Assembly: GCA_022841365.1 (NCBI GenBank)
Contig: JALHRP010000009.1
Location: 35,598-99,597, forward strand
Length of the DNA: 64,000 bases
Direction of reading: 5' to 3'
From: Chitinophagaceae bacterium
GTDB lineage: Bacteria; Bacteroidota; Bacteroidia; Chitinophagales; Chitinophagaceae
Shown here: positions 1 through 64,000 of the stretch, one piece after another
Layout of the letters: the number at the start of each line of letters is the position of its first letter
Numbering within the stretch: the first letter of the stretch is position 1
Program-made: the position numbers and the translations under genes
Notes under the pieces: model-generated
The model's database searches: none
The model's input: only the letters and a program-made list of their open reading frames with translations
Told to the model about the DNA's origin: nothing

Positions 1-537
1 TTCTTTCTTTTCTCGTTTTCGAATCAGTTGAAACAAGATTACATTCACCAGCAATATCCATAAGCTTCCGCCACTTGTTCCTGTGTATTCATACCACTGC
101 ACCCAATCGGTTCTTGAAGCAAATACATTTCCTAATGTAAGCCAGGGCCAGCTCAATCCCCAATCCTGCAAATGCAGATATTCAAATGCCAGCCAGAAAA
201 TTATAAAAGAAGAATAGCCAATGAGTGAACCAAACCGTTTGTTCATGAAACGAAAACCCATCCAGGGAATACACATGAGCAAACTGTTCGCAAAGATGGC
301 GAGCCATGCGCCAACCATGGAAGCATTCCAGATCCACCAGGTGGTGCTGATGTTCCAGGTGAAGAGAGCAAGATAAATCAACCCGAAAAATTTCAACTTC
401 GAATAATTCTGCTGTTCAAGTATGAACAATGGAATAAATGCAAAGAATACAGCAACTGTAAAGTTTTGCATTGGCCATGCAAGAAAGAACAACAGACCGG
501 AAAGCAGTGAAAGCAGAATAGGTTGAAACTTTTTCAA
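1..537 (-). CDS. lnt: Apolipoprotein N-acyltransferase, N-terminal part (cut by window edge)
   Basis: Lnt transfers an acyl chain to the N-terminal cysteine of lipoproteins in the inner membrane, the last step of lipoprotein maturation. The frame stays open from a TTG at 537 to base 1, giving 179 codons with no stop, so the C-terminal nitrilase-type catalytic domain lies outside the window. The visible part is a run of hydrophobic helices with motifs typical of Bacteroidota Lnt: TTWWIW, LSWPWLTLGN and QWYEYTGTSGGSLW. I chose TTG because it precedes a LKKFQPILLSLL start that gives a complete first helix; the first internal ATG would delete that helix. The frame is missing from the ORF track because it has no stop inside the window. 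It lies downstream of guaB on the same strand but is separated by 273 bp of repeats, so co-transcription is uncertain. The family call is by recognition of motifs. Confidence 0.85.
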   Translation of the reverse strand, partial: MKKFQPILLSLLSGLLFFLAWPMQNFTVAVFFAFIPLFILEQQNYSKLKFFGLIYLALFTWNISTTWWIWNASMVGAWLAIFANSLLMCIPWMGFRFMNKRFGSLIGYSSFIIFWLAFEYLHLQDWGLSWPWLTLGNVFASRTDWVQWYEYTGTSGGSLWILLVNVILFQLIRKREKKE

Positions 538-566
538 GTAACTGGTTTTTGTAAAAATAAGCGAAA

Positions 567-650
567 TGGGGAAGCCTCCCCAAACCTCCCGTAAAAGCGG
601 GACTGGCTCTCCAAAGGAGGGGCTTTCCAGGCACAGCCCTCGCTTACCTG
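567..650. repeat. GC-rich palindromic intergenic repeat, family 1 (copy A)
   Basis: A GC-rich stretch in an otherwise AT-rich gap. It contains AAACCTCCC, GGAGGGGCTT, CCAGGCACAG and a TTTAAAATG.AAC tail, which recur in order in the copy at 53121 and partly in the copy at 55671. This copy carries extra sequence and several nested inverted repeats. No coding potential is apparent; the 72-residue frame over it is a shadow of lnt. Confidence 0.55.
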
Positions 651-742
651 AGGGGCTGTTTAAAATGCAACCAGATTGAAATATGGCCAGATGAATTCTT
701 AGGTCGATGTGGAAGCTTCATAGATTGTAAGCAGTATGAAGA

Positions 743-786
743 ACCGCTCTTTCTCCTTCGGGGAAAGAGAAGGAGAAAGGGGCTTG
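743..786. repeat. GC-rich palindromic intergenic repeat, family 2 (copy E)
   Basis: CCGCTCTTTCTCCTTCGGGG followed by AAAGAGAAGGAGAAAGG forms a long imperfect hairpin. A closely similar element lies at 53265. It sits 24 bp beyond the guaB stop and could also end guaB transcription, although no T-run follows on the minus strand. Confidence 0.5.
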
Positions 787-810
787 GTCTGTCGGCCATA
801 CCGACCAATA

Positions 811-2307
811 TTATCTTGAATAATTCGGGCTTTCTTTCGTAATAATCACATCATGTGCATGGCTTTCTTTCATACCTGCATTACTGATCTTGATGAATTG
901 TGCGCCTTGCAAATCTTTGATGGTTTGTGCACCGCAATAACCCATCCCTGCACGAAGTCCGCCGGTGAACTGATGCACAATCTCACTTACATTTCCTTTA
1001 AATGGAACACGACCTTCAATTCCTTCGGGTACCAATTTCTTGATGCCATCTTCCACATCCTGAAAATAACGGTCGCCACTTCCTTGCTGCATGGCACCAA
1101 TGGATCCCATACCACGGTATTGTTTGAATTTCCGTCCTTCATATATTATTGTTTCACCCGGACTTTCTTCAGTACCTGCAAACACACTGCCCATCATGAC
1201 AGTTGATGCGCCTGCTGCCAATGCTTTTACCATATCACCTGTATAACGGATGCCACCATCTGCAATTACAGGAATGCCTTTTGCTTTCACTGCATGGGCT
1301 GCTTCCATAATAGCAGTTAATTGCGGAACACCTGTACCTGCAACAATACGTGTGGTACAAATAGAACCGGGACCAATACCAATTTTTACCGCATCTGCAC
1401 CGGCATCGGCCAATGCTTTTGCACCGGCACCTGTACCGGCATTACCTGCAATGACCTGTAGTTTTTTGAAATTCTTTTTCAATGTTTTTAATGAATCAAT
1501 AACGCCTTTGCTGTGGCCATGTGCACTGTCGAGTGTAACAATATCAACACCTACCTGTTGCAAAGCAGCCGCTCTGTCGAGCATATCAGCAGTAATGCCA
1601 AGTGCAGCACCAACTAATAATCTTCCAAAAGAATCTTTCACTGCGCTTGGATGACTTTGTACCTGCAGCATATCACGGTAGGTGATGAGGCCGGCAAGAG
1701 TACCATCTTTTTTTACAACCGGGAGTTTTTCAATTTTATGATGACTGAGGATCGTTTGAGCTTTTTTGAGATCAGTTCCTTCAGGTGCTGTAATGAGGTT
1801 GGTCGAAGTCATGACTTCGCTCACTTTCTTTTTTACGTTTGTTTCAAACCGGAGATCTCTGTTGGTGAGAATGCCCACCAGTTTATTTTTTTGATCCACA
1901 ATGGGAATGCCGCCAATCTTGTTTTCTTTCATCAATTGCAATGCATCGGCCAATGTTGCTTCACTATGCAAAGTAATGGGGTCGAGGATAAGACCGCTTT
2001 CGCTACGTTTTACTTTCCGAACCTGAGCAGCTTGCTCTTCAATGCTCATGTTTTTATGCAGAATACCGATACCGCCTTCTCTTGCCAGTGCAATGGCCAA
2101 TCCTGCTTCGGTAACTGTATCCATTGCCGCAGAGAGCATGGGAATGTTAAGCCGTACTGATTTTGTGAGTTGTGTGCTGATGTTGGTTTCTCTGGGAAGT
2201 ACCTGTGAATAGGCTGGCATTAACAGTACATCGTCAAACGTGTAACCTTCGCCAAAAAATTTGTTGAGAACCGCTTTGCTGAGTGTGGAATTATTTCTTG
2301 ATGCCAT
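811..2307 (-). CDS. guaB: Inosine-5'-monophosphate dehydrogenase
   Basis: Oxidises IMP to XMP with NAD+, the committed step of guanine nucleotide synthesis, in the cytoplasm. The protein is 498 residues, normal for the family. A TIM barrel is interrupted by two CBS domains at about residues 105-220. The catalytic loop [13 protein letters not shown] carries the active cysteine at about residue 317, and the RGMGSIGAM segment followed by a flap is present. The ORF track starts two codons earlier at a TTG; the ATG at 2307 giving MASRNN is the better start. It is divergent from the collagen-like lipoprotein gene. No guaA is in the window. Confidence 0.96.
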
Positions 2308-2410
2308 GTGCAAAGGTAAGGGGAGGACTGTATTGCTTCCAAATTGAGATAGCTGATGAGCGGAAGCCTACTACTTTTGGGTAGGTTCTGATCTTTTTTT
2401 TTGATCTTAC

Positions 2411-2441
2411 TTGCATTTAGAAAAAACACTTTCTACATTTA
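2411..2441 (+). promoter_or_regulatory. Candidate Bacteroidota-type promoter for the collagen-like lipoprotein
   Basis: TTGC at 2411 and TACATTTA at 2434-2441 are spaced like the -33 and -7 boxes of Bacteroidota sigma-ABfr promoters (TTTG / TAnnTTTG). The -7 box differs from consensus only in its last base. A 5' UTR of roughly 90 nt would follow. Confidence 0.35.
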
Positions 2442-2538
2442 CCTCAGTACATCCTTTCTTCTGCTGAACAACCATGTTTGCCTCAAGCCGCTAACTTTTT
2501 ATTTGTCATTTTTATTAAACCTCAAAACAAACATGTGT

Positions 2539-3249
2539 ATGAAAAGGCTATTTTTCTCACTTGCGATTATTACTGCGAGTACAATTTTATTAACTGCCTG
2601 TAAAGGCGATACAGGTCCTGCCGGCCCTGCTGGTCCTGCCGGTCCTGCAAGTACAGTAGCTGGTCCTGCCGGCCCCGCTGGTCCTGCCGGTCCCGCTGGC
2701 CCCGCTGGCCCTGCTGGCCCTGCCGGTCCTGCTGGAGCAACAGGAACAGCTAATGTTATTTATTCACCATGGAATCCTTTCCTTGCAGCAAGTTGGAGTG
2801 CAGGTACGGTTTCTATTTTTGGTAAAGTGGCAAGAAGATATACTGCTGCTGCTCCCGGTATTACAGCTACAGTTATATCTCAGGGTTTAGTGATGGTGTA
2901 TTTTCAGGGTGGTGGTTCTCCCGGAACCGTTCGTACGCTGCCTTATACAACGTTTAACTTTACACAGGCTGTTCATCAGCATATTGAGCCAAGTATGGTT
3001 ACCGGTTCGTTACAAATAAATTTTTACAATTTAGATGATAACAACGATCCCGGTACATTTACCGGTACTGCAGGAAACCCTCCAACAGGTAATCTTTACC
3101 GTTATGTAATTATTCCCGGTGGTGTTGCAGGTACACGTATCATCAGTGGCCCGGCTGCAGGTTATACTGTTAGCCAGATTAAGGCTATGAGTTACGAGCA
3201 GGTAAGAAATCTGTTTAACATTCCTGAAAACGGAACAAACATCAAATAA
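2539..3249 (+). CDS. Collagen-like repeat lipoprotein
   Basis: A predicted exported lipoprotein of 236 residues. The signal peptide [21 protein letters not shown] ends in a lipobox (LTAC, then K) placing the lipidated Cys at residue 21. Next come a GDT triplet and four Gly-Pro-Ala triplets, a STVA break, eight more GPA triplets and GATGTA, then a globular domain of about 170 residues rich in aromatic residues and glycine. Genes of this layout are common in Bacteroidota and their function is unknown; the triplets could form a short triple helix and trimerise the protein on the cell surface, which is inference. The ORF track extends the frame upstream to 2401, but that part lacks a signal peptide. 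An ATG two codons earlier (2533) is also possible. A terminator follows at 3271. Confidence 0.8.
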
Positions 3250-3270
3250 AGTGTTGTGATTTTTTATAAG

Positions 3271-3296
3271 CGCTCCTGAAAGGGAGCGTTTTTTTT
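3271..3296. terminator. Bidirectional intrinsic terminator
   Basis: CGCTCC-TGAAA-GGAGCG followed by a run of eight T. It ends the collagen-like lipoprotein gene and touches the stop codon of convergent dprA, so it could serve both strands. Confidence 0.75.
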
Positions 3297-4398
3297 ATAC
3301 GATACTGTACATTTTACCCGGTAAACTTTTCACTACATTCTGCAATTCGAGCGTTAACAGCACAGATGCAATGATACTGCTGTTGAGGTTGCAGGAAAGA
3401 TTTAATTCATCAATATGCACGGATTCTTTTTGCTCAAGCAATTGAACAATTATTTTCTCCTGTTCATTCAACTGTATAAACAGTTGTTTTTGTTTTGACT
3501 TGATTCGTTTTTCTTTTGGCTGCCAGCCCATTTGCTCTACAATATCTTCTGCGTTTCTGATAAGTACTGCTTTGTTACTTTGAATTAAATAATTGCAGCC
3601 CTCACTTTTTAGGTCAGTAGTTTTTCCGGGTAATGCAAAAACATCACGGTTATAATTATTTGCAAGATTGGCAGTAATCATACTGCCGCCTTTTATTCCG
3701 GTTTCTATTACAATGGTTGCATCGCACATGCCTGCAACAATTCTGTTACGGGTAGGGAAATTGTGTTTATCGGGTTTGGTCTCTTTCCTGAATTCAGTTA
3801 ACAACCCTCCGTTTGAAGCAATCATTTCTTTTGCAAGTGCTGTATGTTGTGCAGGATAAATTTTATCTAACCCATGCGCCAATACTGCAACAGTGGAGAG
3901 TTGATGCTTTATGCTGCATTTATGAGCAATTGCATCAATGCCGTAAGCAAGACCGCTTACTACCAATGGCTGATGCACATGCAAATCTTCCAGCATTTTT
4001 TCAGTCATCATTTTTCCGTAATCGGTATTGGCTCGTGTGCCGATAAATGAAATTACTTTCGATGCATTTAAATCGGCCGTGCCTCTGTAAAAAAGAAGAG
4101 TGGGTGGGTCGTAACAATGCAATAAACGTTTAGGGTAGGCGCTATCGTTTAGAAAAAGCGGTTGTATTTTATATTTTTCAATAAAACCAATTTCTGCTTC
4201 CTGTTCTTTAAATGCAGTAAACTGTTTTATACTTCTTGCTCTTACTTCGCCAATGCCGTCAATTTTTTCGAGGATGATTTTCCTGGCTTTAAAAATCTGT
4301 TCTGCAGAACCAAATTGTTCAGCCAGAATTTTTGCATGCACACAGCCAATATGCGGCACCTGTGTTAAGGCCAGCTGATATAACAGATCTGCATTCAT
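3295..4398 (-). CDS. dprA: DNA-processing protein DprA
   Basis: DprA binds incoming single-stranded DNA and loads RecA during natural transformation. The protein has 367 residues. An N-terminal helix-hairpin-helix/SAM-like part (residues 1-70, with the KIDGIGEVRARSI motif) precedes the Rossmann-like core with FIGTRANTDYG, SGLAYGIDAIAH and the signature FPTRNRIVAGMCDATIV followed by GGSMITANLA. A C-terminal winged helix (about 300-367) completes the family layout. It is the last gene of a minus-strand run with the OmpA-like gene (16 bp gap), queE and folD. Many non-competent bacteria also carry dprA, so transformation is not proven. Confidence 0.95.
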   Translation of the reverse strand: MNADLLYQLALTQVPHIGCVHAKILAEQFGSAEQIFKARKIILEKIDGIGEVRARSIKQFTAFKEQEAEIGFIEKYKIQPLFLNDSAYPKRLLHCYDPPTLLFYRGTADLNASKVISFIGTRANTDYGKMMTEKMLEDLHVHQPLVVSGLAYGIDAIAHKCSIKHQLSTVAVLAHGLDKIYPAQHTALAKEMIASNGGLLTEFRKETKPDKHNFPTRNRIVAGMCDATIVIETGIKGGSMITANLANNYNRDVFALPGKTTDLKSEGCNYLIQSNKAVLIRNAEDIVEQMGWQPKEKRIKSKQKQLFIQLNEQEKIIVQLLEQKESVHIDELNLSCNLNSSIIASVLLTLELQNVVKSLPGKMYSIV

Positions 4399-4414
4399 GC
4401 AACCTGAAAATACA

Positions 4415-6325
4415 TTATTTGCTTAACACCTTCAATTCTGTGCGTCGGTTTTTTGCACGGCCCTGCTCTGTTTTATTATCTGCAATGGGTTTTGTTTCAC
4501 CAAAGCCTTTTGAAGTAAGCCGGTTGGCTGCAATGCCTTTATACAGAAAATAATTGATGACAGACTTTGCCCGGTTATTTGATAAAACCAGATTGTCTGC
4601 AGGCTTGCCCACATTATCGGTATAGCCGCCAATTTCAATTTTTACTGCAGGGTTATCTTTTAAAAGCTGAACTACTTTATCGAGTTCAATCATTGATTCG
4701 GGTTTTAATTCAGATTTTTTACTGTCGAAAAAAATATTCTGCAGTACAATGCTTGCATTAATTTCAATGGGAATTAACGGAATGTTTATGGTGTAAGTTG
4801 TATCAGTTGATTGTTGTTTCAATGAAAAACTACCCGAATAAAATAAATAGCCTTTCCGGTTCACGTTAAACACATAATCATTACCAACGGGTAATGTAAT
4901 AAGATAATTACCATCTTCATCTGTTTGCACTTTACTGATGGTTTGTGCAGTGGATAAATTAATAAGCTCTACGGCAGAAGGTAAGCCGAGGTTTGTTTTT
5001 TTATCAAACACATTTCCTTTTACCCATAATGTTTTGTTTGGCCTGTCCGGCACCGGTAGTTCAAAGCTGTAAATATCCAAACCACCTCTGCTGTCGGCTC
5101 CATCGCTTGCATAGTAAGCTGTTTTGCCATCGCTTGCAATTACAAGAGAGCCTTCGTCGTCAATGGTATTTACAGGATAACCAAGGTTTTGCGGTTTGCT
5201 CCATTTACCATCAGCTTGTTTTCGCATCAGATACAAATCTGTTCCCCCATAACCCGGGTGACCACTGCTGGTAAAATAAAAAGTCTGGTTATCTGCATGT
5301 ATAAACGGACAGCTTTCATCTGCAGCTGTATTTACTTCAGGCCCCATGTTTTCAGGTGTTCCCCAGTTTCCGTTAGGCTGCCGGTAGCTCACAAATAAAT
5401 CACTCCCGCCATAACCGGATGGATCTCTGGCTGCAAAGTATAAAGCTCTTTTGTCTGGTGATAAGCTGGGTTGACTTTCCCAGTATTCTGTATTTATAAT
5501 GCGTCCCAGATTCATGCGTTCGCCCCAGCCGTTTTTTGTGAGATAAGAAAAATAAAGATCACAACTGCCTTGTCCATCCTGCATATTACAGCCGGTAAAA
5601 ATGAGCATTCGTCCATCCTGCGAAATGGTTTGTGCGCCTTCGTTTTCTTCGGTATTCAGATTTCCCGGTAAAGGTTCGGCCTTGCTCCACACACCGTTCC
5701 TTTTTTCACTTACAAAAAAGTCTTCGTGACCAATCCTTCTTGTAAATACCAACGTATTCGCATCAATAGTAACTGATGGAAAATATTCAAGCAATTTTGT
5801 ATTAATGCTGTCGCCTAAATTTTTTGGTGAAAACACATAATCTCCTTGCGGATTTGTTTTCTGATAATCAACTGCAAACTGATAACATTTTTTTCTGTAC
5901 TCTGCAGATTTAATGGTACGCTCATTCAAATTCGGTCGTTGTAAAAAAGTTGTGATGGCATTTAGTGATTCTGTAAACTCTCCTTTGCCTGCTAATGCAA
6001 TGGAGTAGGGAAGCAGAAAGGTTCCGAAATAAACGGAGTCGAGACGAAATGCTGTGCGGTATGTTTCTACCGATTGATTGTATTTTTTTTGTTCGGAATA
6101 AACACCTGCTTTACTCAGCCAAGCATCTACAAAACGGTTATCAGTTGCAATGCATTCGTCCAGCAATTGCAATGCCTTTGCATAATTTCTGCTTCTTGCT
6201 TCGTTTATTGCTTCACTGTATTTGTAGCCCAGTTTAATATCTACTTTCGAAGGGTTGTACCATTGAGCATGTGTGAGGGTAAAAGTAAAAAGGCTAAAAA
6301 AGGTCAATAGTTTTTTCAATTGCAT
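4415..6325 (-). CDS. OmpA-family protein with TPR, PD40 propeller and carboxypeptidase-regulatory-like domain
   Basis: An envelope protein of 636 residues with a signal peptide (MQLKKLLTFFSLFTFTLTHAQ). Tetratricopeptide-like helices span about residues 30-110. Repeats of the PD40/WD40-like type follow at about 190-420, recognisable from repeating units such as SLSPDKRALYFAA and TISQDGRMLIFTG. A carboxypeptidase-regulatory-like fold occupies about 435-520, and a C-terminal OmpA peptidoglycan-binding domain (about 530-636) shows GGYTDNVGKPADN and NRAKSVINYFLYKGI. The layout matches proteins of the PorE type, a peptidoglycan-anchored T9SS component, but is also seen in many paralogues, so no function is assigned. 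It lies 43 bp downstream of queE. Confidence 0.88.
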   Translation of the reverse strand: MQLKKLLTFFSLFTFTLTHAQWYNPSKVDIKLGYKYSEAINEARSRNYAKALQLLDECIATDNRFVDAWLSKAGVYSEQKKYNQSVETYRTAFRLDSVYFGTFLLPYSIALAGKGEFTESLNAITTFLQRPNLNERTIKSAEYRKKCYQFAVDYQKTNPQGDYVFSPKNLGDSINTKLLEYFPSVTIDANTLVFTRRIGHEDFFVSEKRNGVWSKAEPLPGNLNTEENEGAQTISQDGRMLIFTGCNMQDGQGSCDLYFSYLTKNGWGERMNLGRIINTEYWESQPSLSPDKRALYFAARDPSGYGGSDLFVSYRQPNGNWGTPENMGPEVNTAADESCPFIHADNQTFYFTSSGHPGYGGTDLYLMRKQADGKWSKPQNLGYPVNTIDDEGSLVIASDGKTAYYASDGADSRGGLDIYSFELPVPDRPNKTLWVKGNVFDKKTNLGLPSAVELINLSTAQTISKVQTDEDGNYLITLPVGNDYVFNVNRKGYLFYSGSFSLKQQSTDTTYTINIPLIPIEINASIVLQNIFFDSKKSELKPESMIELDKVVQLLKDNPAVKIEIGGYTDNVGKPADNLVLSNNRAKSVINYFLYKGIAANRLTSKGFGETKPIADNKTEQGRAKNRRTELKVLSK

Positions 6326-6368
6326 TGAATTTGTGGTTCAATATAACGAAAAATAAAAGTGGATGTTG

Positions 6369-7028
6369 TTAAGGCACGTTAATGTATTTGTGCAATTGTA
6401 AACTTAACTCCCATTGCGGATTGGTTTTGATGTAATCAATAATAAGCGGTGTTACTTCAGCAGCTTTATCCCACTCAGGTTGTAAATAAAGTTTGCATTG
6501 CGGAGTTACTAATGCTGCATATTGCTCGGCCCATGCAAAATCGCTTTTATGAAAGATCACAACTTTTAATTCATGTGCATGCGGCACTACTTCGGGCAAA
6601 GGAGCTTTAAATTTTTTAGGAGATAAACAGATCCAGTCCCATTCACCACTTAACGGATGTGCTCCTGATGTTTCAATATTGGTTGTAAAACCTGCTGCAT
6701 GAATGGCATTGGTTAGTTGAGTAAGATCATGCATCAATGGTTCGCCACCGGTGATCACAACAATCGGTTGAATGTTATTCCCCAATTCCCGATTCCTGAT
6801 TCCGGTTTCAACATAAAGTTTGTTTACTATTGCATCAATACTAAGGCTTGGATGCTTACTTGCATCCCAACTGTCTTTTACATCACACCACACACAACCT
6901 ACATCACATCCGCCAAGGCGAATAAAATAAGCTGCACGGCCCTGATGGTATCCTTCACCTTGCAGTGTGTAAAAGGATTCCATTACAGGCAATACCTGTT
7001 CACTTGTTGCTGTAATTGTTTTATTCAT
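6369..7028 (-). CDS. queE: 7-carboxy-7-deazaguanine synthase
   Basis: A radical SAM enzyme of 219 residues that makes 7-carboxy-7-deazaguanine from 6-carboxy-tetrahydropterin, in the queuosine pathway. The N-terminal FYTLQGEGYHQG substrate-binding motif is followed by the cluster-binding C-x3-C-x2-C in GGCDVGCVWCDVKDSWD, and TGGEPLMHD is the conserved SAM-binding segment. The ORF track starts at a TTG six codons earlier; the ATG at 7028 giving MNKTITATSEQ is preferred. It lies between folD (22 bp) and the OmpA-like gene (43 bp), suggesting one transcript. Other queuosine genes are not in the window. Confidence 0.93.
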   Translation of the reverse strand: MNKTITATSEQVLPVMESFYTLQGEGYHQGRAAYFIRLGGCDVGCVWCDVKDSWDASKHPSLSIDAIVNKLYVETGIRNRELGNNIQPIVVITGGEPLMHDLTQLTNAIHAAGFTTNIETSGAHPLSGEWDWICLSPKKFKAPLPEVVPHAHELKVVIFHKSDFAWAEQYAALVTPQCKLYLQPEWDKAAEVTPLIIDYIKTNPQWELSLQLHKYINVP

Positions 7029-7050
7029 GAAATGCAAAGATAACAAAGGC

Positions 7051-7926
7051 TTACTGCTTATTCATGTAAGCATTATAAGTGTTCATGAGTAAACCTGCAA
7101 TGGTCATGGGTCCAACACCACCGGGTACGGGAGTTATATAACTGCTCTTAACAGATACTTCATCAAACTTTACATCGCCTTTTAAAGCAAAGCCGCTTTT
7201 CTTTGATGCATCTGCCACACGTGTAATACCAACATCAATAATTACTGCGCCATCTTTTACCATATCTGCAGTTAAAAATTCCGGTTGTCCCAATGCTGCC
7301 ACAATAATATCGCCCTGCAAACAGATTTCTTTTAAGTTGGTTGTTGCAGAATGACAAATGGTAACAGTACAATTGCCGGGGTTTGATTTGCGGCTCAGTA
7401 AAATACTCATGGGAGTGCCTACTATATGGCTACGCCCTATTACCACAGCATGCTTCCCTGATGTTTCTACATTGTATTGTTTCAGCAATAACAAAATGCC
7501 GTAAGGTGTTGCCGGAATAAATGTTGGTGTGCCGCTAACCATATTGCCAACACTTACCGGATGAAACCCGTCTACATCTTTTGCAGGATTTATTTTATTA
7601 ATCACTTTATCGTCGCTGATATGTTTTGGTAATGGCAGTTGAACAAGAATGCCATCAACTGCATCATTATTATTCAGTTCATCAATTTCCTGCAGCAATT
7701 CTTCTTCTGTGATAGTTGAAGGAAATCGTTTGAGGGTAGATTCAAAACCAATCTCTGCACAGGTTTTTACTTTGGATGCTACATAGGTTTCACTGGCACC
7801 ATCTGTACCTACCAGAATAGCTGCCAGGTGCGGTGCACGTTTGCCCTGTTGTAATAATGTGGATGTCTTTTGATGGAGGTCTTCTTTAATTGCCTGAGCT
7901 GCCAGTTTGCCGTCGAGTAATTGCAT
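7051..7926 (-). CDS. folD: Methylenetetrahydrofolate dehydrogenase / methenyltetrahydrofolate cyclohydrolase
   Basis: A bifunctional cytosolic enzyme of one-carbon metabolism that interconverts 5,10-methylene-THF and 10-formyl-THF using NADP. The protein is 291 residues, the usual size. Signature segments are [14 protein letters not shown] (with the catalytic Lys), [39 protein letters not shown] and [12 protein letters not shown]. The ORF track extends 28 codons upstream; the ATG at 7926 ([11 protein letters not shown]) matches the normal start. It is the first gene of the folD-queE-ompA-dprA run and is divergent from the PorV-like gene, with 74 bp between. Confidence 0.96.
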
Positions 7927-8000
7927 GCTGCAAAAATAAAGCACAGAGCCATTGGTTCTGGTTGAAACATAAAATTTAATAAACCTGCTGGCAGGAGCCA

Positions 8001-8867
8001 ATGAAAACACTTATTTTACTCTTCAAAACAAACTGCTTGAAATATTTTATTACCTGCATTGCGGTATGTATAGGTTTTGTGTTACATGCACAAACAGTCA
8101 GGCAGCCATTGGTCAGTTCTTATACAGGTCTTGGCGCTTACAGTAAACAGGCAACCGATGTATTTTCATTTAGTATTAACCCGGCTTCACTTGCAAACCT
8201 GCAGCAAGCCGGAGCAGGTGTTTACAGCGAGCGACGATTTTTACTCAATGCCTTTCAACAATATACAGCTGTAGGAGGCTTTACTACTAAGTCGGGCAAC
8301 TTTGGCTTGCAGGCAGATTATTTTGGATTCAGCAGTTACCGTGAAACTCAGCTGGGTTTAGGTTATGCAAGACAGTTAGGCAATAAAGTTGATGTGGGTG
8401 TAAAATTTAATTCTTACAATGTACAGATACCGGTGTACGGAAATGCATCCACTGTTTATTTTGAAGCAGGGGCTCTTTTGCATTTAACCGACAAGCTTCA
8501 TGCAGGGCTCAGTGTGTACAATCCTGTGGGAGGCAGATTAAATAAAACGGCTAATGAAAAAATGGCTTCGGTTTACAGAGGAGGATTGGGTTACGAAGTG
8601 TCTGATCAGTTTTTTATCAGTGCAGAAATGATCAAAGAAGAAAACAAACCAGCCGGTCTAAACGCCTGTTTTCAATATGCTGTTGTAAAACAGTTACTGG
8701 TACGTGCCGGCATCAATACGGTAAATAAACAACCCTATGCAGGAGTGGGGGTAAGGTTTGGTTTTTTCCGGATTGATATGGCAACAGCTTATCATCCGCA
8801 ATTGGGTGTATCACCTGCAGTGATGATGTTGTTTGATTTTAAAACAAAATCAACAGCAGAAGAATGA
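8001..8867 (+). CDS. PorV/PorQ-like outer-membrane beta-barrel protein
   Basis: A predicted outer-membrane barrel of 288 residues with an N-terminal signal ending in VLHAQ. After the signal comes a segment rich in small residues, [20 protein letters not shown], resembling the start of PorV/UPF0164-type barrels (Asn-Pro-Ala motif). Alternating beta strands follow to the end, finishing in a phenylalanine-containing MLFDFK strand. PorV and PorQ act in T9SS as shuttle or attachment proteins; membership here is inferred from the NPA motif and barrel pattern only. Its stop overlaps the start of the next gene (ATGA), so the two are surely translated together and may act as a pair. Confidence 0.65.
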
Positions 8868-10912
8868 AACAGTTTTTTCTGATAAGCTTCATCTTGATCT
8901 GTTGTTCAAATTCTATTGCACAGGAAGCTCCTGCGGCTGAACAACAGATTGAAAACAGCACAGAAGTGAATGAAGAAGAAACAGAAGATGATTCCTACAT
9001 CCAGTCCTTACAACATTATTTAAAGTACAAGCTTAATCTCAACAGAGCTAGTGAAACAGAACTAAAAGAATTCCCATTTCTTTCGCCTTTACAAATCGTC
9101 AGCTTTTTCGACTACCGTAAACTTTTTGGAAAATTGATTGACTTATATGAGCTGCAGTCTGTTCCGTTATGGGATGTAACCACCATCCAAAAAATACTTC
9201 CTTATGTAACTGTTGCAGGAGCAGTTTCATTGCAGGAAGATATGTTTAACCGTTTCAGGAAAGGAGAACATTCCATTCTTTCAAGAATTGGTTTTGTTGT
9301 AGAAAAGGCCGAAGGCTTTCGAAGAAAAGGCGATAGTACTGCAGGAAGTTTTTATCCCGGCAGCAGAGAACGGTTACTTCTGCGGTACAAATATCAATAT
9401 GGTAATTTATTACAGTATGGGTTTACAGCAGAAAAAGATCCCGGTGAACAGTGGTTCAGAGGTGCACAAAAAAAAGGATTCGATTTTTATTCTGCACATT
9501 TGTTTATCCGGAATACAGGAATTATTAAAAGCCTTGCTGTTGGCGATTTTACTTTGAATATGGGTCAAGGACTAATTCAATGGCAATCGCTGGCATTTAA
9601 AAAAAATGTTGATATCAGCAATATTAAAAGACAAGCCCCTGTTCTCAGACCATTTAATTCAACGAGTGAATTTTTTTACAACCGTGGTGCAGGGATAACA
9701 CTAGAACGAAAGCAGTTTCAGTTTACTGCATTCGCATCGCTGCGAAAAGTAAGCGGCAATATTGTTACAGATACTTTGCAGCAGGAAGATTATTTTTCTT
9801 CATTGCTTACCTCAGGCCTGCATCGAACCGCAAATGAACAGGCCGATAAAAATGCAGTACAAATGTTTTCTTACGGCAGTAATATCAGCTATCAAAAAAA
9901 CAATTTGCGGGTTGGTTTTAATGCTGTTCATTTTCAATTTAACCGTTCATATAATAAAGACAATCAACCCTATAATTATTTTGCGTTTCGTGGTAACAAA
10001 CTTACAAATGTAAGTGTAGACTGGAGTTATACCTGGCGTAACCTGCATTGGTTTGGAGAACTTGCTAATCACAATGCTGTTGCGTATGCAATGGTAAGTG
10101 GTTTGTTGATGAGTGTTGATCCAAAAGTTGATCTTTCATTTGTTTACAGGAATATTGAACCTGCTTATCAATCCATTTTTGGAAATGCGTTTACAGAAAA
10201 CACATTGCCTTCAAATGAAAAAGGATTGTTTGCAGGTATTGCCATAAAACCTTCTGTTAAATGGAAAATTGATGCCTACAGTGATATGTATCGGTTTCCA
10301 TTTCTCCGTTTCAGAGTGAATGCGCCATCAAGCGGGAATGATTATCTGGTACAGATCACTCACAAGCCCATCAAATCGGTTGAGATTTATACCAGATTCA
10401 GAACTGAAACAAAAGCGCTCAACTTTGCAGGAACCGATCCAATAAATGTTGCAGAACCTGTGCCGGTAAAACGCTCCAATTGGAGAACGCAGATTCAGTT
10501 TAAGCTAAACCCTGTCATTACTTTACGTCAACGGCTTGACTGGATGTGGTATCAACAGCAGGGATTGCCTGCCAGCACAGGTTTTCTTGCTTTTTTTGAT
10601 GTGTTTTACAAGCCCATGCTGAGTGCCTTTTCTGCAAACATGCGGCTACAGTATTTTGAAACTGATGATTTTAACAGCCGTATCTATGCTTTTGAAAATG
10701 ATGTGTTGTACAGTTTTTCCATCCCCGCTTTTTCTGATAAAGGATACCGGTACTACATAAACCTCAGCTACGATCTCACAAAAAGACTTTCCCTATGGGC
10801 ACGCTGGGCCCGGTTGATTTACAGGAACCGCACAGAGATAGGTTCGGGACTGGATGAAATACCCGGTAACAGACGTTCGGAAGTGAAAGTGCAAATCCTG
10901 TGGAAACTTTAA
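8864..10912 (+). CDS. Helix-hairpin-helix domain outer-membrane protein
   Basis: A 682-residue exported protein. The signal peptide ends in SNSIAQ and is followed by an acidic low-complexity stretch (about residues 20-45). A helix-hairpin-helix segment of the ComEA/GspK type spans about 58-115, with LNLNRASETELKEFPFLSP and a second hairpin near LYELQSVPLWDV. The rest is long and strand-rich, reading like an outer-membrane barrel to a final KVQILWKL strand. Proteins of this layout are known across Bacteroidota without an assigned function. The start overlaps the preceding PorV-like gene by 4 bp. The HhH part may bind DNA, as in ComEA, or protein; the sequence does not decide. No clear terminator follows. 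Confidence 0.7.
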   Translation: MKQFFLISFILICCSNSIAQEAPAAEQQIENSTEVNEEETEDDSYIQSLQHYLKYKLNLNRASETELKEFPFLSPLQIVSFFDYRKLFGKLIDLYELQSVPLWDVTTIQKILPYVTVAGAVSLQEDMFNRFRKGEHSILSRIGFVVEKAEGFRRKGDSTAGSFYPGSRERLLLRYKYQYGNLLQYGFTAEKDPGEQWFRGAQKKGFDFYSAHLFIRNTGIIKSLAVGDFTLNMGQGLIQWQSLAFKKNVDISNIKRQAPVLRPFNSTSEFFYNRGAGITLERKQFQFTAFASLRKVSGNIVTDTLQQEDYFSSLLTSGLHRTANEQADKNAVQMFSYGSNISYQKNNLRVGFNAVHFQFNRSYNKDNQPYNYFAFRGNKLTNVSVDWSYTWRNLHWFGELANHNAVAYAMVSGLLMSVDPKVDLSFVYRNIEPAYQSIFGNAFTENTLPSNEKGLFAGIAIKPSVKWKIDAYSDMYRFPFLRFRVNAPSSGNDYLVQITHKPIKSVEIYTRFRTETKALNFAGTDPINVAEPVPVKRSNWRTQIQFKLNPVITLRQRLDWMWYQQQGLPASTGFLAFFDVFYKPMLSAFSANMRLQYFETDDFNSRIYAFENDVLYSFSIPAFSDKGYRYYINLSYDLTKRLSLWARWARLIYRNRTEIGSGLDEIPGNRRSEVKVQILWKL

Positions 10913-11000
10913 ACAGATTTCTTTCTCTTTTTGTGCAGCAATCGGTAAAAAACCTTTGTCATACGACTGGTCAGGGTCCATCTGTATAATTTAACATTTT

Positions 11001-11030
11001 TTTGCCGATAATACAGAAACCCTATATTTG
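11001..11030 (+). promoter_or_regulatory. Bacteroidota sigma-ABfr-type promoter of the sus-like operon
   Basis: TTTG at 11001-11004 and TATATTTG at 11023-11030 match the -33 TTTG and -7 TAnnTTTG boxes exactly, with 18 bp between. The -7 box ends 29 bp before the susC ATG, so the 5' UTR is short. It is the cleanest promoter in the window. Confidence 0.65.
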
Positions 11031-11059
11031 AAGCGAAATCTTAATCTAAATCAATCAAC

Positions 11060-14000
11060 ATGAGAAAAAAGCTATCCATCCTCACTGGAGTGCTGCTGCT
11101 GTGTTTTCAGCTGGCTATGGCACAAACAGTAGATGTGTCCGGTAAGGTTACGGACGACAAAGGAAATCCGGTTGCAAATGCTTCTGTTACTGAAAGAGGT
11201 ACAAACAATGGTACCACAACAGATGCAGGCGGTATTTTCAAATTAAGTGTAAAGAAAAATTCTACACTTGAAATTTCAAGCATCGGTTTTGAAACATTAA
11301 GACTTTCTGCCGGTAATGGCGGAACAGTTAATGTTCAACTCGTAAATGCCAACACAAGTCTTACAGAGGTGGTTGTTACCGCTTCGGGTATTAAGCGTGA
11401 AAAGAAAGCCCTTGGTTATTCAGTGGCTTCCGTTGGTAAAAAAGATCTTGAACTCCGTCCGGATGGTGACGTTGTTCGTGTATTAAATGGTAAAGCTCCC
11501 GGTGTTGATATCATGGGTGCCAGCGGTCTTTCAGGATCGGGTACACGTATCATCATTCGTGGTGTAAATACAATTACCGGTAATGCTACTCCTTTATTTG
11601 TTGTAGATGGTGTTCCTTTTGATGCCACTACCAACTCACAGGCGAGCTTTGTATACGGTAACCAAACATCCAGCCGTTTTCTTGATCTGGATCCAAACAA
11701 CATTGAAAGTATTGATGTATTAAAAGGTTTGAGTGCAACTACACGTTATGGTGAATTAGGCCGTAATGGTGTGGTATTGATTACCACTAAATCCGGTTCA
11801 GGTCGTAAGATCAATAAGAAACTGGAAGTAAGTGTAAGTCAGTCGTTCTTTACAAATCAGGTTGCCAACCTGCCTGAGTATACTCAGCAATACGGTAATG
11901 GTTTTGATATGGATCTCGGTTTGGCGTTCTTCAGTAACTGGGGAGCTAAATTTACCGATCCTCCGAGAAAAGTGCCTCATCCATACAGCCGTGCTGCTTT
12001 AAACGTGGCTTTGCCTCAGTACATCGGGGCACAATACGATTATAAATTTTATAACAGTGTACCACGTTTCTTCCGTACAGGCTTAATCAGCACTACATCT
12101 GTTAATGCTGCAGGAAGTTCTGCAAACAGCTCATTTAATATCAACTATTCTTATATGGATGATAAAGGCTTTACGCCCGGTAACAACCTGTTTAAGAATA
12201 ACCTCAGCGTTGGTGGTACAACTAAACTGAATAACAATATCAGCATTGGTTCTACTTTTAACTATTCAACTACTGATTTCCGCACTCCGCCGGTAGCTAC
12301 CAGCTTTGGTAGTAACCCAAGTGCTTCATCTGTATTTGGAAACCTTATTTATACGCCAACTGCAGTTGATTTGATGGGTCTTGAATATGAGAACCCCATT
12401 GATAAATCATCTATCTATTACAGAAACGGTAATGATATTCAAAACCCTAACTGGACAGTAAGAAATGGTTTCTCCGGTCAAAAAATCAATCGTATTTATG
12501 GCCAGGTGAATGCACAATACGACATCACCAAGAATTTCTTTGTCATGTACCGTTATGGTTTTGATCAATACTCAGACTATAACTTCCTTTCTCAAAATAA
12601 AGGTGGTGTTGTTGGTGGTAATGATTATCAGTTAGGTATTCACAGAACTGTAAACGGTTACAACAACATTACCAACCATGAAGTAATGGGTAACTGGAAA
12701 ACTGAGTTCGGTGAAAACTTCCGTTTAAATGTTGAAGGTGGTTTACAGTCTTACAAACGTGCATACGAGCAAACCGGTTTAAAGAGTACCCAGCAATTGG
12801 TGTATGGTCTTTTCAACCACAACAACTTTCTTATACAAGAGCGTTTAGGCGAAGGTGGTAATGCATTAGATTACAGAGAGTCTACACAGTCTATCGGTAT
12901 TTTTGGTTTTGCAAACCTTGCTTACAAAGAGTTTTTATATGTAACAGCAGGTGGACGTAACAGCTGGTCATCAAATCTCGAAAAAGCAAACCGCAGTATT
13001 TTTTATCCTAACGTAACCGCATCATTTATCCCAACAACTGCTTTCAAAGGTCTGGAGAACAGTAAAGTGGTGAATTATCTGAAGGTTCGTGCAGGATTCT
13101 CAACAAGTGCAAACTTTGGTGTTCCTTATGCTACACGCCCAACTCTTATACTCGGACCACGTGTATTTGAAGATCGTGGAGGTACACCAATCAGCACAAA
13201 TGCAATTTCAAACCGTTTGCCAAATCCGGATTTAAAGCCTGAGTTGCAAAAGGAATTTGAAATTGGTACTGAAGCAAGACTCTTCAATAACCGTTTAAAT
13301 CTTGATCTTACTTTTTATAACAGAATAGCAGATAACCAGATTCTTGATCGTGAATTGGATCCATCAGGAGGTTTTACTGTAACGTCTATTAACGCAGGTG
13401 CTGTAACAACAAAAGGTATTGAAGCAGGTGTTGGATATACAGTTGTACGTGGTAAAAACTGGAAGTGGCAGTTAGATGCGAACTTTACTTTATACCGCAG
13501 CCGTGTGTATGATTTACCTGCTGAAATTGAAAGAATTGCTGTTGCAGGATTTTCAAACCAAGGTGCTTTTGCCATCAATGGTAAACCCTTAGGTGCTCTT
13601 TACGGAACAGTTACTGCAAGAGAACCTAAAACAGGCGAGCGTCTTGTAAATGCACAGGGTGGCTATGTTTCTTCTCCTGATATTGATTATCTCGGCAGCC
13701 CTATTCCTGATTATAAATTAACAGGTATCAGTACTTTAAGCTGGAAGAGCTTCAGTTTCCGTATGCAGTGGGATTTCACCAAAGGTGGAAAGATTCTTGC
13801 ATATACTCCCGGTACTTTGTTAGGACGTGGTGTAACAAAAGATACCGATTTCGATCGTTTGTTGCCAATTATATTGCCAGGTGTTGATGCAAATGGTAAT
13901 CCTAACAATGTACAGGTCAGTTCTTCAACTGCTTACTTTAACAACTTGAGCGGTTTCTTTGGAATGGACGATCTGATTACTTATGATGCAACTGTTATCC

Positions 14001-14242
14001 GTTTGAGAGAAGCTTCATTGAGTTACAATCTTCCAGAAGGGATATTGAAAAAATCGCCTTTCGGCAGTGCTTCTATTGTTGTTTCGGGACAGAATTTATG
14101 GTATCTGGCACCAAATTTTCCGAAGTATACCAATTTTGATCCTGAAACATCAAGTTTGGGAGCAGGTAACTTTAATGGTTTAGAATACCTCTCAGGACCA
14201 ACCTCTCGCCGTATGGGAGTTAGTCTTCGTGTAACTTTCTAA
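11060..14242 (+). CDS. SusC/RagA-family TonB-linked outer-membrane transporter
   Basis: A 1060-residue TonB-dependent transporter that imports a ligand, usually an oligosaccharide or peptide, with its SusD partner. The signal peptide ends in LAMAQ. A carboxypeptidase-regulatory-like domain (about 24-105) is followed by the plug, with the SusC-type LKGLSATTRYGELGRNGVVL segment near residues 220-240, and a 22-strand barrel ending in RRMGVSLRVTF with the terminal Phe typical of BAM substrates. No FecR-type signalling extension precedes the first domain. The substrate cannot be read from sequence, and no glycoside hydrolase or sensor is linked, so a classical polysaccharide-utilisation locus is not evident. 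susD starts 21 bp later. Confidence 0.95.
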   Translation: MRKKLSILTGVLLLCFQLAMAQTVDVSGKVTDDKGNPVANASVTERGTNNGTTTDAGGIFKLSVKKNSTLEISSIGFETLRLSAGNGGTVNVQLVNANTSLTEVVVTASGIKREKKALGYSVASVGKKDLELRPDGDVVRVLNGKAPGVDIMGASGLSGSGTRIIIRGVNTITGNATPLFVVDGVPFDATTNSQASFVYGNQTSSRFLDLDPNNIESIDVLKGLSATTRYGELGRNGVVLITTKSGSGRKINKKLEVSVSQSFFTNQVANLPEYTQQYGNGFDMDLGLAFFSNWGAKFTDPPRKVPHPYSRAALNVALPQYIGAQYDYKFYNSVPRFFRTGLISTTSVNAAGSSANSSFNINYSYMDDKGFTPGNNLFKNNLSVGGTTKLNNNISIGSTFNYSTTDFRTPPVATSFGSNPSASSVFGNLIYTPTAVDLMGLEYENPIDKSSIYYRNGNDIQNPNWTVRNGFSGQKINRIYGQVNAQYDITKNFFVMYRYGFDQYSDYNFLSQNKGGVVGGNDYQLGIHRTVNGYNNITNHEVMGNWKTEFGENFRLNVEGGLQSYKRAYEQTGLKSTQQLVYGLFNHNNFLIQERLGEGGNALDYRESTQSIGIFGFANLAYKEFLYVTAGGRNSWSSNLEKANRSIFYPNVTASFIPTTAFKGLENSKVVNYLKVRAGFSTSANFGVPYATRPTLILGPRVFEDRGGTPISTNAISNRLPNPDLKPELQKEFEIGTEARLFNNRLNLDLTFYNRIADNQILDRELDPSGGFTVTSINAGAVTTKGIEAGVGYTVVRGKNWKWQLDANFTLYRSRVYDLPAEIERIAVAGFSNQGAFAINGKPLGALYGTVTAREPKTGERLVNAQGGYVSSPDIDYLGSPIPDYKLTGISTLSWKSFSFRMQWDFTKGGKILAYTPGTLLGRGVTKDTDFDRLLPIILPGVDANGNPNNVQVSSSTAYFNNLSGFFGMDDLITYDATVIRLREASLSYNLPEGILKKSPFGSASIVVSGQNLWYLAPNFPKYTNFDPETSSLGAGNFNGLEYLSGPTSRRMGVSLRVTF

Positions 14243-14263
14243 TGATAAGCTAAATTGAAAAAA

Positions 14264-15964
14264 ATGAAAAAATTATTAATTATAACAGGAATGCTTCTAT
14301 CGCTGGGGAGCTGCAAAAAACTGGATAATTTGTTGGTGAACCCCAACGCTCCGGATCCCAGTACGGCAAATACTGATCTTTATTTCACTCAGGTTCAGTT
14401 AAGTTTTGCCGGATTTTTTAACGGTGCCTCAAGCAATGGCATGGAGCTGACACGCATGATTATCATGTATGGGCCTAATTACCAGAATGCTTATGGACCA
14501 ACTTCTTATGATGGCTTGTGGAGCAATGCTTATACAGGTATTTTTAAACACGCCAATGAGATGATTTCAATCGGTACAAATCAAAAAAAGTATGTGCATG
14601 TAGGAATTACAAAAATTCTGAAAGCTTATACCATGATGACATTGGTTGATATGTTTGGTGATGTTCCTTACACCGAAGCTAATTTGGGAAGTTCTAATAC
14701 CAATCCTAAAGCAGATAAAGGTGTTGACATTTATGCTAAAGCAATTGTTTTGTTAGATGAAGCAATTGTTGATTTGGCCAGAACAGGACCATCAGGATAT
14801 CCAGGATCTTTAGATTTGTTCTATGCTACTGGTAGCGCAGCAGGTACTGCAAACTGGAGAAGAGTTGCAAAAACACTCAAACTTCGTGCATACATGAACA
14901 CTCGTCTGGTACAAAATAATGCAACTGCTATTCAGGCATTACTTACTGAAAATGATCTGATCAATACAAAAGCGCAGGATTTTGAATTTAAATACGGTTC
15001 AAAAGTATCAAATCCAAATACCCGTCACCCAAGGTATTCAGGTAACTATACTCCGGGAGGTAACGCAGGGGATTATATTGGTACACATTTCCTTTGGACA
15101 GTAAGTACAGAAAGAGGAGCTGGTGCAAATGCAGATCCAAGACTTCGTTATTATTTTTACCGTCAGGTAACAAATAATGCACAGGTAACGCCTAACTCAT
15201 CTTCTTGCTCTGTTGAAACACGCCCTGCACATTATACAACCGGTTCCACTAATCCTTATACAGGTACAACCTATGACATGCCTTTCTGTTTGGTTGCAAA
15301 TGGAACATCTGGTCTTTGGGGCCGTGATCATGGAGATAACTCCGGTATTCCGCCAGATGGTAACCTGCGTACAACTGTAGGGATTTATCCTTTCGGTGGT
15401 GAAATTGATGAAGCACAGGCTACACGTGTAAGTTTAGATCGTGGTGCCCGTGGTGCCGGTATCCAGCCCATCTGGCAAAGTGCATTTACAGATTTCTTAC
15501 GTGCAGAAGCTGCATTGGCAGGTATTGTTGCTGCTGATCCAAAAGTTGCACTTGAATCAGGTATGCGTAAATCAATTGATAAAGTAATTACTTACCCTGC
15601 AACTGTGAATGTACCTGTAGCTGCTGCTACCGTTCCAACTCAGGCAAGAATTGATGGCCTTGTATCAAGGGTGTTAAACGCTTACGATCTGGCTGCTAAT
15701 AACAGTGACAGGTATGACGTGATTATGAAAGAATACTATGTTGCTCTCTGGGGTAATGGTATTGATGCGTATAATATGTATCGCAGAACAGGTAAGCCTG
15801 GTAATTTCCAGTTTACAAAAATTGCAAACCCCGGTTCATTTATCCGTTCGTTCCTGTATCCAAGTGTTTACGTGAATCTGAACCTGAATGCAACACAAAA
15901 ACCAGGAACAGGTGTTGAAACACCGGTTTTCTGGGATAATAACCCTGCAACACTCTTCAGATAA
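14264..15964 (+). CDS. SusD/RagB-family outer-membrane lipoprotein (SusD-like_2 type)
   Basis: The surface lipoprotein lid of the SusC transporter, 566 residues. The signal peptide MKKLLIITGMLLSLGSC has lipobox LGSC, and a run of KKLDN follows it. The NPNAPDPSTANTDLYFT segment and TPR-type helices match the SusD-like_2 branch rather than classical SusD. The ORF track begins at a TTG three codons earlier; the ATG at 14264 is preferred. It lies 21 bp after susC and 13 bp before the third operon gene. Confidence 0.9.
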   Translation: MKKLLIITGMLLSLGSCKKLDNLLVNPNAPDPSTANTDLYFTQVQLSFAGFFNGASSNGMELTRMIIMYGPNYQNAYGPTSYDGLWSNAYTGIFKHANEMISIGTNQKKYVHVGITKILKAYTMMTLVDMFGDVPYTEANLGSSNTNPKADKGVDIYAKAIVLLDEAIVDLARTGPSGYPGSLDLFYATGSAAGTANWRRVAKTLKLRAYMNTRLVQNNATAIQALLTENDLINTKAQDFEFKYGSKVSNPNTRHPRYSGNYTPGGNAGDYIGTHFLWTVSTERGAGANADPRLRYYFYRQVTNNAQVTPNSSSCSVETRPAHYTTGSTNPYTGTTYDMPFCLVANGTSGLWGRDHGDNSGIPPDGNLRTTVGIYPFGGEIDEAQATRVSLDRGARGAGIQPIWQSAFTDFLRAEAALAGIVAADPKVALESGMRKSIDKVITYPATVNVPVAAATVPTQARIDGLVSRVLNAYDLAANNSDRYDVIMKEYYVALWGNGIDAYNMYRRTGKPGNFQFTKIANPGSFIRSFLYPSVYVNLNLNATQKPGTGVETPVFWDNNPATLFR

Positions 15965-15977
15965 TTCAAAAAAATAA

Positions 15978-16865
15978 ATGAATATGAAAAAAATAAATTT
16001 TTTAATGCTTGCGACGGTTGCCTTGGCTCTGCTGCTTCAATCTTGTGAAAAGAAAGAAGTATTGGGCAACTTCGATTCGCTGGGTGTAGGCTCTTACCTT
16101 ACCCTTGAAAAAGCAAATAAGGTAACATTGGATTATTCCCAAATCAATAACGAATCTGTAAGCATTACTGTAAAAGAATTCGGTTCCGCTATAGATAAAG
16201 TGATTGTTTATGTTACCGCAGGAGGTGCAACACTGAACAAAGCAAACTGGAAAAAGATAAAGGAGTACACCTACACAAGTGGTGCACCTCTTGATCTGGT
16301 TGTAAGAGCTACTGAAATTGCTACTGCGTTAGGCACTACCCCTTCAGCTTTAAATCCCGGAACTGCTTATACTTTGTATAATCAGGTTATTACCAAAGAT
16401 GGTAAAACCTATGATGCGGTAAACACAGTAGGTGCATTGGCCAGCAATCCCAACTACAGAGCTTCTACAACATGGAGTGCAAACGTAGTTTGTCCTTTCG
16501 TTGCTACAGGTTTTCCCGGAAACTTCGTAGTACGGGAAGATGAGTGGGCCGATTGGGGACCCGGTGATGTTGTTACTGTAACTTCTGCTACAGCAAACTC
16601 CATAGCTTTAAGAGCTTACCCAAATCCGGCTTACGGATCATTTATAGCTGACATAACAGTGAATATTGCTGCTGCAACAGGTATTGCAACTGTAACAAAC
16701 CAAACTTATGGTAACTACGGTCCAAACGTAGCGGCAACAACAGTTGGTACATCTAACTTTGTGTTTGCCTGTACCGGTACAATTGATTTACGTTTAAATC
16801 ATCACGTACCAGGTGCTCCTACTTCCAGCTATGGTACATACTGGATCCGCTTAACCAAGCAATAA
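15978..16865 (+). CDS. Lipoprotein of unknown function, third gene of the sus-like operon
   Basis: I do not recognise a named family. The 295-residue product has a lipoprotein signal with lipobox LLQSC and then EKKEVLG. The first half (about 40-160) is strand-rich and resembles an Ig/fibronectin-like fold (SVSITVKEFGSAIDKVIVYV); the second half contains a tryptophan-rich EDEWADWGPGD motif and ends in SSYGTYWIRLTKQ. Position directly after susD suggests a surface glycan- or ligand-binding accessory lipoprotein, like SusE/SusF, but this is from context only. A second ATG two codons in is an equally good start. A terminator follows at 16899. Confidence 0.75.
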   Translation: MNMKKINFLMLATVALALLLQSCEKKEVLGNFDSLGVGSYLTLEKANKVTLDYSQINNESVSITVKEFGSAIDKVIVYVTAGGATLNKANWKKIKEYTYTSGAPLDLVVRATEIATALGTTPSALNPGTAYTLYNQVITKDGKTYDAVNTVGALASNPNYRASTTWSANVVCPFVATGFPGNFVVREDEWADWGPGDVVTVTSATANSIALRAYPNPAYGSFIADITVNIAAATGIATVTNQTYGNYGPNVAATTVGTSNFVFACTGTIDLRLNHHVPGAPTSSYGTYWIRLTKQ

Positions 16866-16898
16866 TTTTCTGTGATCTGATCATTGAAAATAAAATAG

Positions 16899-16932
16899 AA
16901 AAAAGGCTGTCTCAAAAGAGGCGGCCTTTTTT
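16899..16932 (+). terminator. Intrinsic terminator of the sus-like operon
   Basis: AGGCTGTCTC-AAAA-GAGGCGGCCT (two G-T wobbles) followed by TTTTTT. Confidence 0.75.
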
Positions 16933-16980
16933 CATTATTATTGCAGTTATCACTTAATTTTATCCCCTATAATTTACGTT

Positions 16981-17955
16981 ATGCCATCACTTGAAAATCG
17001 TCAGTTTATAGAAATTGAAAAGCCCATTAAAGAATTGGTTGATGAACTGAAAGAGATCAGACAACGGTCTGAAAAAAATTCGAAAGTTGATTATTCCTCT
17101 ACCATTCAGCAACTGGAGCAAAATATTCTTGAAAAAAGGAAAGAAATTACACTGCACCTGAACAGTTGGCAAAAGGTACAGATGAGCCGCCATCCGGATC
17201 GTCCGTATACGTTGAAATACATTGATAAAATGTGTACCAATTTTGTAGAAATTTATGGAGACAGAGGTGTGAAAGATGATAAAGCAATGGTGGGTGGATT
17301 TGCACAGCTCGATGGAGAAACTGTGATGATCATTGGTCAGCAAAAAGGCATCAACACAAAAATGCGGCAGCTGCGCAATTTTGGTATGGCCAATCCGGAA
17401 GGATACAGAAAAGCACTTCGCTTAATGAAACTTGCTGAGAAATTTAATAAGCCGGTTATTACATTAATTGATACGCCGGGTGCGTACCCCGGTCTGGAAG
17501 CAGAGGAAAGAGGACAAGGTGAAGCCATTGCAAGAAATATTTATGAAATGATTCGCTTAAAAGTTCCGGTGATTTGCGTTGTGATTGGCGAGGGAGCAAG
17601 CGGAGGCGCATTAGGTATTGGTGTTGGAGATAAAGTACTGATGCTGGAGAATACCTGGTATACAGTCATTTCTCCTGAGAGCTGCAGTTCTATCCTGTGG
17701 CGCAGCTGGGATAAGAAAGAAGTTGCGGCAGAACAATTAAAGCTTACACCCGATTATATGCACGGCTTTGGAATCGTTGATGGCATTGTACCCGAACCTG
17801 CAGGTGGCGCACATTGGGATTATGATGAAGCAGCACAATTACTGAAAAAAGAACTGATTCCTCTTTTGAAAGATTTGAAGAATAAAGATGTAAATGAACG
17901 GATCAATCAACGAATTGAGCGTTATAGCAAGATGGGATTTTGGGATGAATTGTAA
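16981..17955 (+). CDS. accA: Acetyl-CoA carboxylase carboxyltransferase subunit alpha
   Basis: Catalyses carboxyl transfer from biotin to acetyl-CoA, together with AccD, in the first step of fatty acid synthesis. The protein has 324 residues, close to the usual length. A coiled N-terminal part (residues 1-60, [20 protein letters not shown]) is followed by the crotonase-type domain with the [14 protein letters not shown] motif, [20 protein letters not shown] and [14 protein letters not shown]. The start at 16981 aligns with the family. dapA follows 35 bp later on the same strand. Confidence 0.97.
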
Positions 17956-17990
17956 TTCGGTAAACTAAAATATTTAAGAACGAAATAAAT

Positions 17991-18890
17991 ATGCAAGTAA
18001 GAGAACAGCTTCGTGGAACAGGTGTTGCATTGGTTACTCCATTTAAAAGTAATATGGAGATTGACTTTGTTGCCCTTGAACGTGTCATTAATTTTGTAAT
18101 TGAGAACGGTGCGGAATATGTTGTTACACTTGGTACAACAGGTGAAACTCCAACACTGAGTAAAGAAGAAAAAATAGAATTGATACAGGTTACATACCAG
18201 ATTGTTGCAGCCAGAGTACCTGTTGTTGTTGGTATTGGCGGTAATAACACGCTTACGTTAATTAAAGATCTGGAAAATTTCCCCCTGCAAAAAGCTGTAG
18301 CTGTTTTAAGCGCAAGCCCTTATTACAACAAACCTTCACAGGAGGGGATCTATCAGCATTACAAAGCATTGGCCGAAGTTTCGCCACTGCCAATCATTTT
18401 ATATAACGTTCCGGGCAGAACAGGGCGCAATATCAGCGCATCAACTACATTAAGACTGGCAAATGAATGTTCTAATATTGTTGGAATAAAAGAAGCCAGT
18501 GGTGATATGGTTCAATGTATGCAGTTGTTAAAGGATAAGCCCGCCGATTTTTTTGTTGTAAGTGGTGATGATAACCTGGCTTTACCCCAGATTGCATGTG
18601 GTATGGAAGGCGTGATTAGTGTTGCTGCCAACTGTTTTCCAAAAGAGTTCAGCGATATGGTGCGTGCTTCATTGAAGGGCGATTTTGCTGCAGCAAAAAA
18701 AATCAACGACCAGCTGCTCGAAGGATATGATTTATTGTTTGCAGAAAATAATCCGGCCGGAGTAAAAGCATTTTTATCCGAGTTGGGCATTATTGAAAAT
18801 AATCTGCGGTTACCGGTTGTACCTTTATCAGACAACCTGCATCAGTCTGTAAAAAAGTATTTGCAAAAAAACTTGCAACATACAGCCTGA
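17991..18890 (+). CDS. dapA: 4-hydroxy-tetrahydrodipicolinate synthase
   Basis: Condenses pyruvate and aspartate semialdehyde in lysine and diaminopimelate synthesis. The TIM barrel of 299 residues has the LGTTGETPTLS phosphate-loop motif (Thr49/Thr50), the catalytic Tyr138 in YNVPGRTG and the Schiff-base Lys167 in GIKEASGD, so it should be active. It lies between accA and an exported esterase, 10 bp upstream of the latter. Confidence 0.96.
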   Translation: MQVREQLRGTGVALVTPFKSNMEIDFVALERVINFVIENGAEYVVTLGTTGETPTLSKEEKIELIQVTYQIVAARVPVVVGIGGNNTLTLIKDLENFPLQKAVAVLSASPYYNKPSQEGIYQHYKALAEVSPLPIILYNVPGRTGRNISASTTLRLANECSNIVGIKEASGDMVQCMQLLKDKPADFFVVSGDDNLALPQIACGMEGVISVAANCFPKEFSDMVRASLKGDFAAAKKINDQLLEGYDLLFAENNPAGVKAFLSELGIIENNLRLPVVPLSDNLHQSVKKYLQKNLQHTA

Positions 18891-18900
18891 TTCATTTATC

Positions 18901-20055
18901 ATGCTGCAAAAAAACTTTCTTTCAAAAATAGTTCGGTTGCTTTCTGCAACTTTTTTGCTGTGCAGTTTCAGTTCTGCACAGCACCTTGTACGATTTGAAA
19001 TTGATCAGTATCCTGCAGGGCATTCAAATGACAGTTTCTTTTTTGCCGGAAATATTAATGGCTGGAATCCTGGTGTATCCAGTTATGCTTTTATCAGAAA
19101 TAAAGACGGAAAACTCGTTGCAGAACTAAAGGGAGTTGCGCCCGGCCTGCTTGAATTTAAAGTAACCCGTGGTTCATGGAAAACTGTTGAAGCTTCAAAA
19201 AACGGGGCATCTGTTTCGAACCGTATAGCCCGTATCAGTTCCGATACGATCATAAAAATTAATATCGCTGCCTGGGCTGATGATTTCCCCGGCAGGCCTC
19301 CGGTATCTACCAGAAGTAAAAATGTATTTGTAATTGATACATCTTTTTTTATTCCACAACTGAACAGAAAAAGACGCATATGGGTTTATCTGCCGGAAGA
19401 TTATGTGTTTACAAACAAACGGTATGCTGTAACGTACATGCACGACGGACAAAATTTGTTTGATGCAGTTACATCTTCTTTTGGTGAATGGGGTGTTGAT
19501 GAAATGATGGATTCAGTTAAACCTAGAAAACAAAACATCATTGTAGGTATTGATCATGGGGGAAATCAACGGTTAACCGAATACAACCCGTATAACTCAA
19601 AGTTTGGTAATGGAGAAGGTGACGGTTATGTTGATTTTTTGGTGCAAACATTAAAGCCATATATTGATCGTACGTACCGTACAAAAACGGGAAAAGAATC
19701 TACAGCAATTGCAGGCAGTTCCATGGGCGGCTTAATTTCCTTGTATGCCGTGTTGAAATATCCTGATGTATTTGGTGCAGCAGGAATTTTTTCTCCTGCT
19801 TTCTGGATAGCACCGGAATTAAAAAATAAAATTGACAGTGTAAAGCAGATAACTGCTGCATTGTATTTTGTTTGCGGAGAATTGGAAAGCGATAGTATGG
19901 TGCCGGATATGAAAGCCGTATACAACAGCATAAAACTAAAAGGAAATAAACGCATGTTTTACAGGCAGGTTCCTTTAGGTAAACATCAGGAAATCTTTTG
20001 GCGTAATGAATTGCCTGGTTTTTATCAATGGTTGCTCATTCATCAAACCAAATAA
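18901..20055 (+). CDS. Exported alpha/beta-hydrolase, putative esterase (esterase D/Fes-like)
   Basis: A 384-residue secreted or periplasmic hydrolase with a signal peptide ending in SFSSAQ. An N-terminal beta-sandwich related to CBM48/E-set folds (about residues 28-125, GNINGWNPGVSSYAF) is joined to an esterase domain of the PF00756 type. The nucleophile elbow is AGSSMGG with Ser274, and a likely catalytic His is in PLGKHQEIFW near the C terminus. The substrate is unknown; relatives include ferulate esterases, enterobactin esterases and siderophore hydrolases. It follows dapA by 10 bp, and its last 13 bp overlap the end of convergent rnz with no terminator between. Confidence 0.85.
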   Translation: MLQKNFLSKIVRLLSATFLLCSFSSAQHLVRFEIDQYPAGHSNDSFFFAGNINGWNPGVSSYAFIRNKDGKLVAELKGVAPGLLEFKVTRGSWKTVEASKNGASVSNRIARISSDTIIKINIAAWADDFPGRPPVSTRSKNVFVIDTSFFIPQLNRKRRIWVYLPEDYVFTNKRYAVTYMHDGQNLFDAVTSSFGEWGVDEMMDSVKPRKQNIIVGIDHGGNQRLTEYNPYNSKFGNGEGDGYVDFLVQTLKPYIDRTYRTKTGKESTAIAGSSMGGLISLYAVLKYPDVFGAAGIFSPAFWIAPELKNKIDSVKQITAALYFVCGELESDSMVPDMKAVYNSIKLKGNKRMFYRQVPLGKHQEIFWRNELPGFYQWLLIHQTK

Positions 20056-20945
20056 GTTGTTCCTTCTCTTGCAAGTTCAGTATTGCTGAAGATTTCTCTT
20101 GCCTCCAGTTCAAACGACTCAAGATGTTCAAATTTAGCTGAGAAATGACCGATTAATAATTTTTGAACATTTGCTTTCAGTGCAATTGCAGCAGCCTGTT
20201 TAGTGGTAGAATGAAATCGTTCCGCTGCCTTCTCTGCAAACACAGCCGGGTAAGTACTTTCATGATAAATCAAATCTATCTGCTCTACAATTTTAGCCAG
20301 TTGCTCATCATAAATTGTATCTGCACAAAATGCATAGCTTTTAGGTTTGCTGTTTTCTGAGGTCAGCAGTTCATTTTTTATGCTGGTCCCGTCTGCACTT
20401 ATATAATCTTCTCCGTTTTGCAGTCTGTTATAAAAAGTAACAGGTACTTCATATGTTCTTACCTGATCAATATTCAGTTTCCGGAGATTTCTTTTTTCAC
20501 GTATAATAAAACCCCAGCAGGGTATGCGGTGTTTGGTTTCAAAACATTCAACGGTATAATGCTTTGCATCCAGCAATAAACCTTGTTCTTTTATTGGATG
20601 AAATGTAAACTCATACGGAAGTTTAGTGTCGGCAAGCTTTAATTGCAGAGCAATCAACTCTTGAAGCGGAGCCGGTCCGTAAAGATGAAGCGGTTGAATA
20701 CGCCCAAGCAAAGCAAAACTGCTCAACAACCCGATCAGCCCAAAATAATGATCACCGTGGAGGTGTGAAATAAAAATATGATTAATCCGGCTGCGTTTAA
20801 TCCTGTAGTTTAATATTTGTATTTGAGTGCCTTCACCACAGTCGAACATCAGCAACTCATCCGCTGTGGTGATAATTTGAGAAGTAGGGTGCCGGCCAAA
20901 TGCAGGAATAGCAGAGTTATTTCCAAGTATTGTTACTGCCAGCAT
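20043..20945 (-). CDS. rnz: Ribonuclease Z
   Basis: A metallo-beta-lactamase-fold endonuclease that trims tRNA 3' trailers. The 300-residue protein shows the zinc motif HLHGDH at residues 61-66, the early GNNSAIPAFGRHPTSQ segment typical of RNase Z, FCADT with a metal aspartate, and IGHFSAKF with a late histidine. It follows the STAS gene by 72 bp on the same strand. The 3' end overlaps the convergent esterase gene by 13 bp. Confidence 0.95.
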   Translation of the reverse strand: MLAVTILGNNSAIPAFGRHPTSQIITTADELLMFDCGEGTQIQILNYRIKRSRINHIFISHLHGDHYFGLIGLLSSFALLGRIQPLHLYGPAPLQELIALQLKLADTKLPYEFTFHPIKEQGLLLDAKHYTVECFETKHRIPCWGFIIREKRNLRKLNIDQVRTYEVPVTFYNRLQNGEDYISADGTSIKNELLTSENSKPKSYAFCADTIYDEQLAKIVEQIDLIYHESTYPAVFAEKAAERFHSTTKQAAAIALKANVQKLLIGHFSAKFEHLESFELEAREIFSNTELAREGTTYLV

Positions 20946-21017
20946 GCCTGATGTTAAATTTTAAGGGTTCTGTATAAGTAAATGTAAATGACTTTTTGTT
21001 GAGAAATAACGGCTGCT

Positions 21018-21395
21018 TTACGTTTCATCGTCAAACAATTCTCTTTCAATTTCTTCCATTTGAACAATATCCCATGCTTCGCTTTCAGTAGGTGTATAAT
21101 TCAGAAGTTCGAGAAGTTCAAATTGTTCAAAACAGCTTTCTACCTGAGAGTTCATTTCACACACCACAAAAGAATTTTCCTGTTCATAAAATTGTTGTTG
21201 ACCGGCAAGAATACATTCTGCTGATGCTTTGTCAAGTTCAGTAACCTCCTTCAGATTTAAAACAATGTTTTTTACATCCTTTTTAAGACAGGAAAGCAAC
21301 AATTGACTGAGTTCTCCTGTCATATTTTCAGTAACCGAGCTTTCAAGTGGGGTAATTACATGAAATTTTTCCTTGGTATCAATTTTGACATTCAT
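21018..21395 (-). CDS. STAS-domain protein (anti-sigma-factor-antagonist-like)
   Basis: A 125-residue cytosolic protein with a STAS fold: VITPLESSVTENMTGEL, then IVLNLKEVTELDKASAECILAGQQ. In SpoIIAA-type antagonists the loop after the second strand carries a phosphorylatable serine (D-S/T-S-G); here the equivalent DKASAE keeps a serine at about residue 78, so switching is possible but not shown. An acidic C-terminal tail (about 100-125, EIERELFDDET) is unusual. No anti-sigma kinase or phosphatase is nearby. It is divergent from clpC and precedes rnz. Confidence 0.8.
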   Translation of the reverse strand: MNVKIDTKEKFHVITPLESSVTENMTGELSQLLLSCLKKDVKNIVLNLKEVTELDKASAECILAGQQQFYEQENSFVVCEMNSQVESCFEQFELLELLNYTPTESEAWDIVQMEEIERELFDDET

Positions 21396-21479
21396 AGTTT
21401 TATTAACAGATAGTGTGTAACTTATAGCTAATTGCAGTCAAATTTATTCGTTATAATTGTAAAAACCGAATATCCCATT

Positions 21480-24017
21480 ATGGATCATAATTTTTCAACA
21501 CAAGTAAAGGAAATCATTTCATTCAGCAGGGAAGAAGCATTACGTCTTGGAAATGATTTTATCGGAACTGAGCACCTCGTTTTAGGGATGATCAGGGAAG
21601 GAGAAAACACCGCCATTAAAGTTTTAAAAAACCTCAATGTTGATTTATACGAGCTGCGAAAGGAAATTGAACTTGCAGTAAAAGATAAAACAGGAAAAAA
21701 TATTGCAAACATTAATAGTCTCCCTTTAACTAAGCAGGCAGAAAAAGTAATTCGTGTTACAGTGCTGGAAGCAAAAGCCTTGAAAAGTCCGCAGGTTGAA
21801 ACAGAACATCTGATGTTGTCAATTCTTAAAAACAAAGAAAATATTGCAACACAAATTTTAAATCAGTTTGAAATTGATTACGATATTTTCAGAAACGAAT
21901 TAGGTATGGTAAAATCGAATGAACCAAGAGCTGAGTATGACGATCCGGGCGAAGAAGATTTTGATGATGAAAAATCAAAATACTCTCAACCACGCTCCAA
22001 GCAACCCGCCGGTGCAAAAAGTAAAACACCGGTACTGGATAATTTTGGACGGGATATTACCCGCCTTGCAGAGAGTGGTTCACTCGATCCTATTGTAGGT
22101 CGTGAAGATGAAATAGAACGTGTATCACAAATTCTTTCAAGAAGAAAAAAGAATAACCCTATTTTAATTGGTGAACCCGGAGTTGGTAAAACAGCTATAG
22201 TAGAAGGATTGGCATTACGGATTGTACAACGAAAAGTTTCACGTGTGTTGTATGATAAGCGTGTTGTTTCACTTGATCTTGCTGCATTGGTTGCAGGTAC
22301 AAAATACCGTGGACAGTTTGAGGAGCGTATGAAAGCCATCATGAATGAGCTGGAAAAAAACAGAGATGTGATTTTGTTTATTGATGAAATACATACTATT
22401 GTTGGTGCTGGTGGTGCAAGCGGATCGTTGGATGCATCAAATATTTTTAAGCCTGCACTTTCAAGAGGAGAGTTGCAATGTATCGGCGCATCAACTTTAG
22501 ATGAGTATCGCATGTACATCGAAAAAGATGGTGCACTGGACCGTCGCTTTCAAAAAGTAATTATTGATCCGCCAAGTATTGATGAAACCATCCAGATACT
22601 TCATAACATCAAACAGAAGTATGAAGAGTTTCATAATGTAGCATATGATGATGAGGCCATTAATGCATGTGTTAAGCTGAGTGACCGCTATATGACTGAC
22701 AGGTTATTACCTGATAAAGCAATTGATGTGCTTGATGAAGTTGGAGCAAGAGTTCACTTGAAAAATATTAATGTTCCCCAGGAAATTCTTGATCTGGAAA
22801 AAAAGATTGAAGACATTAAGCAGGAGAAAAATAAAGTTGTAAAAAGTCAGCGCTTTGAAGAAGCTGCATCACTCAGAGATACAGAAAAAAGATTGGGCGA
22901 AGAACTGGAAAAAGCAAAAGCGAAGTGGGAAGAAGAAAGTAAACATAAGCGTTACCCGATTAATGAAGAAGCAATTGCTGAAGTGGTGAGCATGATGACA
23001 GGTATTCCTGTAAAACGTATGGTGCAGGCTGAAACAGATAAACTTCGCCGTATGGCCGATGATTTGCAGGGCGCAGTAATCGGACAAGATGAAGCGATCA
23101 GCAAAGTTGTAAAAGCCATACAGCGTAACAGAGTTGGTTTGAAAGATCCAAAAAAACCAATTGGTACGTTTATTTTTCTTGGACCTACAGGTGTAGGTAA
23201 AACAGAGCTTGCCCGTTCGCTGGCCCGTTACATGTTTGACAGCGACGATGCACTGATCCGTATAGATATGAGTGAATATATGGAGAAATTTACTGTGAGC
23301 CGTTTAATTGGAGCGCCTCCGGGTTATGTAGGTTACGAAGAAGGAGGACAGCTTACCGAACGTGTTCGCAGAAAACCTTATTCAGTTGTGTTGCTTGATG
23401 AAATTGAAAAAGCTCACCCGGATATTTATAATATACTGTTGCAGGTATTGGATGATGGACAACTGACAGATGGCCTTGGACGTAAAGTTGACTTCAAGAA
23501 TACACTCATTATCATGACCTCCAATATTGGTGTACGTCAATTAAAAGATTTTGGAGAGGGTGTAGGTTTTGCTACAGCAACCAGAATACAGAATGCCGAG
23601 GAAAACAACAAAGCCGTAATTGAAAAAGCTTTAAAGAAAACGTTTTCACCTGAATTCCTAAACAGAATTGATGATGTAATGATCTTTAATTCACTCAGTA
23701 AAGAGCACATCTTCAGGATTATTGATATTTTGATGAAGGGTGTTAGCGGACGATTAAAGAACCTGGGTTTCAGTATGGAGTTAACAGAAGAAGCCAAAGA
23801 ATTTATTACTGAAAAAGGGTATGATATACAATTTGGAGCAAGACCTCTTCATCGGGCAATCCAGAAATATCTAGAGGATCCTTTAGCCGAAGAAATCCTC
23901 AACATGAACATAAAAGAGGGCGATGTAGTAATTGCCGACTTAGATAAAGAAAAACAGCTCATCAAATTTTCTTTTAAAGAAAAAACCAAGAAATCGGTTA
24001 AATCTTCTGACAGCTAA
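21480..24017 (+). CDS. clpC: ATP-dependent Clp protease ATP-binding subunit ClpC
   Basis: An AAA+ unfoldase that feeds substrates to ClpP. With the ATG at 21480 (MDHNFSTQVKEII) the protein has 845 residues; the ORF track starts 16 codons upstream at a TTG that adds a non-homologous tail. Order: double Clp-N repeat (1-140), AAA-1 with GEPGVGKTA near residue 232, a middle domain with a UVR-like SQRFEEAASLRDTEK helix near 460, AAA-2 with GPTGVGKTE near 569, and a D2 small domain. The UVR motif separates ClpC from ClpA and ClpB. No mcsA, mcsB or ctsR neighbour is present. A terminator follows at 24042. Confidence 0.95.
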   Translation: MDHNFSTQVKEIISFSREEALRLGNDFIGTEHLVLGMIREGENTAIKVLKNLNVDLYELRKEIELAVKDKTGKNIANINSLPLTKQAEKVIRVTVLEAKALKSPQVETEHLMLSILKNKENIATQILNQFEIDYDIFRNELGMVKSNEPRAEYDDPGEEDFDDEKSKYSQPRSKQPAGAKSKTPVLDNFGRDITRLAESGSLDPIVGREDEIERVSQILSRRKKNNPILIGEPGVGKTAIVEGLALRIVQRKVSRVLYDKRVVSLDLAALVAGTKYRGQFEERMKAIMNELEKNRDVILFIDEIHTIVGAGGASGSLDASNIFKPALSRGELQCIGASTLDEYRMYIEKDGALDRRFQKVIIDPPSIDETIQILHNIKQKYEEFHNVAYDDEAINACVKLSDRYMTDRLLPDKAIDVLDEVGARVHLKNINVPQEILDLEKKIEDIKQEKNKVVKSQRFEEAASLRDTEKRLGEELEKAKAKWEEESKHKRYPINEEAIAEVVSMMTGIPVKRMVQAETDKLRRMADDLQGAVIGQDEAISKVVKAIQRNRVGLKDPKKPIGTFIFLGPTGVGKTELARSLARYMFDSDDALIRIDMSEYMEKFTVSRLIGAPPGYVGYEEGGQLTERVRRKPYSVVLLDEIEKAHPDIYNILLQVLDDGQLTDGLGRKVDFKNTLIIMTSNIGVRQLKDFGEGVGFATATRIQNAEENNKAVIEKALKKTFSPEFLNRIDDVMIFNSLSKEHIFRIIDILMKGVSGRLKNLGFSMELTEEAKEFITEKGYDIQFGARPLHRAIQKYLEDPLAEEILNMNIKEGDVVIADLDKEKQLIKFSFKEKTKKSVKSSDS

Positions 24018-24041
24018 AGCTGTACATATTTCCTAAATTAT

Positions 24042-24082
24042 AATGGCTAAAGTGCGCACCGCACCTTAGCCATTTTTTTTTA
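24042..24082 (+). terminator. Intrinsic terminator of clpC
   Basis: ATGGCTAAAGTGC-GCACC-GCACCTTAGCCAT followed by TTTTTTTT; one wobble pair in a 13-bp stem. Confidence 0.85.
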
Positions 24083-24415
24083 AAAATAAGTGTTTACACT
24101 TGTTTTTAATAAAATATTGCCCTTATTTTACACCCACTTTATAGTCCTGCCCTATCCTTCGAATGATCAATGTTCCCTATGCTCCTCCTATTGACTTTGA
24201 TATAAATCAAGCAGACCGTTGTTTTTTAAAACCAGTTTGATCATTATTTTCTGCTGAAGGAGAGAATAATTTCACAACTATATCTTCATTTTCCTCTGAA
24301 AAAATCAGTCCATCTCCGGACAAAGAATCCATCCCTGCAATGATCATGGCCATAGGCTGTTCAGCTGCATTCTCCTTTGAACTATCGCTAATAATTCACA
24401 AGTAAACTGAACAAA
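24083..24415. other. Gene-free stretch before the SdrD-repeat gene
   Basis: About 330 bp without an ORF-track gene. It must hold the promoter of the SdrD-repeat gene, but I see no exact TTTG / TAnnTTTG pair. A 48-codon reading frame with protein-like composition lies on the minus strand at 24207-24353 (see findings). The leader motif shared by the T9SS cargo genes further right is not recognisable here. Confidence 0.5.
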
Positions 24416-27400
24416 ATGATCCATTTTTTACCCATCTCTTTTAAACCAAAAAGTTTAAAGAAAAAGTTCGGTCAATTGATTTTATTGACAATACTTTTTT
24501 TATTTACAGGTTCAATAGGGTATACACAATGTACCTGTACAGGCAACATTGTTGTTAACCCAAGTTTTGAAAATGGCACCACAGGTTGGAACTGGTCTGG
24601 TGGCACTTTCAGTGCCGGAAGTGGTGCAGTTATCTGTGGCATTAAATCAGGCGATTTTCAAGTAACCAATACCGCTGCAAACTGGGTTTCACAAACAATC
24701 GGTACCGATCTGGCGCCGGGAACAGTCATTAATGCCAGTGTGTATGCAGGTACACATAATAATACTTTCAATCATTATGTTTCAGTAGATTTTTTTGATG
24801 CAAACTGGAACTGGCTTTCTAATGTAGCAGTTGAAGTAAATAAAGTATTGGCCAATGCTCCGGCAGGTCCGCAATTGTATACGTTAACAGCAACTGTTCC
24901 TGCAGGCGCTAAATACACAAATGTTGGATTTACAGGAAACGGTGATTGGATTAAAACTGATCTATGGTGTGTTACTTTAACTACACCATCAGGAGGTGGG
25001 TCAATTGGAGATCGTGTTTGGCTGGATGCTGACGGAGACGGTATTCAGGATGCATCTGAAACTTCCGGTATTACAGGTGTTACTGTTCAATTAAAAAATG
25101 CAGGAGGTACTGTGATTGCCACTACAACTACAAATGCAAGTGGGAATTATTTATTTACTGGATTGGCTGCAGGAAATTATACAGTTGTTTTTCCAACATC
25201 AATTAGCGGGGCCGTAGTAACTCCCCAAAATGTTGGCTCAGATGATAATGTGGATAGTGATCCAAGTCAATCAACCGGTGCTTCGGCTACAATCTCATTG
25301 GGAGTAAATCAGAATATTACAAATGTAGATGCAGGTTATTGCCCAACTACGCTTGAGCTTGGAAACAGAGTTTGGTATGATGCAAATAACGACGGTGTAA
25401 ATGCAGGAGAAAATGGAATTCCGGGCATAACAGTTTACTTATATAAAGATGATAACAACGATAATACAGCTGATGGTGTTTCAATCGCCAGCACTGTAAC
25501 AGATGCAAATGGTTATTATTCCTTTACCAATCTTGGACCCGGTCATTATATTGTTGGAGTTATAACTCCTTCAGGGTATATGAGCAGTGCAGTGAACGGA
25601 GGCGATCCGGATAATAATATTAACCTTGATGATAATGGCCAGGTAATAGTTGGTAACGAAATAAGAGGGTTGGCTATTACACTTGTTGCAGGTACAGAAC
25701 CGTTAGTTGACGGTAATACAAATAGCAACAGCAATATTACTTACGATTTTGGATTGCTGCCCGATTGTTCATGCACAAACAGCGCAGGAAATGAGTTGCT
25801 GAATGCAAGTTTTGAAAACGGTACAACCGGCTGGAACTGGTCAGGTGGTACATTATCTACGGGTACAGGCTATATCGCATGTGGAGCCGCTAATGGGTTT
25901 AATAACTGGACAACAGGCACAGCAAAAGTATGGCAGGATGTAACTGTAGCAGCGGGTTCAGGTATTGTGTTTAAAGGATTTGCCGGTGTGCATACTCCGG
26001 GTTTAACATGCAGCCCTAAGCTTAGTTTAATTTTCCTGAATGCATCAAATGTAGTTATTGCACAAAATGATGTTGCCGTTACAAGAGATGTAGATGTTTA
26101 CTTTGGACAGTTGGAACAATATTCAATTAGTGCAACAGCACCGGCTGGTACAGTAAAAGTAAGAGTACAAAGTGCTATCAATTGTAACACGATGAAATTG
26201 GATGCATTCTGCTTAACTGTAACTCCTCCAACCAATAGTTCAATAGGAGACAGAGTATGGAATGATATAGACGGTGATGGAGTTCAGGATGCGAATGAGG
26301 TTGGTTTAGCAGGTGTAACGTTAACGTTGTTAAATGCTGCTGGTCAGCCAATTGCTACTACCACCACCGATGCTTTTGGTAATTATAAGTTCAGTGGATT
26401 ACCAGCTGGTAATTATTCTGTAAGAGTAACAGCGCCGGCCAATTACAGCTTGTCAGCTAAAACACAGGGCGGTGATACTAATTTAGACAGCGATTTTGAT
26501 CCCATCACTTATACAACTGCAACAATTACATTAGCAGCTAATCAAAGCCGCACAGACATTGATGCAGGTCTTAAGTTTACACAACCTGTAACAACAAGTA
26601 TTGGCGATCGTGTTTGGTTAGATTCAAATGCTGATGGTGTGCAGGATGCCGGTGAGCCAGGCGTATCAAATGTACTGGTAACGTTATACAACAGCGTAGG
26701 CGCAGTGGTAAGCAATACCTTTACAGACGTAAACGGTAACTACCTGTTTACCTCAGTAACTCCCGGTACATATAGTGTTGGTGTTAGTTTGCCAACTGCA
26801 TTTGTATTCTCTCCCAATAATGGATTAATAAGCGGAGCAACTAATAGTGATATCATTCCGGCTACAGGTCGTACAACATCTTTCACCGTAAATGCAGGCG
26901 ATAATATTACTTATGTAGATGCTGGTTTAAAACCACAGCAACCTGCAAATGGTAGCATTGGTGATTATGTATGGAACGATATTAATAAAAATGGAATTCA
27001 GGAAGCAGGTGAGCCGGGTATTGCTGGCGTAATTGTTCGACTTGTAAACGCTACTACCAATGCCATTATAGCCACAACAACCACTGATGTAACCGGTAAA
27101 TATATTTTTAATGATGTAACTGCAGGAGATTATAAAGTAGACTTTGTTACACCTGCCGGATATACAATCACAACCAAACTCAACGGTAATGTTACAGCTT
27201 CAGGTACTGATAGTGATGTTGATCCTGTTACTTTAAGAACAGCAACATTTACACTAGCAGCCGGTCAGCGTATAACAACTGTTGATGCAGGTTATTGGTT
27301 AACCACACCTCCGGGTACTGGTAAAATTGGAGATCGTGTATGGCTTGATGCGAATCAGAATGCTGTTCAGGATGCCGGCGAAACCAATGTACAAGGTGTT

Positions 27401-29563
27401 ACTGTAATATTATACGATGCAGCGAACACAGCCATTAAAATGACTGTAACCAATGCCAATGGAAATTATCTGTTTACAGATTTAGCTGCAGGCAGCTACA
27501 GCGTTGGCTTCAGTAATATACCTGCAGGTTATTCCTTTACAACACAAGGTGGTGGAACCGCCGCTACCGGCAGCGATGCAAATCCTGCCACCGGCAGAAC
27601 TGCTACGATAGCTTTAGCCGCAGCACAAACCAATCTTGATGTAGATGCAGGTATCCGTTCAACAATGGCTGGTACCGCTTCAATCGGTAACCGTGTATGG
27701 AACGATTTAAATAATAATGGATTACAGGATGCAACTGAGCCTGGTTTACAGGGTGTGATTGTTGAATTACTGGATGGTAATGGTAATTCAATTGACAGTG
27801 ATCCATCAACAGCAGGCATACAACCTACTACAAGAGTAACCAACGCACTGGGTGAATATCAGTTTACAGGTTTACCTGCCGGTGATTACCGGATACGTTT
27901 CATCAACCTGCCAGCGGGCTTTAATGCAGCGCCAAAAGGAGCAGGAGCCGACAGAAATGTAGATAGTGATGGTAACCCGATAGCTGCAGGAACTTCAACC
28001 ACTGATGTGATCAGTGTTGCATCAGGAGAAGAGAGACTTGACATAGACTTTGGTTTAAACAACCCCGCAGCGCCAACCGGCCAGTTAGGTGACTATGTTT
28101 GGTTCGATACAAATAACAATGGTATTCAGGATGCAGGCGAGCAAGGCGTAGCAGGTGTAACCGTGTCGTTATTGAATGCTGCAAATACGGTGGTAGCAAC
28201 AACCGTAACGGATGCAAATGGTAATTACCGTTTTGTAAATATTGCCGATGGCAGTTACTCAATTAAGTTCAGCAATTTGCCGGCAGGCTTTGTGTTCTCA
28301 CCAAAAGATTTGGGTGGGAATGATAATACCGATAGTGATGCAGATGCAGTAACAGGTACAACTGGTACTTACACTATTTCTGCAGGTAACAGCAACCTCA
28401 CTGCAGATGCAGGTATTTATTCAACCCGTGCAGCATTGGGTGATTATGTATGGTTTGATGCCAACAGCAATGGTGCACAGGAAGCAACAGAAAAAGGTAT
28501 TGCAGGTATAACTGTAACCTTGTATGATGCAGCCAATGTAGCTGTAACATCTGCAATCACGGATCAAAATGGCAGATACTTCTTCAGCAATTTAAATCCC
28601 GGCACTTACACCGTTGGGTTTAGTACAATACCGGGCCAATTTGTATTTACTGCAAAAGATGCAGCAGGCGATGCATCCGATAGTGATGTTGATCCTTCAA
28701 CCGGTAAAACAACTGCATATACCTTGGTAGCGGGTCAGGTTATTACAACGGTTGATGCAGGGTTAAAACCAGTTATACCAGCAACCATTGGGGATTTTGT
28801 ATGGTACGATGATAATGGAAATGGTATTCAGGATCCGGGTGAAGCAGGTTTGCCGGGTGTAATTGTAACCTTATACAATGCCGCCAACCAGCCAATCGGT
28901 TCGGCAGTAACTGATGGTAACGGAGCTTATGTAATCAATAATGTACCTGCAGGTAACGGATACTATATTGTATTCAGCAACAAGCCGGATCCTTCAGCAG
29001 CATGGACATTACAGAATGTTGGCGGAGCAGCAGCAATCAATAACAGTAAGGCAGATGCCACAGGTAGAACAACACCATTCAACGTTGCAGCAGGACAACA
29101 GGTTAGCAACATTGACGCTGGATATATACAGCGCATTCCGATTGTTCTCAGCGGAAATGTATTTTACGACGACAATGGAATGACGGATGGTTTAGTAAAC
29201 GGAACAACCACAATTCCATCAGGTATAAATGCAGTGTTGTACGATCCGGTATTAAACCAGGTAATAGCTGTTCAACCGGTTCCGGGACATGGTCAGCCGG
29301 GTGCTGGAACTTTCAGCTTTAATATTTTCAATAACAGTAATTACCGTGTAATGATAACGACTGCTAATCCGGCAATCGGTGCAGTACCACCTGCAACGTC
29401 TGTTTTACCAGCATCATTCAGATCAACCGGTGAAATTATAGGAACAGTTGCAGGTAATGATGGTACTGTTGATGGTAAATCAATACCCATATTTACAACA
29501 AACCTTAATGTTACCAATGTCAACTTCGCAATTAAGCGTGTTATGTTAATTGTTGTTGACTAA
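24416..29563 (+). CDS. Giant surface protein with SdrD B-like repeats and two carbohydrate-binding-like domains
   Basis: A 1715-residue exported protein, probably an elongated adhesin or stalk. A long signal peptide (SIGYTQ end) is followed by a jelly-roll domain (about 35-190, VVNPSFENGTTGWNWSGGT), B repeats 1 and 2 (from about 195 and 314), a second copy of the jelly-roll (about 450-605, again FENGTTGWNWSGGT), then B repeats 3-10 at about 608, 728, 846, 969, 1088, 1223, 1340 and 1457, and a degenerate eleventh near 1575. Each repeat opens with a motif like IGDRVWLDADGDGIQD, whose Asp-rich loop suggests calcium binding. The C terminus ends in NFAIKRVMLIVVD and has no T9SS sorting tail, which is odd for a protein of this kind here. 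The next gene, 51 bp downstream, does carry a tail. Confidence 0.9.
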   Translation: MIHFLPISFKPKSLKKKFGQLILLTILFLFTGSIGYTQCTCTGNIVVNPSFENGTTGWNWSGGTFSAGSGAVICGIKSGDFQVTNTAANWVSQTIGTDLAPGTVINASVYAGTHNNTFNHYVSVDFFDANWNWLSNVAVEVNKVLANAPAGPQLYTLTATVPAGAKYTNVGFTGNGDWIKTDLWCVTLTTPSGGGSIGDRVWLDADGDGIQDASETSGITGVTVQLKNAGGTVIATTTTNASGNYLFTGLAAGNYTVVFPTSISGAVVTPQNVGSDDNVDSDPSQSTGASATISLGVNQNITNVDAGYCPTTLELGNRVWYDANNDGVNAGENGIPGITVYLYKDDNNDNTADGVSIASTVTDANGYYSFTNLGPGHYIVGVITPSGYMSSAVNGGDPDNNINLDDNGQVIVGNEIRGLAITLVAGTEPLVDGNTNSNSNITYDFGLLPDCSCTNSAGNELLNASFENGTTGWNWSGGTLSTGTGYIACGAANGFNNWTTGTAKVWQDVTVAAGSGIVFKGFAGVHTPGLTCSPKLSLIFLNASNVVIAQNDVAVTRDVDVYFGQLEQYSISATAPAGTVKVRVQSAINCNTMKLDAFCLTVTPPTNSSIGDRVWNDIDGDGVQDANEVGLAGVTLTLLNAAGQPIATTTTDAFGNYKFSGLPAGNYSVRVTAPANYSLSAKTQGGDTNLDSDFDPITYTTATITLAANQSRTDIDAGLKFTQPVTTSIGDRVWLDSNADGVQDAGEPGVSNVLVTLYNSVGAVVSNTFTDVNGNYLFTSVTPGTYSVGVSLPTAFVFSPNNGLISGATNSDIIPATGRTTSFTVNAGDNITYVDAGLKPQQPANGSIGDYVWNDINKNGIQEAGEPGIAGVIVRLVNATTNAIIATTTTDVTGKYIFNDVTAGDYKVDFVTPAGYTITTKLNGNVTASGTDSDVDPVTLRTATFTLAAGQRITTVDAGYWLTTPPGTGKIGDRVWLDANQNAVQDAGETNVQGVTVILYDAANTAIKMTVTNANGNYLFTDLAAGSYSVGFSNIPAGYSFTTQGGGTAATGSDANPATGRTATIALAAAQTNLDVDAGIRSTMAGTASIGNRVWNDLNNNGLQDATEPGLQGVIVELLDGNGNSIDSDPSTAGIQPTTRVTNALGEYQFTGLPAGDYRIRFINLPAGFNAAPKGAGADRNVDSDGNPIAAGTSTTDVISVASGEERLDIDFGLNNPAAPTGQLGDYVWFDTNNNGIQDAGEQGVAGVTVSLLNAANTVVATTVTDANGNYRFVNIADGSYSIKFSNLPAGFVFSPKDLGGNDNTDSDADAVTGTTGTYTISAGNSNLTADAGIYSTRAALGDYVWFDANSNGAQEATEKGIAGITVTLYDAANVAVTSAITDQNGRYFFSNLNPGTYTVGFSTIPGQFVFTAKDAAGDASDSDVDPSTGKTTAYTLVAGQVITTVDAGLKPVIPATIGDFVWYDDNGNGIQDPGEAGLPGVIVTLYNAANQPIGSAVTDGNGAYVINNVPAGNGYYIVFSNKPDPSAAWTLQNVGGAAAINNSKADATGRTTPFNVAAGQQVSNIDAGYIQRIPIVLSGNVFYDDNGMTDGLVNGTTTIPSGINAVLYDPVLNQVIAVQPVPGHGQPGAGTFSFNIFNNSNYRVMITTANPAIGAVPPATSVLPASFRSTGEIIGTVAGNDGTVDGKSIPIFTTNLNVTNVNFAIKRVMLIVVD

Positions 29564-29614
29564 ACAAATACATCGTAAAACCTGAATCAACATATAATAA
29601 TTAAAACAAAACAA

Positions 29615-31096
29615 ATGAAACCAAAATTAAAACTGATCCTTTTTATACTTCTGCTTACAAGTATAGGATTTGCAAAAGCTCAGCAGTTTGTAGGGCTTTA
29701 CAATGTATCATTTCCATCAAACCCAACTGTACCGGCTTATACAGCTGGTCCGGCAGCAATAAAGAAAGCCGATGGCACTAATCCAAATTCCGGAGCATTA
29801 TCTGTATCTGCTTCTTATTCCGATCAGCAATACGGAGTATTACCAAACGGTTTAACCGGATATGGTGATCTTGGTCTTATGTTTGGTATCAGTAACAATA
29901 ATAGTGGCAAAGTTCCTACACCTGCATCAGTAGGCGTACCGTTGGCCAATGTTGGTTCACCGGTAAACAGTTACTACTCGGCTCTTTCTACCCAAATTGG
30001 CACAGGGATGAACACATTTAATAACTATGCGTTTAATATGTTTGCCAGTGCAGAAGGTTTATCCGGACAGCCAACTAATGGAAGATATTATTTTGGTAAA
30101 GTAACCTTTACATTTTCACGCCCCGTCATAAATCCAATTTTACATGTAACAGGTCTTGGTGGTTTTTTAAGCATCAATGAACCTCCTTTTCCTACATTGC
30201 CATTTGCAGTTGATTTAGAACTTGATGAAGCAGGATTTCAAATTTCAAAATTGTCAGGTACTGCACGTACTCAATTAAACACAACGACTAAAACAATTTT
30301 TAACAGCTTTGATTATGTGCAGGATTACATTGTTGGCGGTCAAACTCCAGAAGGTGGAAACAATGCAGGTACAGGTAGCTTCCTTATTCAGGGAATAAAT
30401 GTTACAACCGTAACGTTTAAAATATATTTGAGAGGAATGGCTCAAAATCAGGTGTGGACTTCAAACGCCAATTATGTAAATGAAGTTTATAATGGTGATC
30501 GTTTTAATATCAGCTGGACGTTGCCAACTCAGCCCGAGAGTACATTGCCTGCAACAGGTGTGTATTTAAAAGCTGTATTAAATGGTAATGATGTTTCTTT
30601 AAACTGGAAAACTGTAAGTGAAATCAATTCCAAAGAATTTGAAATTGAAAGAAGTACCGATGGGGTTAATTTTAGCCGAATTGCAAGTAAAGATGCAGCT
30701 GGCAACAGTTTTTCTGAGATTAATTATGCGTTTACAGATGCAGCAATAACTAAACGGGTTTATTTTTATCGTTTAAAACTGGTAGATGTTGACAGATCTT
30801 ACACGTATAGTAATGTTGCTGTTATAAGAACAGCAGGCAGCAGTAAGGAAATAAAAACATTCCCCAATCCATTTACATCACAGTTAAATATTGAGTTTAA
30901 CAAGGCTAAAGGTTCATATATCATCAGTATGTTTAATCAGGCTGGTCAGGAAGTAAAAACCTTACGTGCTTTTATTGAAAATGATGTTCAGTACGTAAGT
31001 ATTAATCGTGGAATTCTTACATCAGGTTCATACGCTGTGCGTATTACTAATATTCTAACCGGAGAAGTGAGTGCTCAGAAAGTAATGATTCAGTAA
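29615..31096 (+). CDS. T9SS cargo protein with C-terminal sorting domain
   Basis: A 493-residue secreted protein. The signal peptide ends in GFAKAQ. The N-terminal 300 residues are strand-rich with GLGGFLSIN and NPILHVTGLGG motifs and match no family I can name. From about residue 310 comes a linker domain typical of Bacteroidota cargo (LNGNDVSLNWKTVSEINSKE, then FYRLKLVDVDRSYTYSNV), and the last 80 residues are a type A T9SS sorting domain (KTFPNPFTSQLNIEF, ending AVRITNILTGEVSAQKVMIQ). It lies 51 bp after the giant SdrD-repeat gene and probably shares its transcript, so the two proteins may act together. A terminator follows at 31116. Confidence 0.85.
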   Translation: MKPKLKLILFILLLTSIGFAKAQQFVGLYNVSFPSNPTVPAYTAGPAAIKKADGTNPNSGALSVSASYSDQQYGVLPNGLTGYGDLGLMFGISNNNSGKVPTPASVGVPLANVGSPVNSYYSALSTQIGTGMNTFNNYAFNMFASAEGLSGQPTNGRYYFGKVTFTFSRPVINPILHVTGLGGFLSINEPPFPTLPFAVDLELDEAGFQISKLSGTARTQLNTTTKTIFNSFDYVQDYIVGGQTPEGGNNAGTGSFLIQGINVTTVTFKIYLRGMAQNQVWTSNANYVNEVYNGDRFNISWTLPTQPESTLPATGVYLKAVLNGNDVSLNWKTVSEINSKEFEIERSTDGVNFSRIASKDAAGNSFSEINYAFTDAAITKRVYFYRLKLVDVDRSYTYSNVAVIRTAGSSKEIKTFPNPFTSQLNIEFNKAKGSYIISMFNQAGQEVKTLRAFIENDVQYVSINRGILTSGSYAVRITNILTGEVSAQKVMIQ

Positions 31097-31115
31097 TTCA
31101 ATTCAGTTTCAATAT

Positions 31116-31155
31116 TATAAGAAAGTCTTCCTTCCTAAAGGAAGACTTTCTTATT
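31116..31155 (+). terminator. Intrinsic terminator after the SdrD-repeat / T9SS gene pair
   Basis: AAGAAAGTCTTCCTT-CCT-AAAGGAAGACTTTCTT followed by ATTTT; a nearly perfect 15-bp stem. It lies directly before cmk. Confidence 0.85.
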
Positions 31156-31173
31156 TTGCAGCACTATTTGTGA

Positions 31174-31851
31174 ATGAAAAAAATTGTAATAGCAATTGAT
31201 GGTTGGTCGAGTTGTGGGAAAAGTACACTCGCTAAACAACTGGCAAAAGAGCTGGGGTATATTTATATTGACAGTGGGGCAATGTACAGAGCTGTTACGT
31301 TATACTTTTTAAGAAATCATGTTGATTGGACAAATACATCTGAAGTAACAGAAGCGTTAACAAATATAAACCTGCAGTTTAAACCAAACTCTGTAAATGG
31401 CGAATCGGAAATATATCTGAATGAAGAAAACGTGGAGTATGTTATCAGAGATATGGTTGTTGCAGAAAAGGTTAGCGAAGTGGCGGCCATAGAAGAAGTA
31501 AGATCTTTTGCTGTTGCTGAGCAACAAAAAATGGGTGCGGCTAAAGGAATTGTTATGGATGGAAGGGATATAGGTACTACTGTATTCCCAGATGCTGAAT
31601 TAAAAATATTTATGACCGCAGATATAGCTGTAAGAGTAGAAAGGCGGTTTAGAGAGATGTACAGTAAGAACCCCAACATCACAATCGAGGAAGTAAAAGA
31701 TAATCTGGAAATGAGGGATTACATAGACTCACACCGGAAAGTAAGTCCCCTGCAAAAAGCTGCAGATGCAATAGAAATCAACAATACCGGACTTTCTCCA
31801 GATGAGCAGTTACTATTGGCATTGAAATTCATAGATAAACTTATCTTTTAA
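31174..31851 (+). CDS. cmk: Cytidylate kinase
   Basis: Phosphorylates CMP and dCMP with ATP in the cytoplasm. The 225-residue protein has the P-loop DGWSSCGKST at the N terminus, the DSGAMYRAVTL nucleotide motif, MDGRDIGTTVFPDAELK and a lid with RRFREMY. It stands alone as a housekeeping gene between two blocks of surface-protein genes and is flanked by terminator 31116 upstream. Confidence 0.95.
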   Translation: MKKIVIAIDGWSSCGKSTLAKQLAKELGYIYIDSGAMYRAVTLYFLRNHVDWTNTSEVTEALTNINLQFKPNSVNGESEIYLNEENVEYVIRDMVVAEKVSEVAAIEEVRSFAVAEQQKMGAAKGIVMDGRDIGTTVFPDAELKIFMTADIAVRVERRFREMYSKNPNITIEEVKDNLEMRDYIDSHRKVSPLQKAADAIEINNTGLSPDEQLLLALKFIDKLIF

Positions 31852-32069
31852 GGCTGTTTTTTCTATAATTCGTGAGGCAGACAATATTTTTTTTGAATAT
31901 CAATAAAGTCTTTTATATATTCGCATTACGATCCTCCATATCTGGAAAACACCCTCTAAATCCGCTCATCCGAACAATCCAATTTTTACTTAGGAACACT
32001 GTTTTTTTTTTCTGGCAAATACAGTCCATCTTCCTGTGATCTGCTTTTTCTGGCAACAGAAATAGTAAA

Positions 32070-32110
32070 CACCATATCCTCAATGAATAGCTTTTTCAAA
32101 AGGTACCCCG
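32070..32110 (+). promoter_or_regulatory. Conserved leader element of T9SS cargo genes, copy 1
   Basis: CACC-ATATCCTCA-ATG then AATAGCTTTTTCAAAAGGTA. Matches the elements at 33518 and 35781. The ATG at 32083 is 64 nt before the gene start. Read as a peptide it begins MNSFFKRYP, but here the frame has no stop before the main gene and runs into it out of frame. Confidence 0.6.
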
Positions 32111-32146
32111 TGAAAAGAAAGTTTATTTTACCTCTAAACCTTTTTT

Positions 32147-33277
32147 ATGAAAAAGTTTTTACTCAGTTTTGTTTTTTTAGCGACCGTATTATTGTCAAAG
32201 GCTCAGTTTGTTGAAAGTTTTAATGGCGGTGTATTGCCAGCCGGTTGGGATCTTGCTCAAGGTATGAAGGTGCAGGATTATAACAATCCGTCAAATAATT
32301 GTATTACAGATTTTGGTCTCCTTACACCCGGAGTAGGTGGCAACAATCCTGCAAAAGTTTTAACGGGATCCAGTACTTACAATTCTTCAGCTTCTTTTAT
32401 TAATGTAGGGTTTACCATTTACATTTTTGATGCAAATCTTGCTTGCAGTTCTGTAAAAGCTCTGCCCTGCCAAACCTTTGTACAGGTTTATCTTGTAAAA
32501 GCCAGCTGGACATCTGCTTCAGTTCCTCCGGCATCTGAAATCCTTGCTCAAAGCTTAGTACAAATCGTACAATCGAACACAGCAAATATTCTATATGTTC
32601 CTACACCGGGTTTAACAAACGGTACACAATATCGTGTACTGTATGATTTTAGTGTTCAGGGCAACTGTAACCAGAATGGTACAAAGTATATTTTAGATGA
32701 ATTTAAAGTAATTACTACTGTTGGCGGTCCTTTACCTGTTGTATTAGGAAACTTTAACGCACAAAATAAAAATGGCAAAGTTAGTCTTACATGGGAAACT
32801 TTCCAGGAAGTTGAGAATGATGGTTTTGAAATTCAGCGTCGTGCAGGAAATGGCCGTTACGAAACAGTTGCTTTTGTAGATTCAAAAGTTGCAGGTGGTA
32901 CAGGATCAGGCGCTACTTATAGTTTTGATGACAATACTACATTGGCAAGAGGTGTTACTTATTATCGTCTTCGTCAGGTTGACTTTAACGGCAGATCTGG
33001 ATTTAGTGAAGTGAAAGCATTACGTGGTGCAGGCAGCCAGATTGTTGTTTCTGTTTATCCAAATCCAAGTCGTGGAACAACTAATGTTGCTATCCCTGAA
33101 GGCACGGGTAAAATGGATGTAAGTGTAGATGATTTTACGGGGAAATCGGTACAACGCTGGAGTGGTTTAAATGTTCGTAATCTGCAGATTACTAATCTGA
33201 AGCCGGGCATGTATCTGTTACGCATCACCATTCAGGAAACCGGTGAACAAATAACAGAGCGTATTTCAGTACAATAA
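32147..33277 (+). CDS. T9SS cargo protein, adhesin-like N-terminal domain
   Basis: A 376-residue secreted protein. The signal peptide MKKFLLSFVFLATVLLSKAQ is followed by an adhesin/MAM-like jelly-roll (about 20-195, FVESFNGGVLPAGWDLAQG). From about 200 the C-terminal half (LPVVLGNFNAQNKNGKVSL, then ENDGFEIQRRAGNGRYETV) is shared almost residue for residue with the next two cargo genes, and it ends in a type A T9SS sorting tail (VYPNPSRGTTNVAIPEG, ITERISVQ). It is the first of four cargo genes in tandem. It has both the conserved leader and the conserved 3' UTR element, and its own terminator, so it is probably a separate transcription unit. Confidence 0.85.
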   Translation: MKKFLLSFVFLATVLLSKAQFVESFNGGVLPAGWDLAQGMKVQDYNNPSNNCITDFGLLTPGVGGNNPAKVLTGSSTYNSSASFINVGFTIYIFDANLACSSVKALPCQTFVQVYLVKASWTSASVPPASEILAQSLVQIVQSNTANILYVPTPGLTNGTQYRVLYDFSVQGNCNQNGTKYILDEFKVITTVGGPLPVVLGNFNAQNKNGKVSLTWETFQEVENDGFEIQRRAGNGRYETVAFVDSKVAGGTGSGATYSFDDNTTLARGVTYYRLRQVDFNGRSGFSEVKALRGAGSQIVVSVYPNPSRGTTNVAIPEGTGKMDVSVDDFTGKSVQRWSGLNVRNLQITNLKPGMYLLRITIQETGEQITERISVQ

Positions 33278-33281
33278 AGAG

Positions 33282-33305
33282 GGACAGGAAAAACCAGATA
33301 AAACC
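33282..33305 (+). promoter_or_regulatory. 24-nt 3' UTR element, copy 1
   Basis: GGACAGGAAAAACC followed by AGATAAAACC, identical at 35526 and 37399. It begins 4 nt after the stop codon and ends just before the terminator hairpin. Confidence 0.7.
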
Positions 33306-33314
33306 AAAAAAGAT

Positions 33315-33350
33315 GGGAGCTTTATATTTATAAAGCTTCCTCTTTCTTAA
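33315..33350 (+). terminator. Intrinsic terminator of cargo gene 1
   Basis: GGGAGCTTTATA-TTTA-TATAAAGCTTCC-type hairpin followed by TCTTTCTT. Confidence 0.7.
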
Positions 33351-33517
33351 CTTTTTTATATTCAAATTTTTCTGTTTTACACCATATTCAATCGTATACA
33401 AACTAATATCCTGTTGTAACTCCGATTTGCTAAATACAATCCTATCAATTTCCTTTCCAATCTTTCTATGATTTCATAAGTAAAAGGCGTTGTCTTTTCT
33501 TATCTCTAATAATATAA

Positions 33518-33579
33518 CACCTCTATCCATAATGATAAGCTTTTTCAAACCCTGTCCTTTGATCTGCCTATTTTCTTAA
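33518..33579 (+). promoter_or_regulatory. Conserved leader element of T9SS cargo genes, copy 2, with possible mini-ORF
   Basis: CACCTCTATCCATA-ATG then ATAAGCTTTTTCAAACCC. The ATG at 33532 is 66 nt before the gene start and opens a 15-codon frame MISFFKPCPLICLFS ending at TAA 33577-33579. The rest of the 320-bp gap (33278-33597) holds the 3' element and terminator of the previous gene and AT-rich sequence in which I recognise nothing else. Confidence 0.55.
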
Positions 33580-33597
33580 ACATCTAAATTAAAAGTT

Positions 33598-35520
33598 ATG
33601 AAAAAGTTTTTACTCAATCTCTTACTGTTATCAATGTGGGGCTTCAGTTTTTCACAGGATTTGCCTGCCCCGGCTGCCAATTTGCAAAATCTTCCCGCAG
33701 GCAGCTATATAATTGCAATGGATAATGCAAATCAAAATACGGGTACAGCTTTCAGCGTTTCGGCCAAAATAACCATCAGTAGCGGAAGTAACACGGGTAC
33801 TTTAGATAATGCTGGCAGTGTTGAGGTTGGAATGGTTCTTTCCGGTCAGTCTGCAATCCCTGTGGGTACAACAGTTACAGCTATTAATTATACTACAAAC
33901 GTTGTAACACTTAGTGCAGTTACAACTGCAGCTATCAGTAATAAATCTGTTACTTTTACCGGTAGTGGTTTGTTTAATATGAAAGCTTATGGCCTGATTG
34001 TATATCTGCTAAATAATAATGTTAAACTGAAATGGGTTATTAATGCAGGTAAAGCAAAGGATGCAGCAGATTTTTCTGTAGCTTCTACACGCATTAAACC
34101 AACAGTTGCCGCAACTCCATCATCAAATTTTAAAGCCGGTCCATTTGTAATTTCAGCTTCTGATATAGCTGGCGTTGATGCTTTAATTGATGCGTATAAT
34201 AATAATTTAAATTCCGGAACAGATGTAAATGTTTACGTTACAACAGCTCCAGTAATTGTGGATGTACGATATGATATGACAGGGTTTAAACCAAAAGCAG
34301 CCATCTTAAATGATGGTGGAAATGCATCAATTCATGTTGCATATATGACAGCAGCAGGCGTACCTTCAGTTAGTTATTTAACTGTATCAACTGGAGCAAC
34401 CCTTACAACAAGTTGCTTCACCTTTGCATCTGAGCCACATAATACTTCTGCTACTTCAAGTTTAATTGGTCAGATCAGAAGTTTTGTTCAAAAAGGCGGT
34501 AATTTTCTCGCCCAATGTGAGGCAGTAAGAACATATGAGAATGAAGCTGTTAATGGACGATTTCACAGTACTCGTGGAGATGCAAATGCAGTGTTTGAAA
34601 AAGGCGGAGGAGGTAACACGAATGCAACAATTGAAAATAATATCAACTTTCCCAATCCAAACTTAGCGTATTCACAATTTGAAGGACAGTTTAATGGGAA
34701 TATTACAGGAAGTCTGCAAAACTGGAAATTAACAAGCGGGAGTTCTTACATAAACAACGCACATAATCATGCAGAAGGTGCACTCTTACCTGCTGCAGTT
34801 TCTGCAAGTGTTTCTAAGTTAGTTGCATCAAATCTTAAAGGAGGGTTGGTTTTTTACCTGGGAAATCATACATACAGCTTAGCCGACCGTGCAAACGTTA
34901 ATGGCATGCGGATGTATTTAAATGCATTTCTTACTCCTGTTTCGATTAATTCAAACTGTCCTATTGGCGGACCTTTACCAGTAGTGCTGGCTAATTTTAA
35001 AGCCATTAATAAAAATGGTAAGGCCTCACTTTCATGGGAAACATTGCAGGAAGTAGAAAATGATGGTTTTGAAATTCAGCGTCGTACGGGCAATGGCCGT
35101 TATGAAACAGTGGCGTTTGTTGATTCAAAAGTAGCGGGTGGTACAGGATCGGGTACATCTTACAGTTTTGATGATAATGCAGTTTTAGGTAAAGCAGTAA
35201 CTTATTACCGCCTCCGTCAGATAGACTTAAATGGTAAATCTGAATTCAGTGAAGTAAAGGCATTACGTGGTGCAGGCGGCAAAATCATCGTGTCAGTTTA
35301 TCCAAACCCCAGCCTCGGAACAACAAATATTGTTATTCCTGAAGGAGCTGGAAAAATGGATGTAAGCCTGGACGATTTTACAGGTAAATCGGTGAAACGA
35401 TGGAGCGGGTTAAATGTGCGTAATCTTCAGATTACAAATCTGAAACCCGGCATGTATCTTTTACGCATAACCATTCAGGAAACAGGTGAACAAATATCTG
35501 AACGAATTACTGTACAATAA
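33598..35520 (+). CDS. T9SS cargo protein with amidotransferase-like central domain
   Basis: A 640-residue secreted protein with signal peptide MKKFLLNLLLLSMWGFSFSQ. Residues 25-125 look like a repetitive strand-rich domain (ITISSGSNTGTLDNAGS). Residues about 165-455 contain FVQKGGNFLAQCEAVRTYE and GGLVFYLGNHTYSLADRANV, reminiscent of the class I amidotransferase/ThuA-like fold used for ligand binding; this is tentative. The last 180 residues (LPVVLANFKAINKNGK to ISERITVQ) nearly repeat those of the gene before it, including the T9SS sorting tail. The central part has no similarity to its neighbours. It carries the shared leader and 3' UTR element. Confidence 0.82.
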   Translation: MKKFLLNLLLLSMWGFSFSQDLPAPAANLQNLPAGSYIIAMDNANQNTGTAFSVSAKITISSGSNTGTLDNAGSVEVGMVLSGQSAIPVGTTVTAINYTTNVVTLSAVTTAAISNKSVTFTGSGLFNMKAYGLIVYLLNNNVKLKWVINAGKAKDAADFSVASTRIKPTVAATPSSNFKAGPFVISASDIAGVDALIDAYNNNLNSGTDVNVYVTTAPVIVDVRYDMTGFKPKAAILNDGGNASIHVAYMTAAGVPSVSYLTVSTGATLTTSCFTFASEPHNTSATSSLIGQIRSFVQKGGNFLAQCEAVRTYENEAVNGRFHSTRGDANAVFEKGGGGNTNATIENNINFPNPNLAYSQFEGQFNGNITGSLQNWKLTSGSSYINNAHNHAEGALLPAAVSASVSKLVASNLKGGLVFYLGNHTYSLADRANVNGMRMYLNAFLTPVSINSNCPIGGPLPVVLANFKAINKNGKASLSWETLQEVENDGFEIQRRTGNGRYETVAFVDSKVAGGTGSGTSYSFDDNAVLGKAVTYYRLRQIDLNGKSEFSEVKALRGAGGKIIVSVYPNPSLGTTNIVIPEGAGKMDVSLDDFTGKSVKRWSGLNVRNLQITNLKPGMYLLRITIQETGEQISERITVQ

Positions 35521-35525
35521 ATCAG

Positions 35526-35549
35526 GGACAGGAAAAACCAGATAAAACC
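35526..35549 (+). promoter_or_regulatory. 24-nt 3' UTR element, copy 2
   Basis: Identical to copies at 33282 and 37399 over all 24 nt; begins 5 nt after the stop codon, a different reading frame from copy 1. Confidence 0.7.
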
Positions 35550-35559
35550 AAGAATGACT

Positions 35560-35590
35560 GAAGCCTCACGAAAGTGGGGCTTCTTTGTTT
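35560..35590 (+). terminator. Intrinsic terminator of cargo gene 2
   Basis: GAAGCCTCAC-GAAA-GTGGGGCTTC followed by TTTGTTT; one wobble pair. Confidence 0.75.
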
Positions 35591-35780
35591 ATCTTAAATC
35601 AATTATTTTTTTTGAATGCTTGCAAATGTCAAAACAGAAAAGTATTTTAGTCTCAGCAAACCCAAATATCCTTAAACACCGCTTAATCTTCAATTCCTTC
35701 CCATCCAATTCTTACTGGATTTTTTTATCTCTGTTACCTGTGATTAAAGTTTTTACTGTTGCATAAATAGTTTTAGCTAT

Positions 35781-35836
35781 CACCTATATCCTCAATGATA
35801 AACTTTTTCAAAAGGTGTCCTTTGATCGACCTCTGA
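35781..35836 (+). promoter_or_regulatory. Conserved leader element of T9SS cargo genes, copy 3, with possible mini-ORF
   Basis: CACCTATATCCTCA-ATG then ATAAACTTTTTCAAAAGG. The ATG at 35795 is 68 nt before the gene start and opens a 13-codon frame MINFFKRCPLIDL ending at TGA 35834-35836. The rest of the 342-bp gap (35521-35862) holds the previous gene's 3' element and terminator; the 70-residue frame on the ORF track across it overlaps the terminator and is not convincing. Confidence 0.55.
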
Positions 35837-35862
35837 TTTTTTTATAACCTCAAAACCTTTGT

Positions 35863-37389
35863 ATGAAAAAGTTTTTACAATTTTTTATCGGAATCGTATT
35901 TCTTGGCTTAGCCAATAAAGTTAACGCCCAATGCGCTGTTGGTGAACAGATCATTGTTGTAAAAAATATTGACGGAACAAACCCTGCTAATTGTAAGGTA
36001 ACTGTTGATATTGTCTTTGATCTTGAGAATAACGCAGGTAATAAGTATGTGTTTATTCATGCTTTCAGGGCTGCTGATTATCCGGGTTATTTTGAACTGG
36101 CTAAACCGGGCACCTGCCAAACACCTGCTAACCCTAACCCTAATCAACCCACTGCGCCTCCACCTGTAAGAGGAACAAATGCGCAGGGTAATCTGGATGC
36201 TGCCATTTTAAACATAGGATTCAATAATGATTTGGGCACAGGCGGATATTTATCTTATATTACCAGTGCTCAGTATACACCAGATGCTGGAACTGTGATG
36301 ACCATTGGCTCAGGCCTCGTTGAAAAAACAGCCAGCCCTGTTGCAGGTTTCTCCCGTTATACGATGCGTGATGTAGTGGTATTTACAGGAGCACCCTGTG
36401 GCAGTCCGCTAACTATTAAAGCAGATTTATGGTCTTCACAGGCATCTTCTTTATCAGTAGCACATTGCTGGAGATGTAATTTTACATACCTCTTCAATGA
36501 ACCGCAAATTACAGGTTTAGTGAATTGTACCAGTCCAAGAACAGTAAACTTCCAACTCTCAACAAACAGTACAACTGCACTTTCAGGAGTTTATCGCATT
36601 TATGTGGACAATACTCCTTTCGGAAGTTTTGGTACAGAAGATACTCAGTTAGCTCCCGATGCTTCAGGATCGTTCAGTGGGTTAACAAATTCAAGTACAC
36701 AATTCTTTAATAATATTCCCTACAACGGAAACAATGTTGGAAGTGAATCAACAAAAGCATTGTGGGTTGAAGCAGTTGTAACCAATCCGGTTGGCACACA
36801 GACCAACTCAACCGTGAAACTGATCACCAACGGATGTAATACTTTGCCGGTTTCATTACGTTCATTTAATGCGGTACAAAGAGGTGGTAAAGCTTCTCTT
36901 ACCTGGGAAACATCTCTGGAAACAGATAATGATGGTTTTGAAGTACAGCGTCGTTTAGGAAACGGACGTTATGAAACCATTGCATTTGTTGATTCAAAAG
37001 CACCAGGAGGAAATGGTGGTGCTTATAATTACAGTTTTGATGATCAGTTAAGTTTACCAAAAGGCGTTGCATACTACCGCATTCGTCAGGTAGATTTAAA
37101 CGGCAGATCAAGTTACAGTGAAGTAAGGGCATTGAGAAGTGGTAATGGTCAGATTGTGGTTGCTGTATATCCCAACCCGAGCAGAGGTGCAACCAATGTT
37201 GCTATTCCGGAAGGCGCAGGAATTATGGATGTTTCACTTGATGACTATTCCGGTAAATCAATACAACGCTGGAACGGCATCAATGTACGCAACCTGCAAT
37301 TAACAAATCTCAAACCCGGTATTTATATGCTGCGCATTAATTTCCGTGAAAGCGGTGAACAAATTACTGAACGGATTTTAGTACAATAG
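35863..37389 (+). CDS. T9SS cargo protein, paralogue of the following gene
   Basis: A 508-residue secreted protein with signal peptide ending in KVNAQ. The N-terminal 320 residues (VDIVFDLENNAGNKYVFIH, CWRCNFTYLFNEPQITG, NCTSPRTVNFQL) are homologous to the next gene (FTAEENNGAKYTWLHLW, NCVYPRTYNLFIDS) but not to the two before it. The C-terminal 180 residues (LPVSLRSFNAVQRGGKASL to ITERILVQ) instead match the two preceding genes, including the type A sorting tail with VAVYPNPSRGATNVAIPEG. It therefore joins a different front to the same back end, and it shares their leader and 3' UTR element. Confidence 0.85.
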   Translation: MKKFLQFFIGIVFLGLANKVNAQCAVGEQIIVVKNIDGTNPANCKVTVDIVFDLENNAGNKYVFIHAFRAADYPGYFELAKPGTCQTPANPNPNQPTAPPPVRGTNAQGNLDAAILNIGFNNDLGTGGYLSYITSAQYTPDAGTVMTIGSGLVEKTASPVAGFSRYTMRDVVVFTGAPCGSPLTIKADLWSSQASSLSVAHCWRCNFTYLFNEPQITGLVNCTSPRTVNFQLSTNSTTALSGVYRIYVDNTPFGSFGTEDTQLAPDASGSFSGLTNSSTQFFNNIPYNGNNVGSESTKALWVEAVVTNPVGTQTNSTVKLITNGCNTLPVSLRSFNAVQRGGKASLTWETSLETDNDGFEVQRRLGNGRYETIAFVDSKAPGGNGGAYNYSFDDQLSLPKGVAYYRIRQVDLNGRSSYSEVRALRSGNGQIVVAVYPNPSRGATNVAIPEGAGIMDVSLDDYSGKSIQRWNGINVRNLQLTNLKPGIYMLRINFRESGEQITERILVQ

Positions 37390-37398
37390 AATTTCTTT

Positions 37399-37422
37399 GG
37401 ACAGGAAAAACCAGATAAAACC
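37399..37422 (+). promoter_or_regulatory. 24-nt 3' UTR element, copy 3
   Basis: Identical to copies at 33282 and 35526; begins 9 nt after the stop codon, 2 nt before the terminator stem. Confidence 0.7.
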
Positions 37423-37423
37423 G

Positions 37424-37458
37424 AAGAAGAAGAGGCCTCCGCAAGGAGGCTTCTTCGT
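37424..37458 (+). terminator. Intrinsic terminator of cargo gene 3
   Basis: GAAGAAGAGGCCTCC-GCAA-GGAGGCTTCTTC followed by GTTTTT. Confidence 0.8.
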
Positions 37459-37677
37459 TTTTATACTTAACCGAATGATCAAGATCAGCTTATTACATTT
37501 TACAATCAATGAGAATCATTGTTTCAGTAAATGGCTAAGTATACCTTTAAAAAAATAATTACATGCAGCGCTTATTCTACACTGTTCCTTTCTGAACATC
37601 CGGCGTTAGATGGAAAAGAACAGCAGCTCAAAAAAACGTATAAACAGCCGGTAATCATCATTTCAAAACTGTTCTTT

Positions 37678-39255
37678 ATGAAAAAGAATGTACTCCTGTT
37701 ATTACTGTTTGCTGTAATGCCATGGTTTAATCAGGTGATTGCTCAATGCGATGTTTCAAATGTTGTTATCAGTGATGTTAGACCGGTACAAAATGGAACT
37801 GGTGTTGACTATACTATAGATATTTCATTTACCGCCGAAGAAAATAATGGTGCAAAATATACCTGGTTGCATTTATGGCTTGAAAAAGATTATCAGTACA
37901 GTCAATGGCACAATGGTTTTAATGCACCTTATCCCTGCCCACACTCAAACAACTCATCAAAAGCAGCTCCTTCAACAACCGCTGCGGGTTTTAATATGTT
38001 GGATCAATCCTTTCTTACTTTTGGATTTGAATTAGGTGCAGTTAGTACAACGGCAGCCACTGTCGGAATTATGACCAGCTACATTTATGATCCTGCTGTT
38101 ATCCCCGGATATACTGATGCAACAATCTATAAACAAAGTGCAGGGGGTAAATTGTACCGAATTACTATTCAGAACCTCACATTCTACAAAGCAAATTGTA
38201 CAATAACTGATTACCTTGAAGTAAGAGCGTTTAACTGGGCAACCAATGCCAACACTGCCGGAGGTACACCGGCACAATGTTACAGTTGCGAAAACAAGCC
38301 ATTTGTAATTGGCGATCCCCGTATTTCAGGCAATGTTAACTGCGTTTATCCCAGAACGTACAATCTGTTTATAGACAGCCGTTATATGAATTCTGCAACA
38401 CCGGGTGTTGATGTGATTTATGGTTCTTATACTTTGTATGCCGACGTTAACAGAAACGGTAAGTTAGAATTGACAGGTACCAGTCCTGATTTGCTTGTAA
38501 AAGCTGAAACAACTTTTACAACAGATACTGCACCTGTTGGTGGAGTTCCTGCCGGTTTTCAATCAAGGTTTATGCAATTGAATGGAACCTTTGATTATGT
38601 GTTCGGAATGGGAGATACCAATTCAAACAAGAACATCATTGCATTGGTCAACATTGAAACACCAGGTTATACAGGAGCAGATGTTGCAGGGCTGTTGGCA
38701 AATAACTGTACAGTATTACCGGTTACTCTGTCCGATTTTTCAGTAAGTCAGCTCCTTAACGGGGTACAGCTTAATTGGAAAACAGAGCAGGAATTAGACC
38801 TGAGTGGTTTTGAAATCCAACGGAACCAGAATCATACAGGATACAAAAGCATTTGGTTTGTAGCAGCCATGGCAAAAGATGGAAATGGCGCAGTGTATAA
38901 TTTTACAGATAAGGATATCGCTAAAGGTACTAGTGTTTTCTACAGATTAAGAATTATTGATCAAAACGGATTATACAGTTACAGTGATATCAGGGTTATT
39001 CGAAATAATGCAGTTAAAATGAATGTATCCGTTTATCCCAATCCCAGTAATGGTCTTTTTTCCATTGCAGTTCCGGCAGATGCAGGTTTGTATGATGTAA
39101 TGTTAACCGATGTTACAGGAAGAGTTCTGCTGTTGAAGAACAGTCAGCGCAATCAATCAATACAAATACAACGTTTTTATCCCGGATGTTATCTCTTAAA
39201 AATATGGTTCCGTGAAACTGGCGAAACCATTACAGAAAAAGTTGTAGTGCAATAA
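37678..39255 (+). CDS. T9SS cargo protein, paralogue of the preceding gene
   Basis: A 525-residue secreted protein. The ORF track begins 49 codons upstream at 37531, but the signal peptide MKKNVLLLLLFAVMPWFNQVIAQ starts at 37678, which I take as the start. The N-terminal domain is homologous to that of the preceding gene. The linker and sorting domain (LPVTLSDFSVSQLLNGVQLNWKT to ITEKVVVQ) are of the same type but clearly more diverged than among the three preceding genes. It lacks both the conserved leader and the 24-nt 3' element, so those features do not simply follow from having a T9SS tail. Confidence 0.83.
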   Translation: MKKNVLLLLLFAVMPWFNQVIAQCDVSNVVISDVRPVQNGTGVDYTIDISFTAEENNGAKYTWLHLWLEKDYQYSQWHNGFNAPYPCPHSNNSSKAAPSTTAAGFNMLDQSFLTFGFELGAVSTTAATVGIMTSYIYDPAVIPGYTDATIYKQSAGGKLYRITIQNLTFYKANCTITDYLEVRAFNWATNANTAGGTPAQCYSCENKPFVIGDPRISGNVNCVYPRTYNLFIDSRYMNSATPGVDVIYGSYTLYADVNRNGKLELTGTSPDLLVKAETTFTTDTAPVGGVPAGFQSRFMQLNGTFDYVFGMGDTNSNKNIIALVNIETPGYTGADVAGLLANNCTVLPVTLSDFSVSQLLNGVQLNWKTEQELDLSGFEIQRNQNHTGYKSIWFVAAMAKDGNGAVYNFTDKDIAKGTSVFYRLRIIDQNGLYSYSDIRVIRNNAVKMNVSVYPNPSNGLFSIAVPADAGLYDVMLTDVTGRVLLLKNSQRNQSIQIQRFYPGCYLLKIWFRETGETITEKVVVQ

Positions 39256-39275
39256 CCAATTTCAGATTGTACATA

Positions 39276-39306
39276 AAAAACGGGGCTTTATGAGCCCCGC
39301 TTTTTA
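39276..39306. terminator. Bidirectional intrinsic terminator
   Basis: CGGGGCT-TTATG-AGCCCCG with A-run on one side and T-run on the other; serves cargo gene 4 and convergent ispH. Confidence 0.8.
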
Positions 39307-40530
39307 TGTGTAAGCATTTATCTGCTGTTGAAACGCTGTGCCGGCATTGCAGATGTCAGCTAGTTTGTGCATTACTGCTTCCACCAGCGAATCAGGACAG
39401 GAAGCGCCACTGCTGAGAAGAATCTTTACTGGCTCTTTCTGATGTAAATAATCTTTGGTTACATACTCTTTTTTATCATGAAAATTGAAGTGTATGATTT
39501 CAGTTGCTGAAAGAATTTTATCGGGACTGTTGATGAAATAGGTGGGTAATTTAGTTTCACACAACTCAACCAGATGTGTGGTGTTTGAACTGTTGTAACC
39601 ACCAACAATCAATGCCAGATCTGCTTCGGTTTCTAACATACCTGTTACAGCTGATTGGTTGTCGTTTGTTGCATAACACAACGTATCTCTTGTGTCAGCA
39701 AAACGAGTTTCAACCGTTGCATCAGTTAGTTGATAGTGTTCTGTAACAACCTGCTTCAGATAAGAAGCAATTGCCTGTGTGTCACTTGCAAGCTGGGTTG
39801 TTTGATTCACCACGCCAAATTGCTGTAGATCTTTTGTTATATCAAATCCTGCTGAATACATCCCTTCAAATTCTTTATAAAACTCTTCTGCAGGTTTTTT
39901 ACCTGTAATGTATTTACCCAGCTCAACAGCTTGCTTCAGATCGTTTACAATTACCGCAGGGGTGTGTACACTTGCATGTGAAAATGTGGCTCTGGTTTCT
40001 TCGTGCTTAGGTTTACCATGCAGCACAATAGAATATCCTTTTGCAGCAATCTGTTCACTTCTGTTCCATACTTTTTCTACAAACGGACAGGTTGTGTTAT
40101 ATTTCTCAGTACTGATCCCATTTTCCTGAAGCATTTTTTCAATGGTAAGTGTAGTACCAAATGCAGGGATAATGACCACATCATCACTTGTAATTTCTTC
40201 AAACGGAATTAATTGTTTCCCGTAAGTGTCTTGCAAAAATTGAACACCTTTTTCAATAAGTGTTGCATTCACCTGTGGGTTATGGATCATTTCACTTAAT
40301 AGAAAAATTCGTTTGCCGGGATTTTCTTCAATGGTTTTAAATGCAATTTCAATGGCATTTTCAACTCCGTAGCAAAACCCAAAATGCCGGGCAAGATAAA
40401 ATTGAACAGGTCCCAGATCGAGCAGGGTAGGAGAAAAGTCTTTCTTTAATTTGTCCTGTTCTTTTCGTTTATTCTTAATGGCCGTAATAAGCGGGCTGCG
40501 GTAAATATTCGGAACTTGAAATTTCTTCAT
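39304..40530 (-). CDS. ispH: 4-hydroxy-3-methylbut-2-enyl diphosphate reductase
   Basis: The last enzyme of the MEP isoprenoid pathway, an iron-sulfur reductase giving IPP and DMAPP. With start ATG 40530 (MKKFQVPNIYRS) it has 408 residues, longer than the roughly 310-residue enterobacterial form because of an N-terminal extension and inserts, as is usual in Bacteroidota. The three cluster cysteines are Cys53 (HFGFCYGVENA), Cys148 (NTTCPFVEKVW) and Cys378 (SSGASCPDSLVE). The ORF track start seven codons earlier is weaker. It is divergent from the GH13 gene; an 11-bp inverted repeat lies between them. Confidence 0.95.
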   Translation of the reverse strand: MKKFQVPNIYRSPLITAIKNKRKEQDKLKKDFSPTLLDLGPVQFYLARHFGFCYGVENAIEIAFKTIEENPGKRIFLLSEMIHNPQVNATLIEKGVQFLQDTYGKQLIPFEEITSDDVVIIPAFGTTLTIEKMLQENGISTEKYNTTCPFVEKVWNRSEQIAAKGYSIVLHGKPKHEETRATFSHASVHTPAVIVNDLKQAVELGKYITGKKPAEEFYKEFEGMYSAGFDITKDLQQFGVVNQTTQLASDTQAIASYLKQVVTEHYQLTDATVETRFADTRDTLCYATNDNQSAVTGMLETEADLALIVGGYNSSNTTHLVELCETKLPTYFINSPDKILSATEIIHFNFHDKKEYVTKDYLHQKEPVKILLSSGASCPDSLVEAVMHKLADICNAGTAFQQQINAYT

Positions 40531-40565
40531 AAATCTGTATAACAAATACAAAGGTACAAGGTTTC

Positions 40566-40598
40566 AAACTGCAAAAAAGAAACGGCATTTTGCAGTTT
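40566..40598. promoter_or_regulatory. Perfect 11-bp inverted repeat between ispH and the GH13 gene
   Basis: AAACTGCAAAA at 40566-40576 and TTTTGCAGTTT at 40588-40598, separated by 11 nt, lie 35 bp from the ispH start and 30 bp from the GH13 start. No T-run marks it as a terminator, and its place between two divergent starts suits an operator or a transcript leader hairpin. Confidence 0.45.
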
Positions 40599-40628
40599 GG
40601 TTCGTATCATTGAAGACGAATTACGACT

Positions 40629-41912
40629 ATGATTTCAACAGATTTTAAGCCCGTTGATTGGGTACATTCTACCAATATCTATGAGGTGAATCTTCGCCAA
40701 TATACAGGCGAAGGAACTTTTGCTGCTTTTGCCCGGCATCTGCCAAGATTAAAAGATATGGGAGTGGAGGTGCTCTGGTTTATGCCCGTAACACCCATTT
40801 CAGTTAAAAACAGAAAAGGTACACTGGGCAGTTATTATGCCTGCTCCAGTTATGTAGATACAAATCCTGAGTTTGGAACAATAGATGAGTTTAAAGAACT
40901 GGTAAAGCAGATTCACGCACTGGGTATGAAAGTGATTATTGATTGGGTGGCCAATCATACAGGATGGGATCATGAATGGACCATCACCCATCCCGAATAT
41001 TATACTCAGGATGATAAGGGGAGTTTTAAACCACCTGTTGAAAATTGGGAAGATGTCATTCATCTCAACTTTCATAACACAGCTACCAGAAAAGCTATGA
41101 TTGATGCAATGAAATTCTGGGTTGCGGAATGTGGTATTGATGGCTTTCGTTGCGATATGGCTATGCTGGTACCTGTTGATTTTTGGAGAGAAGCAAGAGC
41201 AGCCCTTGATCAGCTTAAAAAATTATTCTGGCTGGGTGAATTTGATCAGTGGAATGATGAGCCCTATGCCCATGTATTTGATGTTAGCTACAGCTGGCAT
41301 TGGATGCATATGACCGAAGAATTTTATAAAAAAAAGCTGCCCATTTCTGCATTAGATAAGGTGTTAACCGGTTATCAGCAAAAGCATCCGTTTCATCATA
41401 TCCGATCTTATTTTACAAGCAATCACGATGAAAACAGCTGGAATGGAAGTGAGTATGAAAAATATGGCGAGATGGCGATTCCTTTAGCTGTATTCAGCTG
41501 TACATGGAACGGTATACCACTCATCTACAGCGGACAGGAACTACCCAACAAAAAACGTCTTCAGTTTTTTGATAAAGATGAAATTGAATGGAACGATCAT
41601 CCTGCTCTGCATTTGTTGTATAAAAAATTACTGTCGCTGCGTAACAATCATCCTGCTTTATTATGCGGCCATAAAAATGTGATCACCTGGCGTATTGCAA
41701 CTGATCATCCGGAACAGTTGTTTTGCTTTGTAAGAAAAAACAAAGACAAAGAAATGATTGTTGTATTGAATTTTTCTGACAGGAAAATTGTGTTTCATTT
41801 AAATGATCAACGTGTAAGAGGTGAATTTACAAATGTATTTACAGGAAAAACCAAGCAGGTAACTGATGGTTTTGCAATTGATCCGTGGGGGTACAAATTG
41901 TTGATGAAATAA
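40629..41912 (+). CDS. Cytoplasmic alpha-amylase family (GH13) protein
   Basis: A 427-residue glycoside hydrolase family 13 enzyme acting on alpha-glucans or maltooligosaccharides. It has no signal peptide, so it is cytoplasmic. The (beta/alpha)8 barrel shows DWVANHTGWDHEW (conserved region I), the nucleophile Asp176 in GIDGFRCDMAM, the acid/base Glu204 in WLGEFDQW and Asp267 in TSNHDENSW, so the catalytic set is complete. A short C-terminal beta domain begins near residue 345. It is shorter than typical amylases. It is not linked to the SusC/D genes at 11-16 kb. Confidence 0.9.
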   Translation: MISTDFKPVDWVHSTNIYEVNLRQYTGEGTFAAFARHLPRLKDMGVEVLWFMPVTPISVKNRKGTLGSYYACSSYVDTNPEFGTIDEFKELVKQIHALGMKVIIDWVANHTGWDHEWTITHPEYYTQDDKGSFKPPVENWEDVIHLNFHNTATRKAMIDAMKFWVAECGIDGFRCDMAMLVPVDFWREARAALDQLKKLFWLGEFDQWNDEPYAHVFDVSYSWHWMHMTEEFYKKKLPISALDKVLTGYQQKHPFHHIRSYFTSNHDENSWNGSEYEKYGEMAIPLAVFSCTWNGIPLIYSGQELPNKKRLQFFDKDEIEWNDHPALHLLYKKLLSLRNNHPALLCGHKNVITWRIATDHPEQLFCFVRKNKDKEMIVVLNFSDRKIVFHLNDQRVRGEFTNVFTGKTKQVTDGFAIDPWGYKLLMK

Positions 41913-41913
41913 A

Positions 41914-41940
41914 AAAATCTCCCGGAAACGGGAGATTTTC
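41914..41940 (+). terminator. Intrinsic terminator after the GH13 gene
   Basis: AAAATCTCCCG-GAAA-CGGGAGATTTT, nearly symmetric, so it may also serve convergent htrA. Confidence 0.75.
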
Positions 41941-41963
41941 ATTTACTGTTATTTTAATGAACC

Positions 41964-43472
41964 TTATGGCTCGGGCTCGTTTTTAAGATCGTTGATGGCA
42001 TATTGATACACACCCTCATAACCGGGATAGATACCTTCAATAATAATGCTGTTACCTGCAGATTCAATTGCACGTTTCAAATCATCTACAGATTTTACAG
42101 ATTTACCACCTGCACGAACAATGATAAATCCTTTTTTAATCGTTGTTTGGTCGGCAATTAATCCATCACTTAAAGTTTTTACAACTACGCCACCTTCTAC
42201 ACCATATTCTTTTGCTTTTTTGGGATCTAATGCTTCCATCTCCACACCTAATTTGTCTGTAACGGAAGTTTTTACAATCTCTGTATTTCCGCTGCTGTTT
42301 TTTAATGTGAGGATGGCTGTATTTTCTTTGCCTCCACGTATAAATGTAACAGACAGTTTTTGTCCGGGACGATAACTGGCAACAGTACCTGTTAACTCAG
42401 CCCATGTTGTTACAGATTTATTTTCGAGCTTAATAATTTTATCACCTTTCTTTAAACCTGCTTCTTCAGCAGCACTGTTGTTCATTACTTCACCTATCAC
42501 AACACCATCTCCTTCTTTAATATTTGAATCGGTACCATCATCACCATTCGCTTCCGGACGAATACCAAGAAATGCACGTTGTACAGTACCGAATTTAATT
42601 AAATCATCAACTACTTTCTTTACAATATTCACAGGGATAGCATAAGAGTAGCCTGCATAAGAACCTGTTGGAGATGCAATAGCTGCATTAATACCAATTA
42701 ACTGACCGCTTGTATTCACCAATGCACCACCGCTGTTACCCTGATTAACTGCAGCATCTGTTTGTATAAAACTTTCAACCACATTTGCATTACGTCCGGC
42801 CTTGCGTTGATTAATTCCAAGGAAGCGAAACTTAGCACTTACTATACCTGCAGTAACAGTTGTTTCCAATGTAAGAGGATAACCAACTGCCAATACCCAC
42901 TGCCCGACTTTTACTTCATCTGAATTACCGTATAACAAGTAAGGGAAACCGGTTCCTTCTACTTTAATAACAGCCAGATCTGTATTTGCATCGGTAGAAA
43001 TGACTTTTGCTTTGTACTGTTTTTTATTGTGAAGTGTAACGGTTACTTCATCAGCACCATCAACCACATGATTGTTGGTAACAATGTATCCATCGGCTGT
43101 TACAAACACGCCGCTGCCACTTGCCATTTGCGGACGGTTTGAATTAGGCCCGCCAAAAAAATCATCAAAGAAATCATCACCAAACATATCCCCAAACGGG
43201 CTTCTTCTTCTTTGCTGATTGTTGGTTTGTGTAGGATTTGTTTTTGTTTTGATGTGAACAACAGCAGGAGTAGAGGTTGCTGCTGCTGCTTCAAAATCAA
43301 CAGGGCCCGGTGCACCGCCACCATCAAATAAGCCTGCATAATTTACAGGAAGCTGCGCCTGACTCTGCGATACCAGTTGATTGTTTTTTGTGAATTTTGT
43401 GTATAGAAAAACACTTGCAAGTGCTGTAACTATACTCACCATCACAGTTACCAGAATGTGTTTTGTTTTCAT
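41964..43472 (-). CDS. htrA: HtrA/DegP-type periplasmic serine protease
   Basis: An envelope quality-control protease of 502 residues. One N-terminal membrane segment (residues 5-25) serves as signal or anchor, and a Gln/Arg-rich, Gly/Phe/Asp-rich linker follows. The trypsin-like domain has the full triad: His135 in TNNHVVDGA, Asp165 in NTDLAVIK and Ser247 in NQGNSGGAL. Two PDZ domains follow (about 295-385 and 405-490). The layout matches DegP/DegQ. Its transcript is separated from gdh by a terminator and a 274-bp gap in which I see no other gene. Confidence 0.93.
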   Translation of the reverse strand: MKTKHILVTVMVSIVTALASVFLYTKFTKNNQLVSQSQAQLPVNYAGLFDGGGAPGPVDFEAAAATSTPAVVHIKTKTNPTQTNNQQRRRSPFGDMFGDDFFDDFFGGPNSNRPQMASGSGVFVTADGYIVTNNHVVDGADEVTVTLHNKKQYKAKVISTDANTDLAVIKVEGTGFPYLLYGNSDEVKVGQWVLAVGYPLTLETTVTAGIVSAKFRFLGINQRKAGRNANVVESFIQTDAAVNQGNSGGALVNTSGQLIGINAAIASPTGSYAGYSYAIPVNIVKKVVDDLIKFGTVQRAFLGIRPEANGDDGTDSNIKEGDGVVIGEVMNNSAAEEAGLKKGDKIIKLENKSVTTWAELTGTVASYRPGQKLSVTFIRGGKENTAILTLKNSSGNTEIVKTSVTDKLGVEMEALDPKKAKEYGVEGGVVVKTLSDGLIADQTTIKKGFIIVRAGGKSVKSVDDLKRAIESAGNSIIIEGIYPGYEGVYQYAINDLKNEPEP

Positions 43473-43692
43473 ACTGTATTTTCCGTTTTATTTTGTTTTA
43501 AATGCTATCAAAGCCTGTGCCTTTCAACTTGTAAAATAACAAAGCTGCCATCATTTCAGATGTACCGTGAGCCCACATTTAACAAACAGTTATGAGCGTC
43601 TTCGTACCGTCTGCTAAAGTTACAGTTAATCTCAAACAGTCTTTCAGGAATGATTTGGCAATAACTTTCGGAACAACACTGGGCTATTGTTG

Positions 43693-43728
43693 CAAAAAAA
43701 AATCCCATCAAACAATGATGGGATTTAC
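43693..43728 (-). terminator. Intrinsic terminator of the dehydrogenase gene (minus strand)
   Basis: On the minus strand AAATCCCATCA-TTGT-TGATGGGATTT is followed by a T-run (read on plus as AAAAAAAAATCCCATCA). Confidence 0.8.
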
Positions 43729-43746
43729 AGTAAGCAATTGGTTTGT

Positions 43747-45165
43747 TTATGGGAAAATGCCCAGCTCTGCATAACTGTTGGCAACCTTGTTAATGGCTAC
43801 TACATATGCGGCTGTGCGCATGTCAGGGATAGATGGGTTTTGTTTCCAGCAATCCATTACTTCATTCACAGCAGTAATCATGGTTTCTTCCAGACCGCTG
43901 TACACCAGATCTACTTCATCCGGCCCGTGCATGATAGCTGAACGCATTTTATCACCCACTTTTTTACCGGTCAGTTCTTCAACCTGGCTCAGCATATTTG
44001 CATTTTGATTTTCAGTAAAACGTTTTTCCAAACGGCCGTAACGTACATGACTCAGATTCTTCAGCCATTCGAAGTACGATACGGTTACACCGCCGGCATT
44101 TAAAAACATATCAGGCACAACCAGAACACCACGTTTTGCAAATTCCTCATCTGCCTCCGGTGTTAAAGGTCCGTTTGCTGCTTCGCCAATAATCTTTGCT
44201 TTAATCTTTGGAGCGTTATCCCCGTTTATTACATTCTCAAGTGCTGCAGGAATTAAAATGTCACACTCAATCTCCAATGCATCATTTGTATTAACCAATG
44301 TGGTTGCACCCGGAAAATTAATGATGGAGCCGGTTTGTTTGCGGAATGCAATCAACTCATCTTCATGCAAACCTTCCGGATTATATAAAGCGCCATCATG
44401 CTCCGAAATAGCAATCACTTTCGCTCCGTTTTCTCTAAAGAACTTTGCACTATGATAACCTACGTTACCAATACCCTGAACAACTACAGTTTTACCTTGA
44501 ATGCCTGTTGTTAATCCCAGCTTACTCATTACATCGGGCATATTGCATACTTCACGAATGCCATAAAATACACCAAGACCTGTAGCTTCTCTGCGTCCAC
44601 GAACACCGCCCTGTGTAACGGGCTTTCCGGTAACACAACCTGCTGCATCAATTTCACCCGGCTTTAAAGAAGCGTATGTATCTACAATCCACGCCATTTC
44701 TCTTTCGCCTGTTCCGTAATCGGGAGCAGGTACATCAATGCCGGGGCCAATAAAATTTTTCTTTACCAGTTCAGAAGTATAACGACGGGTAATTTTTTCC
44801 AGTTCGTAAACACTGTAATTGCGTGGATTAATTTTAATACCACCTTTACCACCGCCAAACGGAACGTTTACAATGGCGCATTTGTATGTCATTAACGAAG
44901 CCAGTGCCATCACTTCATCCTGGTTTACTTCATCGCTGAAACGGATACCTCCTTTACAGGGAGATTTATGTTGCGAATGTTGCACACGGTAAGCTTCAAT
45001 TACTTCAATGCGGCCGTCGTCCATTTTTACAGGGAAACGCATTTGATATACACTGTTACACTGCTTAATCTGTTCAAGAATACCTTTATCCCATTTGGTA
45101 AAGGCGGCGGCTTTATCAAAGCTTTGTTCTACCGCTCCAAAAAAACTGTAATTTGTAGTTGACAT
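43747..45165 (-). CDS. Glu/Leu/Phe/Val dehydrogenase (glutamate dehydrogenase-like)
   Basis: Reversibly deaminates an amino acid, most likely glutamate, to the keto acid with NAD(P). The 472-residue protein has the GDH-type Lys cluster: Lys71 in PCKGGIRFS, Lys95 in MTYKCAIV and Lys107 in VPFGGGKGGI, then GPGIDVPAPDYGTG and a Rossmann domain with VVQGIGNVGYHSAKF. The length and motifs fit hexameric GDH better than leucine dehydrogenase. It starts 32 bp after ccmD and may be read from the tdk-ccmBCD transcript, although a function link is not obvious. Confidence 0.92.
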   Translation of the reverse strand: MSTTNYSFFGAVEQSFDKAAAFTKWDKGILEQIKQCNSVYQMRFPVKMDDGRIEVIEAYRVQHSQHKSPCKGGIRFSDEVNQDEVMALASLMTYKCAIVNVPFGGGKGGIKINPRNYSVYELEKITRRYTSELVKKNFIGPGIDVPAPDYGTGEREMAWIVDTYASLKPGEIDAAGCVTGKPVTQGGVRGRREATGLGVFYGIREVCNMPDVMSKLGLTTGIQGKTVVVQGIGNVGYHSAKFFRENGAKVIAISEHDGALYNPEGLHEDELIAFRKQTGSIINFPGATTLVNTNDALEIECDILIPAALENVINGDNAPKIKAKIIGEAANGPLTPEADEEFAKRGVLVVPDMFLNAGGVTVSYFEWLKNLSHVRYGRLEKRFTENQNANMLSQVEELTGKKVGDKMRSAIMHGPDEVDLVYSGLEETMITAVNEVMDCWKQNPSIPDMRTAAYVVAINKVANSYAELGIFP

Positions 45166-45197
45166 ACAATCGTGTTTAAAATTTAATATAGCAAACG

Positions 45198-45404
45198 TTA
45201 ATCGTTTTGTTTTTCAAGTTTAGAGAGCTTACGGTCAATCCGTATCAGGTACGCCACTATGCCTGCAAAAATGGTAAGGCATACAGCTAGTACTACATAA
45301 ATTTTACCGTTACTTTCCATAGCAGATACTTCATCAGGTGTTTGTGCAAACAACTGCTGTACCGAAAAAATGAAAGCTATCAGGATGAAGAATAGTTTAC
45401 GCAT
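45198..45404 (-). CDS. ccmD: CcmD-family small membrane protein
   Basis: A 68-residue protein with a signal-like first segment (MRKLFFILIAFIFSVQQLFAQ) and one strong membrane helix (YVVLAVCLTIFAGIVAYLI) followed by a charged tail, KLSKLEKQND. Size and the position directly after ccmC, with an 8-bp overlap, identify it as CcmD, which helps ABC-type heme export and heme transfer for cytochrome c maturation. Confidence 0.8.
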   Translation of the reverse strand: MRKLFFILIAFIFSVQQLFAQTPDEVSAMESNGKIYVVLAVCLTIFAGIVAYLIRIDRKLSKLEKQND

Positions 45405-46071
45405 GAATCCACTTTTTTTCTTTGAGTTTTGAAATACGGATAAGCAATGATGTCATCCACACACCTAAAAGCGTCCAGCCGATTACAGCAGGCCAAAAGA
45501 CCATTCGCATGGTTGGGTCCAGATCTCTGCCGTTCATGGCAGGGTTACCTTCAACCCCTTCTCCTCCCGGATGTAATGATTGCACCAGTCTGGGTAAAAT
45601 CATAATCAACGGGATATAAATAAAATATGCAAAGATGTTATAAACGCTGCTCACTCTTGCACGTTTGTCCATATCAGGCATGGAGTTACGTAAAACAAAG
45701 TAGGCAAGGTAAATGAGCAAAGCAATAGCCACCGCAATTTGTTTGGGATCATTACTCCATGGTTCGCCCCATGTATAAGTTGCCCAGATGGCTCCGGTAA
45801 CTAAACCCAGTACGCCAAAAATAATTCCCGTACGGGCAAATTCACGGGCCCTGATATCATCTGCAAGATTGCCGCTTCTTAAGTAACGGATTGAATAAAT
45901 CATACTCACCAGCAGCAGAATCATTTGACCAAACCACATGGGCACATGAAAAAATAAATTGCGGATGGTTTGATATAAGTTGCCAATGATGGGAACCTGA
46001 ATAAGGAAACCTGCGGTAAAGGTGTAGAGCAATAACAGCACTGCCAATATCTTCCACCAGGATTTTTGCAT
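45397..46071 (-). CDS. ccmC: Heme exporter / cytochrome c assembly protein CcmC
   Basis: An inner-membrane heme-handling protein of system I cytochrome c maturation, 224 residues with six predicted helices. The heme-binding tryptophan-rich motif is WATYTWGEPWSNDP between helices 3 and 4, flanked by histidines in LFFHVPMWF and SLHPGGEG. It overlaps ccmD by 8 bp. A 92-bp gap separates it from ccmB upstream. Confidence 0.9.
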   Translation of the reverse strand: MQKSWWKILAVLLLLYTFTAGFLIQVPIIGNLYQTIRNLFFHVPMWFGQMILLLVSMIYSIRYLRSGNLADDIRAREFARTGIIFGVLGLVTGAIWATYTWGEPWSNDPKQIAVAIALLIYLAYFVLRNSMPDMDKRARVSSVYNIFAYFIYIPLIMILPRLVQSLHPGGEGVEGNPAMNGRDLDPTMRMVFWPAVIGWTLLGVWMTSLLIRISKLKEKKWIHA

Positions 46072-46163
46072 ATGATTGATTGATCGTTTTCCGAGAAACC
46101 TTGTACAGTATTTACAAACTTACTATCCTTCGTTTTCGGTGCGGCAAAGTTAGGGTGTTGCCC

Positions 46164-46826
46164 CTAATCTTTCCATAAAAAAGGGAATAAAATAACACTT
46201 AACAGAATCACCATCACATCAAGGCCGCTCAATAGTAAAACCATCTGCAACAAAGCATCTTCACGAAAAATTTCGCCGAAGGCGCTCTTCGAAATTTTTA
46301 CCAGCAGTAATAATTGAGGAATGATTAATGGAAAACCAAGTATGGCCATCAATGCTGCATTTTGATTGGCTCTTGCAGCAATAGCCGCCAGTAATGTAAA
46401 CACCAGACTGATGCTGATGCCGCCCAAACAGGTGATGCCCAGAAATTGAAAGGTATTTGCAAACGGACTCCCCAGGAAAAAACTAAACAGGACAATGCTC
46501 AGTAAACTCATGATGAGCATGAGCAATACATTGTAAAACAGTTTGGCTAAAATGAAGTCGAGGGGTCCGGCAATGGAATAATAATAAATCATTCGTCCAC
46601 GGCTTTCCTGTAAAAAGCTTTTTGCCACTGCGTTGATGCAAATGAACAATAAATTCATCCAGAACAATCCGTTCCATGCGGTAGCTTCCGGTTGCCCCAT
46701 GGCGAGATACAATACAAAGATGGTACTGGCGATGTACAGTAAGATGCCGTAAAAAGTATATTGCTGTCTAATTTCGAGCAGCAGATCTTTTTTAAATAAC
46801 GCAGTTATTTTTTTTGTTGATGGCAA
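46164..46826 (-). CDS. ccmB: Heme exporter protein CcmB
   Basis: The membrane subunit of the CcmAB transporter in cytochrome c maturation, 220 residues, with an N-terminal LFKKDLLLEIRQQYTFYG segment typical of CcmB and six hydrophobic helices. The start used is TTG at 46826; I see no upstream ATG in frame after the tdk stop. It lies 13 bp after tdk. No ccmA or ccmE is in the window, so those partners must lie elsewhere. Confidence 0.88.
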   Translation of the reverse strand: MPSTKKITALFKKDLLLEIRQQYTFYGILLYIASTIFVLYLAMGQPEATAWNGLFWMNLLFICINAVAKSFLQESRGRMIYYYSIAGPLDFILAKLFYNVLLMLIMSLLSIVLFSFFLGSPFANTFQFLGITCLGGISISLVFTLLAAIAARANQNAALMAILGFPLIIPQLLLLVKISKSAFGEIFREDALLQMVLLLSGLDVMVILLSVILFPFLWKD

Positions 46827-46839
46827 GGTTGGTGATAAT

Positions 46840-47406
46840 TTATGAATGATGATAACAATGCCTGCATCTCGGTTCGTATTTATCTTTTTCGCCCAAAACT
46901 ACCTGTCCGCCCTCTGCAGATGTGCGGTAAGAATAGTTGGCAATATTTCCGCATACCACACAAATGGCGTGGAGCTTGGTAATATAATCAGCCACCGCCA
47001 GGAGATTGGGCATTTGCCCAAATGGTTGTTTTTTATAATCCATATCTAACCCTGCAACAATGACTCTTGCACCGCTTAATGCCAGTTGTTCGCATACATT
47101 GGTGATCTCCGGATCAAAAAACTGTGCCTCATCAATGCCAATCACTTCAACACCCTGCGCCAGTAATAAAATTTTTTGCGAATTATCAATGGGGGTGGAG
47201 AGGATGGCATTTTCATCATGCGAAACAATCTTCTCTTCATCATAACGGACATCAACAGCCGGTTTAAAGATCTCCACCTTTAAGTTAGCAATACGGGCAC
47301 GTTTTAAACGGCGGATTAATTCTTCGGTTTTGCCGCTGAACATGGAGCCACAGATCACTTCTATCCAGCCTCTGCGGTCGCCTCTTATATTTGGTTCAAT
47401 AAACAT
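46840..47406 (-). CDS. tdk: Thymidine kinase
   Basis: Phosphorylates thymidine for salvage. With start ATG 47406 ([13 protein letters not shown]) it has 188 residues, the size of type II TK1-like enzymes. The P-loop is [14 protein letters not shown], the second nucleotide motif [10 protein letters not shown] contains the catalytic Glu, and the structural zinc site is [13 protein letters not shown] with CRHC near the C terminus. The ORF track extends 53 codons upstream across the divergent gene's promoter region; that extension is not homologous. It heads the tdk-ccmB-ccmC-ccmD run. Confidence 0.95.
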
Positions 47407-47479
47407 TATCAATAATTTATGGCAAAGTGTTTGTACCTTACCTGCAAATTTCCAATACCGCCAAAAGTAAGGACTATTC

Positions 47480-48271
47480 ATGGAACGTATTGCTTCTCTG
47501 ATTGAACAATTACAACAGGCTTTCAAACGCAATGCTGATGCAGCCCAAATGCTGGTGCTCACCAATATGCTGCAAGCCGAATTGCAAAAATCAGCTCAAC
47601 AAAAAAATGAACACGCAGGATCTTCAAGGGTGGCTGTTGTACTGCCCGCCGCCAAATTTCATGTGCCCGAAACGGGGCAACAGGAAGGTCCACATGTTGA
47701 AATCACTCCCGATCAACATGCCGATGTTTCAGAAAAAATTCTGGAAGTATTGCAGGTAAATGAAGAAGATGTAGAAGCAGAGCTGGAGGAGATCCGTCAA
47801 AAAGCAGAATTCGCAAAAAAGATGCAGGCCCAGCAACAACAGCATAAACCGGTATTGTTGTTTGATGATGAACCTGAAGTACCAACACTTATTCATCAAC
47901 CCAATTATAAAGAAACAAGCAAGCCGGTAAGTTCAAAAGAGTTAAACGAAGCGGTTGCTGCTGAAAGTCGTTCCATTAATGATCATCTGCAGGAGCAGAA
48001 AACAGAAGTGGTACATAAGTTAACAGAATCATCTTCCATTAAAGATTTAAAAAAGGCAATTGGAATTAATGACCGTTTTGTTTTCATTAATGAATTGTTC
48101 CGTGGAGATGAAGCCATGTATGAACGCAGCATCAAAACCATCAATAACTTTTCTATTTATCCCGAAGCACAGTACTGGATGGAACGGGAATTAAAAATTA
48201 AACTGGGTTGGGATGATGGCCGGCCTGCAACACAGGAATTTTATTCGTTGGTGAAAAGACGTTTTTCCTGA
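47480..48271 (+). CDS. Conserved Bacteroidota hypothetical protein
   Basis: Function unknown. The 263-residue cytosolic protein has an N-terminal helical segment ([31 protein letters not shown]), a low-complexity Gln-rich and acidic middle (about 40-175), and a well-defined C-terminal domain (about 190-263) with [19 protein letters not shown] and [18 protein letters not shown]. The C-terminal domain is the conserved part among Bacteroidota homologues I recall. The gene is divergent from tdk, and its last 31 bp overlap the end of convergent waaA. Confidence 0.8.
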
Positions 48272-49503
48272 AGCCAGTTGATTATAGCGGCGGTTGCCCC
48301 TGCATGCTCCTTTACATAATTTTCTGCAATTGTTCCGGCTGTTGAAATATCCATCTGCTTCATCGCTTCATTTAACTCAGCAGCATTGTTAATGCTGAAA
48401 CTTGCGCCTAGTCTTTTTAAATCTGCACTTTCTTTAAATTTTTCAAAGTTTGGTCCTGTAATAACAGGCTTACCATAAACAGCAGATTCTAAAATATTAT
48501 GATGACCGCTTTTATTAAAACCTCCTCCAACATAACAAACCGATGCGTATTTGTACAAACGGGAGAGGTAGCCGATATTGTCTATTATAAGAACACGGTG
48601 AGTGCTGGTCCCGATAGCTATCGGGAGTGAGTGGTGAGTTGATAGTTCGGAGAATTTTATTGAGTTGGGAAATAATAATTTTAAACGATTGATATTTTCT
48701 GCTTTGATCTCATGTGGCGCAATAATGAGTTTGTACAAATTGTTTTCCTTTATCCATTGAGCAAGAATGTGTTCATCTTCGGCCCATGTACTTCCTGCTA
48801 CCATAACAGCATCCGTTCCGCAAAACGAATCAACTGGTTCAATGGGCTTCCAATGTTCTGCAGCAGATATTACTCGATCAAAACGTGTATCACCGGCAAC
48901 AGTTGTTTTATCACCCAGTCCAATTCCATCTAATAATTCTTTTGAAGTTGCATTTTGCACAAACAGATGTGAGAACTTGTGCAGCATGTTTCTGTGAAAA
49001 CTTCCCCACCATTGAAAAAACGGTTGCGTTGGGCGAAAAATCCCTGACACTAAAATGGTTTCAATTTTTCGTTCATGTAATCCGGTTAGATAATAATGCC
49101 AGAATTCATACTTCACAAAAATGGCCAGTGTTGGTTGAATGATTTCAAGAAAGTCGGCAGCATTTTCTGCAGAATCAAATGGCAGATACATCACATGATC
49201 TGCGCCTTGATAATTCTTTCTTATTTCATAACCCGAAGGGGAGAAGAAAGTCAGCAGCAATTTTAGATTTGGGAATTCAGATTTCAGATTTTCTAAAACA
49301 GGGCGACCCTGCTCAAATTCGCCGAGGGAAGCACAATGCATCCAGATCACCGGCTTTCCCGGCTCTGCATTCCATTTCGTCTTTAATTCCTGCTGCCAGT
49401 TTTTCCGGCCATCAACCCAATTTCTCGCCTTGGGATTCCAGTTGGCGGCCAAAGCGATAGCTGTTTTGTAAGCAACCCGAAATATGTTATAAAAGAAGAT
49501 CAT
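48241..49503 (-). CDS. waaA: 3-deoxy-D-manno-octulosonic acid transferase (Kdo transferase)
   Basis: Transfers Kdo from CMP-Kdo to lipid A precursors at the inner-membrane face. The 420-residue GT30 enzyme has an N-terminal membrane segment, the catalytic-Glu motif MHCASLGEFEQGRP, VAGSTWAEDEHIL at the start of the second Rossmann domain, and VGGGFNKSGHHNILE for nucleotide-sugar binding. Residues about 290-300 (STHHSLPIAIGTSTH) are partly encoded by an 18-bp palindrome that looks inserted. The 3' end overlaps the convergent hypothetical gene by 31 bp. Confidence 0.93.
   Translation of the reverse strand: MIFFYNIFRVAYKTAIALAANWNPKARNWVDGRKNWQQELKTKWNAEPGKPVIWMHCASLGEFEQGRPVLENLKSEFPNLKLLLTFFSPSGYEIRKNYQGADHVMYLPFDSAENAADFLEIIQPTLAIFVKYEFWHYYLTGLHERKIETILVSGIFRPTQPFFQWWGSFHRNMLHKFSHLFVQNATSKELLDGIGLGDKTTVAGDTRFDRVISAAEHWKPIEPVDSFCGTDAVMVAGSTWAEDEHILAQWIKENNLYKLIIAPHEIKAENINRLKLLFPNSIKFSELSTHHSLPIAIGTSTHRVLIIDNIGYLSRLYKYASVCYVGGGFNKSGHHNILESAVYGKPVITGPNFEKFKESADLKRLGASFSINNAAELNEAMKQMDISTAGTIAENYVKEHAGATAAIINWLQEKRLFTNE
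48609..48626. repeat. Perfect 18-bp palindrome inside waaA
   Basis: TCCCGATAGCTATCGGGA, flanked by GTGAGTGCTG and GTGAGTGGTGAG. It codes for Leu-Pro-Ile-Ala-Ile-Gly and lies in a loop between two conserved blocks. Confidence 0.8.
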
Positions 49504-49621
49504 GCGCTACAAATCTAAGAGGAAAGGATTTGGTGGGAAAAACTTAACTCTTTCAACCTGTGTTTCAGAGGCTAAACGCCATTTTTGCCGTACTTTCGCC
49601 ACCGTTTAAACAAGCTTATTT

Positions 49622-50773
49622 ATGCGGCCAATTCAAATGGTTGATCTGAAGCAGCAATACCTTGCAATTAAAGAGGAGGTAGATGCTGCAGTATTAGGTG
49701 TTCTCGACAGTTCGGCTTTTATTAATGGCAAACCTGTGCAGGAACTGGCTGCCGGTTTGAGCCAATACCTCGGCTCAAAACATACGATCCCCTGTGCAAA
49801 CGGAACTGATGCGTTGCAGATTGCCATGATGGCACTTAACCTGCAACCCGGCGATGAAGTGATCACTGCTTCTTTCACTTACATTGCAACAGTTGAAGTT
49901 GTGGCTTTGCTTCGTTTAAAGCCGGTGTTTGTGGAAGTGGATCCGAAAACATTTTGTATTGATCCGGAAGCGATTCGTAAAGCAATTACTCCAAAAACAA
50001 AAGCCATTGTTCCGGTTCATTTATATGGTCATGCGGCAAACATGGACGAGATCATGAAGATTGCTGCCGAACATCATCTCTATGTGATTGAAGATAATGC
50101 ACAGGCTATTGGAGCAGATTATATTTTTCCTGATGGAACAAAAAAGAAAACAGGCTCTATTGGCACCATTGGTTGCACCTCTTTCTTTCCTTCAAAGAAT
50201 TTAGGATGTTATGGCGATGGCGGAGCTATGTTTACCAACGATGATGCATTAGCTGATCAATTGAAGATGGTTGCCAACCACGGACAGAAAGTACGATACT
50301 ATCATGAAGTAGTGGGTTGTAACTCCCGTTTAGATACAGTGCAGGCCGCAGTATTAAAAATTAAATTGAAAAAACTGGATGCATATATTGCTGCCCGTCG
50401 CAAGGCAGCAGATTTTTATGATGCTGCATTTGCAAATCACAAAAACATCACAACACCTTATCGTGCAGCATACAGCAATCATGTGTTTCATCAATATACA
50501 TTAACACTGGATGGATTTGATAATGTAGCAGAAGTAAGAAATGGATTGAATACATTTTTGGCTGAGCAAAAAATTCCATCTATGATTTATTATCCGGTGC
50601 CGGCTCATCGTCAGCAAATGTTTGCATCATTTGGTGGTGCAGATTATCATTTACCCATCACCGATTGGTTAACTGATCGTGTCATCTCTTTGCCGATGCA
50701 TACAGAACTGGAAGAAGAACAATTGCAGTTTATTACTACAAACGTATTAGAGTACTTATCAAAACAAAAATAA
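49622..50773 (+). CDS. DegT/DnrJ/EryC1/StrS-family sugar aminotransferase
   Basis: A PLP-dependent transaminase of 383 residues that converts a keto sugar nucleotide to an amino sugar. It starts VDLKQQYLAIKEEV, has the GTDALQIAM cofactor-binding segment, VPVHLYGH and the Schiff-base lysine Lys192 in FFPSKNLGCYGDGG. The opening resembles WbpE/WlbC-type enzymes that act on UDP-3-keto-GlcNAcA, which would suit the UDP-sugar dehydrogenase at 53315, but no oxidoreductase making the 3-keto sugar is nearby, so the substrate stays open. It begins the sugar-nucleotide locus, 42 bp before ugd. Confidence 0.88.
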   Translation: MRPIQMVDLKQQYLAIKEEVDAAVLGVLDSSAFINGKPVQELAAGLSQYLGSKHTIPCANGTDALQIAMMALNLQPGDEVITASFTYIATVEVVALLRLKPVFVEVDPKTFCIDPEAIRKAITPKTKAIVPVHLYGHAANMDEIMKIAAEHHLYVIEDNAQAIGADYIFPDGTKKKTGSIGTIGCTSFFPSKNLGCYGDGGAMFTNDDALADQLKMVANHGQKVRYYHEVVGCNSRLDTVQAAVLKIKLKKLDAYIAARRKAADFYDAAFANHKNITTPYRAAYSNHVFHQYTLTLDGFDNVAEVRNGLNTFLAEQKIPSMIYYPVPAHRQQMFASFGGADYHLPITDWLTDRVISLPMHTELEEEQLQFITTNVLEYLSKQK

Positions 50774-50785
50774 ATTAAAAGGTTT

Positions 50786-50810
50786 CAACCCCCCTTTAGG
50801 GGTTGGGGGC
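50786..50810 (+). repeat. GC-rich hairpin in the ugd leader
   Basis: CAACCCC-CCTTTA-GGGGTTG followed by GGGGC, ending 5 nt before the ugd ATG. No T-run follows, so it is not a normal terminator; it would sit at or beside the ribosome-binding region. Confidence 0.6.
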
Positions 50811-50815
50811 ACTAT

Positions 50816-52132
50816 ATGAAAATCGCAGTCGTTGGAACAGGTTATGTTGGCCTTGTAACAGGAACATGTTTTGCTGAAACAGGCAATCAGGTTACCTGTG
50901 TTGATATTGATAAAACCAAAGTTGATAAATTGTCGAACGGACAGATCACCATCTATGAGCCGGGGTTAGAAAAAATATTTCTCCGCAACCTGAAAGAAGG
51001 GCGTTTGCATTTCACCACCAATCTGGCTGAAGGTGTGAAAGATGCAACCATTATATTTCTTGCATTACCCACACCACCGGGTGAAGATGGCAGTGCAGAT
51101 CTGAAATATATTTTAGGTGTAGCTGATGATCTTGGAAAAATTCTCACCGATTATAAAGTGATTGTTGATAAGAGCACGGTGCCGGTTGGAACGGCTGACA
51201 AAGTGCAGGCTGCAATTGCCAAAAACTTTAAAGGAGCCTTTGCAGTGGTTAGTAATCCTGAGTTTTTACGTGAAGGGGTAGCGGTTGATGATTTCATGAA
51301 ACCTGATCGTGTAGTGGTTGGTACAAGCGATGAGCGTGCAAAAAAAATTATGACGGAATTATATGCCCCATTTGTCCGCAGCGGAAACCCGGTGATTTTT
51401 ATGGATGAAAAAAGTGCTGAACTCACAAAGTATGCAGCCAACTCTTTTCTGGCAGTGAAGATTTCTTTCATGAATGAAATTGCACGTTTGTGCGAATTAC
51501 TCGGTGCTGATGTGGATATGGTGCGAAAAGGAATTGGAAGTGATGAACGTATCGGCAAGCGTTTTCTGTTTCCGGGAATTGGTTATGGCGGAAGTTGTTT
51601 CCCGAAAGATGTACAGGCATTAGTTAAATCGAGCAGTGAAGTAAATTATGATTTTGAAATATTGAATGCGGTAATGAAGGTGAATGAAGAACAGAAACTG
51701 TTCCTGATGCCAAAGATTAACGCATATTTCAACAATAATTTAAAGGGGAAGCGTTTTGCAATGTGGGGTCTTGCTTTTAAACCAAACACCGATGATATTC
51801 GTGAAGCACCGGCTTTGTATATGATAGATGCATTAACTGAGGCGGGTGCAACTGTACATGCATATGATCCGGAAGCCATGCCGAATGTAAAACAGGTAGT
51901 GGGAGATAAAATTGATTTTGCAGAAGGACAGTACGATGCATTGGTGAATGCAGATGCACTGATCATTGCAACAGAGTGGAGCGAATTCCGCACACCTGAG
52001 TTTGAAAAAATAATTTCTCTTTTAAAGAATAAAGTAATTTTTGACGGACGAAATGTGTATGATGCTGAACAAATGAAGCAGTTTGGATTTCATTACGAGA
52101 GTGTTGGCCGCTCAACTGTTACAAACAATTAA
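50816..52132 (+). CDS. ugd: UDP-glucose 6-dehydrogenase
   Basis: Oxidises UDP-glucose to UDP-glucuronate with two NAD+. The 438-residue protein has the N-terminal Rossmann motif [38 protein letters not shown] and the catalytic cysteine at about residue 260 in [11 protein letters not shown]. Its product is the substrate of the UDP-xylose synthase encoded 2 bp downstream, so the two genes are coupled. A GC-rich hairpin lies directly before its start codon. Confidence 0.93.
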
Positions 52133-52134
52133 TT

Positions 52135-53118
52135 ATGGAACGTAAACGAATTTTAATAACAGGTGCTGCCGGGTTCCTTGGTTCGCATTTGTGCGACCGT
52201 GCAATTAAAGAAGGCTATCATGTAATTGCAATGGATAACCTTATTACCGGTGATCTGAAAAATATTGAACACCTGTTTAAGCTGGAGCAATTTGAATTTC
52301 ATCATCACGATATTACCAAGTTCATCCACATATCAGGAAAGCTGGATTACATCCTGCACTTTGCATCACCTGCAAGTCCGATTGATTATTTAAAAATTCC
52401 GATTCAGACATTGAAGGTTGGTGCACATGGTACACACAACTGTTTGGGCTTGGCAAAAGCAAAAGGCGCAAGAATTTTAGTTGCTTCCACTTCAGAAGTA
52501 TATGGCGATCCGTTGGTGCATCCGCAAACAGAAGAGTATTGGGGTAATGTAAATCCGGTTGGTCCACGTGGTGTGTACGATGAAGCAAAGCGTTTCATGG
52601 AAAGTATTACGATGGCGTATAACCGCTTTCATGGAGTGGAGACGAGGATCATCCGCATCTTTAATACATATGGTCCACGTATGCGACTCAATGATGGTCG
52701 TGCACTACCTGCATTTATTGGTCAGGCGTTGCGTGGTGAAGATTTAACTGTGTTTGGTGATGGCAGCCAGACAAGAAGTTTTTGTTATGTTGATGATTTG
52801 GTGGAAGGTATTTATCGTTTGCTCATGAGTGATTACGACATGCCCGTGAACATTGGTAACCCCGTAGAAATTACATTGAAAGAATTTGCAGAAGAAGTAA
52901 TTAAGCTGACAGGCACATCGCAAAAAATTGTGTACAAAGATTTACCTGTTGACGATCCGAAGCAACGTAAGCCGGATATCACAAAAGCAAAAGCGATTTT
53001 AGGTTGGGAGCCAAAAGTGGCAAGAGCGGAAGGGTTGAAAATTACATATGAGTATTTCAAAAATCTTCCCAAGGAAGAGTGGAGTAAGTTGCCGAAAGAG
53101 TTTGTGAGTAGAATGTAA
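52135..53118 (+). CDS. UDP-glucuronate decarboxylase (UDP-xylose synthase)
   Basis: A short-chain dehydrogenase-like enzyme that decarboxylates UDP-glucuronate to UDP-xylose. The 327-residue protein has [28 protein letters not shown], the catalytic Tyr148 and Lys in YDEAKRFME, and [10 protein letters not shown]. The long [13 protein letters not shown] and ARILVAS context separates UXS from epimerases and from RmlB. It starts 2 bp after ugd stops, so translation is probably coupled. A repeat and 196 bp separate it from the next gene. Confidence 0.9.
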
Positions 53119-53120
53119 GA

Positions 53121-53180
53121 AGCCCCTCCAAACCTCCCCCGAGGGGAGGCTTAGCAAGGCACGGGCCAACTTCTTTAAAA
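53121..53180. repeat. GC-rich palindromic intergenic repeat, family 1 (copy B)
   Basis: AAGCCCCTCCAAACCTCCCC, then CGAGGGGAGG, then CAAGGCACGGGCCAACTTCT and TTAAAATGAAC. The stem CCTCCCC/GGGGAGG and the tail match the copy at 55671 and, more loosely, the one at 567. It starts 2 bp after the UDP-xylose synthase stop. Confidence 0.65.
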
Positions 53181-53264
53181 TGAACAACTATATCAAAAAG
53201 GTTGAAATTTGCACAATAAAGAACAAATGCAGTAGTGGAAGAAACAAAGTTTAAATAAAAAAAA

Positions 53265-53311
53265 GAAGCACCGCTCCCTCTCTACGGGAGAGGGAGTAGG
53301 AGGGAGAGGCC
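53265..53311 (+). repeat. GC-rich palindromic repeat, family 2 (copy F), abutting a start codon
   Basis: GAAGCACCGCTCCCTCTC, then TACGGGAGAGGGAG, then TAGGAGGGAGAGGCC. Similar to the copy at 743. It ends 3 nt before the ATG at 53315, and its AGGAGGGAGAGG end looks like a strong ribosome-binding sequence, unusual in this genome. Confidence 0.65.
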
Positions 53312-53314
53312 TTT

Positions 53315-54604
53315 ATGTATCAATCATTAATCAATAAAGAAAAGAAAGTTGCAGTAGTTGGTCTAGGTTATGTGGGATTACCATTGGCATTAGAATTGGC
53401 TGTGCACATGCAGGTGATCGGTTTTGATATCAATCAAAAGCGCATTGAAATGATGCAGCGGAATGAAGACCCCAGCAAGGAAGTGGAAGCTGATCGTTTT
53501 GCAGGCAAAGACATTGTGTTTACAAATGATGTCAATGTATTGAAAGAAGCTTCTTTCTTTATTGTTACTGTTCCCACACCGGTTGATGATCATAAAGTAC
53601 CTGATTTAACGCCATTGGAAAAAGCAAGTGAAACAGTAGGGAAGCTGTTAAAGAAAGGCGATTATGTAATTTATGAAAGCACTACTTATCCGGGATGTAC
53701 AGAAGAAGATTGTATGCCGATACTGGAACAGTTCTCCGGTTTAAAAGGAAAAGTTGATTTTAAAATCGGGTATTCACCTGAGCGAATTAATCCCGGTGAT
53801 AAACAGCATACATTAAACAATACCATTAAGATCGTTTCAGGTTGCGACGCTGAATCGTTACAGGAAATTGCTGCGGTGTATGAAAGTGTAGTAACTGTTG
53901 GTGTACACCGTGCACCAAACATTAAAGTAGCAGAAGCAGGAAAGATCATTGAAAATGCGCAGCGTGATCTCAATATTTCATTGATGAATGAGCTCTCAAT
54001 CATCTTCGATCGCATTGGCATTAACACATTTGATGTGGTGGAAGCGGCAGGTACCAAATGGAACTTTCATAAATACACACCCGGTTTAGTTGGCGGACAT
54101 TGTATTGGTGTAGATCCATACTATCTTACTTACAAAGCACAGCAGTTGGGTTACAATTCAAAAGTAATTGCCAGCGGACGTTTTGTAAATGATGAAATGC
54201 CCCGTTATGTAGCAAAGAAAATTATTCAGCATATCATTAAGCATGCGCCAAACCCTGCTACTGCAAAAGTGTTGGTACTGGGAGCAACGTTTAAAGAAAA
54301 CGTATCTGACATCCGTAATTCGAAAGTAGCGGATATGGTCAGGGAATTACTGGAGTACAATGTAGCTGTTGACTTTGTTGATCCGCATGCAGATGCTGCA
54401 GAAGTAAAACATGAGTACGGATTAACACTTGCGGCAGAAATCGGTAAAGGATATGATGCAATTGTATTAGCAGTCGCTCATCAACCATACACAGCATTTA
54501 CCGAAGAATATCTGTTGTCCATAGCTAATGAGAAAGCCATGTTTGCTGATCTCAAAGGCATCTACCGAAATAAAATTTCAAAACTCAAATACTGGAGTTT
54601 ATAA
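53315..54604 (+). CDS. UDP-N-acetyl-hexosamine 6-dehydrogenase (VipA/TviB/WbpA type)
   Basis: Oxidises an N-acetyl-hexosamine sugar nucleotide (UDP-GlcNAc, UDP-GalNAc or UDP-ManNAc) to the uronic acid. The 429-residue protein has VAVVGLGYVGLPLALELA, TVPTPVDDHKVPDL, SPERINPGD and the catalytic cysteine at about residue 263 in GGHCIGVDPYYLT. The SPERINPGD and GGHCIGVDPYY forms place it with the TviB/WbpO group and apart from the glucose-type ugd at 50816. Its stop overlaps the rmlB start by 1 bp. Confidence 0.88.
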   Translation: MYQSLINKEKKVAVVGLGYVGLPLALELAVHMQVIGFDINQKRIEMMQRNEDPSKEVEADRFAGKDIVFTNDVNVLKEASFFIVTVPTPVDDHKVPDLTPLEKASETVGKLLKKGDYVIYESTTYPGCTEEDCMPILEQFSGLKGKVDFKIGYSPERINPGDKQHTLNNTIKIVSGCDAESLQEIAAVYESVVTVGVHRAPNIKVAEAGKIIENAQRDLNISLMNELSIIFDRIGINTFDVVEAAGTKWNFHKYTPGLVGGHCIGVDPYYLTYKAQQLGYNSKVIASGRFVNDEMPRYVAKKIIQHIIKHAPNPATAKVLVLGATFKENVSDIRNSKVADMVRELLEYNVAVDFVDPHADAAEVKHEYGLTLAAEIGKGYDAIVLAVAHQPYTAFTEEYLLSIANEKAMFADLKGIYRNKISKLKYWSL

Positions 54605-55668
54605 TGAGCACATTCGACAAAACAATATTGGTAACAGGCGGTGCCGGTTTCATCGGCAGCCATGTGATTCGTCTGTTTGTAAATAAATATCCTCATTACA
54701 AAATTGTAAATGGTGATGCATTAACCTACGCCGGTAATCTGGAGAATCTGAAAGATGTAGAACATCAGCCAAACTATGCATTTGCAAAAGTCGACATCAC
54801 GGACGAAGTTGCAGTGAAAGCCTTATTCAATCATTATCATTTTGATGCAGTGATTCATCTGGCAGCAGAAAGTCATGTTGATCGCAGCATTCTGGATCCG
54901 TTGGCATTTGTAAAAACAAATGTGCTGGGTACGGCTATTTTACTCAATGCATGTCGTAAACATTGGGATGGTAATCATGAAGGCAAGTTATTTTATCATG
55001 TATCAACAGATGAAGTATATGGATCCTTAGGCGAAACAGGTTTCTTTACAGAAGAAACGCCGTACGATCCGCATTCTCCTTACTCTGCATCCAAAGCTGC
55101 GTCAGATCATTTTGTCATGGCTTATCATGATACCTACGGTTTGCCGGTGGTCATGAGTAACTGCAGCAACAACTACGGTTCGCATCATTTTCCGGAAAAA
55201 TTAATTCCGTTGATGATCAACAATATCAAAAACAATAAACCATTGCCCGTATATGGCAAAGGTGAAAATGTGCGTGACTGGTTATTTGTTGAAGATCATG
55301 CAAGAGCAATAGATGTGATTTTTCATAAAGGTAGATTGGGGCAGAGCTATAATGTAGGCGGTTTTAATGAATGGAAGAATATTGATCTGGTTCATTTGCT
55401 CTGCAACATCATGGATAAAAAGCTTGGTCGTGCAGCGGGTGAAAGTGCAAAGCTCATCACCTATGTAAAAGACCGGGCAGGACATGATTTGCGTTATGCC
55501 ATTGATGCAACCAAACTCAACAAAGAATTAGGCTGGAGTCCATCATTACAATTTGAAGAAGGGTTAGAGAAAACAGTAGAATGGTATTTGAATAATGAAG
55601 AATGGATCAATCATGTAACAAGTGGCGATTATCAGAATTACTATGATGTGCAATATGAGAAGAGGTGA
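54604..55668 (+). CDS. rfbB: dTDP-glucose 4,6-dehydratase
   Basis: Converts dTDP-glucose to the 4-keto-6-deoxy sugar, step two of dTDP-L-rhamnose synthesis. The 354-residue SDR enzyme has TGGAGFIGSHVIRLF, HLAAESHVDRSI, VSTDEVYGSLG, the catalytic Tyr160 and Lys in YSASKAASDH, and NCSNNYGSHHFPEKL. The ATG overlaps the previous stop (TAATG), showing coupled translation. rmlA, which makes its substrate, is not in the window. Confidence 0.95.
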   Translation: MSTFDKTILVTGGAGFIGSHVIRLFVNKYPHYKIVNGDALTYAGNLENLKDVEHQPNYAFAKVDITDEVAVKALFNHYHFDAVIHLAAESHVDRSILDPLAFVKTNVLGTAILLNACRKHWDGNHEGKLFYHVSTDEVYGSLGETGFFTEETPYDPHSPYSASKAASDHFVMAYHDTYGLPVVMSNCSNNYGSHHFPEKLIPLMINNIKNNKPLPVYGKGENVRDWLFVEDHARAIDVIFHKGRLGQSYNVGGFNEWKNIDLVHLLCNIMDKKLGRAAGESAKLITYVKDRAGHDLRYAIDATKLNKELGWSPSLQFEEGLEKTVEWYLNNEEWINHVTSGDYQNYYDVQYEKR

Positions 55669-55670
55669 GG

Positions 55671-55729
55671 GCCCCCTCCCGACCTCCCCGGAAGGGGAGG
55701 TCATCAACGCACATGGCTAACTTATTTGA
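55671..55729. repeat. GC-rich palindromic intergenic repeat, family 1 (copy C)
   Basis: Contains the perfect palindrome GACCTCCCC-GGAA-GGGGAGGTC and the tail CAACGCACATGGCTAACTTA. The tail pattern CAA.GCAC..GGC.AACTT matches copy B. It starts 3 bp after rfbB. Confidence 0.65.
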
Positions 55730-55800
55730 CTAGTAAAATTAATTAGTAACGGAATAGTTTTCATATCAGAAATCATACATCTTAAATCAGACATAGCGTA

Positions 55801-56355
55801 ATGGCTTTTTTACAAACAGGTTTCCCCGGCTTAGTGGTATTTGAACCAAATGTATTTGGCGATGAGCGGGGGTATTTCTTTGAATCATACAATCAACAGT
55901 CTTTTGAAAAAGAAGGACTGTTTTATAACTGGGTGCAGGATAATCAATCCAGTTCTGCTTTTGGAGTGATTCGTGGATTGCATTTTCAAAAGGGCGGGCA
56001 TGCACAGGCGAAACTGGTTCGTTGTTTAAGTGGAGTCATTTTAGATGTTGTTGTTGATCTGCGTAAAGATTCGCCCACCTTCAAACAGGTGTATGCGGTA
56101 GAATTAAACTCGAAGAAAAACAATGCATTGCTGGTGCCACGTGGTTTTGCACATGGTTTTTCTGTGTTAAGCGAAACAGCAGAAGTATTGTACAAGTGCG
56201 ATAATTTCTATAATAAACAAAGTGAAGGCGGGTTATTGTACAACGATGCAACGCTGAGCATTGATTGGAAGATTGAAGCAGGAAAAGAAATTGTATCCGG
56301 TAAAGATCAATTGAATGCTGCATTGGCTGATCTCAATGAGGACAGCTTCTTTTAA
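55801..56355 (+). CDS. rfbC: dTDP-4-dehydrorhamnose 3,5-epimerase
   Basis: Step three of dTDP-L-rhamnose synthesis. The 184-residue cupin-type protein has the substrate motif VFGDERGYFFESYNQ, the catalytic His61 in IRGLHFQKG, DVVVDLRKDSPTF and PRGFAHGFSVLS. It follows rfbB after 132 bp that hold repeat copy C, and precedes rfbD by 8 bp. Confidence 0.95.
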   Translation: MAFLQTGFPGLVVFEPNVFGDERGYFFESYNQQSFEKEGLFYNWVQDNQSSSAFGVIRGLHFQKGGHAQAKLVRCLSGVILDVVVDLRKDSPTFKQVYAVELNSKKNNALLVPRGFAHGFSVLSETAEVLYKCDNFYNKQSEGGLLYNDATLSIDWKIEAGKEIVSGKDQLNAALADLNEDSFF

Positions 56356-56363
56356 AAAATTAT

Positions 56364-57230
56364 ATGGAAAAGCCGGTTATACTTGTTACGGGCAGTAATG
56401 GTCAGCTTGGTAAAGAGCTGAAACAAATTGCTGATCAATTTGCATCCTTCAATTTTGTATTTGCTTCAAGAGAAGATTTAAAACTTCATCACTTTGGATT
56501 GGTTGAGAATTTCTTTGCTGCGTTAAAACCGCAATACTGCATCAACTGTGCCGCCTATACAGCTGTTGATAAAGCAGAAGCAGAAGAAGATATGGCCATG
56601 CTGGTAAATGCTGAAGCCGTTGGAAACCTTGCAGCGGTTTGCAAAAAGCATCAAACAAAATTTATTCATATTTCAACCGATTATGTGTTTGATGGTGAAA
56701 GTGAAACACCCTACAAAGAAGACGATGCAACCGGCCCAATCAATTTGTATGGTCAATCAAAATTGTTGGGTGAGCAATTGTGTATGAAAGAAGATGCTGA
56801 AGCAATCATCATCCGTACTTCATGGGTGTATTCTGAATTCGGCCACAATTTTGTGAAGACGATGATGCGGTTGATGCAGGAACGCAATGAGCTGAATGTA
56901 GTGAGTGATCAGATCGGCTCGCCAACATATGCTGCTGATTTGGCGAAGGCAATCATGGATATTGTTTCTTCCGGAAAATGGGAGAGTGGCGTTTATCATT
57001 ACAGTAACGAAGGCAAGATCAGCTGGTATCAATTTGCACAGGCTATTAAAGAGTTATCGGAAAGTAAAGCCGTTATTCATCCAATCTTAACTGCAGAGTA
57101 TCCCACACCAGCAAAGCGACCAAAATTTTCTCTGCTCAACAAGGATAAAATAAAAACTGTCTTTCAACTTCAGATACCTGATTGGAAAGACAGTTTACAA
57201 ATATGTATTAGACGGATAACGAATGCGTAA
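56364..57230 (+). CDS. rfbD: dTDP-4-dehydrorhamnose reductase
   Basis: The last step of dTDP-L-rhamnose synthesis, an NADPH-dependent reduction. The 288-residue SDR protein has VTGSNGQLGKEL, CAAYTAVDKAEAE, STDYVFDGESETP and the catalytic pair in YGQSKLLGE, plus RTSWVYSEFG and a C-terminal RPKFSLLNKDKI. It is the last gene of the locus; the convergent porin-like gene ends 12 bp away. Confidence 0.95.
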   Translation: MEKPVILVTGSNGQLGKELKQIADQFASFNFVFASREDLKLHHFGLVENFFAALKPQYCINCAAYTAVDKAEAEEDMAMLVNAEAVGNLAAVCKKHQTKFIHISTDYVFDGESETPYKEDDATGPINLYGQSKLLGEQLCMKEDAEAIIIRTSWVYSEFGHNFVKTMMRLMQERNELNVVSDQIGSPTYAADLAKAIMDIVSSGKWESGVYHYSNEGKISWYQFAQAIKELSESKAVIHPILTAEYPTPAKRPKFSLLNKDKIKTVFQLQIPDWKDSLQICIRRITNA

Positions 57231-57242
57231 ATCCTTCGGTCA

Positions 57243-57893
57243 TTATTTTTTCTTTCCTACCGGAAAGATATAGCCGATTGAAAACCCAAAGCTGCTGTTG
57301 TAATAATCTGCACTATTGTTACTGAGATTGCTGAAGCCGTAGTTGTAATCTGCTTTAAGAAGTAATCCGAAATCAAACGCATATAACAGATTTATTCTGC
57401 CGCCGATATCGAGACGTTTGTACTGATCAGCTCCGCTGCCAAAACCAAGATCAGTTATACGTTCATCTCTTGTTGAATTAATGACAGTTGTTCTGGTCTG
57501 CTTTCCTTTTAATGCAACTCCAAATGTGGGCCCTGCAGCAATCATCAACTCACCGCTGCCGAGTTGAAAAGGATATACTACCTCAACCGGAAACTCGATG
57601 TAATTGATTTCCTGTTTAAATTCTTTTGAAAAATTTGCATTCCCTGCATTTTCCTGAACAATTTTATAACCCCGTTTACCCAGTTGTACTTCGGGTTTAA
57701 TGAATAGTTTTTTACCTGCAGGAATTAAAACGGCAATACCTGCTGTTGAAGAAAGGATACTTTGGTTGCTGTCAATAGATGCTGAACGTACATTGGCTGA
57801 ATTCACACCACCGAGCAATGCTATTTTAACCTGTGCGTTTGCAAAAGCAACAATAAGAGGGACTGTGAAAACCGTAAGAATTAGTTTTTTCAT
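57243..57893 (-). CDS. Outer-membrane beta-barrel protein (porin-family, PF13568-like)
   Basis: A 216-residue barrel with a cleavable signal MKKLILTVFTVPLIVAFANAQ. Eight or so strands alternate hydrophobic residues; the ends VKIALLGGVNSANVRS and SSFGFSIGYIFPVGKKK are typical of the small OMP_b-brl_2 proteins of Bacteroidota. Specific function unknown. A terminator-like hairpin 49 bp upstream of its start (57942) has no gene before it. Confidence 0.8.
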   Translation of the reverse strand: MKKLILTVFTVPLIVAFANAQVKIALLGGVNSANVRSASIDSNQSILSSTAGIAVLIPAGKKLFIKPEVQLGKRGYKIVQENAGNANFSKEFKQEINYIEFPVEVVYPFQLGSGELMIAAGPTFGVALKGKQTRTTVINSTRDERITDLGFGSGADQYKRLDIGGRINLLYAFDFGLLLKADYNYGFSNLSNNSADYYNSSFGFSIGYIFPVGKKK

Positions 57894-57941
57894 TGTTGAA
57901 TTTTTACTGGTTTTTGAGAAAGAGTTGATTCTGTTAAAAGC

Positions 57942-57967
57942 AAAAACCGCTTGTGAAAGCGGTTTTT
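57942..57967. terminator. Terminator-like hairpin with no upstream gene
   Basis: AAAAACCGCTT-GTGA-AAGCGGTTTTT, perfect 11-bp stem, symmetric, between two divergent genes. Confidence 0.6.
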
Positions 57968-57970
57968 GTT

Positions 57971-58062
57971 GACCTGCACGGACATTTCTCGAACCATTTT
58001 ATACCAGATTTGACAAGACTTGCGAATCTTTTAACCGCATGAAGATTCAGCAGGTCTTTTTT
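57971..58062 (+). promoter_or_regulatory. Leader with two competing hairpins upstream of the YhcG-like nuclease
   Basis: AAGACTTGCGAATCTT (58015-58030) pairs with AAGATTCAGCAGGTCTT (58042-58058) and is followed by a T-run, a terminator shape. GACCTGC (57971-57977) could instead pair with GCAGGTC (58050-58056), breaking the terminator. The gene starts 43 nt after the T-run. Confidence 0.4.
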
Positions 58063-58105
58063 ATTTATTGATTAAGAGGCATGTAAAGCCTGTAAAATTC
58101 AACAA

Positions 58106-59197
58106 ATGAAGCCCGATAAAAATTACCTTGAATTTATCCAGTCTCTAAAGCTGGAGATTATTAACAGCCGCTACCAGGCCGCCAGGCTGGCAAACAGGGA
58201 GCAGTTGCTCTTGTATTATAAAGCAGGCAAAATGCTTTCCGAAAAGGTTAAAGCCCAAAAATGGGGTAATAAGGTACTTGAGCAGATAGCCGTGGATTTA
58301 CAAAGTAACCTGCCAGGTCTCAAAGGTTTTTCCTTTACAAACCTGAAGAAAATGAGGCAATTTTATCAGGCTTACCCGAATTTGAAAATAAGACCGTCAG
58401 CGACGGTCCAAATTGGGGAGGCTTGTTTATCAACCCACGGAAACGCACTTAAGGTAATTGGGCCGTTGCCAACGACCCAATTAGAGTCATTTTACAGCAT
58501 CAGTTTCACCCACCATATACTGTTGTTAAATCGCTGTAAAGGGGCTGAGGAGAGGTTCTTTTACCTTGAAAATGCTGCAATGCAGTATTGGTCGGTTACT
58601 GTTATGGAGCACCAGATTGATTCGGACTTGTTTAAAAAGCAGGGAAAATTGCCGAACAATTTCCAGACTACATTGGCGGAGCCACTGAAACCCTCTGCAC
58701 TTAATGTATTTAAAGACGAGTACCTGCTTGATTTTATTGCCGGTCATGAACTGGATGATGAAAGGCATATTGAGCAGCAAGTGGTGTTAAATATCCGCAA
58801 CTTTATACTGCAAATGGGCAAGGGTTTTTGCTTTATTGGCAACCAATACCGGTTGGAAGTGGACGGGGATGAATTTTTTATTGATCTGTTATTTTTTAAC
58901 CGCCTTTTGCAATGCTTGGTAGCTTTTGAACTAAAGAAAGGAAAATTTAAACCTGCAGATGCGGGACAACTTAATTTTTACCTGAATGTGCTGGACAAAA
59001 AAGTAAAGTTGCCACTGGAAAACTCAAGTATTGGAATTGTACTATGTAAAGAGAAAAATAACACGGTGGTTGAATTTGCCATTAAAAGCTTTGATAAAGC
59101 TATGGGTGTGGCTACTTATAAAACCTCTAAACAAACTCCAGTGCAAATGAAAGGGATATTACCTGATACGGATGAGTTGGGGAAGTTGTTGGAATAA
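58106..59197 (+). CDS. YhcG-type PDDEXK nuclease (DUF1016 family)
   Basis: A 363-residue predicted nuclease. The N-terminal DUF1016 helical domain (about 10-175) has LLYYKAGKMLSEK, GFSFTNLKKMRQFY and SISFTHHILLL; the C-terminal nuclease domain (about 205-345) has the PD-(D/E)xK core with Asp260 in FFIDLLFFNR and Glu275-Leu-Lys277 in AFELKKGKFKP. Family members are found with mobile elements and in restriction or defence settings, but their role is unproven. Two palindromes encode part of the variable region (residues about 96-128) between conserved blocks. It lies at the left side of the accessory region and is convergent with the helicase gene. Confidence 0.88.
   Translation: MKPDKNYLEFIQSLKLEIINSRYQAARLANREQLLLYYKAGKMLSEKVKAQKWGNKVLEQIAVDLQSNLPGLKGFSFTNLKKMRQFYQAYPNLKIRPSATVQIGEACLSTHGNALKVIGPLPTTQLESFYSISFTHHILLLNRCKGAEERFFYLENAAMQYWSVTVMEHQIDSDLFKKQGKLPNNFQTTLAEPLKPSALNVFKDEYLLDFIAGHELDDERHIEQQVVLNIRNFILQMGKGFCFIGNQYRLEVDGDEFFIDLLFFNRLLQCLVAFELKKGKFKPADAGQLNFYLNVLDKKVKLPLENSSIGIVLCKEKNNTVVEFAIKSFDKAMGVATYKTSKQTPVQMKGILPDTDELGKLLE
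58392..58482. repeat. Two palindromes within the yhcG-like gene
   Basis: GACCGTC-AGC-GACGGTC at 58392-58408 and AATTGGGCCGTT-GCC-AACGACCCAATT at 58456-58482 (one wobble). Both are in frame and lie in a region between conserved DUF1016 blocks. Confidence 0.75.
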
Positions 59198-59299
59198 TTT
59201 TTTGATACCAGTTTAAGTATTTCATAGCATCTTCGATGCATCGCAATCCTTCATCTGTTGGTTAGAATGGAGCAAATAACTTACTTTAAAATATTGCTA

Positions 59300-62200
59300 T
59301 TAGGAACCAATAACTGTAAGCGTAATATTTGCTTTCCCTTTAAGGTAAGAATCCACTACTCCCAAAAGGCTCAACTGTTCCTTTGTTGGATTGCTACCAG
59401 ATAATCCAGGTTGAACAATGAAAAGCTCAAACTCCACCGGATAACCCTTTCTTGCTACTTCTTTAAAAAAACTGATTTTTTCTTTTGAGCCAACTTCTAT
59501 TCTGGAACAGGATTTGCCTTTTCGTTTTTTAGTTTCCCTTCTTAATAAATGTCCGAAAAATTCTTTAGCGTCTTTAAATTTCCAATTAGCCGATTTTATA
59601 GCCTGACCACATACTTCATATAAATCGTCAACCCGCTGGCTAACCTTTCCGGATTTTGCAAACTTTAAATGGTATAGCTGAATATTGATAATCTCCTCAT
59701 GCTGCTTTATTGTAATTATATCTGCTATCTCACCACTATAGTCATCATCGTATATTATATCATAGTCAGCTTCTTTTAAATCACTTATTACTTTGTATTG
59801 AATAGAATCAGTTATTTTTGGTTCAATGCCCTGCGCTTCTTTGCTTAAATCTATGTCTGACCAGTCCTGTTGAATTATATTTTCTTTAGGATAACTTGGA
59901 ATAACATGTTTTAATTCTACATAGTCATTACCAGTTAAAGAAGAGCCATCAACAAACCACCAGGTTATCGGATTTTGATATAAGAAATCCTCCAACACAT
60001 ATTGCTTCTTTCCAATTCTTACAAAGTATTTTTCATTAACTCCTGCAATTCTTTCAATCTTAAAATCATCATACCTGCCATTATTAAAAAGAACCTGCTT
60101 AAACTTTATATTTATTTCCGGCGTTACTAACTCAAAAAGTAGTTCCCCGTTTTCTGAAGGTTCTATCAATTGTAACTCTGCATTGAAGAATTCAGTCTCT
60201 GCCCCATTAATATCAAAAACGATTCTAACTTCAGGCTCTGCCAAAACTTCTTCGCCCCAATCCACCGCAAAAGGTAGAATTATTGGTCTTAGAGATACAG
60301 AGTTGGGAATTAATGTTTCTTTTAAAATAGTATTGGGATCAATATCATCTCTTATAAGTTTAGCACCCACAGAATGGCACCATTCAATAAGCTCCTGAAT
60401 ATCTCCTGTACGTCTTGACCAGATGCGTCCTTTGTAAGAACAACCAATAGATGTCTTTTCCCCTTTTTCATATCCGGAGCCAAATACAAAAGCTTTTTCA
60501 GCACTTTGTTTATCCGCCAATTCTAATGCCTTTTCGATATCGTATCCTGTCCGCATACTGAAAGTCATATTTCTACCCAAAAACTCTTTTAGACCCACAT
60601 TCTGCAAGCGAACTCTTTCGATGCCATGAAAGGCTTTAAATATATTTATCTTATTAATTATCTCTGCCTGCTCTCCAATTATAGCTTTTGCAAGTTCAGG
60701 ATATAACCCTGCATTATCACTCGCATTAATGAACAGTAAATTATTCTTTGTATCCCAGTGAATCACATAAAGATTCCAGATGATGTCGTAAATTTCTTTT
60801 GAATATCCCCAATCAATTTTATTTTTCTTTCCTGTAATTATTATTAAGGTTTTGTTTTCTCTATTTATGTCAGAAAATAAATAATCCAATTCATCAACTC
60901 CCTGAATCCCTTCTTCGAAATTAGACGGGAACCAGTCATTAGTATGGTTCTTATAGACAACCGTGCTAAGTGCCGGTGACAAACTTTGAAATGGAATTTT
61001 ACTTTCGTCCAATCCCACAAAACCTTTAAGGAAGTCAGCAAAATCAATCTCCCTTTTTATCCTTGTTGTACTAACTCTCGGTAACAATGAATTCCAGTCA
61101 GCACCGAGTGCATAAAATTCTTCCAGTTCTGCCTTGACATCAGCATCTTTTAGATTTACAATAATGCTTGCATCTCCTAAGTTTTCATCAAATTTTGTTC
61201 TTGTAAACCTGCCTGCCAACTGGATAGTTATGGGTAAACTTTTTCGGATGTTATGAAATGCTGCTATTTTTAAATTAGGTAAATCAAACCCTTCGCCGAG
61301 CATGTCAACGCAAACAATAATCTTTGCTTGCTTACTCAGAATTTTTCCCTTTGCTTCTTCCCTCTGCACTTTAGTCAAACCTGTATGAATTACAACAGGA
61401 TTAAATTCAGGATATTTTTCATAAATTTTGAAAACCGCATTTGCTTTAGCTTGTGTATTACATCTTGCCATCAAGATATGATCATAACTCACTAAGTCCT
61501 TTCTTAGTCTTTCTATAGCAGCCTGTGCTATTACTTCATCTGCTTTGGCATTATCCCACTCATTAACTTGGATTAATTCAATCTTTTTAAAGTACCCATC
61601 CTCCTGAGCTTTTTTTAAGGAATAATTGAAAATAAATTTCCCATCTAAGTTCTGTCCGTCATTGCGGAAAGGAGTTGCTGTAAATTGAATTACCTTTTCT
61701 TTCTTACAAAGGTTTCTAAAATGAAGCCAGGTAGGTGCTTTTATATGATGTGCTTCATCAATAAAAATATTGGAAACACACTGGCTTAAAGCTGCTTGCA
61801 ATTCAGCAGTTCCTGCACTTATCAAGTCCATTGTTGTAACAATAACATTACAATTTTCGGCAAAAGATAGTAGCTCTTCTTTTGTTTTGAAATTTTCGTA
61901 AAGAATTCCGACTATTGGTTTCTTGGCAGTTGACGAAACTATACCAAACTCTGGTTTTTGGAGATGGCCAAGTGAAATAAATTTTTGGGAAAGTTGCTCC
62001 CTCAAAGGGTCTGAAGGAACAATTACTAATAGTTTTTGGCACTGTTGTGCTATTAACAAAGAAAGCATAGTTTCTGTTTTACCTGTACCAGTAGGCATAA
62101 CAACGGTGGCCATATCATCATCTACTCTCCAATGTGAAAGCACACTAAATATTCCAGCTATCTGAGGTTTGCGTAAGCCAAGAATATCATTCGTTATATC

Positions 62201-62551
62201 TTCTTCTTTAAAAGAAAAGGTATTCTTCCAGCTATTGCGAATTTCCTCTGAATCAAAAGGTTCTTGAAAACCAGGGCATTTTAGCCAAGTGGGAATTACC
62301 GAAGCATCAAAGATATTTTCTGGTGTCGGCTTTTTGTCAATCTGTAAAACTTTAGAAATACCTATAGGATAGGCTTTGTTTTTTTGTACTATGCAGATTA
62401 CGTCGTTATTCTCATTCTTAATTAACAAATGAAAATTTCCAACTTCGATTGAAGAGGACTTAAATTCTCTGACATCAAAAATCTTTTGCTTAATTAAATT
62501 TTTTCCGAATCTATCAATACGGATTAAATCAGGTAGTAAAATTCGCTTCAT
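59300..62551 (-). CDS. SF2 (DEAD/DEAH) helicase with predicted C-terminal nuclease domain
   Basis: A 1083-residue protein. Residues 1-110 form an N-terminal domain I do not recognise. The helicase core has Walker A PTGTGKTET (near 153-161), DEAH box FIDEAHH (265-268), FTATPFR (near 290) and motif VI QLAGRFTRT (444-452). Residues about 560-930 match no domain I can name. The C-terminal 150 residues contain GEIADIITI (Glu941, Asp944) and LYHLKFA (Lys963), a spacing like a PD-(D/E)xK active site, followed by RVDDLYEVCGQA. The order suggests a single-polypeptide translocase-nuclease as in restriction or anti-phage proteins; the nuclease call is an inference. It is the last gene of a lexA-like/DUF2188/helicase run. 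Confidence 0.85.
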   Translation of the reverse strand: MKRILLPDLIRIDRFGKNLIKQKIFDVREFKSSSIEVGNFHLLIKNENNDVICIVQKNKAYPIGISKVLQIDKKPTPENIFDASVIPTWLKCPGFQEPFDSEEIRNSWKNTFSFKEEDITNDILGLRKPQIAGIFSVLSHWRVDDDMATVVMPTGTGKTETMLSLLIAQQCQKLLVIVPSDPLREQLSQKFISLGHLQKPEFGIVSSTAKKPIVGILYENFKTKEELLSFAENCNVIVTTMDLISAGTAELQAALSQCVSNIFIDEAHHIKAPTWLHFRNLCKKEKVIQFTATPFRNDGQNLDGKFIFNYSLKKAQEDGYFKKIELIQVNEWDNAKADEVIAQAAIERLRKDLVSYDHILMARCNTQAKANAVFKIYEKYPEFNPVVIHTGLTKVQREEAKGKILSKQAKIIVCVDMLGEGFDLPNLKIAAFHNIRKSLPITIQLAGRFTRTKFDENLGDASIIVNLKDADVKAELEEFYALGADWNSLLPRVSTTRIKREIDFADFLKGFVGLDESKIPFQSLSPALSTVVYKNHTNDWFPSNFEEGIQGVDELDYLFSDINRENKTLIIITGKKNKIDWGYSKEIYDIIWNLYVIHWDTKNNLLFINASDNAGLYPELAKAIIGEQAEIINKINIFKAFHGIERVRLQNVGLKEFLGRNMTFSMRTGYDIEKALELADKQSAEKAFVFGSGYEKGEKTSIGCSYKGRIWSRRTGDIQELIEWCHSVGAKLIRDDIDPNTILKETLIPNSVSLRPIILPFAVDWGEEVLAEPEVRIVFDINGAETEFFNAELQLIEPSENGELLFELVTPEINIKFKQVLFNNGRYDDFKIERIAGVNEKYFVRIGKKQYVLEDFLYQNPITWWFVDGSSLTGNDYVELKHVIPSYPKENIIQQDWSDIDLSKEAQGIEPKITDSIQYKVISDLKEADYDIIYDDDYSGEIADIITIKQHEEIINIQLYHLKFAKSGKVSQRVDDLYEVCGQAIKSANWKFKDAKEFFGHLLRRETKKRKGKSCSRIEVGSKEKISFFKEVARKGYPVEFELFIVQPGLSGSNPTKEQLSLLGVVDSYLKGKANITLTVIGS

Positions 62552-62646
62552 TCATTCATCTTAGGTAAAATATATTTTTAACCTCCTAAAAATAGAATTT
62601 AGAAAGCCTTTTATTATATACTAATTTAGAAATAAGAATACAGAAA

Positions 62647-62889
62647 TTAATGCTTTGTATCCTTACTAGAACTTGGGTCATTGCCAGGAGCCACGGTATC
62701 ACTATCTCTTATTTTTCCATCCAGTCCATGAATCCTTACTTCACCACCTCCTGAATTTGCAGCATAGCCTTTTGCTATTTTTTCTGCCTCCTTTTGTGTT
62801 TCACCTGAGCCGCTTGATTTAGCCCCGCCTTCTTTTTGGATATTCCATTTTCCCGATTCCTTGTCTTTTGATACATGATAATTTGCCAT
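62647..62889 (-). CDS. DUF2188-family small protein
   Basis: An 80-residue hydrophilic protein matching the DUF2188 pattern: NYHVSKDKESGKWNIQKEGG, then SGETQKEAEKIAKGYAANSGGGEVRIHGLDGKI. The Ser/Lys-rich end is low in order. The function of the family is unknown; it is often carried by mobile elements. It starts 11 bp after the LexA-like gene and lies 95 bp before the helicase gene, so the three probably share a transcript. Confidence 0.85.
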   Translation of the reverse strand: MANYHVSKDKESGKWNIQKEGGAKSSGSGETQKEAEKIAKGYAANSGGGEVRIHGLDGKIRDSDTVAPGNDPSSSKDTKH

Positions 62890-62900
62890 AGTATTAAAAT

Positions 62901-63527
62901 TTAAAAATTTATGTTAGAAATTGATGTTATTATTATTCCCTGGATTTGAAATTCGCTTTCCAGTATTATTGGTTTATGCTTAGGATTAGATGATCTTGGA
63001 ATTAAAGCCACTACATTTCCTTTATGCTGATACTCCTTTAATGTAGCATTATCATCAATTAATGCAACAACCTTTTGCCCGTTCTCCGCTACGTTTTGTT
63101 GTCTTACCAGGACTAAATCTCCGGGTTGAATGCCGGCCTCGTTCATTGAATCACCAACAGCCCGGAGGAGAAAATACTTATATCCTGTTTTAACCAGCGA
63201 AGTTGATACTGGAATGTAGGCTTCCACATTTTCTTCTGCCAGCAAAGCACCACCACAGGATATGCTGCCAACCAGCGGAATAGCCACGGTTCTGGCGGAC
63301 TCATTGGTAGACAGGTCTTTTACCATTTTGTAGCTGCCGTCTGTTTTCCTTTCTAAAAATCCATTTACTTCAAGTTCTGCCATCAGCAGCATCGCTGACC
63401 TGGGGGACTTATATTCCATTTCCTCCATTAACTCCCTTACAGAAGGCATCAGGCTGTATTTCATTATCCAGTTGCGGATGTGCTTTAAAGCCTCTTTTGC
63501 CTTAGCTGATAATCGCTCTTCGCTCAT
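62901..63527 (-). CDS. LexA-like autoproteolytic repressor
   Basis: A 208-residue S24-family repressor. The N-terminal winged helix (residues 1-70, SAKAKEALKHIRNWIMKY) is LexA-type. The self-cleavage site is Cys91-Gly92 in SISCGGALLAEEN, and the Ser127 (GDSMNEAGI) and Lys164 (ATLKEYQHKGN) dyad is intact, so DNA-damage-induced self-cleavage is expected. The Cys-Gly site is like that of UmuD and some phage repressors rather than the Ala-Gly of host LexA, which suggests an element-borne regulator. It precedes DUF2188 and the helicase and may repress them and itself through repeats at 63535-63553. Confidence 0.88.
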   Translation of the reverse strand: MSEERLSAKAKEALKHIRNWIMKYSLMPSVRELMEEMEYKSPRSAMLLMAELEVNGFLERKTDGSYKMVKDLSTNESARTVAIPLVGSISCGGALLAEENVEAYIPVSTSLVKTGYKYFLLRAVGDSMNEAGIQPGDLVLVRQQNVAENGQKVVALIDDNATLKEYQHKGNVVALIPRSSNPKHKPIILESEFQIQGIIITSISNINF

Positions 63528-63534
63528 AATACAA

Positions 63535-63553
63535 AGTGTATAATAGTGTATAA
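63535..63553. promoter_or_regulatory. Direct-repeat candidate operator of the LexA-like gene
   Basis: AGTGTATAA occurs twice, at 63535-63543 and 63545-63553, one helical turn (10 bp) apart, directly upstream of the repressor gene. On the minus strand it reads TTATACACT twice, next to TTTG, and overlaps the place expected for a promoter. Confidence 0.5.
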
Positions 63554-63642
63554 AATTAGAACAAAAAAATGAAATAATTATAAATTGAGAGCTGACTGTT
63601 AAGAAATTGTGGATTTGGTGGAAAAATCAAAATATTGAAGAA

Positions 63643-64000
63643 TCAGGCTTTCTCGGCCTTCAATCGCACCACTTCGTCTCCAATCAACCGCTTCACCTCC
63701 ATCTTGACCTGGTAAAAATTATCCATCACCTGTTGCTGGGTTACGTTGGATACAATGGGGATGTTTTTGTAAGCGGCTACTTCAGCATTTAGCTTATCGG
63801 CATCATTGATAATCTCTGCATGAAACATTTTAAGTTTTATTTTTTCGTGGGGATCATCGGCAACCATACCTACAAATTCACCGGAGGAAAGAGCAGCAAT
63901 TTTACTGGCAGGTATAGCACTGTCCAATTGCTTGGAATGGCTTATTGATGTATCGGTACGGTTTACGGAAACACTCTGCCGGTTCTGCATAATTTTTCCG
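63643..64000 (-). CDS. mobC: MobC/TraG-like conjugative coupling protein, C-terminal end (cut by window edge)
   Basis: The C-terminal 119 residues of a conjugation or mobilisation coupling protein. Read upstream of the ORF-track Met the frame stays open to base 64000 (GKIMQNRQSV), so the start lies outside the window. The segment SISHSKQLDSAIPASKIAAL followed by SSGEFVGMVADDP and FHAEIIND matches the end of Bacteroidota MobC/TraG-type ATPases. The nucleotide-binding motifs are not in view. It shows that the right end of the window lies inside an integrated conjugative or mobilisable element. It is transcribed toward the LexA-like gene, with 115 bp between. Confidence 0.75.
   Translation of the reverse strand, partial: GKIMQNRQSVSVNRTDTSISHSKQLDSAIPASKIAALSSGEFVGMVADDPHEKIKLKMFHAEIINDADKLNAEVAAYKNIPIVSNVTQQQVMDNFYQVKMEVKRLIGDEVVRLKAEKA

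Follow-up and report, generated by a model that had tools for sequence, protein, structure and literature searches.

The window analysed here, a stretch of 64,000 nucleotides, holds an array of genes for T9SS type A sorting-domain proteins on its forward strand. Three of these are of interest: g1 (32147-33277, 376 aa), which scored over cut-off for both TIGR04183 and PF18962, and g2 (33598-35520, 640 aa) and g3 (35863-37389, 508 aa), which matched the same two models. The 3' UTR of each contains the 24-mer GGACAGGAAAAACCAGATAAAACC without a single mismatch, against zero copies expected from 100 shuffles. Copy 1 (33282-33305) begins 4 nt past the TAA at 33275-33277, copy 2 (35526-35549) begins 5 nt past the TAA at 35518-35520, and copy 3 (37399-37422) begins 9 nt past a stop codon ending at 37389. 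By sequence and predicted fold, a terminator-like hairpin follows each copy on the same strand: at 33316-33346 for copy 1 (hairpin ~33316-33341, with a weak T-run), at 35560-35591 for copy 2 (hairpin ~35560-35583), and at 37423-37461 for copy 3 (hairpin ~37423-37458, plus a T-run), the last also being found by a covariance model (R1). The element is absent from array gene 4 (37531/37678-39255), which has a T9SS type A sorting domain, and from the T9SS gene preceding the array (29615-31096), whose sorting domain fell just under the NCBIfam cut-off and over that of Pfam. The original prediction placed the three exact copies between stop codon and terminator, in three different frames with spacers of 4, 5, and 9 nt, and excluded read-through coding. 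The stops at 33277, 35520, and 37389 confirmed this, since both spacers and stops differ among the copies.

All genuine gene-borne copies lie on the mRNA strand, 4-11 nt past the stop codon, with a terminator-like hairpin directly 3'. In the alignment of genus copies these hairpins vary freely in sequence, while the element does not. Predicted folds left the element mostly unpaired (0.49-0.78). In g3-type copies, UUCUUUGG on the 5' side and CCGAAGAA on the 3' side can close a stem that holds the element in its loop, as indicated by the alignment and by the fold of the window's g3. Position, strand, hairpin, and fold therefore indicate a role at the level of RNA rather than DNA.

The presence of the element in other genomes was also investigated, as proposed with the original prediction, by searching the genome and the family with mismatches allowed. 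The organism's own genome (4.56 Mb) contained only the three copies of GGACAGGAAAAACCAGATAAAACC at up to 3 mismatches. Within the genus, 11 of 14 genomes (this one and 10 more) carried the element at the same locus, for a total of 20 copies. An 11-nt core, AAAACCAGATA, was invariant in 20/20 copies, and sub-types were distinguished by their endings (AAAACC, AAGATC/AAGATA, and AGAACC). The locus is syntenic across the genus, with a cytidylate kinase, the T9SS array, and an amylase-family gene; the members that lack the element (G346, G369, and G396) have no g1-g3 type gene or no array. Other T9SS genes in the element-bearing genomes are also without it. Only a single paralogous sub-family, g1-g3, carried the element, always at the same syntenic locus and in this genus alone, and the earlier idea that it tags secreted-protein messages in general was not upheld. 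A wider distribution in the family was rejected, as 3-mismatch matches outside the genus (394 family genomes) were at the level of chance and mostly coding. The majority of these look-alikes fell in one conserved ORF reading GQEKPxKT (L004-L009, L011-L014, L022, and L025), and the rest were in scattered, unrelated places. When 84,980 species genomes were scanned for exact matches, only two contigs were returned, both from Chitinophagaceae MAGs, one with the layout of genome G292 and the other corresponding to G395. Outside the genus, model R1 (element plus terminator) detected mostly generic terminators, at ≤45 bits vs. ≥68 bits within the genus. The window had no Rfam match at the gathering score, and the locus gave only a chance miRNA match (E 0.68). 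Separately, ~280 nt of non-coding sequence 3' of a gene (L197 and L198, ~1450-1800), which contains TCTGGTTTTTTTCTGTCC, was near-identical between G292 and the window's genome and diverged abruptly thereafter.

Synonymous divergence was compared with conservation of the element. Across the last 160 codons, four-fold sites were identical at 33/66, 19/52, and 18/49 positions between the g1/g2/g3 pairs, which is near saturation and bears out the many synonymous differences reported in the original prediction. Nucleotide identity of the g1-g3 coding ends was 0.70-0.81, while the element was identical at 24/24. The same was observed between species: the window's g3 and its orthologues in G321, G213, G160, and G395 shared 33-44% of four-fold sites, and the element was still 24/24. 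Four-fold identities of 0.33-0.56, between paralogues and between distant orthologues alike, thus stand against an unchanged element. This pattern supports strong purifying selection at the nucleotide level across the genus, and the element is very probably a conserved functional RNA element. The E- and p-values reported here are rough, and the copies are related and hence not independent observations.

Two genomes retained the element without a host gene. In G390 and G394, where g1 itself has lost its copy and no g3 ORF is left, the element and its terminator are kept ~330-366 nt 3' of g1. These orphan copies read (A/T)AAGGAAAAACCAGATA(G/A)AACC(G/A)AAG followed by a hairpin, and they are candidate free-standing small RNAs on the minus strand of contigs L040 (~8191-8268) and L087 (~8803-8880). 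Element and flank were alike at 25/28 nt between the two genomes, compared to 21/25 for the next-best 25-mer upstream (T-rich) and 16/25 downstream; four-fold sites of g1 were 0.53 identical. Under the parsimonious reading that g3 was lost once in a common ancestor of G390 and G394, the module would have been kept in the absence of its host gene. The sequence upstream of the orphans showed no canonical promoter box. A weak TTTG-like sequence could be read by eye before g3-type copies, and any promoter boxes that could serve a separate small RNA are weak.

Element-bearing genes also have a common 5' leader of ~220 nt, in which a predicted helix buries the start codon. A promoter-like TTTG-N20-TATATTCG of the Bacteroidetes type precedes g1 (31892-31923, forward strand), and five other genomes have TATCTTCG at a matching distance (−231 to −237); transcription of g1 would therefore start ~215-220 nt before the AUG. 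A hairpin in the g1 leader (helix 2, 32036-32072) showed compensatory changes in orthologues, with four pairs changed on both sides and covariation exceeding that of each of 500 shuffles and of every slid control. The long helix pairs CUUUUUCAAAAGG, which lies ~50 nt upstream, with CCUUUUUUAUGAAAAAG, which covers the start codon, and it was recovered by independent predictions in g1-type and g3-type leaders and in 20/20 leaders. In the window, its arms are GCUUUUUCAAAAGG (32090-32103), which pairs over the start codon, and the start-codon arm CCUUUUUUAUGAAAAAGU (32139-32156) for g1, CUUUUUCAAACC (33540-33551) for g2, and AACUUUUUCAAAAGG (35801-35815) for g3, all on the forward strand. The start region, ATGAAAAAGTTTTTAC, was invariant at the nucleotide level in 20/20 leaders. 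Covariation in the start helix is limited to its outer part because the arms hardly vary; examples are UACAA/UUGUA in the g3 leaders of G258 and G083 and AAC/GUU in the window's g2 leader. Predicted start-codon accessibility was low in these leaders (0.08-0.31); 30 other genes in the window averaged 0.51.

Leader and element were associated within the genus: 18/20 genes with the leader carried the element, compared to 0/16 T9SS genes without it, although these counts are not phylogenetically independent. In a sister genus (G100 and G224), the orthologous gene following the kinase has the leader helix and lacks the element. The start helix there (L106 and L107, ~1500-1610) consists of AAAAACUUUUUC with GAAAAAGUUUUU, and no 24-nt element was found downstream. 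An order-wide scan for the leader in 348 genomes gave one further weak match (G511, 37 bits). The leaders at 32090-32156, 33540-33607, and 35801-35872 are possibly cis-regulatory RNAs or RNA thermometers in their own right. Two side observations were made on these genes. An orthologous T9SS gene in G224 (L136:6989-8218) is seemingly frame-shifted, with the sorting-domain end in another frame past the first stop, and the junction at the g2 start in G292 (L038, minus strand), compared with window positions 32147 and 33598, looks as if g1 had been lost when the two invariant start regions recombined; the array behaves like a set of cassettes that vary in their N-terminal parts.

Using RNAduplex on 240-nt leaders, the best computed partner of the element was the g1 leader at about −140. 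The predicted duplex joins UGGACAG-GAAA-AACCAGA with UCUGGUU-AUA-CUGUCCA, the g1 leaders of other species carrying TTCTGGTT-ATA-CTGTCCAT, which is complementary to the element. Duplex energies were −20 to −21 kcal/mol in G160, G213, G321, G395, G258, and G083 and −19.8 kcal/mol in G292, with an empirical p of ~0.01 (0.1-2.5% vs. composition-matched 25-mers or other windows). Where species differ, they do so within unpaired loops, on the element side (GAAA/AAA) as well as on the leader side (AUA/AAUA/CAAAUA). Searching for TCTGGTT-N1-6-CTGTCC, the g1 leader was the only non-self match genome-wide in seven genomes (the six with the duplex plus G394), and four scattered matches occurred in G292 and G000. 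The split-complement matches away from the locus were rejected as candidates: two were coding or antisense, and one, common to G292 and G000, was 3' of a gene and did not resemble a leader when aligned. This uniqueness speaks to specificity and provides no independent p-value, because the duplex was already known when the split pattern was picked.

The window's own g1 leader has a site, TTCTGGCAAATACAGTCCAT (32010-32029, forward strand), that is the decayed form of the one in other species. Degraded to CTGGCAAATACAGTCC, it gave a duplex of −14.7 kcal/mol with p ~0.16, no better than chance. Additionally, G397 has kept the core with a leader that lacks the complementary site, and G390 has kept it with the site broken, so the core must have another partner too. 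The 3' half of the element (AUAAAACC) is also not accounted for by pairing with the g1 leader. A second pairing at about −45, adjoining the start helix (GGACA/GAAAAA with UGUCC/CUUUUUC, in all leaders), was initially appealing as both sides are absent in G390, G394, and G397; it was rejected, as its energies equalled those of shuffled elements in most pairs. Trans targets were sought via the complement of CAGGAAAAACCAGATA, which yielded many 2-mismatch matches and no convincing set of 5' UTRs; one 2-mismatch match, TATCTGGTTTCACCTG, recurs across several genomes.

Among characterized systems, the closest architecture to which the element may be likened is that of the FopS sRNAs. In Bacteroides thetaiotaomicron, these repress mRNAs for surface transporters, and RbpB, an RNA-binding protein of the RRM_1 class, antagonises the effect (PMC11697453). 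FopS and the element occur in the same phylum, and each is present in several copies, in which an intrinsic terminator comes after a single-stranded stretch of near-identical sequence (for the element, predicted only). One FopS member is 3'-UTR-derived, FopS acts on mRNAs of outer-membrane and surface proteins, and both genomes encode RRM proteins. The element differs from FopS in sequence, in that its copies are 3' UTRs of adjacent paralogues (except for the two orphans in relatives), and in its predicted site, which is ~140 nt upstream of the start codon rather than at it. FopS has been deposited in Rfam (PMC11697453), of which release 15, the release searched with the window, may not include it. 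Because no Rfam family matches, we suggest that the element works like FopS rather than that it is a FopS.

Pairing between 5' and 3' UTRs has a precedent in the icaR mRNA of Staphylococcus aureus (PMC3868564). The g1 genes of six species resemble it in their 5'-3' complementarity (~−20 kcal/mol, p ~0.01), which does not extend to the window's g1. Pairing in icaR occurs at the Shine-Dalgarno region and involves a long 3' UTR, whereas here a short 3' UTR would pair well ahead of the AUG, the best site (about −140) not covering the initiation region. The Vibrio sRNAs OppZ and CarZ are 3'-UTR-derived and autoregulatory (PMC7398697), and they share with the element the proposal that a message's 3' end acts on its own or a sister gene. 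Sequence conservation beyond the coding flank, as is looked for in 3'-UTR-derived sRNAs, was observed here. OppZ and CarZ differ in being processed sRNAs of a Gram-negative with Hfq, and here there are several identical copies, not one. With regard to start-codon-occluding 5' leaders, an arm over the AUG was predicted in all 20 genus leaders, which matched no known family and, apart from the weak match in G511, were seen only in the genus and one sister genus. Such leaders are noteworthy because Flavobacterium johnsoniae, also of this phylum, tunes initiation through the structure of the mRNA and through adenines upstream, not by Shine-Dalgarno pairing (PMC6847099).

The original prediction offered protein or small RNA binding, or an effect on termination or mRNA stability, as possible functions. 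Nucleotide-level constraint and the survival of the orphans support a functional element, for which each of these actions is a candidate. As the best single reading, with a probability of roughly 0.4, we propose that this 3'-UTR module base-pairs, either in cis or after release as a small RNA. The element would be a genus-specific regulatory RNA module that ends the messages of paralogous T9SS-exported proteins, with a mostly unpaired conserved stretch and an intrinsic terminator directly 3'. It might be transcribed as a separate RNA or act within the long mRNA, pair with its target in the cell, and thereby affect translation or stability. One putative target is the structured g1 leader, where UCUGGUU-(3-4 nt)-CUGUCC, ~140 nt before the AUG, could pair with GGACAG-(3-4 nt)-AACCAGA; the array leaders would otherwise bury the start codon in the long helix. 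Because g1, g2, and g3 have the same element, their identical 3' ends could co-ordinate expression of the array, with either sign.

Recognition by an RNA-binding protein (for instance an RRM_1 protein resembling RbpA/B/C), with stabilisation, localisation, or repression of the messages as the outcome, is a possible but doubtful explanation. The core AAAACCAGATA extends beyond what pairing with g1 requires and is retained in G397 and G390, most of the A-rich stretch is unpaired and, in g3-type copies, placed in a loop, and four RRM_1 proteins are encoded in the organism's own genome; yet the g1 pairing would then be coincidental, and chance would have to account for the split complement found in the g1 leaders of six species. 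An aid to termination, or protection of the 3' end from exonucleases, acting only in cis, seems quite unlikely. Such a role would suit an element that is always directly 5' of the terminator hairpin and that sits, in g3-type copies, on an additional stem adjoining the terminator, but terminators need no sequence-specific upstream box of 24 nt, the neighboring T9SS genes that lack the element (g4 and p5) have ordinary terminators, and the hairpins drift where the element is fixed. At the level of DNA, recombining cassettes could have kept the 24-mer and ATGAAAAAGTTTTTAC by gene conversion or as a recombination site, consistent with conserved leaders and C-terminal ends flanking variable N-terminal parts and with a g1 leader joined to a g2 body in G292, as expected if the start regions recombined with each other. 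This is highly improbable, however, given that identity holds between species at saturated distances, where conversion among paralogues cannot keep it, that flanking coding sequence is not homogenised, that orphan copies persist without a cassette, and that the element is always placed and oriented as part of a 3' UTR. Recent duplication, which the original prediction had thought insufficient unless these three copies were the only ones and synonymous divergence was low, would fit three adjacent paralogues with the only copies in their genome, but it can be discarded: against 24/24 in the element, four-fold sites reach no more than 37-50% identity, and orthologues throughout the genus have the element next to them as well.

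Taken further, base pairing by the module could form part of a genus-specific, self-contained circuit for surface proteins, in which a module shared by paralogous T9SS cargo messages pairs with an array leader 5' of the helix that buries the start codon, co-ordinates which of the cargo proteins are produced, and, in two species, has remained as a free-standing RNA after the loss of its host gene; we regard this fuller version as unlikely as a whole. To our knowledge, little has been recorded on the control of T9SS cargo genes in Bacteroidota apart from the PorX/PorY/SigP route, and searching the literature gave no comparable 3'-UTR element for T9SS genes. The host phylum initiates translation without Shine-Dalgarno pairing, and its RNA regulation is known mainly from Bacteroides. 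In this setting, a short sequence that stays intact over saturated divergence, together with a leader predicted to occlude the start codon, presents a directly testable post-transcriptional system.
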